NCBI RefSeq assembly: GCF_032118995.1
Contig: NC_092661.1
Coordinates: forward strand, 16,439,006-16,503,005
From: Asterias amurensis
Lineage: Eukaryota > Echinodermata > Asteroidea > Forcipulatida > Asteriidae
Direction: 5' to 3'
DNA: 64,000 bases
Positions within the stretch are counted from its first letter, which is position 1. Every line of letters starts with the position of its first letter. Positions 1 through 64,000 of this stretch are shown one piece after another. The position numbers and the translations under genes were made by a program. The notes under the pieces were generated by a model, which made no database searches, was not told where the DNA came from, and worked only from the letters and a program-made list of their open reading frames with translations.

Positions 1-695
1 ACATAACGAAAAAATGAAGAAAAAAAAAAGAATGAGGGAGTGATCATCAACTGTTTTATCTTTTTGTTTGGAACTAATACAATAAATATTTATTACATAG
101 CATTTAGTGTGCTTTACTTATAGTCGGTGAAGGTTTGAATATCAGTGGGTCAATATTGACTGTGTTCCCACAATAAAGGAGAAACGCAAACAAGACGTTT
201 TGAATAATAAACCCAACAACATTCAGTGGTCCTCAATGCCCACGCCTTGTTGCACTTTGGAACCATCCTAACGGGCCTTCTTGAAACCAAGTTTTTTTTC
301 TGACGCAGGCTCCGACTGTCAGTGGTTTTTAAACCGAACGCTTTTTGGCATTAGCCTTTTTGAGGTGTGGACACTAAGGATTACACTGTATTGTTTTGGT
401 GTATGCAGACAAACTAATTTAACCAAACCTTATCTCAAAATGCCGGGCGGCTGCGTATTTTTGTTGTTTACACCACCCAGCGAGGAGATTTGTACTTTTC
501 ACACTGCTAATTCCTGTTTTGAGTAGGAGGCTATACGTTGCAACGTTCCTTCAATGGGTTGGGGAGGTGTGCATAACGGTGTTAGAACATTGAGCAAATA
601 ATCATATAGAAATCGGGCTCTCTTACTTTTTGAAATAGGGAACATTTGTTTTATGACGTTATTAATAACGTGTAGTCTCATCTCAAGACATGAAT
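1..695. other. No gene recognised
   Basis: Low-complexity and AT-rich sequence with only short open frames that show no recognisable domain. No splice-linked coding segment was found on either strand. Confidence 0.5.
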
Positions 696-836
696 TAAGC
701 CCGGTTCATACTTCCTGCGAATGCGAATGCAAGCGAATTTTGGTGACGCAACAATCAGTATGCAGGGCAATTCCCTTTGTGACGCAATGAAATTCGCATC
801 GCACGAAGCATTCGCAGGAAGTATGAACCGGGCTTA
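696..836. mobile_element. Palindromic MITE, GCCCGGTTCATACTTC family
   Basis: The element begins AAGCCCGGTTCATACTTC and ends with the inverted complement GAAGTATGAACCGGGCTT, giving arms of about 28 bp around a 90-bp core. TTA/TAA bases flank it. A diverged second copy lies at 61651-61823 in MSH2 intron 13. It has no coding capacity, so it is a non-autonomous DNA element by structure. Confidence 0.8.
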
Positions 837-2496
837 CAGTACAAAACCCCTCGCTGCGGTGTGAACGAGCCAAAGTCCAATTCGTGGTTTCGAAAATGGC
901 CGTAGGCCTACATCATTACCATGCACGTTGTGGTCCGCTATTGTGTTGTAAGGGGCTCGTGTACGTAACATCGATACGCTTGAAAGCATTAGTAGAAAAG
1001 GGTACCCGACTATTATGTTGTCCTCGAAGCTTAAGAAACCTGCTGAGATGACGGAGAGGTTTTTCTTCTTCAGACAGCACAATAATAGGCCTACAAGATT
1101 CACGTAAAATCAGACAACCTTGATGATGGCAGAAAACGTTCGTAGGTGATGTGTATATTGCAGCGAACACAGACAGTCTTGCGGGGAAAGCCAGTTTTAG
1201 GAGTATTTTGAACAGAACCGTTTTGATGGAAAACATTTTTCCGTCCTGCTTCCCTAAGACATGCACAACTATCATCGCAACGTAAGTACATTACGTGTTA
1301 GTGTGGTGTCCGACGTCAGTCAGTGCCTCTGGTGAATCGCATCTGATGTGTCCAACCAACCTGAGCTACAGGTATATAAAGTGGTGTTGTTGTTTGAAGC
1401 TTATTGAAGAATAAGAACAAACTTTACATAAATAGTGAACTTGTGTGTATACAACCATATTATAATGGCTTTTGGGGTTATCCTAGTGGATTATAATTTT
1501 GTGAGTATTTTCATAGAGTAAGGACGTTATTTGTTATCTTGTGTTCTATTTTGGTTTATCTTATTTCATTGTCTTTTCTCCTGTTGTTGAGTAGGTATTT
1601 TTTAGTATGTTTTTATCCGAGTAAAATCTATCAACCAATCAATTTTGTGAGGAAGTTTTGGCCCTGAAGCTCAACGGAGAGCTACAATCCGGGATGGCCA
1701 TATCACGTTGGTGCCACCGTGCCCCCTTTCAATGTTGATTCTGATTGCAAGGTCTTCTGCGTTCCCGTCAACATTGAGCGGGGGATAGGGGACGGGAGAG
1801 AATGTTTTTTTTTTTTTTTCTGGGGGAAGTGGGCAGGGAATACTTATGGAAAATTTGCCGACCAACTTCCGGCCGTTTTAAAAAAAAATGTATATACACT
1901 GTATGCGGTAACCCTTCTTCTCAGGTAAGACAAAAAATCAGTGGTTTTGGAGTTAATTAACGGCGGATAAATTGGTGGCGACGTGCGGAAAATTATCCCC
2001 TCAACGAGATATCCCTTTTTGTAAAAAAAAAAAAGAGTGGAAAAGTGGTTGCGCCCTACGGAAAGTTATCCAACGTTGGGAATGGGTGAACCAAGCATTT
2101 GAACGGGATTGTAGATAAGCATCCAGCTTTTTAGTGCCAACACTGTCAACAGAGAACTATCCACATTGTGGTGTATACCCGCGAGTTTACTGTTATTTCC
2201 TTTTACTATTCTACTAATACAGTGTAATGTTTGCATCTGTAAAATCAAATCATGTCGAAACAGGAAATGGTCTTTCAGGATAATAAAGCCCCCTGGGTGG
2301 TAAACACCACGTTTTTATAGAATGTCATATGAAATATGTTGAGTTATATGAAAGATGTTGAGTTTATAATCGCAAAAGCAAATTCAATGCAGGCATTTCA
2401 CCTTTCATACCTAATAATGACCCTTTCAATACGCCCGGCTTTTGCGTATTTCAACATAGAACCCGTGAAAGAGTGCGAGTTTTGTTCCCTCAACAC
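837..2496. other. No gene recognised; one short inverted repeat
   Basis: No coding exon is supported. An imperfect snapback lies at about 1721-1791, where CCCCCTTTCAATGTTGA faces TCAACATTGAGCGGGGG. A T-run follows at about 1806-1819. Otherwise nothing is recognisable. Confidence 0.45.
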
Positions 2497-2580
2497 GAAG
2501 GTACACGTTTGGTAATTACTCAAAACAAATATTAACGAGCATTGGAGAGCTGTTGATAGTATAAAACATTGTTTAAAATA
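2497..2580. repeat. Fragment of TTAA-family B MITE
   Basis: The stretch contains AAGGTACACGTTTGGTAA and GAGCTGTTGATAGTAT, the left-end signature of family B seen in full at 54802-55156. Both the inner palindrome and the right end are missing. Confidence 0.75.
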
Positions 2581-2827
2581 CCCAAAGCGGTAAAGTCTTC
2601 GTGACATCGTCGCACAATATTGCAAGTAGACTGGTGCTTTGTTTATAGCAACGTTTTACTACGACGCAGCATTAGGATCCAAGGGGGTTGGGGGGGGGGG
2701 AGGGAATCGTGAGGGATTCAAAAGCGTCCTAGTGAGAATGTATTTTGAAACGTAAGCCTAGCTTGACTCGGGATTGAAAGCGTAATTTTTGATTTTAGCG
2801 TAACAAACCTAAATGATGTATATGGAT

Positions 2828-2970
2828 TGTATGGATATGGAGTAGCTGCGTAGCTTGGAACGTAAGCATATCTTTTGGAACGTAAGCATATCTTGGAACG
2901 TAAGCATAGTTGGGTATCTTGGAACGTAAACGTAGCTGCGTACGTGATATGCCCCGAGGCTTACGTTCCG
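2828..2970. repeat. Short direct repeats of TTGGAACGTAAGCATA
   Basis: Four to five irregular copies of a motif of about 18 bp (TTGGAACGTAAGCATATC and variants) occur in tandem. The region ends in an inverted half, GGCTTACGTTCC. Its function is unknown. Confidence 0.7.
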
Positions 2971-3184
2971 ATTGCTCCACGCTGTGGGGCCATATAACAA
3001 GCTTCCGTAACACGGACTCTTTGAATGCGAATCTTACGTTAGATTTTTCACCATTATTTACATTTTGTAGCGATAATTTGAATACATGATCTTTTTCGTC
3101 AATTACTTGTTAATAATTTTGTGAAAAAAGATTTAAATTTGGTTTGGTTGATTACTTTTAGACGGCTGGAAGTAAAACTAGCCC

Positions 3185-3240
3185 GGAAGGTCACGTGATT
3201 CTTTGTACCACTTTTTGGTTAGAACAATCACGCGACCTTC
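3185..3240. repeat. Hairpin with about 20-bp arms
   Basis: GAAGGTCACGTGATTCTTTG is followed, after a short loop, by the near-perfect inverted complement AACAATCACGCGACCTTC. It could be a small foldback element or a solo inverted repeat. There is no coding content. Confidence 0.65.
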
Positions 3241-3330
3241 GTTTTTGTTTTAAAATTTAATGATTTTTTTTTAAGGACTGTTCTTCTTCATTCCTGGAAA
3301 CCCGTTGAATACATTTCTTAATCTATTTTG

Positions 3331-5026
3331 CAGGGTTCGACCTTAACGCAGGTCCGTTGGCCAAATGCCAGTAGAAATCGCGGCGGACCAGCTGAAACAC
3401 CTTGCCAACTGGTCCGGCTGACCAGTCAAAAATATCGGCAGCGGTACTACAGAACTATGAAAATTTTAAACTATTTTCAGGCTCGAATAAAATGTAAAAA
3501 CATTCACTCAAGGTTTGGATAAAACGTAATAAAAATCACTCGAAGTGCCGCTGAACGCTGGCAAACTTCCGATGATCACGCGTACACAGCGCAAAATCCC
3601 ATCATGTAACGCAAAGGCTTATAGTCTTCGTATAAGTTCACGTGTGGCAGAAAGTGTAAGAAATATTGAACGCTAGAGGGCGTTTCAGAATGTTCGATAG
3701 CGTGGGAATAGACGCCCTCTATTGGTGAAAGTACGCAATAGCTTACAAAACTAGCTTCAATCGCCTTGACAGAAGACCACAGAGCAAAACACATTCTGTC
3801 AGCAGCATGGTCGGTCAACGGAGCAGATTTCCGTGTGGGAATAAGAGTCTAGCGTGTTTACGAAAAACGAGCGAGACGGTGAGGCTTCATTCAACAAAAA
3901 TTACCAAGCTAGGATACTCTGGATGAGCAAAAAGGAGTATTTAATTGTGTTTAGTAAAGTTCTTCCGTCCTGATTTTGGGTAATTTTGTTGTTATTTGGG
4001 GCTGTTTTTTTTTTGCGGGCGATTGGTGGGCGATCTAGTTTATCTATGGTTTTATTGGTCACATATAATGCGCGGTTGTTTGGGGTTTTTTGCGAGTTGA
4101 TTTCAAGAAAGACTTGGGTTCTAGAAAGCAATCATGTGTTAAACAAAGGCGCAGTTGTTTTTGCTGCTTTTAAAAACGTTTTTAAATGAAAATTTTGTTC
4201 ACAAAACAGACACCGGCACCGACCATTCCATACACATAATTGAAAAAAATACCGTCAAACTCGTATGCTTCTTCATGGACTTTTTTGATGTCTACTTTTT
4301 GTTGGGGTTTTTTCTGGACGAAAGTGGGAAGATTTTGGAACTTCGGTACGACATGGAGGAATGGGTACGATGTATTATGTTTATGAATACTTATTAAAAC
4401 TACAATAATAGGCAATGTTTATACATGATAAAATAACTTGAGCGATCGCACGTAACCCTCCCCCACAGTAGATTTGAAGGCAGTACATAAAAAGTTAATG
4501 ATATTTTAACAGTCGGTTTTAAAGTGTTTTTTGGGGTGTTTTTATAGTAAAAACACTATTTTTTTTTTTCTTCATAAAAAAGTTCTTCTTACTTAGGAAT
4601 ACTTTTATGTTGAGTGCTTACAATAAACCGTGGACTAAAAAAAAACTACCTAAATAAAGACCATTTTGCTCTGACAAATAATTTGACCTGTTTTTAAATT
4701 AACTTTAATAACGCTATTGTTATTACATTTTTAAAGAAAAAATACTCTCAAATTAATTATCCTTTACGAACACAATAACTTGGTACACATAAATAAAGTA
4801 TGGCTTCCAGTGCAGTTAAGTTGACGTTGCAAATCATGTTGAATTTTGAAATAGTGAAATAGCGACGATCGAAAATCGAGCAGTTGGTATACAACAGAAT
4901 ACTATTAGTTTAAAAAAAAAATAGCATAAAAAATTGACGGACCAGTCAAAAACCTGGCGGACCAGTGAAAAATCAAGCCAACTGGTCCTGCTGGCCAGTT
5001 GAAAAAAAAGTTAAGGGCAACCCCTG
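3331..5026. mobile_element. Non-autonomous 1.7-kb DNA transposon with CAGGG termini
   Basis: The left end reads CAGGGTTCGACCTTAAC and the right end reads, inverted, CAGGGGTTGCCCTTAAC. The immediate flanks on both sides are TTTTG, a 5-bp target-site duplication. Subterminal blocks containing GGACCAGT and CCAACTGGTCC recur near both ends (about 3385-3425 and 4937-5000). No transposase frame was found inside. The termini resemble hAT-like elements, but a 5-bp duplication is shorter than the usual 8 bp, so the superfamily is left open. Confidence 0.7.
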
Positions 5027-5066
5027 TTTTGTAGCCCAAATAGCCCAATTCGGCCGGTGTGTCCCG

Positions 5067-5425
5067 TTAAAGGGAAGGTACACGTTTGGTAATTACTCAT
5101 AACTAATATTAACTTAAAAACGAGCATTGGAGAGATGTTGATAGTATAAAACAATGTGGGAAACGACTCCCTCTGAAGTAACACGTAGATTGTTTTTAAG
5201 AAAGAGGCATTTCCTCACTAAAATAATAAAAGACTTCTAGCTAGAAGTCTTTTATTCCTATCTGAAAGCACACAAATTCGTCCAACAGGGGTGTTTTTCT
5301 TTCATCATTTTCTCGCAACTTCGATGACCGATTGAGCGCAAATTTTCACAGGCTTGTTATTTATGCTTATGATGGGATACACCAAGTGAGAACACTGGTC
5401 TTTGACATTTACCAATAGCATACAG
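5067..5425. mobile_element. TTAA-family B MITE, right end lost
   Basis: It starts at TTAAAGGGAAGGTACACG, keeps the central palindrome AGACTTCTAGCTAGAAGTCT, and runs to the TGGTCTTTGACA motif typical of the right arm. The terminal CCTTTAA is missing because the sequence passes into a different fragment. Confidence 0.8.
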
Positions 5426-5464
5426 CGGCATTGGAGACTTTCTGAATAGAACAACAATTAAAAG

Positions 5465-5690
5465 TTCACCGATGTACAAATAACTTACAGGGTTTGCAGA
5501 AGATAATGGCGAAAGATTTCCCTTTAAATATTATTCCATGAAATGCTTTACTTTTCGAAAAAACAATTATCAATTCTCGATATCGAGAATGAAGGATTTA
5601 TTTTAAACACACGTCGTGGCACGGCGAAACGTGCGGAAACAAGGGTGGGTTTTTCCCTATATTTTCTCCCGACTCCGATGAGTGTTTCTG
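5465..5690. repeat. TTAA-family D MITE fragment, inverted
   Basis: Read on the minus strand it matches family D: GTAAAGCATTTCATGGAATA, a TTCTCGATATCGAGAA centre, and CACCCTTGTTTCCGCACG. Both termini are missing. Complete members lie at 37042-37415 and 38393-38751. Confidence 0.7.
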
Positions 5691-5934
5691 ATGGGTAACT
5701 GTACTTTTATCAGCTTTTGGTTTTACTGAAAATTGTGCTTGAACATGATTCTAATATACTATATACTATCGTGGTTTATTTTGTACTATCGTTCCATTGC
5801 CATATTACCTATATAAAATCTGCCCACAGTTGTTAAAGGACAGGAACCACAGATTTGGATAAATTGTAATGATGTACAATTTGGCCCTCAAATAAATGTT
5901 GAACACTTCAAAAGTTAAGTTAAAAGGCTTCAGG

Positions 5935-6055
5935 CCTGAAGTCATTATTTGAGAGTGGAATTAACCCTTTCTCAAGAACTACGTTACTTCAGAAGGAGCC
6001 GTTTCTCACAATGTTTTATGCTATCAACAACTATTCATTGCTCGTTAAATAAGTT
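5935..6055. repeat. Family A/B MITE fragment
   Basis: It contains CTACGTTACTTCAGAAGGAG and CCGTTTCTCACAATGTTTTA followed by a degraded loop motif, i.e. the inverted right half of the family A/B palindrome. Only this half remains. Confidence 0.6.
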
Positions 6056-6223
6056 TTTTTTATGCTTACAATTATGGTCCAGTGCCTTGAAAACCTTTTT
6101 TTGGATGAGAAAAATTTGCTGTTGAGAGCTTGGTTTTTGTATCCCCTGTGAGATTTTGTTCCCATTAAAGGTAATGACCATCTATAAAAAAATAAAATAA
6201 ATAAAAACAGCCATAAAAATGTA

Positions 6224-7307
6224 AACTGCTCACAAAAAGTAAGGAAACCTTTTTTCAATCCGGTATATTTGTTATTATTTAATACTCTTTTTGTATATGG
6301 TATGTATCATTGCAAAGCTGAACTCTTCCTCTTTAAAATGATACCACAATTGCAATGATTACATGTTGCTGGACTTGACCACGTTAATGAGAATGAGACA
6401 AAGTCACAAATCAAATGTGCCAAAATTAGCAATATGTTTGTGTTACTGTATGAATTGACACTGTAATTCAAACAAGCAAGACAACTTACTGATCTGAATC
6501 CACTTGATTGAGACAATAAATTTTGTATTGGGCAAGACAACTTACTGATCTTAATACACTTTATTGATACAAAAAGTTCAGTAACGAGTGGATAATCCGA
6601 AGGCGTTGATGACAGCATGGCACCTTCTTCTCATGCTGCACACAAGTCTTGTGATGCGCTGATGACGAGGAATTGGCGTTCCATTCTTCATTAAGGAACC
6701 TGGTTTGATCAGCCACAGTTGATATGTTGGGGGTTCTGGCGCGGACAGCGAGGCCAAGCTGGTCCCACAGATGTTCCATGGGATCCAGGTCTGGACTGTT
6801 AGCGGGCCAATCCATCCGGTGCACCTCAACATTTTTCAGGTAGTCAGTCACCAGTCGGGCTCGAGGGGGGCGAGCGTTGTCATCTTGAAAGATGGAGTTT
6901 GGTCCAAAGTCTGCAAGTATGGGACTGCATCCGGCTGTAGAATATCTTCTTGCAAATACCCATCAAACAAGGTGTTTTTCCATGAGATGAGGGTAAATTG
7001 TGTCCGATGAGTTCACTGGTGAAAATCACTGTGTAATGGTTCTGAAAAGCTTGATCGGTTTGATTAATGAGCATTACCTATTGACCATTCACAGACAACG
7101 GTAATTTTGGCACATATTTGATTTGTGACTTTGCCTCATTGTTATTCATGTGGACAAGTCCAGCAACATGTAATCATTGCAAATGTGGTATCTTTTTAAA
7201 GAGGAATAGTTCAGCTTTGCATTGATATATACCATATACAAAGAGAGTATTAAATAATAACAAATATAATGGATTGAAAAAAGTTTCCTTACTTTTTGTG
7301 AGCAGTT
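6224..7307. mobile_element. Tc1-type DNA transposon, internally deleted
   Basis: The element has inverted repeats of about 210 bp beginning AACTGCTCACAAAAAGTAAG (6224 onward; mirrored up to 7307), with a TA dinucleotide on each side (6222-6223 and 7308-7309), the target duplication expected of Tc1/mariner. At 1084 bp it is shorter than an intact Tc1 element of about 1.6 kb. A transposase remnant lies inside on the minus strand. A tandem duplication of about 60 bp (AAGACAACTTACTGATCT) lies at about 6478-6575. The right end sits only about 18 bp from where GCNT-copy homology begins, so insertion was next to the duplication breakpoint. Confidence 0.85.
6594..7060 (-). pseudogene. Tc1 transposase remnant (DD34E catalytic part, frameshifted)
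   Basis: Reading leftward from about 7060, the conserved C-terminal half of a Tc1 transposase is visible in pieces. FQDDNARPP carries the second catalytic Asp, and SPDLDPMEHLW carries the Glu exactly 34 residues later, so the DD34E spacing is kept. The C-terminal stretch with LVCSMRRRCHAVI, ending at FGLSTRY, is in a different frame, so there is a frameshift near 6680; another shift lies upstream near 6900. The N-terminal DNA-binding domain and first Asp are absent. The copy cannot encode an active enzyme. Confidence 0.85.
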
Positions 7308-7325
7308 TATTTCCCATTATGAAAT

Positions 7326-9690
7326 TTGTAACACTTTATTTATTGGTATTTTCATGTAGGTCGTTGCCGATGAGTTGCGACATGATAGTTCTTGCTGTTT
7401 AGGAGATCTATAAATAACCGAAGCATGTCGATGTTTCTGCGTCAGCGATCCATGCGCATGTTCGTCGTCTTCTGCATCCTGTTTGGCTTCTTCCAGATAA
7501 TCCTTCTCAGCCTCCAAAGAGATCGTAAACCTCTTGGAGAACTTGGAGACGGTGGACCGAAGCTACCGGCCGAGGCTCAGCTTGGCATGATTGAGAAAAG
7601 ACATGTTGGTGGCGGTGGTGGAGATGCGTTGGCTTCGAACCATGTGAAACAATTTCCCCCGTTGGGGAAGTCACTCCAATTTGGGGAGTTACCTCAATTG
7701 GGGGAGTCGCCTCAATTGGGGCAGTCACCTGAATTGGGACATGTACCTCGATTGGGGCAGTCACCTCAGTTGAGGCAACTCCCTCATCTAGTAGGGCAAT
7801 CACCTCTAGAACAGCGTGGCAATCAAAGCAGCGACCACGCAGTGCCTCAAGATGTTCCCGACTCGTACAATACGTTCATATCACCTTATCACCGGCATTG
7901 GAAGGCCGACTGCCCTGCTATATTTTCCGGTGATAAAAAGGCAGTGAGGACAACTTATGAAATGCTTCAAAAGGAGCGCCTTAAGACGAATGGGTCCGTT
8001 GCTGTACCGAGCGATGGTGAGGTACGAACGTGGACGCGCGACTGCTATTCGTACAAACGATTGAGACGTTTCCCAACAAACCCCGGAACGGAAGAGGAGG
8101 CCGGGTTCCAGGTTGCTTACATCATTGTTGCTCACAAAGAAGCCGCGCAGGTCGAGCGCCTCCTACGGGCGATATACCAACCTCAGAACCTTTACTGCAT
8201 TCACCCCGATGCAAAGTCCTCCAGAGAATTCCACGAGGCTATACGCTCCATGACAGGCTGCTTCGACAATGTGTTCATTGCGTCTAAACTTGAAGATGTC
8301 CAGTATGCTGGATACACGAGGCTTCTGGCTGATGTCAACTGCATGAGGGATCTATCGAGAAAGAGAGGTTCAATTTACCGCTGGAGATACGTGATGAATT
8401 TATGCGGGCAAGACTTCCCATTGAAAACGAACCTTGAGATCGTACGACAACTCAAGGCTTACAAGCGTCATAATGACATCACTGGTATTCTACCACCTCC
8501 TTATATAAAAGGACGTACGAAACACCATCACATAACTAAAGACAGGCATGTCATGAGGACGAACAGGTTAAAAGAACCTCCACCGTATAATTTGACCATC
8601 CACTTCGGCAACGCCTACTACGCGGCCACGTGGGCGTTTGTTGACTATATGCTGACCAGTCCACAGGGCGTTGACCTCTTGGAATGGTCAAATGACACAT
8701 TCAGTCCGGACGAGCATTTCTGGGCGACTCTCCAGCGGGGGGCTGGGACACCGGGTGGGTATCCTCACGCAACGTGGGACGAAAACGTGAGGTTCATGAA
8801 ATGGGGTGACATCAAGAAGCACCCAGCCTGCCGCGGTAAATACGTCAGAGCACTGTGCGTGTTTGGAGTCGGGTACCTGGACTACCTCGCAACACAACCT
8901 TACCTCTTTGCTAATAAGTTCTACTACAGTTTCGACCCAGTGGCTATGCAGTGTATCGAGGAAGCGCTGAACAACAGAACTAGGAATCCATTGGAGTCAG
9001 ATAAACTGAGTAATTTCCCGGTCACGAATCTCGTCTGGCAAAATCACACGGTCTAGTACCATGAACCTTTATCGCAACTCTGCACGCGTGTTAGGCTTGG
9101 AATTAGGTGCATGCTGGTGTAACTAGTGAGCCTTGCCCAATTTGAGTTAGGTGACCCGGAAAATGGTTCGATCTTTTTCGGATTCTGTGTCGTGTCGAAC
9201 CTTTTCTGTGTCATTTTGAGACAATTATTGACCACGGGACTCGGTATCCAAATCAATTTGGACCCGGACGTTTTCAGAGTCTTTTGTTCATGTGGGTCTT
9301 AAACTCTGTGCTATAATGTTTTGGAAAGTGAACCATCAGTGCTTTTTATCATTTAAAATGAGACGTTTACGGGTTATGTTTTGTTGTTTACGGGTTATGT
9401 TTTGTTATATTTAAAACAAATGATGTGAACCGATTGTAGATTAGACAACGGTGAGTGCCTTATTGTACATCAGACTACGGTACGTACGGATTATACTAGA
9501 TATCTTATTATCACTATTTACTAACCGTTAGCGCCTTTAATCATTATGCATGAGACTACTGTTATGGAATAGGGGGGTTATTAATATCTTAGAGAAAGGG
9601 CAGTTGGGCGGAACCGTTACTGTGCCTTTAATTTGTACATGAGACTATACGGTTCGTACGGATTATGTATTTGTCCCAAAAGGAGACGTG
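7326..9690 (+). repeat. Arm 1 of inverted segmental duplication
   Basis: Homology to 15000-18167 (inverted) starts at TTGTAACACTTTATT upstream of the gene. It passes through a shared possible splice acceptor (a TGTAG before GTCGTTGCC), the whole coding region and the 3' flank (TTTCAGAGTCTTTTG, then TCATTTAAAATGAGACGTTT). It continues to the GACT...ACGGTTCGTACGGATTA motifs near 9650. This arm lacks the MITE and most of the minisatellite units found in arm 2. Confidence 0.8.
7425..9056 (+). CDS. GCNT-like: Core-2-type beta-1,6-N-acetylglucosaminyltransferase, copy 1
   Basis: This is an intronless 543-residue Golgi type II membrane enzyme of glycosyltransferase family 14. Known members add GlcNAc in beta-1,6 linkage to GalNAc or Gal of mucin O-glycans. 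A short cytoplasmic tail (1-11) precedes one hydrophobic anchor (12-30). The stem (31-150) contains degenerate repeats of the type LGQSPQ at 76-122. The catalytic domain (about 229-505) has AYIIVAHKEA at 231-240, NLCGQDFPLKTN at 325-336 and SPDEHFWATL at 427-436, whose Glu430 aligns with the catalytic Glu of mouse C2GnT-L; LFANKF is at 494-499. N-glycosylation sequons occur at 189, 389, 423, 517 and 540. The start is the first ATG after the in-frame stop at 7386; a second ATG follows two codons later. A 5' noncoding exon is possible because an acceptor-like TGTAG lies near 7360. Compared with copy 2, a one-base loss near the end gives a stop three codons earlier. Acceptor specificity cannot be told. 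Confidence 0.9.
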   Translation: MSMFLRQRSMRMFVVFCILFGFFQIILLSLQRDRKPLGELGDGGPKLPAEAQLGMIEKRHVGGGGGDALASNHVKQFPPLGKSLQFGELPQLGESPQLGQSPELGHVPRLGQSPQLRQLPHLVGQSPLEQRGNQSSDHAVPQDVPDSYNTFISPYHRHWKADCPAIFSGDKKAVRTTYEMLQKERLKTNGSVAVPSDGEVRTWTRDCYSYKRLRRFPTNPGTEEEAGFQVAYIIVAHKEAAQVERLLRAIYQPQNLYCIHPDAKSSREFHEAIRSMTGCFDNVFIASKLEDVQYAGYTRLLADVNCMRDLSRKRGSIYRWRYVMNLCGQDFPLKTNLEIVRQLKAYKRHNDITGILPPPYIKGRTKHHHITKDRHVMRTNRLKEPPPYNLTIHFGNAYYAATWAFVDYMLTSPQGVDLLEWSNDTFSPDEHFWATLQRGAGTPGGYPHATWDENVRFMKWGDIKKHPACRGKYVRALCVFGVGYLDYLATQPYLFANKFYYSFDPVAMQCIEEALNNRTRNPLESDKLSNFPVTNLVWQNHTV

Positions 9691-9751
9691 AAAACATAAT
9701 TGGTGTTTGATCAGCAGATTGTGGGTCCGAGTCCCGGCCGTGACACGTGTC
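9691..9751. repeat. tRNA-derived SINE remnant
   Basis: TGGGTCCGAGTCCCGGCCGT followed by GACACGTGTCTT resembles the B-box end of the tRNA-like SINE seen at 34890-35030 (GGGTTCGAATCCCGGTCATG, then ACACTTGTGTCC). The A-box half is missing. Confidence 0.5.
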
Positions 9752-10103
9752 TTAAAAGGCAGAGGACACTATAGATTACTCAAAATAATTATCAGCATAA
9801 AACCTCACTTGGTAACGAGTAATGGGGAGAGGTTGATAGTTTAACAAATTGTGAGTACGGGTTCCTCTGAAGTGACGTAGTTTTCGAGACAGGACTAATT
9901 TTCCACTAATTTGATTTCGAGACCTCGTGTTTAGAGTTTGAGGTCTCGAAATCAAGCATCTGAAAGAGCACAACTTCGTGTAAAAAGGGTGTTTTTCTTT
10001 CGTTCATATCTCGCAACTTCGACGACCAATTGAGCTTAAATTTTCACAGGTTTGTTATTTTATGCATATGTTTAGATACACAAACAGTGTCCACTGTTTT
10101 TAA
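9752..10103. mobile_element. TTAA-family A MITE
   Basis: The left end CTTAAAAGGCAGAGGACAC leads into the family A body, with the central palindrome TTTCGAGACCTCGTG facing GAGGTCTCGAAATC. The right end is CAGTGTCCACTG followed by a degraded TTTTTAAG. There is no coding potential. Confidence 0.85.
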
Positions 10104-10111
10104 GCAAGACG

Positions 10112-10372
10112 CTTAAAGGCAGTGGACACTATTGGTAATTGTCAAAGACCAGTCTTCTCACTTGGTGTATCTCAACATATGCATAAAATAACAAACCTGT
10201 GAAAATTTAAGCTCAATCGGTCTTCGGAGTGTTAATGAAAGAAAAAAACACCCTTGTCACAAGGAGTTGTGTGCTTTCAGATGCTTGATTTCGAGACCTC
10301 AAGTTCTAATTCTGAGGTCTCGAAATCAAATTCGTGGAAAATTACTTCTTTCTCGAAAACTACTCCACTTCA
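10112..10372. mobile_element. TTAA-family A MITE, inverted and truncated
   Basis: It begins CTTAAAGGCAGTGGACAC but then runs through the other arm (TTGTCAAAGACCAGTC), so it is opposite to its neighbour at 9752-10103. It breaks off at about 10372, before the far terminus. Only 8 bp separate the two elements. Confidence 0.8.
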
Positions 10373-10868
10373 AGCCCACACCTCAGGCCTTGTGTGGCTG
10401 GTGACTTGCATGAAAGAAAATGTACGTGTATAATGTAATGAGAAAAACATGTATGATACTGTTTGTGAAAGTCATGCAGAATTCAGTATGTTATCGGAAG
10501 AAGAAAAAGTTTTTATGTTCTCTCAGGAATTGGTATTGTAAACATCGCTAGCCAAGTGTATTTGGTATGTCTGCTAAGTTAACAGAAATCAGTGTTCAAA
10601 ATCATTTGTTTAGTACAATCAATATTCAGGATTTGCTAACCCCCCACCCCCCCCCCCCCCTCCGTTACTGCAATTTGTATAATTAAATATTGTTGTAACC
10701 CTTCACCATAATGATGGGGTATGTTCATTTTTTCGTAATAAAACAAGTAATCAATTTAAATAAAAATTATTTTAGATTACAACCATTTTCAGTTACCTCA
10801 TTTGTGTTTTTTGTTTCATCCTGCTTGAAGTCAGTTGTCATTGTCCCGGTACCACGGTCGGTCGCACG
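10373..10868. other. No gene recognised; C-rich tract
   Basis: AT-rich sequence with a C-run at about 10640-10661 and a short inverted fragment. Nothing coding is supported. Confidence 0.45.
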
Positions 10869-11241
10869 TAAAGACACTGGACACTATTTTTGTCAAAGAC
10901 CAGTCTTCTCACTTGGTGTATCTCAACATGCATAAAATAACAAACCTGTGAAAATTTGAGCTCAATTATTGTTCGTCGAAGTTGCGAGATAAGTATGGAA
11001 GAAAAAAACACGAAGTTGTGTGCTTTCTGATGCTTGATTTCGAGATCTCAAATTCTAAATCTGAGGTCTCGGAATCAAATTCGTGGAAAATTACTTCTTT
11101 CTCAAAAACTACATCACTTCAGAGGGAGTCGTTTCTTACATGTTAAATACTACCAACCTCTCTCCATTACTCGTTACCAAGTGAGGTTTTGTGCTAATAA
11201 TTATTTTGAGTAATAACACCAATAGTGTCCACTGCCTTTAA
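10869..11241. mobile_element. TTAA-family A MITE, inverted
   Basis: A nearly complete copy running from TAAAGACACTGGACAC to AGTGTCCACTGCCTTTAA, with the central palindrome TTTCGAGATCTCAAATTC facing CTGAGGTCTCGGAAT. The left terminus has lost one base of TTAA. Confidence 0.85.
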
Positions 11242-11744
11242 CTGCAGTTGCCATTAAATGTTATGAGTATATCATCAAAATATATAATCCTTGAGTCAAA
11301 CTTATCCTAGAGCCACCCTCTGTTCAAAACACCATGGAGGTATATTATGTTGTCTACCTCCATGGACACACTTTATGCTAGCCTTTAATCAAGGCGCACG
11401 CGGTGGCGGTGGCGGCGGCAACCTCAGAAAAAAAACAAGTGGGGTCGATTTCACAAATAGTTAGGACTAGTCTCCCGAACAATTCGATTAATCTACTCTG
11501 CGGTAGTAGATTGTAGCAAGACATTTATCTAAAGAACAAACTCTACCTGGCAAGTAGATACACACATGGTGTTGTTACAGCAATTATGATACCTCCATGC
11601 TATGCCTCAAATCACATTTTTAGTTACTAAACTGCTATTCAAAAAATGTTCTCGATTTAAGCTATTCATACTCCCAGATAGTGATAAACCAAGTGCTTGT
11701 ATGAGAGAGAGATCGGTTGTTGCCCTCGGTGGTAGGCTGAACAT
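11242..11744. other. No gene; fragment of the GCCTTTAATCAAGGCGCACG element
   Basis: At about 11380-11430 the sequence TAGCCTTTAATCAAGGCGCA matches the terminus of the MITE at 30809-31149. The rest of the stretch is unrecognised; it includes a GGACTAGTC... TCTACCTGGCAAGTAGATAC stretch that resembles sequence near 58600. Confidence 0.45.
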
Positions 11745-12420
11745 GAAATCTCCCCTCGAGGCTCGTGAATGAGTCGCCCCAAGCATAGGTCAATCCCCGT
11801 CCATAATCACCTTTCACCTTACATTCATTTCACATGGAGACACGCCCATCCAACAATACATGCAAGTACACGTACATGTACATGTAGACATGACATGTTT
11901 ACTGGACACACTGTACACAACATGCAAACGACCGAAAGAAAGCTTTCCAAATCTGTGTTTTAATTGGTCCGAGGCGATGTATGTCATCAGGGCCCAATTT
12001 CATAGCTCTGCTTACCGTAAGCACAGAATCGGCGCTTACGGAAGCAGGGAATTCTGTGCTTACGGCAAGCGTATTTCACGGGTTAGCGGTGAATTTGGGC
12101 TTCTGCGCGTGCGTACTTCACGTTACTAGGCATTCTACGCTTACAAGGCTAGCGCAGAAATTCGGCGCTTGCACGTAAGCGGGGAATCGCGATCGTAAGC
12201 GCAGAATTCGGCGGTAAGCAGAGCCATGAAATTGGGCCCTGCACCCACAATCATCTCTTGACCAATCAAAATCTGGAAAGCTTACGTCACTGAACGTTTA
12301 TCAAATGAAATAATTGTATCCAATGAAATCGCTGGTTCTAAAAAGCAAGTAAAAGTACATACAGGGGACCAGTCTACCATTGTGGGTATTTTGCCAAGTT
12401 CCTTGGATGGGAAGATCATC
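11745..12420 (+). repeat. Direct duplication, unit 1
   Basis: It shares with 12836-13450, in the same order, CGAGGCTCGTGAAT, CATTCACCTT-type sequence, CATTTCACATGG, ACATGCAAGTACA, AATCTGTGTTTT, GTCCGAGG and TAATTGTATCCAATG. An unrelated MITE (11990-12240) interrupts it after the GTCCGAGGCGATG block, which is not where the other unit is interrupted. Confidence 0.7.
11990..12240. mobile_element. Palindromic MITE with GGGCCCAATTTCAT termini, long GC-rich arms
   Basis: It starts GGGCCCAATTTCATAGCTCT and ends with the inverted AGCCATGAAATTGGGCCC. Between them are multiple GCTTACGGTAAGC-like palindromic modules. It shares terminus style with the elements at 40579-40826 and 48438-48680 but differs internally. 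Confidence 0.8.
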
Positions 12421-12745
12421 TAACCTTTCCGTGGGCTATGTATCCTCTGCATTGAAGCCAATCGTCTCCTCGCTTCTTTGTTCAACCCAACAACAGCTAG
12501 ACTTGCTTCCAAGTCTGTGGTCGTGATTATTTTTTGTCTGCCTGAAAGCGAATAGACTTATCATGGTGCAGTCATCTTGAATTTTTTCCATTGACATCAA
12601 TGTAACCAAACCGAGGCTGGACGAACAAAATAGTGTGGTTCCTGGTTGCAAAATGATTATTAGCACTCTTTGTTGTTATTCGATACAAGGAACATGACTA
12701 AGATGCAGCATGATAAAGGTCCATAAAGCTTAGCTGGAAATAGCG
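12400..12745. repeat. Interspersed repeat, copy 1
   Basis: GGGAAGATCATCTA, CATCTTGAATT, CCATTGACATCAATG, AACCGAGGCTGGA, GAACAAAATAGT and GCATGATAAAGGTC recur in order at about 19455-19645. It has no open frame and its class is unknown. Confidence 0.65.
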
Positions 12746-12835
12746 CCCTCTTGTGGATTAGCCCCCAACATTAAACTCGGATCACTGAGGATCCTTGCCC
12801 ATCGGTTTGTACACACCTAGCTGAACTTCTGACGT

Positions 12836-13450
12836 CACACTTCGAGGCTCGTGAATAACTTCAGAGACCGGCCTCCAAACCGGCGTGTACATTCACCTTT
12901 GACCTCTATTCATTTCACATAGTAGATACGCTCTCAAACTCTACATCATCATTACATGCAAGTACATCCACATTCCACATGCAAGTACTCTTGGCCCAAT
13001 TCCATGGCTCTGCTTACCGCTGAATTGTGCGCTTACGATTACGATTCCCCGCTTACGTGCAAGCGCCGAATTTCTGCGCTTGCCTTGTGAGCGTATGTCT
13101 AGTAACGGGGAGTACGCACGCGCAGAAGCCACAATTCGCCGCTAACCCGTGAAATGCGCTTGCCGTAAGCACAGAATTCCCTGCATCCGCAAGCGCCGAT
13201 TCTGTGCTTACGGTAAGCAGATATATGGCACAGTATGTAATACCACACGCGTGGACACACGCAGCCGACCGATAGTTAAGTTTTAACCATAATCTGTGTT
13301 TTGAATGATCGTCCGAGGTGACCTCAGACCCATCGAAACAAACCCAGATAAAGTAGCTTTTAGTCAATGCATTTATCCAATGATTTTATAATTGTATCCA
13401 ATGGAATCAGTGGATCTGAACATCAGGTGCGTGTCGGGCCCAGTCAGTAC
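12836..13450 (+). repeat. Direct duplication, unit 2
   Basis: This is the second copy of the segment at 11745-12420, about 1.09 kb downstream and in the same orientation. Its flanking blocks match, but it carries its GGGCCCAATT-type MITE at a different place and in the opposite orientation. The two copies are substantially diverged, so the duplication is not recent. Confidence 0.7.
12990..13216. mobile_element. Palindromic GCTTACGG-type MITE, inverted relative to 11990-12240
   Basis: It starts TTGGCCCAATTCCATGGCTC and continues through GCTTACGATTACGATTCC, AAGCGCCGAATTTCTGCGCT and GATTCTGTGCTTACGG, the reverse complement of the order seen at 11990-12240. The far terminus is degraded near 13216. 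Confidence 0.75.
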
Positions 13451-13661
13451 AAACCCTACTCCCCTATATGGCAAATATGATTGTAGTCTAGCAGTGGATG
13501 AAGCAATCTGACTGGTCAGAATTTCAAAATGCATTTCCAAATTAAGACGTACGTTTATTGGGTTAGAGTTTAGAAACACAACATTGATGCTCATGTAACT
13601 AACTGCCGCTGCTCAATTCAACTTGCAGTTTTAGTAAATCAAAAAGATTCTTCGTTTGTTC

Positions 13662-14040
13662 ATTAGGATTTGGGTTCTTTTTTGTAACACAAAACACAAT
13701 GTTTACAGATTTACATTAAACTTACACCGTTTGAAAATAATGATATAGTAGAAAGCTTCCCTGAATGGTGAGGAGCTGTATTTTTTTTTTTTAGAAATGA
13801 GTGAAATGATGTAATGAAAATACGTTTTTAGATGCTAAAATAATTTTCGTCTCATGATCAGTGAGACGAAAATTATTTTCATGACATTGTTTTACTCATT
13901 TCTAAAAAAACTACAGCACCTCAGCAAGTAATATTTTCAGAGAAGCTTTTAACTATTATTATCTTCAAACTGTGTTCGCTTAATGTAAATCTGTGGACTT
14001 TGTGTTTTTTGTCCCCAAAAAGTACATAGACCCTTTAGTT
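13662..14040. mobile_element. TTAA-family E MITE
   Basis: Arms read TTAGGATTTGGGTTC at the left and AAGTACATAGACCCTTTAG at the right. The centre holds ATAATTTTCGTCTCATG facing GTGAGACGAAAATTAT, flanked by TTACTCATTTCT on both sides. It is a structural palindrome with no open frame. Confidence 0.8.
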
Positions 14041-14599
14041 AAATATAAACAACGATGGAAAAACCACTTGACGATTCCACTCAAACCCCAAGACATGTTT
14101 TGGTCAGTGAGATCAGGTATTTTATGATGTCTATTTTTCAACACTTGATAAAATTTTGTAAGCTCTAAATTATAAATACCATATGCCACCAAGCACTAAC
14201 AACAATGAGCAAAGAAATCTTCTTTAATTCGGACGCACGGAAATTTTATTGACTGCTCATTAATTTTGCCGAAATTTACCAGGAAAACCTATGATTAAAA
14301 AAACCCCATTATGGTTCCATTTCTGGCAACAGACGCGGCCAACAGAGGGGGTGTGTGGTCTGCTGATTGGCCAGCTCTCAAGGATCAGTGTTGTAAATTT
14401 CACCTATTAATAAATGAATTTAACACAAGAGGTTCAAGTCTGAGCTGGCAAGATAGAGCACGTGTGTTTGCCAATCTGCGGGCAAGCTTTTTGGCTGATG
14501 CTGAGAAATAACCGCGATTTCAGACTTGAAACCAAGTCTAAACAACAGCTACTCTCTTGAGAGGCTTGTGCCGTAAATTATTTACTATTATTCCAACGA
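14041..14599. other. No gene recognised
   Basis: A 66-codon open frame at 14311-14511 shows no family resemblance and no splice context. It is not called as a gene. Confidence 0.45.
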
Positions 14600-14959
14600 T
14601 TAAAGACATTTACACTATCGTTAATTGTGAAGACCAGTCTTCTTACTTGGTGTATCTTAACACATGCTTAAAATAACAAACCTGTGAAAATTGCGAGATA
14701 ATAATGAAAGAAAGAATACCCTTGTCACACGAAGTTGAGTGCTTTCAGAAGCTTGATTTCGAGATCTCAAATTATAAATCTGAGGTCTCGAAAACAAATT
14801 CGTGGAAAATTACTTCCTTCTCGAAAACTACGTTACTTCAGAGGGAGCCGTTTCTCACAATGTTTTAAACTATCAACCTCTCCTAATTTTTCACAACAAA
14901 GTAAGGTTTTATGCTAATAATTATTTTGAGTAATTACCAATAGTGTCCACTGCCTTTAT
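14600..14959. mobile_element. TTAA-family A MITE, inverted
   Basis: It runs from TTAAAGACATTTACACTATC to AGTGTCCACTGCCTTTA and contains the family A centre TTTCGAGATCTCAAATTA facing CTGAGGTCTCGAAAAC. It lies just outside GCNT arm 2. Confidence 0.8.
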
Positions 14960-15041
14960 AAGCACTTAAAACGAAAATCAATTTTTTTTTCCGGTGTGTC
15001 ATTACAAGTAGTCATAATATAAATCCCTAATCCGTACGGAT

Positions 15042-15535
15042 CGTAGTCTCGTGTAAAACGATTAAAGGCACTAATGGTTCCACCTCATTAGTATAAAATA
15101 ATCATCTACTCCATAGGAACCGTATAGTCTCATGAACATGTACATGATTAAAGGCATAATGGTTCCACCTCATTAGTAATAAATAAACCTCTACTCCATA
15201 GGAACCGTAAAGTCTCATGTACATGTACAACGATTAAAGGCACAATGGTTCTCCGCCTCATTAGTAATAAATAAACCCCTATTCCATAGGAACCGTAGTC
15301 ACATGTACAGTGATTAAAGGCACAATGGTTCCAGCTCATTAGTAATAAATAAACCTCTACTCCATAGGAACCGTATAGTATCATGAACATGTACATGATA
15401 AGGCACAATGGTTCCACCTCATTAGTATAAAATAATCCTCTACTCCATAGGAACCGTATAGTCTCATGAACATGTACATGATTAAAGGCACAATGGTTCT
15501 CCGCCTCATATAGTAATAAATAAACCCCTAAAGAT
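15042..15535. repeat. Minisatellite, unit about 80-87 bp, six copies
   Basis: Each unit contains AATGGTTCCACCTCATTAG, CTCCATAGGAACCGTA, TAGTCTCATG and ATTAAAGGCAC. Unit starts fall near 15073, 15158, 15244, 15323, 15408 and 15492. About three weakly conserved units are visible in arm 1 (9440-9680), so the array probably expanded only in arm 2. Confidence 0.8.
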
Positions 15536-15579
15536 CACTTCATTCATAAAAAACCGTAATCTAATGAACTACTAATCAT

Positions 15580-15690
15580 TTCTCCTGAAGAGGAGCAGAG
15601 TACACTGTTCGAAACGTCGAGACCAAACCGGCTCTTTTCAGAGCCACCACTCCTTCAAAAGAGATTTACCATGGTTGTACCCGCACGTTT
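15580..15690 (+). repeat. Structured-RNA-like repeat segment, copy 1
   Basis: CTGAAGA at 15585 is followed by a six-pair hairpin (GAGCAG, loop AGTACA, CTGTTC) and GAAACGTCGAGACC, then a second hairpin GGCTC-TTTTCA-GAGCC. The same layout recurs at 58639-58740 and 63246-63330. Such CTGA...GAAAC segments occur at the ends of Penelope-like elements, but no reverse transcriptase is present here. Confidence 0.55.
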
Positions 15691-16065
15691 ACTGTTATTT
15701 ATTAACATTTATATTTAAAGTTACTCTAATTCTCCACACCATGCAAACTTGCTTCAAACACCATTTAAAAAATAAAAAAATAAAATAACCCGTAAACGTC
15801 TCATTTTAAATGATAAAAAGCAATAGTGGTTTCAAAAACTCAAGACCCACATTGACAAAAGACTCTGAAAACGTCCGGGTCCAAATTGACTCGGATACCG
15901 TTCCGGTGGGACGTCCTGAACAAATTTTCTGGTCAATAACTGTCTCAAAATGACGCAGAAAAGGGTAAAAGTTACACATAATCCAAAAAGGTCTAACCAC
16001 TTTCTGGGTCAATGTAACTGAAGTTTGGCCAGGCCCGCTAGCTAGACCAGCATGCATCTTTATTA

Positions 16066-16400
16066 CAACTTTTTATAAACCTTTCTTTTGCAACGTCACA
16101 GCCCGAGTTTTTGCCAACCCAGATTGGAAAACTATGGAAAGCCCAAAGTGCAAATCAAGAAAAGATCGTTATTTTTTTGTAACAATGTAACAAAGTTTGT
16201 TGATTTTGTTTCAAACAAAACAAAACAACTAATTATGAGAGGTATTTTATTTAATTGAAAGTTTGCAGAAAATGTTGAATTTGTTAAGACATCTGTTTTT
16301 ACGATTGAGTGTTTTACTAACATTCGGCCGACCATGCCAACCAAGGCGGTTTGTTTATCGACAAAAGAAATGTCTATACAAGCCTATGCGCGCGCGTGCC
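16066..16400. mobile_element. MITE with TATAGAC-TTTCTTTTG termini, in the 3' flank of GCNT copy 2
   Basis: It starts TTTATAAACCTTTCTTTTGC and ends GACAAAAGAAATGTCTATA. An opposite-orientation copy lies at 25745-26035 and shares AACGTCACAGCCCGAGTTTT and CACTCAATCGT-type internal blocks. Copy 1 of the GCNT duplication lacks it, giving an empty-site comparison. Confidence 0.75.
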
Positions 16401-16420
16401 GAGTTAATTGCAATAAAGGT

Positions 16421-18061
16421 TCATGGTACGAGAGCCGTGTGATTTTGCCAGACAAGATTCGTGACCGGGAAATTACTCAGTTTTTCCGACTCTAAAGGGT
16501 TTCTAGTTCTGTTGTTCAGCGCTTCCTCGATACACTGTATTGCCACTGGGTCGAAACTGTAGTGGAACTTATTAGCAAAGAGGTAAGGTTGTGTTGCGAG
16601 GTAGTCCAGGTACCCGACTCCAAACACGCACACTGCTCTGACGTATTTACCGCGGCAGGCTGGGTGCTTCTTGATGTCACCCCATTTCATGAACCTCACG
16701 TTTTCGTCCCACGTTGCGTGAGGATACCCACCCGGTGTCCCAGCCCCCCGCTGGAGGGTCGCCCAGAAATGCTCGTCCGGACTGAATGTGTCATTTGACC
16801 ATTCCAAGAGGTCAACGCCCTGTGGACTGGTCAGCATATAGTCAACAAACGCCCACGTGGCCGCGTAGTAGGCGTTGCCGAAGTGGACGGTAAAGTTATG
16901 CGGTGGAGGTTCTTTTAATCTTGTTGTCATCATGACATGCCTGTATTTAGTTATGTGATGGTGTTTCGTACGTCCTTTTATATAAGGAGGTGGTAGAATA
17001 CCAGTGATGTCATTATGACGCTTGTAAGCCTTGAGTTGTCGTACGATCTCAAGGTTCGTTTTCAACGGGAAGTCTTGCCCGCATAAATTCATCACGTATC
17101 TCCAGCGGTAAATTGAACCTCTCTTTCTCGATAGATCCCTCATGCAGTTGACATCAGCCAGAAGCTTCGTGTATCCAGCATACTGGACATCTTCAAGTTT
17201 AGACGCAATGAACACATTTTCGAAGCAGCCTGTCATGGAGCGTATAGCCTCGTGGAATTCTCTGGAGGACTTTGCATCGGGGTGAATGCAGTAGAGGTTC
17301 TGAGGTTGGTATATCGCCCGTAGGAGGCGCTCGACCTGCGCGGCTTCTTTGTGAGCAACAATGATGTAAGCAACCTGGAACCCGGCCTCCTCTTCCGTTC
17401 CGGGGTTTGTTGGGAAACGTCTCAATCGTTTGTACGAATAGCAGTCGCGCGTCCACGTTCGTACCTCACCATCGCTCGGTACAGCAACGGACCCATTCGT
17501 CTTAAGGCGCTCCTTTTGTAGCATTTCATAAGTTGTCCTCAATGCCTTTTTATCACCGGAAAATATAGCAGGGCAGTCGGCCTTCCAATGCCGGTGATAA
17601 GGTGATATGAACGTATTGTACGAGTCGGGAACATCTTGAGGCACTGCGTGGTCGCTGCTTTGATTGCCACGCTGTTCTAGAGGTGATTGCCCTACTAGAT
17701 GAGGGAGTTGCCTCAACTGAGGTGACTGCCCCAATCGAGGTACATGTCCCAATTCAGGTGACTGCCCCAATTGAGGCGACTCCCCCAATTGAGGTAACTC
17801 CCCAAATTGAAGTGACTTCCCCAACGGGGGAAATTGTTTCACATGGTTCGAAGCCAACGCATCTCCACCACCGCCACCAACATGTCTTTTCTCAATCATG
17901 CCAAGCTGAGCCTCGGCCGGTAGCTTCGGTCCACCGTCTCCAAGTTCTCCAAGAGGTTTACGATCTCTTTGGAGGCTGAGAAGGATTATCTGGAAGAAGC
18001 CAAACAGGATGCAGAAGACGACGAACATGCGCATGGATCGCTGACGCAGAAACATCGACAT
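16421..18061 (-). CDS. GCNT-like: Core-2-type beta-1,6-N-acetylglucosaminyltransferase, copy 2
   Basis: This 546-residue intronless GT14 enzyme is nearly identical to the copy at 7425-9056. It has the same short cytoplasmic tail, a membrane anchor at 12-30, the LGQSPQ-type stem repeats, NLCGQDFPLKTN and SPDEHFWATL. The first 540 or so residues align without gaps. Differences are few: Val/Leu at 174, Asp/Glu at 281, Arg/Lys at 299, a cluster at 373-391 (Asp/Tyr, Arg/Met, Asn/Thr, Tyr/His, Leu/Phe, Ile/Val), and single changes at 477, 500, 508 and 526. The C-terminus ends ALVP instead of V because of a one-base indel. The start is the ATG that matches the one in copy 1. Both frames are intact, so both may be functional; convergent orientation means the two genes point at each other across a 7.4-kb spacer. 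Confidence 0.9.
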   Translation of the reverse strand: MSMFLRQRSMRMFVVFCILFGFFQIILLSLQRDRKPLGELGDGGPKLPAEAQLGMIEKRHVGGGGGDALASNHVKQFPPLGKSLQFGELPQLGESPQLGQSPELGHVPRLGQSPQLRQLPHLVGQSPLEQRGNQSSDHAVPQDVPDSYNTFISPYHRHWKADCPAIFSGDKKALRTTYEMLQKERLKTNGSVAVPSDGEVRTWTRDCYSYKRLRRFPTNPGTEEEAGFQVAYIIVAHKEAAQVERLLRAIYQPQNLYCIHPDAKSSREFHEAIRSMTGCFENVFIASKLEDVQYAGYTKLLADVNCMRDLSRKRGSIYRWRYVMNLCGQDFPLKTNLEIVRQLKAYKRHNDITGILPPPYIKGRTKHHHITKYRHVMMTTRLKEPPPHNFTVHFGNAYYAATWAFVDYMLTSPQGVDLLEWSNDTFSPDEHFWATLQRGAGTPGGYPHATWDENVRFMKWGDIKKHPACRGKYVRAVCVFGVGYLDYLATQPYLFANKFHYSFDPVAIQCIEEALNNRTRNPLESEKLSNFPVTNLVWQNHTALVP

Positions 18062-18197
18062 GCTTCGTTGGGTTTTTGTAGATCTTCTACCAAACAGCAA
18101 GAACTATCATGTCGCAACTCATCGGCAATGACCTACATACAAATACCAAATCAACAATAAAGTGTTACAAGGTGGCACAGTGGGGTGTTTTTTTATA

Positions 18198-18550
18198 TAA
18201 ATGCAGTGGACACTACTGGTAATTACTCAAAATATAGATCAGCATAAAAACTTACTTGGTAACGAGCAACGGAGAGCTGTTGATAGTATAAAACATTGTG
18301 AGAACAACTTCCTCTAAAGTAACCTGGTTTTTGAGAAAGAGGTAATTTCTCACTAAAATAACAAAAGACTTCTTCCTATCTGAAGGCACACGAATTTCTA
18401 AAAACAGGGTGTTTTTAAGTTTCATAATTTTCTTGCAACTTCAGGCGAATTGAACCCAAATTTTCACGGGCTCGTTATTTTATGTATATGTTGGGTACCG
18501 AGTGAGACTACTGGTCTTTGACAATTACCAATCGTGTTTGGTGCCGTTAA
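18198..18550. mobile_element. TTAA-family A/B MITE, diverged
   Basis: The left end is ATAAATGCAGTGGACACTAC and the right end is ACCAATCGTGTTTGGTGC, then CGTTAAG. The body carries GAGCTGTTGATAGTAT and AACAAAAGACTTCTTCC, the family B type centre. It lies just beyond the 5' homology limit of GCNT copy 2. Confidence 0.75.
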
Positions 18551-18782
18551 GTGATATTTGAAGCTTGGAGCAAGTTCGAGTGAGGCACTATGGTCTACTT
18601 TAATCGACCATTGGTTGATTTTGCCTGGTGCCCAGGATGTATTCAATGCATAGGTAACCATGGAACATTGACCAGTGGTTTACACATGGTCGCCACCCGA
18701 ACTTGCTCTTGGCTGTGGAGAGCTTGGTGTTTTTATCCGCCTTAGAGAGTTTTCCGAGTTCCATTGACGGGAAGATCATCTA

Positions 18783-19171
18783 TTAAAGGCAGTATGGACA
18801 CTATTGGTAATTACTCAAAATAATTTTTAGCGTAAATCCTTTCTCGGTGACGAGCAATGGGGAGAGGTTGATGGTACAAAACATTATGAGAAACGGCTCC
18901 CTCTGAAGGGCCATACTTTCGAGAAAAAAAAGTAATTATTCACGAATTTGATTTCGAGACCTCAGATTTAGAACTTGAGGTCTCGAAATCAACCATCTAA
19001 ACGCACACAACTTCGAGTGACAGAGGTTTTTTGTCTTTCATTATTATCTCGCAAGTTCGAAGACCGATTGAGCTTACATTTTCACAGGTTTGTTATTTTA
19101 GGCATATGTTGAGATACACCAACTGTGAGGGCTAGTCTTTGACAATTACCAATAGTGTCCACTGCCTTTAA
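18783..19171. mobile_element. TTAA-family A MITE
   Basis: A complete copy running from TTAAAGGCAGTATGGACA to AGTGTCCACTGCCTTTAA. The central palindrome is TTTCGAGACCTCAGATTTAG facing CTTGAGGTCTCGAAATC. Confidence 0.9.
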
Positions 19172-20297
19172 TAAACCCACTATAATAAACGTTATAAACT
19201 ATTAACAGTAAACGGGGGGGGGGGGGGGGGTTACAATCATGTAATGATACTATTTTGAGGGAGTATTGTCAATGAAAAGAGTCGGTTAGAATGGTTTCAA
19301 ACCGTAGACTCTGCTCGTCTATAACATCTTTCATTGTTCACACGACTTATCTCGGCGATTCTAAACAGGGACGCAAACTTCCGATTGATTTACACCCATG
19401 CGAGTTCGTTGCAAACGACCTGCACTAGAAAGCTTGTGTGATACGGGCTATATACACCTTTATCACGGCTTAGCCGCATCTTGAATTACTCCCATTGATA
19501 TCAACGGAACTAAACCGAGGCTGGAAGAACAAAATAGTCTGGTTTCTGTTTTCAAATTGGTTATTAGGATTGATCATTGTTTATTCTACACGAGGAAAAT
19601 GAACAAAATGGAGGTAGCATGATAAAAGGTCTTTATAGTAATGGTGTTGTACTTAGTTTCAACTTCTTGTATAAAAAACAAACAAAAAAACTGTCGGATT
19701 AGTCAATTTTTGTGTAGTGGTGCGCACACAATATACTGGGTGGTAACATGTGGGGTGATGGTGAAGGTTTCTTCGAATCAAATTGTTAACTTTTGAAGGA
19801 TCTACAACTTGGTGTTTGTTTTAGCCATGAGAAGACGTCTGTGTTCTATTGATCATAAAAGTACATGTGTGGGCCCTACATCATAAAATATAAGCTGAAC
19901 ACGAATCAGCCAAATCGGTTATGCCAAACCAAGTCATTGTAAAAACAGCACCTACAATGAAAGTGGAACACTCCAAAAACTGTATAATGGTTTAATTTCG
20001 CGGTTGAATTGAATCACTTAGAAGCCACCCCCCCCCCTTTCCTCACCCTGACCTTGACGGAGAGGTGAGGTATAAAGTGCACATAAATCACTCATCAATA
20101 TTATTAATCTCTTTTGTGAGTAGTATTGGTTCTGCAAAGAACCGCTGGCTGACAAGTTTCTTTTCAAAACACCGGGGAGGTAGAAATGATGCTACCGCAA
20201 ACCTCACCTTGGGTTGGAATGCCCATCCCACAATAAGCGGCTAAAGCCCTAATTGCTGTAGGATGGAATTTTTACTACTACAGTCACATGATCCCTT
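19172..20297. other. No gene; second copy of an interspersed repeat and a G-run
   Basis: A run of G residues lies at about 19208-19230. 19455-19645 repeats the segment at 12400-12745 in the same orientation (AACCGAGGCTGGAAGAAC, GCATGATAAAAGGTC). No coding exon is visible. Confidence 0.55.
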
Positions 20298-20653
20298 TTG
20301 AATTTATGTACTTTTTGTAGGACAAAAAACAAAATGTCCACAGATTAACACTCAACTTAAACAGTTTGAAGATAACGATAGTAAGCTTCCCTGAAAATAT
20401 TACGTGCCGAGGTGCTGTAGTTTTGGGGATAATGAGTAAACAATGTCATGAAAATAATTTTGGTCTCATGAGACCAAAATTATTTTTTAACATTTATACA
20501 AACGTATTTTCATTACATTGTTTTACTCATTTCTCAAAAACTACAGCACCTCAGTACATAAACTTTGAAGGGAAGCTTTCCACTATCATTATCTTCAAAC
20601 CCTGTAAGTTTAATGTAAATCTGCGGACATTTTGAAAAAGTGCCCAAATCCTT
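20298..20653. mobile_element. TTAA-family E MITE
   Basis: It runs from TATGTACTTTTTGTAGGAC to AAGTGCCCAAATCCTTTTG. The central palindrome is AATTTTGGTCTCATGAGACC followed by AAAATT, flanked by TGAGTAAACAATGTCAT and inverted TTGTTTTACTCATTTC. Its right end abuts the family C element that follows, with the expected TTAA mutated to TTGA. Confidence 0.85.
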
Positions 20654-21044
20654 TTGAAGGAACACGTTGGCTTGGATCCGTCGAGTTGGTCTTTGGAAAG
20701 CATTTGTAACCGTTTGTTATAAAATGCATGTGATTAGAAAGATATTTTAAAAGTAGAATACAATGATCCACACAAGTATTGCTCAAAATTGCGTGGTTTT
20801 CCTTTTTACCTCGTCGACTAACAAGGTAGGCCATTTATGGGAGTCAAATGTTTGATTCCCATAAATGGCCGACCGTGTTAGTTCGCACAGTAAAAGGAAA
20901 ACCACGCAATTTCGAGGCAAACTTGTGTGGATCATTGTATTCTACTTTTAAAACATCTTTCCAACCATATGCATTATTAACAAAACGGTTACAAACGCTT
21001 TTTATAGACCAACTCGTCCGATCCAAGGCAACGTGTTCCTTTAA
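20654..21044. mobile_element. TTAA-family C MITE
   Basis: A near-perfect palindrome running from TTGAAGGAACACGTTGGC to GCAACGTGTTCCTTTAA. The centre reads GGCCATTTATGGGAGTC and its inverted copy around AAATGTTTGAT. No open frame spans it. Confidence 0.9.
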
Positions 21045-22706
21045 TGTCTGGGCATTGCAACTTGTCTGGTACAATAATCTTGCTTATTAAGTGCCAATCA
21101 CACGACAGCCCTAGCATAATTTTAGCATGGTTGTAAAATGTCGCACGATGTGACCTGTAACATCACATGTTAAAAAAAAAAAACCACCGAGCCTGGACTT
21201 TCTGAAGGCACTATTTGTACACAGCCAATTGGAATAAAACCTTTAGTAAATATTTTATTGAGATTGCACTGTCTAAACTTTTGATATGATGAGGGGGCAC
21301 ATCTTAGCCCCATCCTTGAAATTAAAAAGTAAAGCTCATCTGAAGCTCCTGACTCGTTTCTACCTCCATGGTATGACTCAATTCACCTTCTCATTCAATT
21401 TAATAAACTAGACTTCAGCTGAAAGAACACGAAGTAATGCCACAAGGGTGTTTTTTCTTGTATTTTTCTCCTGCAAACTCGATTCTGAATGGATGTGTAT
21501 GGCAAAATGGTACCAGTGTCTGCTCATCTGGAGGTTGCTATACAAACGCTTACTCCGAATCATGTGACATAGTAACTGTCTCTGTAGTCTGAGGAATTCA
21601 AATGTAAGCGGTATCGTATAGCTTGGTTGTAAAATTTTACAAAATGTAGCTCTTGTGAAAGGATAACAAAAAATGTTGCTGTTCAAGTTTTCTTGAAAAT
21701 CTAGTCAAATAGTCTATAGTTTAGCCTTGCACCGAAACTTGCACCGAATTTCCGTTTTCACGGACTTACTCCAAGATTGCAGCACAAGGCGCACACAAAC
21801 CGCAAAAAAAGTTGGGGGGAAATTAGTCCACGGCACCACTGAAAAGTTTATTTTATTGTAAACCAATTCCCTAAGTATTTGACTTTTTATTTGGTGATGT
21901 ATTTTATAAAATAATCCAATATTGAATTGAATTGAATTGAATTGAATTGAATTGAGAGTTTGGATGTGTCAGTTTGTGAAAACGGAAAATGCCAGTTTCT
22001 GCAAATTTTTGATGCCACGACTCAAACGGACAAAAACCTTTGATGCTTCCCATGCTTATCATAATTTTTATTAGGACGGGAAAAAAAACACAAAAAAAAC
22101 AAACACCGCAGGTATAAAATATTTCAAATCATCTAGTCCCTATGCTGAAGAAAAATGGTTGAAAGTACCCCGGACTTTTGTACGAAAGCTTGACTTTAAA
22201 AAAATGTTGGTGATGAAGAAAAATCGTGAAGATCATACATTTTACAAAAACGTTGCCCGGTCCAATGATGATGATAGTAGAAAACTTTCCTTGAAATATT
22301 TTTGTCTGAAATATCATATATATCACTATATTTTTTGTATCGATGTCATGCCAATTTGTGTACTCTGTTTTTGACTATTTTAGTGACCCAGATGGCCGAT
22401 CGAAAAACTTCTACATGTTTGTCGTTTTACATGTAGGCCTATGTATACAAATGGTGGATTACACTGTCAGCAACTGTTTTTTTTTTTTAAAGCAAAAACC
22501 AAATATGTTCATTTAGATTTGTCCTTTATCTATGGTCTCTGATTGCTTCTTTTACTGGTTTCTACGTTTGTGTCTGGTTGTATGTCAGTGACGGATTATA
22601 AGAGCTAGCTTAAAACTGAAGAAATGGTACAATAATGCATGACTACCATTGATTGACAGTTTGGCGCTTCATTAGTACAGTGTTTTATCATTAGTATTAA
22701 TCATAG
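21045..22706. other. No gene; pentanucleotide microsatellite
   Basis: (ATTGA)n occupies about 21921-21955. The remainder is AT-rich with short open frames lacking domains. Nothing else is supported. Confidence 0.5.
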
Positions 22707-23095
22707 TTAAAGGAACACGTTGCCTTGGATCGGACGAGTTGGTCTATAAAAAGCGTTTGTAACCGTTTAAAAAAAATGCATATGGTTGGAAAGATGTTTT
22801 AAAAGTAGAATACAATGATCCACACTAGTTTGCCTCGAAATTGCGTGGTTTTCCTTTTACTGTGCGAACTAACACGGTCGGCCATTTATGGGGGTCAAAA
22901 ATTTGACTCCCATAAATGGCCGACCGTGTTAGTCGACAAGCTAAAAGGAAAACCGTACAATTTCGAGGCATGTTTGTGTGGATCATTGTATTCTACTTTT
23001 ACATTATCTTTCTACCCACATGCATTTTATAACAAACGGTTACAAACGCTTTTCAAAGACCAACTCGACCGATCCAAGGCAACGTGTTCCTTTAA
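22707..23095. mobile_element. TTAA-family C MITE
   Basis: A complete copy running from TTAAAGGAACACGTTGCC to GGCAACGTGTTCCTTTAA. The central palindrome is GGCCATTTATGGGGGTC-AAAAATTT-GACTCCCATAAATGGCC. Confidence 0.92.
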
Positions 23096-23294
23096 CCTAC
23101 TAGATACAGATAAAACTCACCAGTAAAATTGTGATGCACAGTTTACACACTGTGTGCTTCCCATCCGCCAAATACGCCGTGCTTATAAGGTTGGTTGGTG
23201 CCAAGTGGTATCAATGCAATACCACATTGACAAATGAATATCAATGGGAGGGGCGCATGGTCTTTTCTTTTCTTTTACGATGACGCACGGTGTT

Positions 23295-24058
23295 TAGGCC
23301 CTAGGCTAGACTTGACTCAAGTCCCAATCCCGTGCCATCCCAAGAAAGCTACTGCTTTGTGATGCTCTGCATTCCAAAACCTGTTCCGCATGCGGGACAG
23401 GGACTTGACGATGTCGCAGTCGCCCATGTAAATGTATTCACTTACTTCACGGCACGTTAATTACGTGTACGTTTTGACCAATCAAACGAAAAGAAGACTA
23501 GTTGATTTGTCACTTGTGGGTTAAGTACTGTGTTGATGATTGAAATACATTTGTTAATGACAAAATAATTATAAAAAAAGAAAGCACTAAATGTTCATTT
23601 GAATTTAAGTAATACGTTGTAACATACATTTGGGGTCGGTTTTGTTTGCAAAATTTGAATTTTGGGAAGTGCAATAAAACGACTTTTGACACCGACACCC
23701 CCCTCCCTGCTAATGAGTTTACCCGCCCCACATGCGTTCCGCGTATAATACGCGTGCCTTACAACGTCTTCTACTGTGATGTCACAGAGTATAATGAATA
23801 TTTTTACCGGCAGGGCAGCGCTTCCTTCCACGCTCCCATTGGTTTTGTACATCTCCCCCCATTTGGGGAGATTTTTCAATAACAACGTGCAGAGCAAGAA
23901 ACGACTTCGTCAAGTCCCATTCTCGGGACCACATTTTTGACGGCGGGTTGCGCACTGTACTGTATGCTACGGGGTTGTTTCATAGTAAGTTGAGGTAATA
24001 GCTAGGGACCTCTCACACGAGAATGGGACTTGAATCAAGTCTAGCCCTATAGGCCTAC
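23295..24058. mobile_element. Inverted-repeat element of 764 bp, class unknown
   Basis: The left terminus TAGGCCCTAGGCTAGACTTG continues to ACTCAAGTCCCA. The right terminus is the inverted complement, TGGGACTTGAATCAAGTC then TAGCCCTATAGGCCTA. A second inner pair (CTTGACGATGTCG near 23405 against CGACTTCGTCAAG near 23902) suggests nested symmetry. No transposase is visible. Confidence 0.6.
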
Positions 24059-24381
24059 CATCCAGTCTGAATCCAAGCATGGAGCTTCCAGCCCGCCCAC
24101 CAAGTTGTTATCCGATCATCCGATGTATACTGAACCGTAGTATCACTAACTGTGTGAAAAAAAAGGGTCAACAAAAAGTTCAATTCCTTTTCATGTTTTC
24201 CCTAACAAACAGGAGAGAGTGTTCAGTGTCAACTAATGTTTGTTTTGAGAAAAAAAAACACACACACAATCCAGATCAACTTCGTTTTGACCCTGACATG
24301 TATGAAGCAAATAATATGAGGCAGTTGGTGAACTCAGAGGTATATACCATGTGATTTTAACCAGGTTCAACCATTGCTCAA

Positions 24382-24770
24382 TTAAAGGAACACGTTGCCT
24401 TGGATCGGTCGAGTTGGTCTTTGAAAAGCGTTTGTAACCGTTTTTTATAAAATGCATATGGTAGATAGATGTTGTAAAAGTAGAATACAATGATCCACAC
24501 AAACATGCCTCGAAATTGCGTGGTTTTCCTTTTACCTTGTCGACTAACACGTCGGCCATTTATGGGGGTCAAAATTTTGACTCCCATAAATGGCCGACCA
24601 TGTTAGTTCGCACAGTAGAAGGAAAACCACGCAATTTCGAGGCAAACTTGTGTGGATCATTGTATTCTACTTTTACAACATCTTTCCAACCATATACATT
24701 TTATAAAAAACGGTTACAAACGCTTTTGTTTTGACCGACTCGTCCGATCCAAGGCAACGTGTTCCTTTAA
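24382..24770. mobile_element. TTAA-family C MITE
   Basis: A complete palindrome from TTAAAGGAACACGTTGCC to GGCAACGTGTTCCTTTAA. The centre is GGCCATTTATGGGGGTC with its inverted partner GACTCCCATAAATGGCC. Confidence 0.92.
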
Positions 24771-24815
24771 AATGGTTAAATTACACTATAGAAAAATAGC
24801 CAAACAGCCATGGGC

Positions 24816-25183
24816 TTAAAAAGGCAGTGTGGACACTATTGGTCATTACTCAAAATAATTATTAGCATACAACCTTTCTTGGTGACGAGTAATGGGGAGA
24901 GGTTGATGGTATAAAACGTGAGAAACGGCTCCCTCTGAAGTGCCATAGTTTTCGAGAAAGAAGTAATTTTCCACGAATTTGATTTCGAGACCTCAGATTT
25001 AGAACTTGAGGTCTCGAAATCAACCATCTAAACGCACACAACTTTGTGTGACAAAGGGTGTTTTTTCTTTCATTATTATCTCGCAACTTCAATGACCGAT
25101 TGAGCTTAAATTTCCACAGGTTAGTTATTTTATGCATATGTTGAGATACACCAACTGTGAAGGCTAGTCTTTGACAATTACCA
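24816..25183. mobile_element. TTAA-family A MITE, right terminus lost
   Basis: It begins TTAAAAAGGCAGTGTGGACA and reaches CTTTGACAATTACCAA, where the next family A copy starts at once. The terminal AGTGTCCACTGCC block is deleted at the junction. Confidence 0.85.
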
Positions 25184-25555
25184 AAAGGCAGTGGACAATA
25201 TTATTGGTAATTACTCAAAATAATTATTAGCACAGAACCTTACTTGGTAACGAGTAATGGAGAGTATAAAACATCGTGAGAAATAGCTCCCTCTGAAGTG
25301 ACGTAGTTTTCAAGAAAGAAGTAATTTTCCACGAACTTGATTTCGAGACCTCAGAATTAGATTTTGGGGTCTCGAAATCAAGCATCTGAAATCACACAAC
25401 TTCTGCGGGTGACAATGTTTTTTTTATCTCGCAACTTCGACGACCAATTAAGCTCAAATTTTCACAGGTTTGTTATTTTATGCATAATTATGTTGAGATA
25501 CACCAAGTGAGAAGACTGGTCTTTGATAATTACCAACAGTGTCCAATGTCTTTAA
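25184..25555. mobile_element. TTAA-family A MITE, head-to-tail with the preceding copy
   Basis: It begins AAGGCAGTGGACAATATTAT and ends GTGTCCAATGTCTTTAA, with the centre TTTCGAGACCTCAGAATTAG facing TTTGGGGTCTCGAAATC. The two elements are in the same orientation and share one deleted boundary. Confidence 0.85.
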
Positions 25556-25744
25556 CTCATTTTCTCAGAACTCTTCTTCACCTTGCACGAAGGCGGGGGG
25601 GGGGGGCGACTTTATTAATGGGCGGGGGGACTCTGGCGGGGCGGGGCGACTTTGTGGGGCGACATTGTTTGGGGCGAGTTTGTACATGGAGGTGGTGAGC
25701 TTGTTGGGGGCGACTTTATCGGGGCGATATGACTGATATAAGAC

Positions 25745-26035
25745 TCGCTTTCTTTTGTTGATAAACAAGCCGCCTTGTTTGTCATGGACGGTCGAATGTT
25801 TGTAAAACACTCAATCGTGTTTAACCAAAATTCATGATTTCTGCAAACTTTATTAAAATACCCCCATAGGCCGATGAGTTGTTGTGTTTTCAACAAAATC
25901 ATCACAATGTTTGAATATTTTTGCAACAATGTTACAAACAGTAGCGATCTGTTTTTGATTTGCATTTATGGCTTTCCGTGGTTTTCCAAACTGGGGCGGG
26001 CAAAAACTCGGGCTGTGACGTTGCAAAAGAAAAGT
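25745..26035. mobile_element. MITE with TTTCTTTTG termini
   Basis: It starts CGCTTTCTTTTGTTGATAAA and ends GTTGCAAAAGAAAAGTCTATA-like sequence. It is the opposite-orientation relative of 16066-16400. G-rich low-complexity sequence (GGGGCGACTTTG repeats) precedes it at about 25593-25735. Confidence 0.7.
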
Positions 26036-26608
26036 CTATATATGAATCCCTACGGCTGCACCGTCACTTCCGATATTAATTTTCCTTCTTTTGTTAACCT
26101 CGCATACCATATCCCTTTGGAATGCTTTTGATAACTGATGTTAAACAACTGTAGTGCATCAGTTAGTAGGCCCTACCGAAAGTTGCATAGGCCGCCGGAG
26201 AAAATAAAAAAAAAAGTTCCGCGTCACCGCCAACAGTAGAGGGAGCTATTCTATACTATTGTAGTCTGGTTCACAATGACATCATGCATGAGACTCCGTA
26301 GGGATTAGACTGTGTGTGTGTATTGTGTGCAAGAGGCAGGAACCACACGCTACTACTTACAATACAAAAACATGAACTGATGAACAATCGACTGCTTTAA
26401 TTAACAGGGAATTAACTGTCTGCTAATAAAATGCTGAGAAAAAGGTACGAGTTTTCGTTTTATTATTAAGTAACAGGAGTTGAAATGACAATTTGTGTAC
26501 GTTTCAAGTACCATAGTTTTGTTCATAATAAAAATACAATACAGAATTTTACTAAAAAAAAAAAATAGTAATTTAGTTAGGGCCTAGTAGTTTCACTTAT
26601 TATGATGA
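26036..26608. other. No gene recognised
   Basis: Short open frames only, with no conserved motif and no transposon termini recognised. Confidence 0.45.
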
Positions 26609-27207
26609 GTCAACTCGGTCCCAAAAGTCAACTCGGTCCCAGTCAACTCGGTCCCAGTCAACTCGGTCCCAAGTCAGCTCGGTCCCAAGTCAACTAGGTC
26701 CATATGGTTGACAGGAAGTAATAGTATGTAAACAAAAAAAGGCCTTCAAATGCTCCTTGCTTTCAACCAGACTCCAGAGTTGTTTTCTGTATGGCTCTAC
26801 TCAACAATTCATTAATTGACAAACATTAATAGTCGAATCCTCCTTGATTTCTTTTCAAGTAACTTACATTTCAAATTAAATAATATAAAAACAGTACAAA
26901 TTACATAATTATTAAAATAAAGGAAATTAATGTTAACTTTGGTTAAAATAATAAAAACTTTCAAGTTAACTTATAAGAATACTAAATAATATCCAAAATA
27001 TACTAATTAAAAAACTAAAACTATTAGGGAAATTAATGTTTGGTTGAAAATAAATAACAAATATAGGAGCCCAAATATAATATTCTCCAAATAACTTGGG
27101 TTGCGGTCCCTCCCGATCCGCCCGTGCAAGCTTCCCTGGTGTCTTGGGACTGAGTTGACTTGGGACCGAGTTGACTGGGACCGAGTTGGCTTGGGACCGA
27201 GTTGACC
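26609..27207. mobile_element. Foldback-type element with iterated GTCAACTCGGTCCCA ends
   Basis: Six tandem copies of GTCAACTCGGTCCCA with 0-4 bp spacers occupy 26609-26701. Four copies of the inverted complement TGGGACCGAGTTGAC occupy about 27144-27207. The 440-bp interior is AT-rich. Inverted termini made of short tandem iterons are the hallmark of foldback-type transposons; family membership is inferred only from this layout. Confidence 0.65.
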
Positions 27208-27780
27208 GGTACCCATAATTTCGACTCACCCTCGCAGGCCTCTTTTTCGACGGATGGTCGTAACGTCTTTGTTTCACTTTCAACAAATCTTCACCACTTC
27301 TTATTGAGGTCGAATCACACTGCAGCGATAACGAGAACGATATTGATAACGACCCAAAGAGAACGCATTATATCATATTCATAGATATAGTAATAGAATA
27401 GAATAACTAGATCGACCGCGCGTACATACGCGGGTGCGATTGGGGCCGCCATGGCCTATCTCCTGTGTACGTTTTCTGTGTGTGCCGTCAGCACGTGACT
27501 TTTTTGCCGTGACTGATCTATAATAGTTTGAGTATAATGCTTCTGAAGTTAAAGATAGCCCTACACCTGGATTTGTTTTTAAAAAAATCGTCACATATTT
27601 TGGGTAAATATCAAATTATTTTTTAGTGTGAAGTTTTCAAAATATCTCAACGATCTTGACAACTTGCTCGTTTGCGAAACGCACACACATTCTCATAATA
27701 ATAGTCAGGCTCCCTTAACCACTTAACAATAATGATACAATCAATTGCTACAATTCAAGGAACCCGACTAATTGAGAGTA
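27208..27780. other. No gene recognised
   Basis: No domain, splice-linked exon or element terminus is seen, apart from the LINE fragment that starts downstream. Confidence 0.4.
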
Positions 27781-28395
27781 AATGTAAATCTCTACTGTGA
27801 GCATGTCAATCAAGGGCACCAAGCAGCAAATCATTAATGATTGGAACGGTCTCCCACACAAAGTAGTGAATGCCAAAACAGTGTCAATATTCGCTCGAAT
27901 CGTTGTCCAAGCCAGAAAATACGACCACATTTCGCCAGTCCTAAGACGCCTACATGTACATTGGCTCCCCATCGCAAAGAGGATCACCTTCAAAATCTGC
28001 CTACTTGTGTTTAAAGTTCTGCATGGACAAGCCCCACGGTATCTTTGTGAACTCATCTTCACTAAGCACAGCAGTCGTGCTCTACGGTCTGCTGGATCTC
28101 ACTTGCTGGTAGAGCCAAGGTCTAGAACAATTTGTGACGGAGACCGTGCTTTCGTCAAAGCTGCTCCTGCCCTTTGGAATATGCTCCCAGTCTCACTTCG
28201 CCAAACAACATCTCTCAACAACTTTAAGGGGGAACTGAAAACACACTTGTTCACTTAGACTTTCATTGGGTTTCATTATGTTTAGTTTATTCTTCATTTT
28301 CTATTGTATAATTTTTTCATTTTGTGTAGGCGCCTTGATCGGTTTTCTGGAAAAGTGCGCATTATAAATCCGTATTATTATTATTATTATTATTC
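27781..28395 (+). mobile_element. 5'-truncated CR1/L2-like LINE, 3' end
   Basis: An open frame (27797-28258) ends in the C-terminal tail typical of CR1/L2-type reverse-transcriptase proteins. KYDHISPVLRRL is followed by HWLPIAKRITFKI, VLHGQAPRYL, GDRAF, APALWNMLP and ELKTHLFT, then stop. The 3' untranslated tail has GTAGGCGCCTTGATCGG and ends in (TTA)n at about 28372-28393, as expected for this retrotransposon group. The reverse-transcriptase core and endonuclease are missing. A fragment of the same protein region lies at 36963-37041. Confidence 0.85.
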
Positions 28396-29614
28396 AAGAA
28401 AGAGCTCGATGCCTATTGGAAGGAATCAATGATAGGATATGGGGTCACAAAGGCATTAAAGCCTAAACAATTTCTCCCATCAATCATTAGTAATGTAAGT
28501 AAGTCAGTAAGCAAGGCGGGGGCATGGAGGCAATCACTTTCATGGCCTCCGTGATGTAATACATCAGGCCTGCACTCCCCGACTAGAACTATACATGAGT
28601 GACATGGTTTATTTTAAGTTCCACTCTTTTCACTGTGGACTACAACCCTCGGGAGGCCCAGACTTTTTTTTCACCCTAGGACGGTTACCCCGGTGCACTC
28701 TACTCTGTGTCCCTATTTCACTGGATTCTGGTTGTACGTTTCAAGTTACCGCTTACCCCTACTAAAGAGCAGTCACTTCTCCCCGGGGTATGCCCATTTG
28801 CCAGGGCAGACCAGGGGTAAAGCGGGCCAGGCCTGTAGGCTTCGTTTTTGAAAGGACAATTGTTAATTTGTACTGTACTAGCATTTCAAGGGCACCAAGG
28901 CAATGACCAGGGGCAACGGAGGCAATCGCCTTCGTTGCCTCCGTGAAGTATCAGGCCTGGCGGGCATAGTGTGAAAAAGGCCCGCTGTTATTCCCCAGGG
29001 GTGTAGCCCCAAGGATTAGAGTAGTGTGAAAAGGGCATTAAAAGTGTACATTGTATCAACAACTGTTGCTGTGTAAAACCCATCATCATCATTCGGCAAA
29101 GGCCTTATCTTCAAATTGTAATGGGGTTTCACTCCTGAAGTCGCCGCCATAATCTGCTCTCTTTTAATCGTTTCTCTTCTCAGCTCTCCTACATGAATAA
29201 CCCAAGTTAAGCCCTTCTACACTAGTTATTTCCCGGAAAACAAATTCCTGGGAACTTTTTGTCGTACTTTTCACACTACAAAAAAAAACTCCTGGGAATT
29301 TACCGGGAAATAACTTATTCCCAGGAAATCATAAACCCTGCTCAGGGGAAGGGTTTCAAAAGGGAGGTTAAAAGGTTTTTCCCCGGGAAAAAGCAGCGAG
29401 TTAGAACAAAAGCAGGGTTAACTTACCCAAACTTTTGCGTCCACTGTGTTGAGACTTCCGCATAGGCTGACCAGATTTCCTGGGGTTCAATCGTAATTGT
29501 GAAACGACCATACATCTGTACGTTATTCTCGGTAACTAGTACTCACAGGAGTTACCAAATTGGAATAGTGAGAACAGTTGCTGAGGTGGCGGTGAAAAAG
29601 GGCTCAAGTTTAAA
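28396..29614. other. No gene; GC-rich interspersed repeat pieces
   Basis: At about 28885-28985 the sequence GGGCACCAAGGCAATGACC and GGGGCAACGGAGGCAATC matches the element that also occurs near 51105-51190, 54440-54600 and 45360-45890. A CCCGGGAAATAAC/TTCCCAGG-type palindromic stretch lies at 29228-29400. No coding exon is seen. Confidence 0.5.
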
Positions 29615-30003
29615 GTATTAAAAAAAAACAATCAAAATTTCCACATACTAAACTTACATAGTTTGAAGATAATGATAATAGAAAGTTTCTCTTAAAATAT
29701 TACTTACTGAGGTGCTCTAGTTATTGAGAAATTAGTAAAACAAAATAATTTTGTATCAGTGAGACGAAAATTCTTTGAGCATGTAAAAACGTATTAACCA
29801 GTTTATGGTATTATAACATACCATAGCTGGTTAATACGTTTTTTACATGCTAAATCTGAGACAGAAATTATTTTTGTGACATTGTTTTACTCATTTCTCA
29901 ATAACTACAGCACCTCAGTAAGTTATATTTCAAACTGTGTAAGTTTAATGTAAATCTGTGGACATTGTGTTTTGTGTTAGAAAAAAGTACCCAGACCTTT
30001 TAG
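29615..30003. mobile_element. TTAA-family E MITE
   Basis: Arms contain AAACTTACATAGTTTGAAGA and the inverted TCAAACTGTGTAAGTTTAA. The inner part has an extra palindrome around ACCATAGCTGGTTAATACG. The right end is AAAGTACCCAGACCTTTTAG; the left terminus is degraded. Confidence 0.75.
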
Positions 30004-30371
30004 ATCTGAATTCATAAATACCCCAGACAGTTTCTCTACTCCTATTGGTGGAGAACGTGTCACGTGGGTGTGTTAAAACCTTTGATAATGACCAGCTGGA
30101 GCTGTTTATACCAAGCTGGCTTCCGCGTGTCGGGCGCGCAAGATTATCACGCGGAACGCAATTCATAGCTATAGTAACAGCGTGTAATCTAAGCGCGTGC
30201 GTACACACAACCAACGCGCATCGAACAGATTCTTCACAAAGTTTTGAAAAAAAATATTTCAAACCTCAAATTTTCAATTGTTAAAGTGTCTATAATTGTG
30301 TTTTTTTAATGTTCTTTAACAAAAGGGCATTTGTGAATGGGAATAAAAGAGTAGTGACTCGTTTTTAAAGA

Positions 30372-30478
30372 TCCGTTTAAAACCTTGCAGGGTCGTTGCC
30401 AAGCGATAAAGGCCTCGCCTTCGCCTCGGGCCTTTATCACACGGCCGCCGACCCTGCCGGCTTTAAACGGGCGTTGAA
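30372..30478. repeat. GC-rich snapback about 150 bp upstream of TMEM50
   Basis: CGTTTAAAACCTTGCAGGGT faces the inverted GACCCTGCCGGCTTTAAACG, with GATAAAGGCC facing GGCCTTTATC inside. It is a compact palindromic element between the family E MITE and the gene start. An effect on the promoter is possible but not shown. Confidence 0.7.
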
Positions 30479-30629
30479 GAACTCGTCGCTACCCCTTTAT
30501 TCCCTTATTCACCACTCACCTGAGATTGTTCATTGTCTTTGATATATATAGGTCTCCACATTACTGAGTGAGGTACGTGTAAACCAGATCTAAAAAAAAC
30601 AGAGTAAGTTAGGCGATAGAGAGAAAAAG

Positions 30630-43438
<12,809 letters not shown>

Positions 43439-44173
43439 ACGACAGCGTCTTGTAACATATCATTTTTTTGGTGTATTTGTAAGTGTTTTTATTTTTATTT
43501 TTTTATAAATATTTAGGTCTAAGGCCTTCAAATTGTCACGCTTTGGCCATGTTCTCGTCCCATTCAGATCAGGAAGGTAAAAAAATAGTCAGACCCCTAG
43601 TTTGTCAAATTAAACTTCGTAGTCATTGCCGTGCAATGCAGGGGACAAGACGAGGATGTTTGTGACATGATCATAATAATGCCTTACATCTATGACTGGA
43701 CCCCAAGGCGCTATACAATTTAAAATAGTACGACTCACGAGGCATAAATAAACAAAGAGCATTTATACAAGATTTCTTAAAATATAAACCACATAAATGC
43801 ACCAGCAAGTAATTAAAACCACACAACACAAAAGTTAAAAAGTTACCATAAAGGCTATATGTAAGGTTTTATTCAGGATTTGGTACAGGGCTGTCCAAAT
43901 TTGCTGGAAATTTAAAAAACTGGTCCAAATTGTTCACTTACAATACAAATACATGTTAATATCAGATACAACAGGGTGTCCAAATGTCAAACAGGTCGTC
44001 AAAAAGACACCCATGCACCCCTCTGACTAACACTATGGTTGTATGGCTTCTGACTGGCACCCCTGAACAAAGATATTGACTATTAGGGAGATCTTCAACA
44101 TGTGGCTAGATAGCTTAGTTGGTAAAGCGCCCGGCTCATTAACGTGGAGGTCGAAAGGTTCAGTGCCTTTAAG
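43439..44173. other. TMEM50 3' flank; SINE-like remnants
   Basis: Candidate 3' UTR follows the stop. AATAAA-like strings occur near 43747, but the poly(A) site is uncertain. CCAAGGCGCTATACAATTT (43708) resembles a SINE/LINE tail on the minus strand. 44100-44165 has a tRNA-like head (ATAGCTTAGTTGGTAAAGCG) with a weak B-box. Confidence 0.5.
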
Positions 44174-44459
44174 TTAAAGCCATTGGACACTTTCGGTAAA
44201 CAGTATTGTCCAAGGCCCACACTTCAGGTATACAAACCTGTGAAAATTTGGGCTTAATCGTTCATTGGAGTCGGGAGAAAATAACGGGAAAACCCACCCT
44301 TGTATCCGCGCGTTTCGCCGTGTCATGACATGTGTTTAAAATAAATCCGTAATTCTTGTTAGCGAGAATTGATATTGTTTTACTGTTTTCTCAAAAAGTA
44401 AAGCATTTCATGGAATAATATTTCAAGAGAAGTATTTCAAAAGGGTCCAATGGCTTTAA
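44174..44459. mobile_element. TTAA-family D MITE, internally deleted
   Basis: It runs from TTAAAGCCATTGGACACTTT to AAAAGGGTCCAATGGCTTTA, then A. It has lost about 80 bp of the right arm (no CTTCTGTAAACCC block). Downstream, 46263-46310 is another family D left-end fragment. Confidence 0.85.
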
Positions 44460-44879
44460 ACAATTCAAGAAGATGTGTCGTTATGTTCTTCTTTGTTTTT
44501 ATACATTTTAGACAATTCGTTCACGTAAGAGGCAAACACAGTATGGTTTCTGGGTTTTGGTCCCTTCTTATGTGAACATTTTACCACCCTACATGTAAGA
44601 TACTGCCTTTGAACTTGTGATGCACAGCAACAGCCATTTAATATTTTCTAGTTTGCAAATGTGTATTATAAAAAAATGTGTATAATGTGCATAGGATATT
44701 GTTTGTTTTTGTATAAAAAGTGGTTTGGAATAATATGCAATCTCTCGTAGCTTTTAATATTAGTAAGAATTTGTTAATTTTATTTGCACCCCTCACCTGA
44801 GCAGTTGAAACAGCCAATTAAATGCCACAGGGTACATAGTAGTTTTATAGTAAAGCGTAGGGTGGTCGGGTTGGCATAT
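44460..44879. other. No gene recognised
   Basis: AT-rich intergenic sequence between TMEM50 and MSH2. Nothing is identified. Confidence 0.45.
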
Positions 44880-45030
44880 GCCTCTCTTAATATTTATGCA
44901 TGACATCATAAGTCTTACCCTTAAATGAGGCTATGGGCGCACGTCCCCCATCACTTGCAGTGGCTGCGCGCATCGCCTCATTTTGAGTTAGCGTTGTGAC
45001 GTACCTCATGCATAAATGTTAAGAGAGGCG
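44880..45030. mobile_element. MITE, TATGCCTCTCTTAATATTTA termini
   Basis: TATGCCTCTCTTAATATTTA and GCATGAC face the inverted CATGCATAAATGTTAAGAGA, then GGCGTA. The length is about 150 bp and the interior includes AATGAGGC/GCCTCATT. Confidence 0.75.
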
Positions 45031-45359
45031 TACAGTGGTGTGTTTCCTCGCCTTCCACCTCTAGGACCCCGGTTTGAATAATGCCGGGGACACTTTGTGG
45101 ATTGGGTTTTCAGTCCTTACCTGAGGGCAAGGGTTTTCCCCGGAATAAATCTCTTGGGTTTTTCCTCCCACAACTAAAACTGAAACTTCCTTCCTGGTCT
45201 TTTCTCCATTGGGTTCTTGGCTAGTACAGTGATCAAGTTCGATTTTCTGAAAGTCCTTGGCTTCACAACCAGAGTAAATGAAATGAAAATGCATTGTTCA
45301 GCTTGCGAGAAATGCAGGCCATCATCAGGCCTGGAATTACCTGCAGGCCATTGAGGCCA

Positions 45360-45783
45360 TGACCTCTGTTGCCCCTGGTCTTGGCCTCGGTACCCCTGGC
45401 CATGACCTCTGTTGCCCCTGGTCTTGGCCTTATTGGTGCCCCTGGTCTTGGCCTTATTGGTGCCCCTGGTCTTGGCATTATTGGTGCCCCTGGTCTTGGC
45501 CTCCAGCGCCCTGGTCTTGGCCTTGGTGCCCCTGGCCGTGGACTCCGTTGCCCCCGGTCTTGGCCTTATTGGTGCCCCTGGTCTTGGCCTTATTGGTGCC
45601 CCTGGTCTTGGCCTTATTGGTGCCCCTGGTCTTGGCCTTATTGGTGCCCCTGGTCTTGGCCTTATTGGTGCCCCTGGTCTTGGCCTTATTGGTGCCCATG
45701 GCCATGACCTCTGTTGCCCCTGGTCTTGGCCTTGGTGCCCATGGTCTTGGCCTTGGTGCCCCTGGTCTTGGCCTCGGTGCCCT
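45360..45783. repeat. 24-bp GC-rich minisatellite inside an interspersed element
   Basis: The main unit is TTATTGGTGCCCCTGGTC followed by TTGGCC, with degenerate 18-24-bp variants at both ends. It is flanked by ATTCCAGGCC (45330 side) and, after 45783, by the arms of an element also found at 54440-54600. Long collagen-like open frames on both strands are a by-product of a unit length divisible by three. Confidence 0.9.
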
Positions 45784-46310
45784 TTCAAAAGTTTCCTAAT
45801 GACTTTTAAGATTTTCCAATGGAAGTGCCATTTGCAAAATTGAAAATGACCTTGCTCTCTCAGAGATGAAATTCCAGGCCCCAACAAACTGTGTTTTGCG
45901 CATATTTATTTATTTTTTTTTTTAACAATAAAATGAAAAAAGCAGTTGTTTAACTGCATGAGACTAAACGACTGCACTTTTGCGATGAATAGACCGTCAT
46001 GTTTGGTTACAAACTTAGAATTTCATACAAATTGTCTTTCTGGTAGCAGACATAAACATGCATTAGTGACTCTTATCAATACTCCACTGTGGTTAATGAA
46101 GCATCAAGTCATTCTTGGCTGAAAGAATGATTTCAAAGCTTTTCAATATTATTCACCAGTGTTGACTATGACAGTATTATGAAAGCAAATTCATTGGTTT
46201 GTAGCTTTATTAGGAATTCAAAAAGCCATGGCCTTTGGATGTTTTGCACTAGAATTTTCTACTTAAAGCCATTGGACCCTTTCGGTAAACACTATTGTCC
46301 AAGGCCAACA

Positions 46311-46725
46311 TTGAAAAGGAATACTGTGATTTGTTTTGGTATATAGAACATCTTTGTGACTGTTCCTTGGTTAGTGTTTTCAAGAAAAATGGTATAGACC
46401 TAACTAGGGACTGTTTCACTTCAGTGGATGACAATGTTTTGAAGCCGATGGGGTTTAATTTCAAGGTGTTATGATGTTCTAGTTGATGTATTCCATCATT
46501 GAAGCATAGGCAACCTTGAATCTGCTCTTGATGGGTTATTCATGTATGACCATTTTTGGGACCACACAAATTGCTTGAAGGCATGAAGGAAAACACTTTA
46601 CCCAACCACAATGTTTGAATATGTGCTTGCACAGTCTGTTCTGCAAACATTTGCTCCCAAACCGACTCTTCACAAATTATATATATCTATAAATGAAACA
46701 ATTTTTTAGCTTTTGTTAAAGGCAG
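46311..46725. other. No gene recognised
   Basis: Intergenic; no domain or element terminus is recognised beyond the family D end fragment at 46263-46310. Confidence 0.45.
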
Positions 46726-47106
46726 TGGACACTATTGGTAATTACTCAAAATGATTAATAGCATAAAACCTTCCTTGGTGACAAGTAATGGGGAGAGGTT
46801 GATGGTATAAAACATTGTGGTGAGAAACGGCTCCCTCTGAAGTGCCATAGTTTTCGAGAAAGAAGGAATTTTCCACGAATTTTATTTCGAGACCTCAGAC
46901 TTAGAACTTGAGGTCTCGAAATCAACCATCTAAACGCACACAACTTCGTGTGACAAGGGTGTTTTTTTCTTTCATTATTATCTCGCAAGTTCGATGACCG
47001 ATTGAGCTCAAATTTTCACATGTTTGTTATGTTATGCTTATGGTGACATACTCCAACTGTGAAGGCTAGTCTTTGACAATTACCAAATAGTGTCCACTGC
47101 CTTTAA
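46726..47106. mobile_element. TTAA-family A MITE
   Basis: A complete copy running from TTAAAGGCAGTGGACAC to AGTGTCCACTGCCTTTAA. The centre is TTTCGAGACCTCAGACTTAG facing CTTGAGGTCTCGAAATC. Confidence 0.9.
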
Positions 47107-48437
47107 TATGAAAGTCATACAAAAATTTCACTTTGTATGTGGCATGTGGCATGCCATAAATTAGTATCGTCTGGAGTAAAATTTGATAGCATGTATTGCG
47201 GTAGTGGTTGCATGTAAGCATTCTTAAACAATAATTATAGCGTTTTCTTATTTTTTTTAAGAGAAGGCATAGCTTTCAAACAAATGACTTTACCACCTAT
47301 CTGTGGAAAAAATCTCATAAGTTAAAACAATGAAAAAAACACTTGTACCTTTTGTCCTGAAAAGTGTACAAGTTCATAGCGTGCTTATTTTGGTTGCGGC
47401 AATCCAAATAAGCAACAGTGATTTCTTTGGTTTTCAGATACCTTATTTGACAGTAGTTATTTAAATCTTAAAGTATTTGTATACCAAGGCGCTTGAGTGA
47501 GGTATTTACATATAGCTGAGCTATAAGTTTCTTAGGCAATTTTTTTTTCTGGGTTTATTTTCGTCAGGTGGGGATGGACTATACAAAAAAAAAGATGTTT
47601 GAGTACAAATTTAAGTAGTTGTTACCTATTTTTTAGGGATGTTCTATTGTTGATTATATTGTTGTAGCCACTGTTAGTGACATATATGATGACAATCATT
47701 CAAAGTTGCTAAAAAATTTGTATATTTCTTCTAAATAATCATGTCAATGAAATACTGGTGATACTTAAATATATACCATGAATTAATATATTATTTTTAG
47801 GAATTCCTTTTGCAAGTAGGATGTTGATACCATTCCGGGAAAGCTTCATTAAAGAATTTCAGTTTGGCCACATTGGGTGTTTGAACATTGAATTACTTTG
47901 GTTATTGAACTTAATACCAGACTAGAGCAGTTAATCTGCCTGAGGCAGTCAGTAGCTCTAGGTTGTTTGTTCATGATCAAATTAAGTCAACTGTTTGGGG
48001 GAAATAAAGAAATTCAAGGAGATAACAGGTGTAAGTTGCTAAACGAAAAGGATGTTGTATTTTAGCCTCTTTCTCTAATGGAGCTTTTCTGTAATGCAGT
48101 GCAATAAGTCACACTTATGAGCAGGATAAAGTCAATTAGGTCCACTGTTTGGAAAATGAATTATATTGAGTTTAACAGGTGTGAGTTGCAAGACGCAATG
48201 ATGTTGTATAGTAGCTTGCTTTCATGGAGCTTTCCTATTTGTTGCAGTTGGAAACGTGGAGCTATAGTGTCATTTCATCTCAAATACCATAGTTCTTGTC
48301 AAAATAAAACAAATTTAAAACATTTTAGGGTGTCGGCAGCTGACTTGGGGCTGAAGTGGTTGAAGCCCTTTCAAACACCATAATCTTGTCTTGGTAGTGA
48401 GTCTTGTAAAATCTTTGTATTAGTTATCAAACAACCA
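47107..48437. other. Intergenic; diverged tandem duplication of about 140 bp
   Basis: 47985-48110 and 48128-48250 share, in order, GTCAACTGTTTGG-type sequence, AACAGGTGTAAGTTGC, GATGTTGTAT and TGGAGCTTTTCTGT-type blocks. Nothing coding is supported. Confidence 0.5.
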
Positions 48438-48680
48438 GGGCCCAATTTCATAGAGCTGCTAAAGCACAAAAATTTGCTTAGCATGAAATTTCTTCCTTGA
48501 TAAAAACAGGATTACCAACCAAATTTCCATTTGTTGCATATTGCTTGTTTCTGGTACTCGGCTGTTGTTTGCTTATCCTGAAAATCACGTGGAAATTTGG
48601 TTGGTACTCCTGTTTTTATCAAGGAAGAAATTTCATGCTAAGCAAATTTTTATGCTAAGCAGCTCTATGAAATTGGGCCC
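48438..48680. mobile_element. Palindromic MITE with GGGCCCAATTTCAT termini
   Basis: It starts GGGCCCAATTTCATAGAGCT and ends with its inverse AGCTCTATGAAATTGGGCCC. AAATTTGCTTAGCATGAAAT and TACCAACCAAATTTCC are mirrored inside. This is the cleanest copy of the family. Confidence 0.9.
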
Positions 48681-49584
48681 AGCATGTGTGGAGTACGAAA
48701 AAATAAAGCATCCTATATCCAACTAGGCCAAGGGCCGAGTTTGATATTGAACTAGAGGCACTACATTTTTCCATTATTTCGTGAGTGCTTGTGTGATAAC
48801 GAATGTATCAAAGCAAACTTGACACTGAACTGTTTAACGCGGGCAGACTTTACTACACAATCTTCAGGGTAACATAGGCTTATTATGTGTTTGCATGATT
48901 TCACTTACAGCATGTGATTGTCTTATGTTATTGCAATGTCAAATATTAAAGTCATATTATGGTTAATAATCTATAATATCGTTGGTTTTGTTTTTAAGTC
49001 TTGCTTAATTATGCTTAACCCCTTAATCTTGTTTTATCGTACCATGAGGTCGAGTGTTGGATTATGATAATTATCCCCTTGTGGTGACCCCCTAGCTGCC
49101 GCTTCTTTTCCCCAGGTTTGATCATGGAGGAAGATTTTTGATCATAAACATTGGTAAAAAAGACTCATGGCTACAGGTTAACGATTGTATGACTTCTGTC
49201 GACTGGCACCCGAACAATGATGTTGACAAAATATGGTATAGGGCTTGTTAACAGTGTGCAGAAAAATTCGTTTTTTTTTTAATGGGCCTAAACAAAATCA
49301 GGATCGCTATTTGACGGCCACAAAATGACAGTAGAGGATGGTGTCCCCCTAATACAGGCTATGTATGCCCCTCCCCAACAAAAAACATCCCCGCCCCCAC
49401 AAACCCACCCCCTGTGGCACCCCCACTTTAGCACAATACTGCTGATTGAGCGCCCAGTTTCTAGAGGGCTCAAACAGCAGTGCCACAACAAACGGGCGCA
49501 AAAAGCAATTTGCGCAAAGCCTCAAAATGCCCCTGACACAGTCATTCAAGTTAGCGCCCTCCATTGTCGGAAGTTGGTCAACTT
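48681..49584. other. Intergenic upstream of MSH2, no gene
   Basis: No conserved open frame. C-rich and A-rich stretches occur near 49370-49430. Confidence 0.45.
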
Positions 49585-49669
49585 CTGCTGGCGCGCCATT
49601 TTTCACGTGTTTACCTTTTGCGGTTTGGAGAAGTCCAACTCCAAAGTGAACTTCAGTCACTAACTCAAG
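49585..49669 (+). promoter_or_regulatory. Candidate MSH2 proximal promoter
   Basis: TGGCGCGCCATTTTT (49590-49603) resembles an E2F site and CACGTG (49604-49609) is an E-box. Both lie 60-80 bp before the MSH2 ATG, where a TATA box is lacking. E2F control of mismatch-repair genes is known in vertebrates; that it applies here is inferred. Confidence 0.45.
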
Positions 49670-52600
49670 ATGGCACTCAAGTCCAATGATGCCTTTGCAG
49701 ACAACGCTCCTGAGGATGGATTTTTAAAGTGTCTGAGATCAATGCCCGTGGTGAGTAGACTAGTGACAGTAAACAAATGTTCAAAACAGTGCGAGTGTGA
49801 CGACGACAGTACAGTGTATTACTATTAACACAAAAATCAAATCAAAGTCAGTGTCACTCACTCGCCAGCATTATTATTCTTAATAATTATAAGTTATAAA
49901 TAAGCTCAGGCATTCGCCCCTCTATCAGCACACCTTAAAAGGCTGTTATGCAGCAGGGCTTTAAATTAACTATGGGATAACTTTTCGTTTCACGCCACCA
50001 CTTTTTCACTCATTTTTTTATAAAAAGGGACATCTCATTGAGGTTAATAATAGATACTATTTTATTTTAATTTAATTATTTCATATCGAATGAAAAAGTG
50101 GTGGCGTGATGATACAGAAACTCTTTTCCATAAAGTTAACCTTCAATTCTGTTGAGTGTTGGGTATCGAAGTTTAGTATACTTGCCCATAAATATGACAA
50201 TTGCGATAAATCTTTCTTCTCTATTAAATGTGGTAATTCTTGGTGAGTTAGTGCTTGTTCAATTGAAAACATTTGACTGTATTTTGGTTGGCAACGATTT
50301 ACTCCTAGAACTATGAGGACGATAGAGGAACAAACCTTATACTATAGTTCTTGGAGTAGGGTTGATTGGTCAATATGGGCGATCACCCGCTTGCGTTGCG
50401 CTATTTATTTGGAAAGCTGTTCCTCAACTAATTGACAGATCGGGCAACAAGTATGTTCAGGTCCGCGAGAGCACATTTTTATCAAGGGGTGCTGGATTTT
50501 CCAGAGAATCGCAAGCCTGTACAGGGGTCGAAATTAAGTGTATTTCCATGGTAGTCAGCAGGGCAAGTGACCAATAGTTTTTAGTAGCCCTGATTAGATT
50601 TTGGTAGCCCGAAAGACACATTATGTCTCACATCACGGCTCAAACTTTACAATACACCAATAACATAGTTCTTTATTGTTTGTGATGATGATTTTTGCAT
50701 TATTTTTCCACTAGCCCGTCGGGCTATCAAACTGGAAAAATGAGTAGCCCGGCTGTAAATCTGGTAGTCCCGGGCTAGCGGGCTAGTGGCAATTTCGACC
50801 CCTGCTGTATGAAGCCAATACGGCGTGGGGTTCAGGGGCCCGCTTAAGGGCCCCGGAAGTTTTTTGGTCCTAGATGCTCTGTCGTGCATTCTGAGCCATT
50901 ATTTGGCACTTTAAACTTAATTAAATGTACCTTTTATTGACCCGTCTTCAGAATGAAAACTTGTTAATCCAGATATTAATTTCTTTCTCTCTTTCATACA
51001 GAAACCGGCAACAACCTTCCGAGTTTTTGACCGTACAGTAAGTTTCAGATTTCTTAGGGAGGGTTTGAGTTTGTCCTTTCAATTTTCTGTGGATGTGTCA
51101 CAGATGCAATTGCCTCCATGCCCCTGTATCATTGCCTTTGTGCCCCTCAAACTTTTTCAATAGAGGTGTCCTTTACAAAGGATAACAAGCCTTGAGCCCC
51201 AAGTTGCCCTTTCAAGAAAGAAGTATTGGGTGGTTGTGGAATAGGGTACGCAACAAGGTGTGGAACGGATCTAATAAGATGCAGTACTGACTCAAAGCAA
51301 ACAAGAACTCTTGAACTTTTGATACGGCTGTATTCAAGTTCGTAACTGCCAAATAAATTATTCCCCTTTTGGATGAAAACCTGTTGAAGGAAATAGACAT
51401 TTTTAATTCAAAAAATTGGAAAATGCGTGGCAGCAGTCGGTGAAAAAAAACCTCATGGGAAACAGCCTGACTGGATAAGTTTTAAAGGCAGTGGACATTA
51501 TTGGTAATTACTCAAAATAATTATCAGCATAAAACCTCATTTGGTAACCAGTAATGGGGAGAGGTTGATTGTGAGAAACGGCTCCATCTGAAGTGGCGTA
51601 GTTTTCGAAAAAGAAGTAATTTTCAACAAATTTGATTTCGAGACCTCAAGTTTGGAATTTGAGGTCTCGAAATCAAGCATCTGAAAGCACACAACTTCGT
51701 GTGACAAGGGTGTTTGTTATTTCATTCATATCTCGCAACTTCGACGACCAATTGAGCTCAAATTTTCACGTGTTTGTTATTTTATGCATATATGTTTAGA
51801 TACACCAAGTGAGAAGACTGGTCCTTGACAATTACCAATAGTGTCCACTGTCTTTAAATGATTTTGGGTTGAACAAGGACATAATGACAAGAATGGGGTT
51901 GGAACCAATGACCTTCGGATTAGCAGGTCGCACTCTACCACCTAAGGGTAGCTGACTGCTGCTTCCAAGGTTGTATAACAAACTTGAGTGTGATACCTGA
52001 CAACATGGTAGTTAGGGTTATATTATGGCTTTGTCTGACTGGCACCCCTGAACAAAGTTATCAACAAAAAAGGGAGACTGCCAACATAGGACATAATATT
52101 TTGTAGGTCGTTCAAATTCGCTCTAGTCGATTTATCTTTGTTCAATCCCAAATCTGTCAAGAAAAAAAAACGTTTTACCAGTGCCATTGGCAACTTTAGC
52201 TTGTCACACTTAAATTTTGGACGCTCACCATGTATTGGCGACAAGTGGGGGACTAGTGGCGTAGTCGCGACTATTGATTGCTGAGTCCAGTCGCGACTAC
52301 TGTTTTTTAAAACTTTTTGTTAATCATGCCTCGGCGACTACTGCAAAAATTGTTGCAACTACCGGGGTACTACAAAAACAGTTGTGACTACCTGTTTGGT
52401 GAACAAACTGTGTCGCTCACGACTATTCACAACATCATAGTTTACTTACGACACACAATCAGACATCAGTTACACAATCCTTCAATCCTTCCAGCGTGAT
52501 TATTATTATTGCACCTGCGGGCAAACAATATGCTGGAATGCATCTTGGGAATTAAAAATTAGTAGCGACTCGTGTCAAAGTCGACTATTTTGGCATGGCT

Positions 52601-55600
52601 ATTGGAGTAGTAAATTTAACTTGTTGCCCAGGCCTTTTGTATTGATGTCGTATTCATTTACCATTCTGCTGTTTCAGGAGTATTACACTGTCCATGGTGA
52701 AGATGCAATGTTTGCAGCAAAAGAATGTTTCAAGACACTCGGTGTAGTCAAGTACACAGGATCAGGTAAATATCCTAAGAACTGTTGTAATCCGGGCATA
52801 AATAATAATAATAATAATAATAAAGAACACTTAGTAGAGCGCCGGTATCCGCTTAAAAAAGGCGCTCATGGCGCTTGAGGAGAGAAAGACAAATTAGGAC
52901 TGAAGATTAAGATGAGCCTTAACCCTTTGTGAATTCTCCCTTGAACTTTCTACAGGCACAATTTGTAAACAGCTCAATGGAAGAAAACAATTAAATATTG
53001 TTTTCTTATGGAGATTTCACTGTCTGATTTTAAAAAACCATTGCATTTGATACCCGTCCAGTGCAAAATTTGAAAAAAAATTGACGACATCATTCTGAGA
53101 GAATTGGGTGTGTATAGTTTCTTATGGGGATATTTTGGTCTTTTCATTTACTTAAAGTAATAATCGTTGGATGTTTTGGATGTTGGCATATTTTTGGAAT
53201 GCCATTTTAATTTCTTTGGAAAACACTGCTGAGCATGTTTCTTTGTTCTGAAGCAACCCACAAACCCAACATTGGGAACCAACTGCAACAATGTAAACTG
53301 TATGGCATGTTGGCTGGTACCCTGTTTCTGCTGAGCATGATCTTTTTGTGCTTAGTAAGTTTTTTTGTACTGAAATTATTAATCATGCCTCGGCGACTAC
53401 TGTATGGCATGCTGGCTGGTACCCTGTTTCTACTAAGCATGTGCTTTCTGTGCTTAGTAAGTTTTTTTGTACTGAAATTGTTACTGAAATTGGGCCTAGA
53501 TCATTGTCTGGTTTTGATTGTCTTTTTGTTAGGAGAGAAAAAGGTGCCATATGTCAACCTGAGTAAGATGAACTTTGAAAGCATGGTGCGAGATCTTCTA
53601 CTCGTACGACAGTATCGTGTTGAGATGTATAAGAACATGGCAACGGGGAAAGGCAATGACTGGCAGGTGGCTTACAAGGTAAGAAGGGCTCCCTCCCAGG
53701 GCCAAATTTCATAGAGCTGCTTAAGCAGAAAATATTCCCTAAAAAATTACTGCTTAGCAGAAATGAGCAGGATGCCAGTAACAAATTTATCATAGTATTA
53801 TAGGCTGGTAACCTGATTCTGGTAAGCATCTTACTTTGATGTGCTTATAGCCTTTTTAAGCTTAAGCAGCTCTATGAAATTGGGCTCGGGGCTCAACTTT
53901 TACACTGGACCGCAGACTAGAACTCGAACCCACACTCTACTGATCAGAAACACCAGAGCTTGAGTCCGCTGCTCTTATCCGCTCAGCCAGGACACGACAT
54001 GAACATGTGTTTCTCTGTCATTTTAATAGGTTTCTCCTGGTAACCTTACCCAATTTGAAGAGATCCTCTCCTCATTATTACTATTCTTGCTCAGGGACAA
54101 AATTGCCTAGTCTGGGACTAGAACCCACCCTCCAAGGATCAGAATCACCAGAGTTAGAGTTAGGTGCTTTTATCCAGTCGACCGTCGGCCATGACATTCC
54201 ATTAACATTTCTCTGTCATTTTATAGGCTTCTCCTGGTAACCTCACCCAATTTGAAGAGATCCTCTTCGGTAACAACGACATGTCAACGTCAGCCAGTGT
54301 GATTGCTGTTAAGTACGTTAGCGAGGGCTCAGGGGGGCAGCTGACTGTTGGAGTCGGCTATGCTGACGCTACTCTGAGGGAACTAGCCGTGTGTCAGTTT
54401 ACTGACAATGAGCATTTCTCCAACTTGGAGGTGAGTTTTGCACCCAATTTCAGGCCTGGAATTTCATCTTTCAGAGGGCAAGGCCATTTTCATTTTGCAA
54501 AGGGCACTTCCATTGAGAAATCTTAAAGTCAGTGGGAAACTTTTGAAGGGGCACCAATGCCACGACCAGGGGCAACATGGCCTCTGGCCATGCTTCAAAA
54601 CATTGCTTAAAAATCTTTTCCAGACGTATTTTGCTTACTAGGTTGTTTATTTCATTTTCATTCCTTTATGTTAGTTTGTTGATTGCTTTAATAATTATTG
54701 TTGTAAAGCGTTGTGGTACCTTTTCTGTGTAAGAACGCTACAAATGCTTAGATTATTGTTATTCATTGTTAGTTATAGAATACAAGCTAAATTTGCTCCT
54801 CTTAAAGGGAAGGTACACGTTTGGTAATTACTCAAAACAAATATTAACTTAAAAACTGACTTGGTAACAAGCATTGGAGAGCTGTTGATAGTATAAAACA
54901 TTGTGGGAAACAACTCCCTCTGAAGTATTGTAGTTTTTGAAAAAGAGGTAATTTCTCACTAAAAATAATAAACTTAGACTTCTAGCCAGAAGTCTTTTAT
55001 TTCTGTCTGAAAGCACAAATTTGTGAATTTCATTTTCTCACAACTTTGATGACCAAAATTTGCACAGGCTTGTTATTTATGCTTATGATGAGATTGAGAT
55101 ACACCTAGTGAGGACACGGGTCTTTGACAATTACCAAACATGTACAGTGCCTTTAAGCTGTACCCTAAACACCAAAAATCCAACAAAGAAATGGTTGACT
55201 CTGACTTTTTTAAAAGTAAAATTCTATTGAAAACTCTTTCACGGACACACATTTTTTATTTTGATATAGGCCCTACTGGTGCAGCTGGGTCCAAAAGAGT
55301 GCCTGATACAATCACAGTCAGGCGAGGGCGCTGTGGACTCGGCCAAACTTACAGGCGTGTTAGAACGCAGTGGACTCCTGGTCACTGAGCGAGCGAGGGC
55401 GGACTTTGGCACCAAGGACGTTGAGCAGGATCTGAACCGTCTTCTGAAGGGAGCCAGCGAGGAGCAACGGAATGCTGCCACCCTGGGGGAGATGGAGAAG
55501 ACGACTGCCGTGGGATCGCTGGCTGCGTTGATAAAATATCTTGAGGTGAGACTTGTGGAAGTGTCGTGGCCGAGCAGTTAAGAGCACCAAATTCAAACTG

Positions 55601-58600
55601 TGGTGTTTCTGATCAGTGCTTTTGAATTCCCAGCCATGACACTTGTGTCCTTAGCAAGACACTTGCTTTGTCCTTCAGATGGGATGTAAAGCTTTTGGTC
55701 CCATGTGTTGTGTAAACACATGTAAAAGAACCCAGTGCACTTATCAAAAAGAGAAAGGGTTCACCCCGGTGTTCCTGGCTGGATTGGCAGCATATTGCGC
55801 CACAGCACCTTGTAAACCATTACATGGTGCTAAGGATTAGGTCTCTAGTTCAAACTTTGTCCCACTCATCAGTGACTCACCTTGCAGTAAAGATACCAGG
55901 GGTGGATTTCACAAAGGTAGTCCTAACTTAGGACTAGTCCTGGGCAATGCTAAGAGATAGGACCAGTTTTAAGTTAGGATGGGTTACTGGTCCTAACTTA
56001 TTATTTATTACTCTTTTTTTTCTCAGTTACTTGGAGATGAGAGTAACTTCAGACAGTTTCGTCTTAAATCGTTTGATCTGACGCAGTACATGAGACTGGA
56101 TTCCTCTGCAGTGAGAGCGCTGAGTCTCTTGCCATCACCACAGGACGGTCAGTACTTCCAACTTGTACTTTTTTTTGGGCTTACATAATAGTAATAATGG
56201 TATACACAAATTGAACGGCAATGAGGTAAATAGTGCACGTCTATTCCCCCGAGGGACTTTTGAGTGACAAGAATAGGCCCCTCTTCTGGTCACTCACAGG
56301 CCCGAGGGGGAATAGACGTGCACTGTTATTATGCCAGTCAATATGTGTTTAATAACACACCTCGGTCTTGAATATGAAATGAGAAAAGAAACTTGGAAAA
56401 GAAGGGAATGCATTTAATTTCCCCTGATTCAGTTGTTTAGTTGCTGTTCATGGTTTATGTCAAGAGCGGGCGCTGTAACCAGGCACAAATTTAAAAGACT
56501 AGTTCCCGCTCAGGAACAAGTTCCCGCAAAACATGCGCGCACGATAACTAGACCACATGTATATTAGTTAACCCCACATGACCGTGTTTCTTGGCTGTGG
56601 CTGCTGTATGCGCCGTAGCACACTTATAAGGTGCTAAATAATTGGGTCTCAGAATTCATCACTGCAATTACCTATCTTTGTGAAATTTTGTATATACTTA
56701 GCGCCTTGAGTACCTTGTTTGGTAGATACGTGCGCTACATGTATATAAGACTTTGATATTATTATTAATAGTATTATTTTCAGTAATCAAAGGTTTGGAA
56801 TACTTTTAAAATAGATTTGGAAAAATATTGTTGTCATTGTATTCTTTTGACCATTGTTGTTTCATTTGTGTTGTTTTTGTTTGTAATTTTAGGTGGTAAT
56901 AAGAATGCGTGTCTTCTTGGACTCCTTAATAAATGCAAAACCCCTCAAGGTCAAAGGTTACTTGCCCAGTGGATCAAACAGCCGTTGGTGGACAAAAACA
57001 AAATTGGTATGTTAATTTGTTTCCCTTTTTTTTCTTGAAAACTCTTTGATGACAAAAACTTTTAAATAAAGATTTGACCATTCGACAAAACCAGCAATTG
57101 TTTTAACCATTTAGCACTCGTGCACTATTTAAGCATAGAGTATTGTACTCCTAGTAGTAATTTCACAGGTAAGCAGGGAATACTGGTTGAGTGCACTTGG
57201 ATTTACTTGGAGGATAACCGTTTAATATTTGAAGTTTCTGTCCGCAGCTCTGTAAGTACAGTATGTGGATTAAAGCTGTTGGAACGTCTCTTTGTTCATA
57301 CATCTTAGTAAAGTGAGAGTGTATAGGTGAGAACAATAGGATACTTTTGAGAAGCTGGCGGCAGCCGCTTAGCGATCCTTTTTTTGCGGCTCTGATTATT
57401 GTGCGCGTAGGTCTGAGCCTGCGCACTACTGGCAAGAGCTGTGAAAAAGGACCGTCCAAAAGTCTCCCATTGGTCTGTCAATTTTGTTTCTGATGGTTAC
57501 CATTCCTTTTATTTTGCCCGAAGAGGAGCGTCTTGACATCGTTGAGGCTTTCGTGAACGACGTCGAACTCCGCCAGACTTTACAGGAGGAGCAGCTGAAA
57601 CGAATCCCCGACCTCCAGCGTCTCGCCAAGAGGATCCAACGCAAGAAGGCCACATTGGAGGACTGCTATCGCATCTTTCAGGTCGTTGAGTTCATGCCCG
57701 TCTTACTGGAGACACTAGAGAGGCCAGGCATTGATTTATTGAAGGAGGTTTTCAGTAATCCCATCATGGTAATAATAATAATAATCATAAAATAATATCA
57801 AAGTTCTATATAGCGCACGTATCTACCAAACAAGGCACTCAAGGCGCTGAGTATATACAAACTTTCAGAAAAATAGGTTAATTATTGCAGTGATGAATTC
57901 TGAGACCCAAATATGTAGCACCTTATAAGGGTTTAGAAGGTGCTACAGCTCATACAGCAGCCACAGCCAGGAACACCGGGGCGAACCCCAGTGCACTTAT
58001 CCCAGAGAGAAGGGGTTGGCCTCGCTATTCCTGGCTGGATTGGCAGCATATTGTGCCACAGCACCTTGTGCCACAGCACCTTGTAAAACAGTACAGGGTG
58101 CTATGTAAATGGAGTAGGTCTCATAATTCAAACGTAGTCCCTCATCTTGCAGGAAATACTGTATGGTACAGGACCTTGATCGTCACTGAGTGAAGCCATT
58201 ATTATTGTTATTTATTGTCGTTATTTGTAGGAATTGTTGCTGGACTTTGCCAAGTACCAACAGATGGTGGAGACGACCATTGATTTAGACCAAGTGAAGA
58301 ATCACGAGTTTCTCATCAAACCAGATTTTGATGAAGAACTAACGAGTAAGTGTGGGAATTCTTTGTCATCATTTTGCATACCTCAATTTATCTCTCCAAA
58401 AAGACGATTTTTTATTTTTTTTTGCATGTTAAAGATTTGTTTATTAGACCTCGCTATGCGTTAGTGCAGTTAAGAACGATCCAACCGATTTTCTACCTTC
58501 TGCCAAGGTGTAGTTAAAAAGCAGGACAGTTCTTTTCAGAACTGAGAAGTCTCCAGAAAAAAATCTTCTCTGCAGTAGAATAATATATAGCAAAACAGTT

Positions 58601-61600
58601 CTCTAAAAACTAACTCTACCTGGCAGGAGAATGCTGGACTGAAGACGAGCAGAGTATACTGTTTGAAACGTCGAGACCCAACTGGCTCTTTTCAGAGCCA
58701 ACACTCACCCTAAGAGATTTACACATGGTTGTACCCGCAAGTTGTCTATTTATTTATAGTTTCTTCTTAAGTGTGGAGTTCTTTGTTATCAGTTTGCATT
58801 CCTCAATGTATTCCTCCGTAAAGATGATTTTTTGTTTTCATTTTAAAGATTTGTTTATCATGCTTTTAGATGCTGTTTACAATTATCAATATTTTCATAA
58901 GCGTACAAACTGTTGGGAAAACTATTCGCCTTTTAGGACACTCCATGAAATGTTGGGGCATAATGAATGTTAAAGGCACTATGGAGACTATTGGTAATTT
59001 CTCAAAATAATTGTTAGCATAAAAACTTGATTGGTAACAGGCAATGGAGAGCTGTTGATGGTATGAAACATCGTGAGAAACGGCTCCCTCTGAAGTAACG
59101 CAGTTTTCGAGAAAGAAGTAATTTTCAACTAAAATATTTGAATTTGATTTCAAGACCTTATATGTAGATTTTGAGGTCCCGAAGTCAAGCATCTGAAAGC
59201 ACACAACTTCGTGTGACAAGGGTGTTTTTACTTCCATTATTATCTCGCGACTTCAACGACCAATTGAGCTCAAATTTTCACAGGTATGTTATTTTGTGCA
59301 TAATATGTTTCTGATACACTAAGTGAGAAGACTGGTCTTTGACAACTACCTAAGGTGTCCACTGCCTTTAAAGGATTTCAAGTAAATGCAAAAGTGCACA
59401 GCCACAATCGTGGATACACACTTCTTTTCTGTCCCGTGCCTTTAAAGGATTTGGGTACTTTTTAAAAATGTCCATAGATTTACATTAAACTTACAGGGTT
59501 TGAAGATAATGATAGTGCAAAGCTTCCCTTCAAGTATTGCTTACTGAGGTGCTGTAGTTTTTGAGAAATGAGTAAAACAATATCATGAAAATTTGTGATT
59601 AAAATAATTTTCGTCTCATGAGACGAAAATTATTTTCTTGACATTGTTTTACTTATTTCCCAAAAACTACATCACCTCAGCACGTAATATTTTCAGGGAA
59701 GCTTTCTACTATCATTATCTTCAAACTGTGTAAGTTTAGTGTAAATCTGTGGACTGTGTGTTTTTTGTCCTACAAAGGTTACATAGACCCTTTAACTCCG
59801 CCTCCTGACAGCAGTTTTCAATTTTGTGATTCTTGCAGACTTACGGGAGAAGATGGATGGTCTAGAGAATAACATCCAGGCTCAGCTAGGCAAGGCAGCG
59901 AGGGATCTCGGCCTGGAAGCCAACAAGACCATCAAACTAGAGTCCAATAACCAGCTGGGATATTTCTTCCGTGTCACGAGGAAGGTACGTTTGTTTGTTT
60001 GATTGTTTGTTAGTCAGGGGTGTTTGTTTGTTTGTTTTATTTCCATTGGTACAACTACAAAAGTACAAGAATATTGACTACAAGGAAATAAATATAGTTA
60101 TATGAATAAATTTAAAAAAATAGTTAAAGGCCTGACATTTTGACTCTGCTAGGGTCGAAAGGTTAGGCTATTACAGGTAACTATTTTGTGCATTATACCA
60201 TATGTCGTTTGAGTTGGTAGGCAGTTTGCAACAGCTAATTCTATTTCCTCATAACAAAATAAAGTACAAGTGAGGGGTCCTAACTAGAGGAGATAAAACC
60301 CTCCTGTATTGTAGCACCCAAACTACTGTATAAAATGCTGCACTCAGGGACGGATGTAGTTTCTCCGGCTTTTGGCAAATTTCAGGCTTTTTCGACTCAA
60401 AAAGTCAACCAACGTGAATCATGTGAATCCGTTGAGAAAATCGGGGGGTAGATTGTGCTAATTAATTATTCATGTTGAGTTTTGCATGCCGAAATGTAGA
60501 CTTCAAAATTTTTCCGTGGCCCTTAGGCGGGCCCCGGACCCCACACTGTTAGGGGCGAGCTTGCGCTCGCAATGATAGGACTCACATTTCCGGACAATTT
60601 AAATTTTCAGGCTTTTTTTAAGACAAGCAATCCCTGTGCACTAGCGATAAGTGCAATCTGAAAGTAGGTTATAGTAACCCTAAATAAAGCACATCTTAAT
60701 AGAAACATTTTTTAAAAGAAGCAAATCTTTTTTAATATTTTCAAAATAGGAAGAAAAAGTTTTACGAAACAACAAGAAGTATGCCACTATCGACACCAAC
60801 AAAAATGGAGTCCGTTTCACGCAATCTACGATGCGTAGTCTGAACGAAGAACACATGTCAGCCAAGGAAGAGTATAATGAAATGCAAAAAGCCATCGTTG
60901 CCGAGATCATTGGTATTGCAGGTGAGTTTGACTTTCATTTCTTGATTTGGGGTTGAACAACGAAAAATTTACTGGAGTGGGATTTGAACCAGCGACCTTC
61001 GGATTAATGTGCCGGCGTTCTACCAACTGAGCTATCAAGCCTTACATGTATGTCTCCTTTTTTTTGTAAAACCACTCAATTATTAACTGTCCTGTAGCCA
61101 GGGATAACACAACACAACCTGGGAAGCGGCAGCCAGAGAATTACCTTAAGGGGATGCGACTTTGTATAACTTGCAATAACTGTTGATGGTCTGGGTCTAA
61201 TTACATGGTGTAAACAAATGTCAAGCTTAACATCATTTACTTTACCCCAAAAGTTAGAATTTCACCAAGATGTTTGTGTTTTGTCTTGTTTTTCATACAG
61301 CTGGTTATGTTGATCGCATGATGCTGTTGAGTGATATCATTGCACAGTTGGACGTACTTGTAAGGTAAATTATCCCAACCTGTCGATAGACCTTATGCGA
61401 AGGATGTTATAAGCACTCCGCACTAATGCAAAAAAAAAAAGGAGCTTATAATTAATTATATCGGAATCTCAAACTAATTTTCACTTACATACGCTCGCGT
61501 GGGTGTCCAAGTTTTATGTTTACTGTCTATGTACTGACCATACTACTACTTCTACTACAAACAATGCCATATTGTGCGTTGATGATAGTGATCGCTATAT

Positions 61601-63219
61601 AGTGGAATGTTTGACGGAAGTTGCAATTGGGCCTTCAAATTTGGATGTGTAAGGCCCGGTTCATACTTCTCGCGAATGCGAATGCGTTACGAATTTTGAC
61701 ATCAAAAGGCTGTTTTCACAGCAAATTTTTCACAGGATTTGAGCACAAGTCAACTGGCGGGAATTATTTGTTGCAATTTTTCGACATCAAAGTTTGTATC
61801 GCAGGAAGTATGAACGGGTCTTTAAACATCCTGTCTTTTTTTTTTTTCTTCTTGTCATTTTAGCTTTGCACATGTATCCTCCAATGCCCCTATCTCCTAC
61901 GTCCGCCCTACACTGTCAGAGAAGGGACAGGGTGGAATCAACATTAAACATCCTGTCTTGTTTTTTTTTCTTGTCATTTTAGCTTTGCACATGTATCCTC
62001 CAATGCCCCTATCTCCTACGTCCGCCCTACACTGTCAGAGAAGGGGCAGGGTGGAATCAACATTAAACATCCTGTCTTGTTTTTCTTCTCTGTCATTTTA
62101 GCATCGCACATGTATCCTCCAATGGATACATTCGCACATGTATCCTCCAATGCCCCTATCTCTTACGTCCGCCCTACACTGTCAGAGAAGGGACAGGGTG
62201 GAATCAACATTAAACATCCTGTCTTGTTTTTCTTTTTGTCATTTTAGCTTTGCACATGTATCCTCCAATGCCCCTATCTCCTACGTCCGCCCTACACTGT
62301 CAGAGAAGGGACAGGGTGGAATCAACATTAAACATTCTGACTTGTTTTTCTTCTTGTCATTTTAGCTTTGCACATGTATCCTCTAATGCCCCTATCTCCT
62401 ACGTCCGCCCTACACTGTCAGAGAAGGGACAGGGTGGAATCAAGCTGGTCGAGGCAAGGCACCCATGTCTGGAAGTACAGGACGATGTCGCCTTCATTCC
62501 AAACGGCGTGACTTTTGAGAGGGAAAAACAAATGTTTTATATCATCACTGGACCGAATATGGGCGGAAAATCTACTTTCATAAGACAGGTAACACTTTCA
62601 AGATTAAGTATTTGTTTAAAGACACTGGACACTATTGGTATTTACTCAAAGTATTTGTAAGCACAAAAAAAAAGCATTTGTAACCGTTTGTTATAAAATG
62701 GTTGGAAAGATAATTTAAAAGTAGATAGCAATGATCCACACACATTTGTCTCGAAATTGCGTGGTTTTCCTTTTACTTACGTGATCAGCCATTTATGGGA
62801 GTCAAAAATTTGACTCCCATAAATGGCGCAATTTCGAGTGATACTTGTGTGGATCATTATACTCTACTTTTAAAATATCTTTCTAATCATATGCATTTTA
62901 TAACAAACGGTTACAAGCGCTTTTCAAAGACCAACTCGGCCGATCCAAGGCAACGTGTTTCTTAAGTAGTAGTAGTAGTAGTAGTTTCAAAGTAGTTTTT
63001 TAACAGCTTCTCAAAATTGGGCTTCGACCTCATGATTTTTGTTTCCTGCAGATCGGTGTTGTTGTCCTGATGGCTCAGCTTGGTTGCTTCGTCCCGTGTC
63101 GATCGGCCGAGATCTCCATCGTAGATTCCATTCTAGCTAGAGTAGGAGCAGGAGACAGTCAACTTAAAGGTGTTTCCACCTTCATGTCTGAGATGCTGGA
63201 GACCGCATCCATTCTCCGG
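49670..63219 (+). CDS. MSH2: DNA mismatch repair protein MSH2, exons 1-15 (3' end beyond window)
   Basis: MSH2 pairs with MSH6 or MSH3 to recognise mismatches and insertion loops in the nucleus. Coding exons: 49670-49750, 51002-51037, 52678-52765, 53533-53678, 54227-54430, 55270-55545, 56027-56147, 56893-57006, 57524-57768, 58231-58345, 59839-59984, 60750-60921, 61301-61364, 62366-62588, 63052-63219. All have GT-AG borders and phases join, giving 733 codons. The mismatch-binding domain includes [20 protein letters not shown] and [20 protein letters not shown]. The connector includes KADF-like [10 protein letters not shown] and QDLNRLLKG. The lever/clamp includes [20 protein letters not shown] and [12 protein letters not shown]. 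Walker A is [10 protein letters not shown] at about 664-673, followed by [21 protein letters not shown] and LETASILR. Walker B, the signature loop and the C-terminal dimerisation part must lie beyond 64000. Exon 1 starts at the only upstream ATG in frame ([20 protein letters not shown]), matching vertebrate N-termini in length. Oddities are a 36-nt exon 2 and duplicated exon starts before exons 5 and 14. Confidence 0.96.
49966..50140. mobile_element. MITE in MSH2 intron 1
   Basis: TTAACTATGGGATAACTTTT followed by CACGCCACCACTTTTTCACT is mirrored by AAAAAGTGGTGGCGTG and CTTTTCCATAAAGTTAAC. The length is about 175 bp. Confidence 0.8.
50522..50804. mobile_element. CAGGGG-ended MITE with 5-bp target duplication (MSH2 intron 1)
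   Basis: The ends are CAGGGGTCGAAATTAAG and CAATTTCGACCCCTG, flanked on both sides by CTGTA (50517-50521 and 50805-50809). The interior has repeated GGTAGCCC/GGGCTA motifs. Terminus and duplication length match the larger element at 3331-5026, suggesting one superfamily. Confidence 0.85.
51105..51190. repeat. Fragment of the GGCACCAAGGCAATG-type interspersed repeat
   Basis: GCAATTGCCTCCATGCCCCT, ATTGCCTTTGTGCCCCT and GTCCTTTACAAAGG-type blocks correspond, inverted, to 28885-28985. MSH2 intron 2. Confidence 0.55.
51482..51857. mobile_element. TTAA-family A MITE (MSH2 intron 2)
   Basis: It runs from TTAAAGGCAGTGGACATT to AGTGTCCACTGTCTTTAA. The centre is TTTCGAGACCTCAAGTTTGG facing TTTGAGGTCTCGAAATC. 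Confidence 0.9.
51885..51965 (-). mobile_element. tRNA-derived SINE head (MSH2 intron 2)
   Basis: The minus strand shows TACCCTTAGGTGGTAGAGTG (A-box-like) and GGTCATTGGTTCCAACCCC (B-box-like). It is the same SINE type as 60955-61045. Confidence 0.65.
52800..52825. repeat. (AAT)n microsatellite and element tail (MSH2 intron 3)
   Basis: AATAATAATAATAATAAT precedes GAACACTTAGTAGAGCGCCG, a typical reversed SINE/LINE tail junction. Confidence 0.8.
53301..53504. repeat. 102-bp tandem duplication (MSH2 intron 3)
   Basis: TATGGCATGYTGGCTGGTAC through TTTTTTTGTACTGAAATT occurs twice. The copies are joined by TTAATCATGCCTCGGCGACT, which also occurs at 52320. The units carry GCTTAGTAAG/AGCATG motifs related to the GGGCCCAATT-type MITE arms. 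Confidence 0.8.
53699..53887. mobile_element. GGGCCAAATTTCATAG-type MITE (MSH2 intron 4)
   Basis: The ends GGGCCAAATTTCATAGAGCT and AGCTCTATGAAATTGGGC, with CTTAGCAGAAATGAG and GGTAAGCATCTT inside, make it a shorter family member. It starts 20 bp after the exon 4 donor. Confidence 0.8.
53911..54075 (+). repeat. Tandem-duplicated segment carrying a decoy MSH2 exon 5 start
   Basis: This is the upstream copy of a 197-bp-offset duplication. It contains a tRNA-like SINE head (minus strand GGCTGAGCGGATAAGAGC with B-box GTGGGTTCGAGTTC), a pyrimidine tract, an acceptor ending AATAG at 54029, and about 39 bp matching exon 5 with two differences (TCTCCTGGTAACCTTACCC). The frame continues to a stop near 54110, so use of this acceptor would truncate the protein. 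The matching genuine segment is about 54108-54265. Confidence 0.85.
54440..54770. repeat. Interspersed element and LINE-like tail (MSH2 intron 5)
   Basis: GGCCTGGAATTTCATCTTTC, AGGGCACTTCCATTG and GGGGCACCAATGCCACGACC are the element whose inner module is expanded at 45360-45783. A LINE/SINE-like tail (GTTGTAAAGCGTTGTGGTAC, AACGCTACAAATGC, ATTATTGTTATT) follows. Confidence 0.65.
54802..55156. mobile_element. TTAA-family B MITE (MSH2 intron 5)
   Basis: A complete copy running from TTAAAGGGAAGGTACACG to CATGTACAGTGCCTTTAA. The centre is AGACTTCTAGCCAGAAGTCT. It ends 113 bp before exon 6. Confidence 0.88.
55563..55860 (+). mobile_element. tRNA-derived SINE, long form (MSH2 intron 6)
   Basis: The head GTCGTGGCCGAGCAGTTAAG and TGACACTTGTGTCCTTAGCA leads to the body AACCCAGTGCACTTATC, TTCCTGGCTGGATTGGCAGC and CACAGCACCTTGTAAA. 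The body is shared with 57955-58140. The B-box is degraded (TTTTGAATTCCCAG). Confidence 0.75.
56233..56323. repeat. Snapback of 91 bp (MSH2 intron 7)
   Basis: GTGCACGTCTATTCCCCCGA and GGG face the inverted CCCGAGGGGGAATAGACGTG, then CAC. It includes GAGTGAC/GTCACTC. Probably a short foldback element. Confidence 0.85.
56600..56770. repeat. SINE 3' tail (MSH2 intron 7)
   Basis: GCCGTAGCACACTTATAAGG, TAGCGCCTTGAGTACCTTGT and ATTATTATTAATAG match, in the opposite orientation, the tail at 57769-57940. Confidence 0.7.
57769..58190 (-). mobile_element. SINE abutting the MSH2 exon 9 donor
   Basis: Its (ATT)n tail, read on the plus strand as GTAATAATAATAATAAT, begins at the first intron base and supplies the donor sequence itself. 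The body on the minus strand holds GGTAGATACGTGCGCTATAT, CTTATAAGGTGCTACA and GCTGCCAATCCAGCCAGGAA. Confidence 0.75.
58620..58745 (+). repeat. Structured-RNA-like repeat segment, copy 2 (MSH2 intron 10)
   Basis: CTGAAGA at 58639, hairpin GAGCAG-AGTATA-CTGTTT, GAAACGTCGAGACC, hairpin GGCTC-TTTTCA-GAGCC, and then AAGAGATTTACACATGGTTG. It aligns with 15580-15690 over about 100 bp. Confidence 0.6.
58970..59371. mobile_element. TTAA-family A MITE (MSH2 intron 10)
   Basis: It runs from TTAAAGGCACTATGGAGAC to AAGGTGTCCACTGCCTTTAA. The centre carries TTTCAAGACCTTATATG facing TTTTGAGGTCCCGAAGTC. Confidence 0.85.
59442..59795. mobile_element. TTAA-family E MITE (MSH2 intron 10)
   Basis: It runs from TTAAAGGATTTGGGTACTTT to GTTACATAGACCCTTTAA. 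The central palindrome is ATAATTTTCGTCTCATGAGA, then CGAAAATTAT. It ends 44 bp before exon 11. Confidence 0.9.
60955..61045 (-). mobile_element. tRNA-derived SINE with intact A and B boxes (MSH2 intron 12)
   Basis: The minus strand shows GATAGCTCAGTTGGTAGAAC and CGCTGGTTCAAATCCCACTC. The anticodon arm and acceptor pairing are wrong for a functional tRNA, so it is read as a SINE head. The flank GTAAATTTTTCGTTGTTCAA is shared with 51885-51965. Confidence 0.75.
61651..61823. mobile_element. GCCCGGTTCATACTTC-type MITE (MSH2 intron 13)
   Basis: The ends are AAGGCCCGGTTCATACTTCT and CAGGAAGTATGAACGGGTCT, then TTA. It matches 696-836 at the arms with a different interior. Its right end touches the first unit of the exon 14 array. 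Confidence 0.8.
61822..62443 (+). repeat. Tandem array of five MSH2 exon 14 starts with 3' splice sites
   Basis: Five units of 118-119 bp (the third is 146 bp owing to a 27-bp inner duplication) each carry TTAAACATCCTGTCTTG, a T-rich tract, the acceptor CATTTTAG and about 77 bases of exon 14 (CTTTGCACATGTATCCTCC ... GGTGGAATCAA). First exon-like bases are at 61864, 61983, 62102, 62248 and 62366. Only the fifth continues into AGCTGGTCGAGGCAAGGC and the rest of the exon. Units differ by T-run length and a few substitutions (ATCGCA in unit 3, CCTCTAATG in unit 5), so they are real copies, not repeats of one read. Confidence 0.95.
62617..62966. mobile_element. Chimeric TTAA MITE: family A left end, family C body (MSH2 intron 14)
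   Basis: The left 45 bp read TTTAAAGACACTGGACACTA and TGGTATTTACTCAAAG (family A). From 62675 the body is family C (GCATTTGTAACCGTTTG), with the central palindrome CCATTTATGGGAGTC and its partner, and a family C right end GGCAACGTGTTTCTTAA. The family C left terminus is missing. Confidence 0.8.
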
Positions 63220-63234
63220 GTTAGTGAGATTGTC

Positions 63235-63330
63235 CAACTACTCTCCTGACAACGATCAGAGCATACTGATCAAAATGTTATTAAACCACTCTCAGAACCA
63301 CCATCGCTCATAAAGAGGTTTCATACATGG
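63235..63330 (+). repeat. Structured-RNA-like repeat segment, copy 3 (MSH2 intron 15)
   Basis: CTGACAAC is followed by GATCAG-AGCATA-CTGATC, then AAAATGTT and CTCTCAGAACCACCATCG. The hairpin arms differ from copies 1 and 2 but pair equally well. The second hairpin is degraded. Confidence 0.5.
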
Positions 63331-63586
63331 GCCCAATTTCATAAAGCTGTTAAGCAGAAAATACTGCTTGACAGACTTCTTTGCTAAGCAAAAATTTAGT
63401 CTACTTATAAATATTTTCTGAATAATTGAGTTTTTAATTTCCACTTGAATAAGAATAATCTGTTTATTTCTCAGAGAGGTATTCAATGAATTCCACAGCT
63501 TAGGCTCTTCATGTTTGACACCGTTTTTGAGCTAGTGTGGTATGAGCATATGGACACTGAAAATCAGTGCACTATTTAGTGAAGTG

Positions 63587-64000
<414 letters not shown>

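Follow-up and report, generated by a model that had tools for sequence, protein, structure and literature searches.

An intron-exon boundary of a sea-star MSH2 gene is present in five tandem copies, of which only the last continues into the ATPase exon. The array is probably a minisatellite-like tandem duplication of the boundary, of the kind termed a "mirage," whose four upstream decoys are mostly ignored by the splicing machinery and are close to neutral.

The MSH2 Gene and Its Five-Unit Array

Thirteen MSH2 exons were placed in the window (the whole 64-kb stretch of DNA that was analyzed); the array-bearing exon is the twelfth of these, which do not include the first exon or exons of the gene, and downstream of the array come the exons that carry Walker B and the C terminus of MSH2. 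When joined in the most MSH2-like of the 12 possible donor combinations, the exons give a protein of 694 residues that can be aligned with its human counterpart from end to end (E 7e-284), with no broken exon. With similarity along its length and both the Walker A and Walker B motifs present, the gene looks like an apparently functional, intact MSH2. The features around the array are as follows.

61301–61364, plus strand: upstream MSH2 exon, phase 2, its last bases AG directly before the donor GTAAAT
61651–61821, no strand assigned: MITE-like element that stops no more than a base from the start of unit 1; its terminal inverted repeats (AAGGCCCGGTTCATACTTC / GAAGTATGAACGGGTCTT) are imperfect
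61822–61943, plus strand: unit 1, decoy; T12 run, acceptor end 61863, CTGTC at the branch-site position
61944–62062, plus strand: unit 2, decoy; T9 run, acceptor end 61982, CTGTC
62063–62209, plus strand: unit 3, decoy; acceptor end 62101, CTGTC; the exon part holds a 28-base insertion
62210–62327, plus strand: unit 4, decoy; acceptor end 62247, CTGTC
62328–62443, plus strand: unit 5, authentic boundary; acceptor end 62365, CTGAC
62337–62341, plus strand: candidate branch site CTGAC, its branch A (62340) lying 25 bases ahead of the last base of the intron
62366–62588, plus strand: authentic MSH2 exon (SFAHVSSN...), 223 nt, with Walker A and donor GTAACA

In each of the five units (61822–62443), a pyrimidine tract and the acceptor CATTTTAG are followed by the 78 bases with which the MSH2 exon begins. 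Alignment of the units thus agrees with a preliminary description of five such copies, of which only the fifth enters the Walker A exon, although the repeated coding part is 78 bases long rather than the 77 or so given there. The acceptor is found in 5/5 units, its last bases being the acceptor ends listed above, and the exon starts that follow (61864, 61983, 62102, 62248, and 62366), as well as the end and phase of the preceding exon, are those of that description, which called the latter exon 13 and the array-bearing one exon 14. The first four units are 118–147 bp long, and identity between units is 91.5–98.3% over ungapped columns. Tandem-repeat scores of 528–970 are far above chance, and a search of the 491-Mb genome with the unit returned six matches, all inside the MSH2 array at the sensitivity of the search tool; within that scope it shows neither copies at other loci nor an MSH2 retrocopy that would record past splicing.

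The array has the hallmarks of a mirage: its units span the intron-exon boundary (the intron end plus 78 exon bases, five times), the splice dinucleotides are kept in all five, and the inner units appear homogenized with the edge unit set apart, since at three positions units 1–4 share one state and unit 5 has another, a small sample. Three simple substitutions in the exon parts are all synonymous transitions (chance 4%), a count made without those changes in unit 3 that surround its insertion, and too small to indicate coding constraint on the decoys. A MITE-driven duplication of the boundary was also considered and rejected; the MITE-like element adjoins unit 1, yet no target-site duplication is discernible. 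A relative of this element lies at about 697–838.

Reading Frames and Donors

Entry into the first four acceptors leads to truncation, just as had been proposed: the frames from acceptors 1, 2, and 4 stop at the TAGs of acceptors 3 (62099–62101), 4 (62245–62247), and 5 (62363–62365), and the frame from acceptor 3 reaches a TAA at 62211–62213, 37 codons in. The claim that no donor in the first four units restores the frame also holds, in that no GT in 61821–62588 scores above 0 with a donor matrix that gives the 13 inferred MSH2 donors 1.5–8.3. By the same matrix, this interval contains no cassette with its own acceptor and donor, as a poison exon would have; nor is there a new donor-acceptor pair that keeps the frame, as intron gain would require, there being no donor and the frames of acceptors 1–4 being closed. 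The exon is 223 nt long via the authentic acceptor vs. 341–725 nt via the decoys.

A Branch-Site Difference Between Decoys and Authentic Copy

The preliminary description had the spliceosome either pass over four near-perfect acceptors or lose MSH2 output. The AGs of the decoys are indeed intact and their tracts retain 17–18 pyrimidines of 20, but copy 3 carries the 28-base insertion and its exon part begins CATCGC, and the description left out the branch site, which reads CTGTC in all four decoys vs. CTGAC in unit 5, downstream of all of them. The best branch score is 5.83 in unit 5 vs. 2.02, 2.76, 2.76, and 2.76 in units 1–4, with a branch matrix that is not fitted to sea stars, and the strong candidate branch A (62340) sits 3′ of all four decoy acceptors. 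Weak alternatives such as TCAAC occur 40–41 bases upstream in units 2–4. With the same matrix, the best AG-free branch score is below 2.76 at four of the gene's 13 authentic acceptors (ends 58230, 59838, 60749, and 61300), and a low branch score is therefore no proof of a dead site. The chance that one of the only three fixed differences between unit 5 and the decoys strikes branch A is 2.5%, rising to 10% for any of four essential bases, both figures being post hoc.

A second mirage is present in the same gene:

53983–54069, plus strand: one decoy copy, comprising an acceptor (end 54029) and the first ~40 bases of the exon at 54227
54185–54430, plus strand: authentic boundary and exon, acceptor end 54226

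Here the authentic TTAAC reads TGAAC in the decoy, and the AG-free branch candidates score 4.71 vs. 1.68, the same direction as in the five-unit array. Reading through the decoy whose acceptor ends at 54029 leads to a stop.

Mirages Elsewhere in the Genome

Three further genes of this genome, RSK, CDK11, and a KIF7-like kinesin, have donor-side mirages, the RSK array comprising some twenty donors in a row, so that five boundaries are duplicated in four genes (MSH2 being counted for two of the five). Decoy donors are intact in the RSK and kinesin arrays; loss of the branch site thus fails as a general explanation for the skipping of decoys. A scan for boundary duplication was positive in 2/78 loci and 2/13 MSH2 exons. 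The 78 loci comprise eight MutS-family matches and 70 of 136 kinase matches (30 from the search output and 40 hand-picked for short matches), with exon ends approximated by the ends of profile matches; one MutS-family match (L005) is the MSH2 exon at 63052, which is hence counted twice. The KIF7-like case was noticed on visual inspection of 129 tabulated matches and enters no rate.

Exon edges did not emerge as preferred duplication sites. At the 40 hand-picked kinase loci, 2/80 exon edges were duplicated vs. 54/560 flanking windows (Fisher p 0.033), and when the two mirage loci, which hold nine of the positive flank windows, are removed, 45/532 windows at 16/38 loci remain (Fisher p 0.07). 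Since windows from a single locus lack independence, the claim is limited to the absence of an excess at edges; ordinary local duplication thus suffices as an origin of the mirages.

Origin of the Array and Competing Explanations

A feasible model may be that the branch-site A was lost in a duplicate formed early (CTGAC to CTGTC) and that slippage or unequal exchange later raised the number of such copies to four. Selection of an acceptor takes place downstream of the branch point; since the strong candidate lies 3′ of every decoy, the first AG met from 62340 would be the authentic acceptor at 62365, and use of the unit 5 acceptor alone is predicted. This choice would also yield the shortest exon. 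Branch position and exon length together would leave the decoys mostly ignored and the array nearly neutral, with a residual effect of at most low-level mis-splicing removed by nonsense-mediated decay. It is tempting to speculate, with low confidence, that acceptor mirages persist and multiply only after branch-site death, that core genes of sea stars (MSH2 twice) are rich in mirages, and that changes in units or branch bases shift MSH2 output between individuals.

The preliminary description had offered three options, a neutral array, a regulated poison device, and a source of variable repair capacity between individuals, of which neutrality is the best supported, since mirages are a known kind in lancelets, the anatomy recurs in unrelated genes, and flanks are duplicated at least as often as exon edges. 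If unregulated use of the decoys lowered MSH2 output, copy number would make individuals differ; intact AGs and tracts, and authentic acceptors with branch scores as low as those of the decoys, are consistent with such a burden, and the lancelet BflGb6 haplotypes with 6 and 3 units (PMC3087553) make variation in copy number between individuals plausible here, in line with the earlier suggestion. However, the branch motif of the decoys is altered relative to the neighboring authentic copy and their exons would be longer, and we regard this leaky state as improbable. A regulated device, in which conditional use of the decoys gives truncated, decay-prone MSH2 transcripts and less mismatch repair, is rated lower still: the four decoys do retain AG and tract and all lead to premature stops, and the TCAAC alternatives survive in units 2–4, but the array offers neither a donor-like GT nor an in-frame form, the branch motif is changed in 4/4 decoys, and a like anatomy is found at unrelated genes here and in lancelets, where splicing is reportedly undisturbed.

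Tandem arrays are error-prone in assembly, and one mirage of a lancelet came out wrong in a draft assembly (PMC3087553), so that a single true copy might have been multiplied by mis-assembly or haplotype joining. This is very unlikely, as the copies have private changes, including the 28-base insertion, each flank is single-copy within the window, an array of 622 bp is small relative to long reads, and similar arrays are found at other loci of the genome. Least probable of all, the decoys might be future exons or introns in the making, a model put forward for lancelet globins (PMC3087553), but the units have no usable donor now and their frames are closed. Such structures are in any case a pitfall for gene annotation, since a naive exon predictor might cut MSH2 short.

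Comparison with Known Systems

Structures named mirages in print are known from lancelets only in the open-access literature searched, which yielded no report of mirages in echinoderms among the papers listed (15 of 832 in one search). Lancelet mirages are described in Adh3, the globins BflGb6 and BflGb9, troponin C, and PGBD5, and they reportedly leave splicing undisturbed (e.g., PMC3087553). The MSH2 array resembles these in its minisatellite-like boundary duplication, in the splice signals retained in many units, and in edge units left out of homogenization. It differs in lying in a sea-star MSH2, in the common branch-motif change of its decoys ("branch point" has no occurrence in PMC3087553), and in being known from its sequence alone. 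A lancelet source for the window is rejected by the mitochondrial genome, which uses genetic code 9 and has ND4L between COX1 and COX2, an echinoderm-type arrangement that is probably that of a sea star. It thus fits as a non-lancelet case of a kind already described. Genes in human segmental duplications likewise carry minisatellites at exon-intron borders, which are able to alter gene structure (PMC2812944); these have units of 30 bp on average, lie in recent paralogues, and include some novel introns, in contrast to the MSH2 copies without a usable donor. Intron gain by tandem duplication of proto-splice sites (cited in PMC3087553) has the same start, a duplication over a splice site, but needs a new donor-acceptor pair, and none is seen in the MSH2 array.

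Five boundaries in four sea-star genes suggest a wider animal phenomenon, and mirages may serve as natural experiments on the choice that a spliceosome makes when acceptors or donors are nearly identical. For the acceptor arrays, loss of the branch site is a testable idea that involves a single base, and the RSK array poses the matching donor question. Human IFI6 (6-16) has a donor-site minisatellite of 12-bp donor units at an exon end. The RSK array is like it in having splice-site sequence in tandem at the end of an exon, whereas the MSH2 array differs from it in lying on the acceptor side and in its units of 118–147 bp.

The MSH2 Array

MSH2 is encoded on the + strand, and much of the gene lies at the end of the window. 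Thirteen exons between 52678 and 63219 were joined into an open frame of 694 residues (12 donor combinations were open, and the most MSH2-like was chosen), whose whole-length alignment with human MSH2 gave an E value of 7e-284. Exons for Walker B and the C-terminus were located beyond the window; the 5′-most exon or exons were not found among those placed. The intron at 61365-62365 contains a tandem array of its own 3′ boundary, in which each unit starts with TTAAACAT and covers the end of the intron together with 78 bases from the start of the exon. A second exon, at 54227, carries one decoy, detected by comparing exon edges with their surroundings (87-column match, 85% alike).

Acceptors and copies in MSH2 (window positions)
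61863, 61982, 62101, 62247 (+): ends of CATTTTAG acceptors 1-4 (decoys), in units of 122, 119, 147 and 118 bases
62365 (+): end of CATTTTAG acceptor 5; unit 5 continues into exon 62366-62588
Units 1-4 vs unit 5 (+): CATCC/CATTC, CTGTC/CTGAC and, in the exon, TCC/TCT (unit alignment)
54029 (+): end of the second MSH2 decoy acceptor, 197 bases 5′ of the real one

The units are 91.5-98.3% identical over ungapped columns, and a search of the 491-Mb genome with one unit returned six matches at that search's sensitivity, all inside the array. The array is a real structure: the acceptor ends and the unit alignment bear out the preliminary description of five tandem acceptor and exon-start units, of which only the fifth enters the exon. 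A MITE-like element bounded by terminal inverted repeats (61651-61821) ends where the array starts, and a relative of the same build lies at about 697-838; the MSH2 intron next but one contains a perfect (ATT)72 run (63587-63802).

From the phase 2 donor at 61364, acceptors 1, 2 and 4 lead after 79, 88 and 39 codons to stops formed by the TAG of acceptors 3, 4 and 5, respectively, and acceptor 3 leads after 37 codons to TAA at 62211, exactly the pattern previously read from the sequence. No acceptor spacing (119, 119, 146, 118) is divisible by three, and the earlier statement that no donor restores the frame also held, as no donor-like GT was scored inside the array with a general donor matrix.

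Splice-Site Choice

The decoys had been called near-perfect acceptors. All four keep the AG and have tracts as good as the authentic one (17-18 pyrimidines of 20), but the branch site was overlooked: among the three substitutions common to units 1-4, one gives CTGTC instead of CTGAC, the latter matching the animal branch motif. The candidate branch A of CTGAC (62340) lies 25 bases 5′ of the last intron base. With a general branch matrix, CTGAC in unit 5 scores 5.83, the highest of the set, tied by a CTGAC in another intron where an AG intervenes before the acceptor, and the best decoy scores are 2.02, 2.76, 2.76 and 2.76. Two points count against this contrast: the chance that one of three unit differences strikes the branch A, 2.5%, is calculated post hoc, and a poor score does not denote a dead site, because four of the 13 authentic MSH2 acceptors also fall below 2.76 when candidates with an intervening AG are excluded.

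The acceptor chosen is usually the first AG 3′ of the branch point. The only strong candidate lies 3′ of all decoys with no AG until 62365, so that branching at 62340 would first meet the authentic acceptor; the decoys would also make exons of 341-725 nt, compared with 223 nt for copy 5. Taken together, these features argue that copy 5 is most likely the one used, copies 1-4 being intron. The branch-motif difference is a candidate explanation for tolerance of the decoys, one that is specific and cheaply testable. At the 54029 decoy, splicing into which leads to a stop, the branch motif is TGAAC rather than the authentic TTAAC (1.68 vs 4.71, AG-free candidates); this is consistent with branch loss, although weakly, because a branch-motif change is not rare at 15% divergence.

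Exon-Edge Duplications in the Genome

Tandem copies including an exon edge were sought at 78 loci (8 MutS-family and 70 kinase matches) and at the 13 MSH2 exons, one of which is counted in both sets. They occurred at two of the 78 loci, both on the donor side, and at two of the 13 MSH2 exons. A third donor-side array, in a kinesin, was noticed by eye in a results table.

Donor-side arrays (positions within each locus)
L069, 1644-2467 (C14:20196162-20199344): RSK-type kinase exon (top match: ribosomal protein S6 kinase alpha-3)
L053, 1001-1586 (C18:4340268-4343501, minus): CDK11 exon, 120-bp unit
L088, 379-786 (C10:21445500-21446700): KIF7-like kinesin exon, 152-bp tandem array

In the RSK-type gene, the exon's 3′ end recurs about 20 times in units of 41 bp that consist of 34 exon bases followed by GTAAGTG, with 20 donor-like matches counted; donors 2-6 among the 19 listed were read out, and all five would meet a stop if used. 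The CDK11 exon end lies in about five copies, the second retaining a donor (GTAAGA vs the authentic GTACGA), and the kinesin unit has three identical donors.

Among the 80 match edges of 40 kinase loci, two were straddled by a duplication, vs 54 of 560 flanking windows (Fisher p 0.033), or 45 of 532 after removal of the two mirage loci, which held nine of the 54 (p 0.07), windows within one locus being non-independent. All that can be claimed is that edges are not duplicated more often than their surroundings, where local tandem duplication is common; a special splice-site mechanism is not needed. Other repeats in the window include 27 copies of a satellite-like 68-bp unit (41054-42917, 95% match); an 85-bp tandem array (15060-15530) near a histone 3′ stem-loop match (15625-15669) barely above cut-off (34.3 bits vs 34); and an inverted pair of long open frames (7389-9056, +; 16421-18103, -), 97.4% identical over 543 residues, both core-2/I-branching (PF02485) glycosyltransferases.

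Comparison with Lancelet Mirages

The genome comprises 23 sequences, the last being a mitochondrion of 16,427 bp. In the 10,000 bases of it that were read, genes in NCBI code 9 run COX1, ND4L, COX2, ATP6, COX3, ND3, ND4, with ND1 and ND2 on the opposite strand; we take this to be the echinoderm order in its sea-star arrangement, unlike that of lancelet.

The array has the structural features of a mirage, a minisatellite-like tandem duplication of an intron-exon boundary. In the accessible literature, relevant reports of mirages with introns came from lancelets only, and we found no earlier one for this animal group; the kind itself is already known. That the array is a device is not obvious, and the recurrence of mirages in this genome is a more interesting result than the branch-motif difference. 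Lancelet BflGb6, whose array is laid out like that of MSH2, has six and three units on two haplotypes; its edge units are left out of homogenization and its splicing is reported to be undisturbed (PMC3087553).
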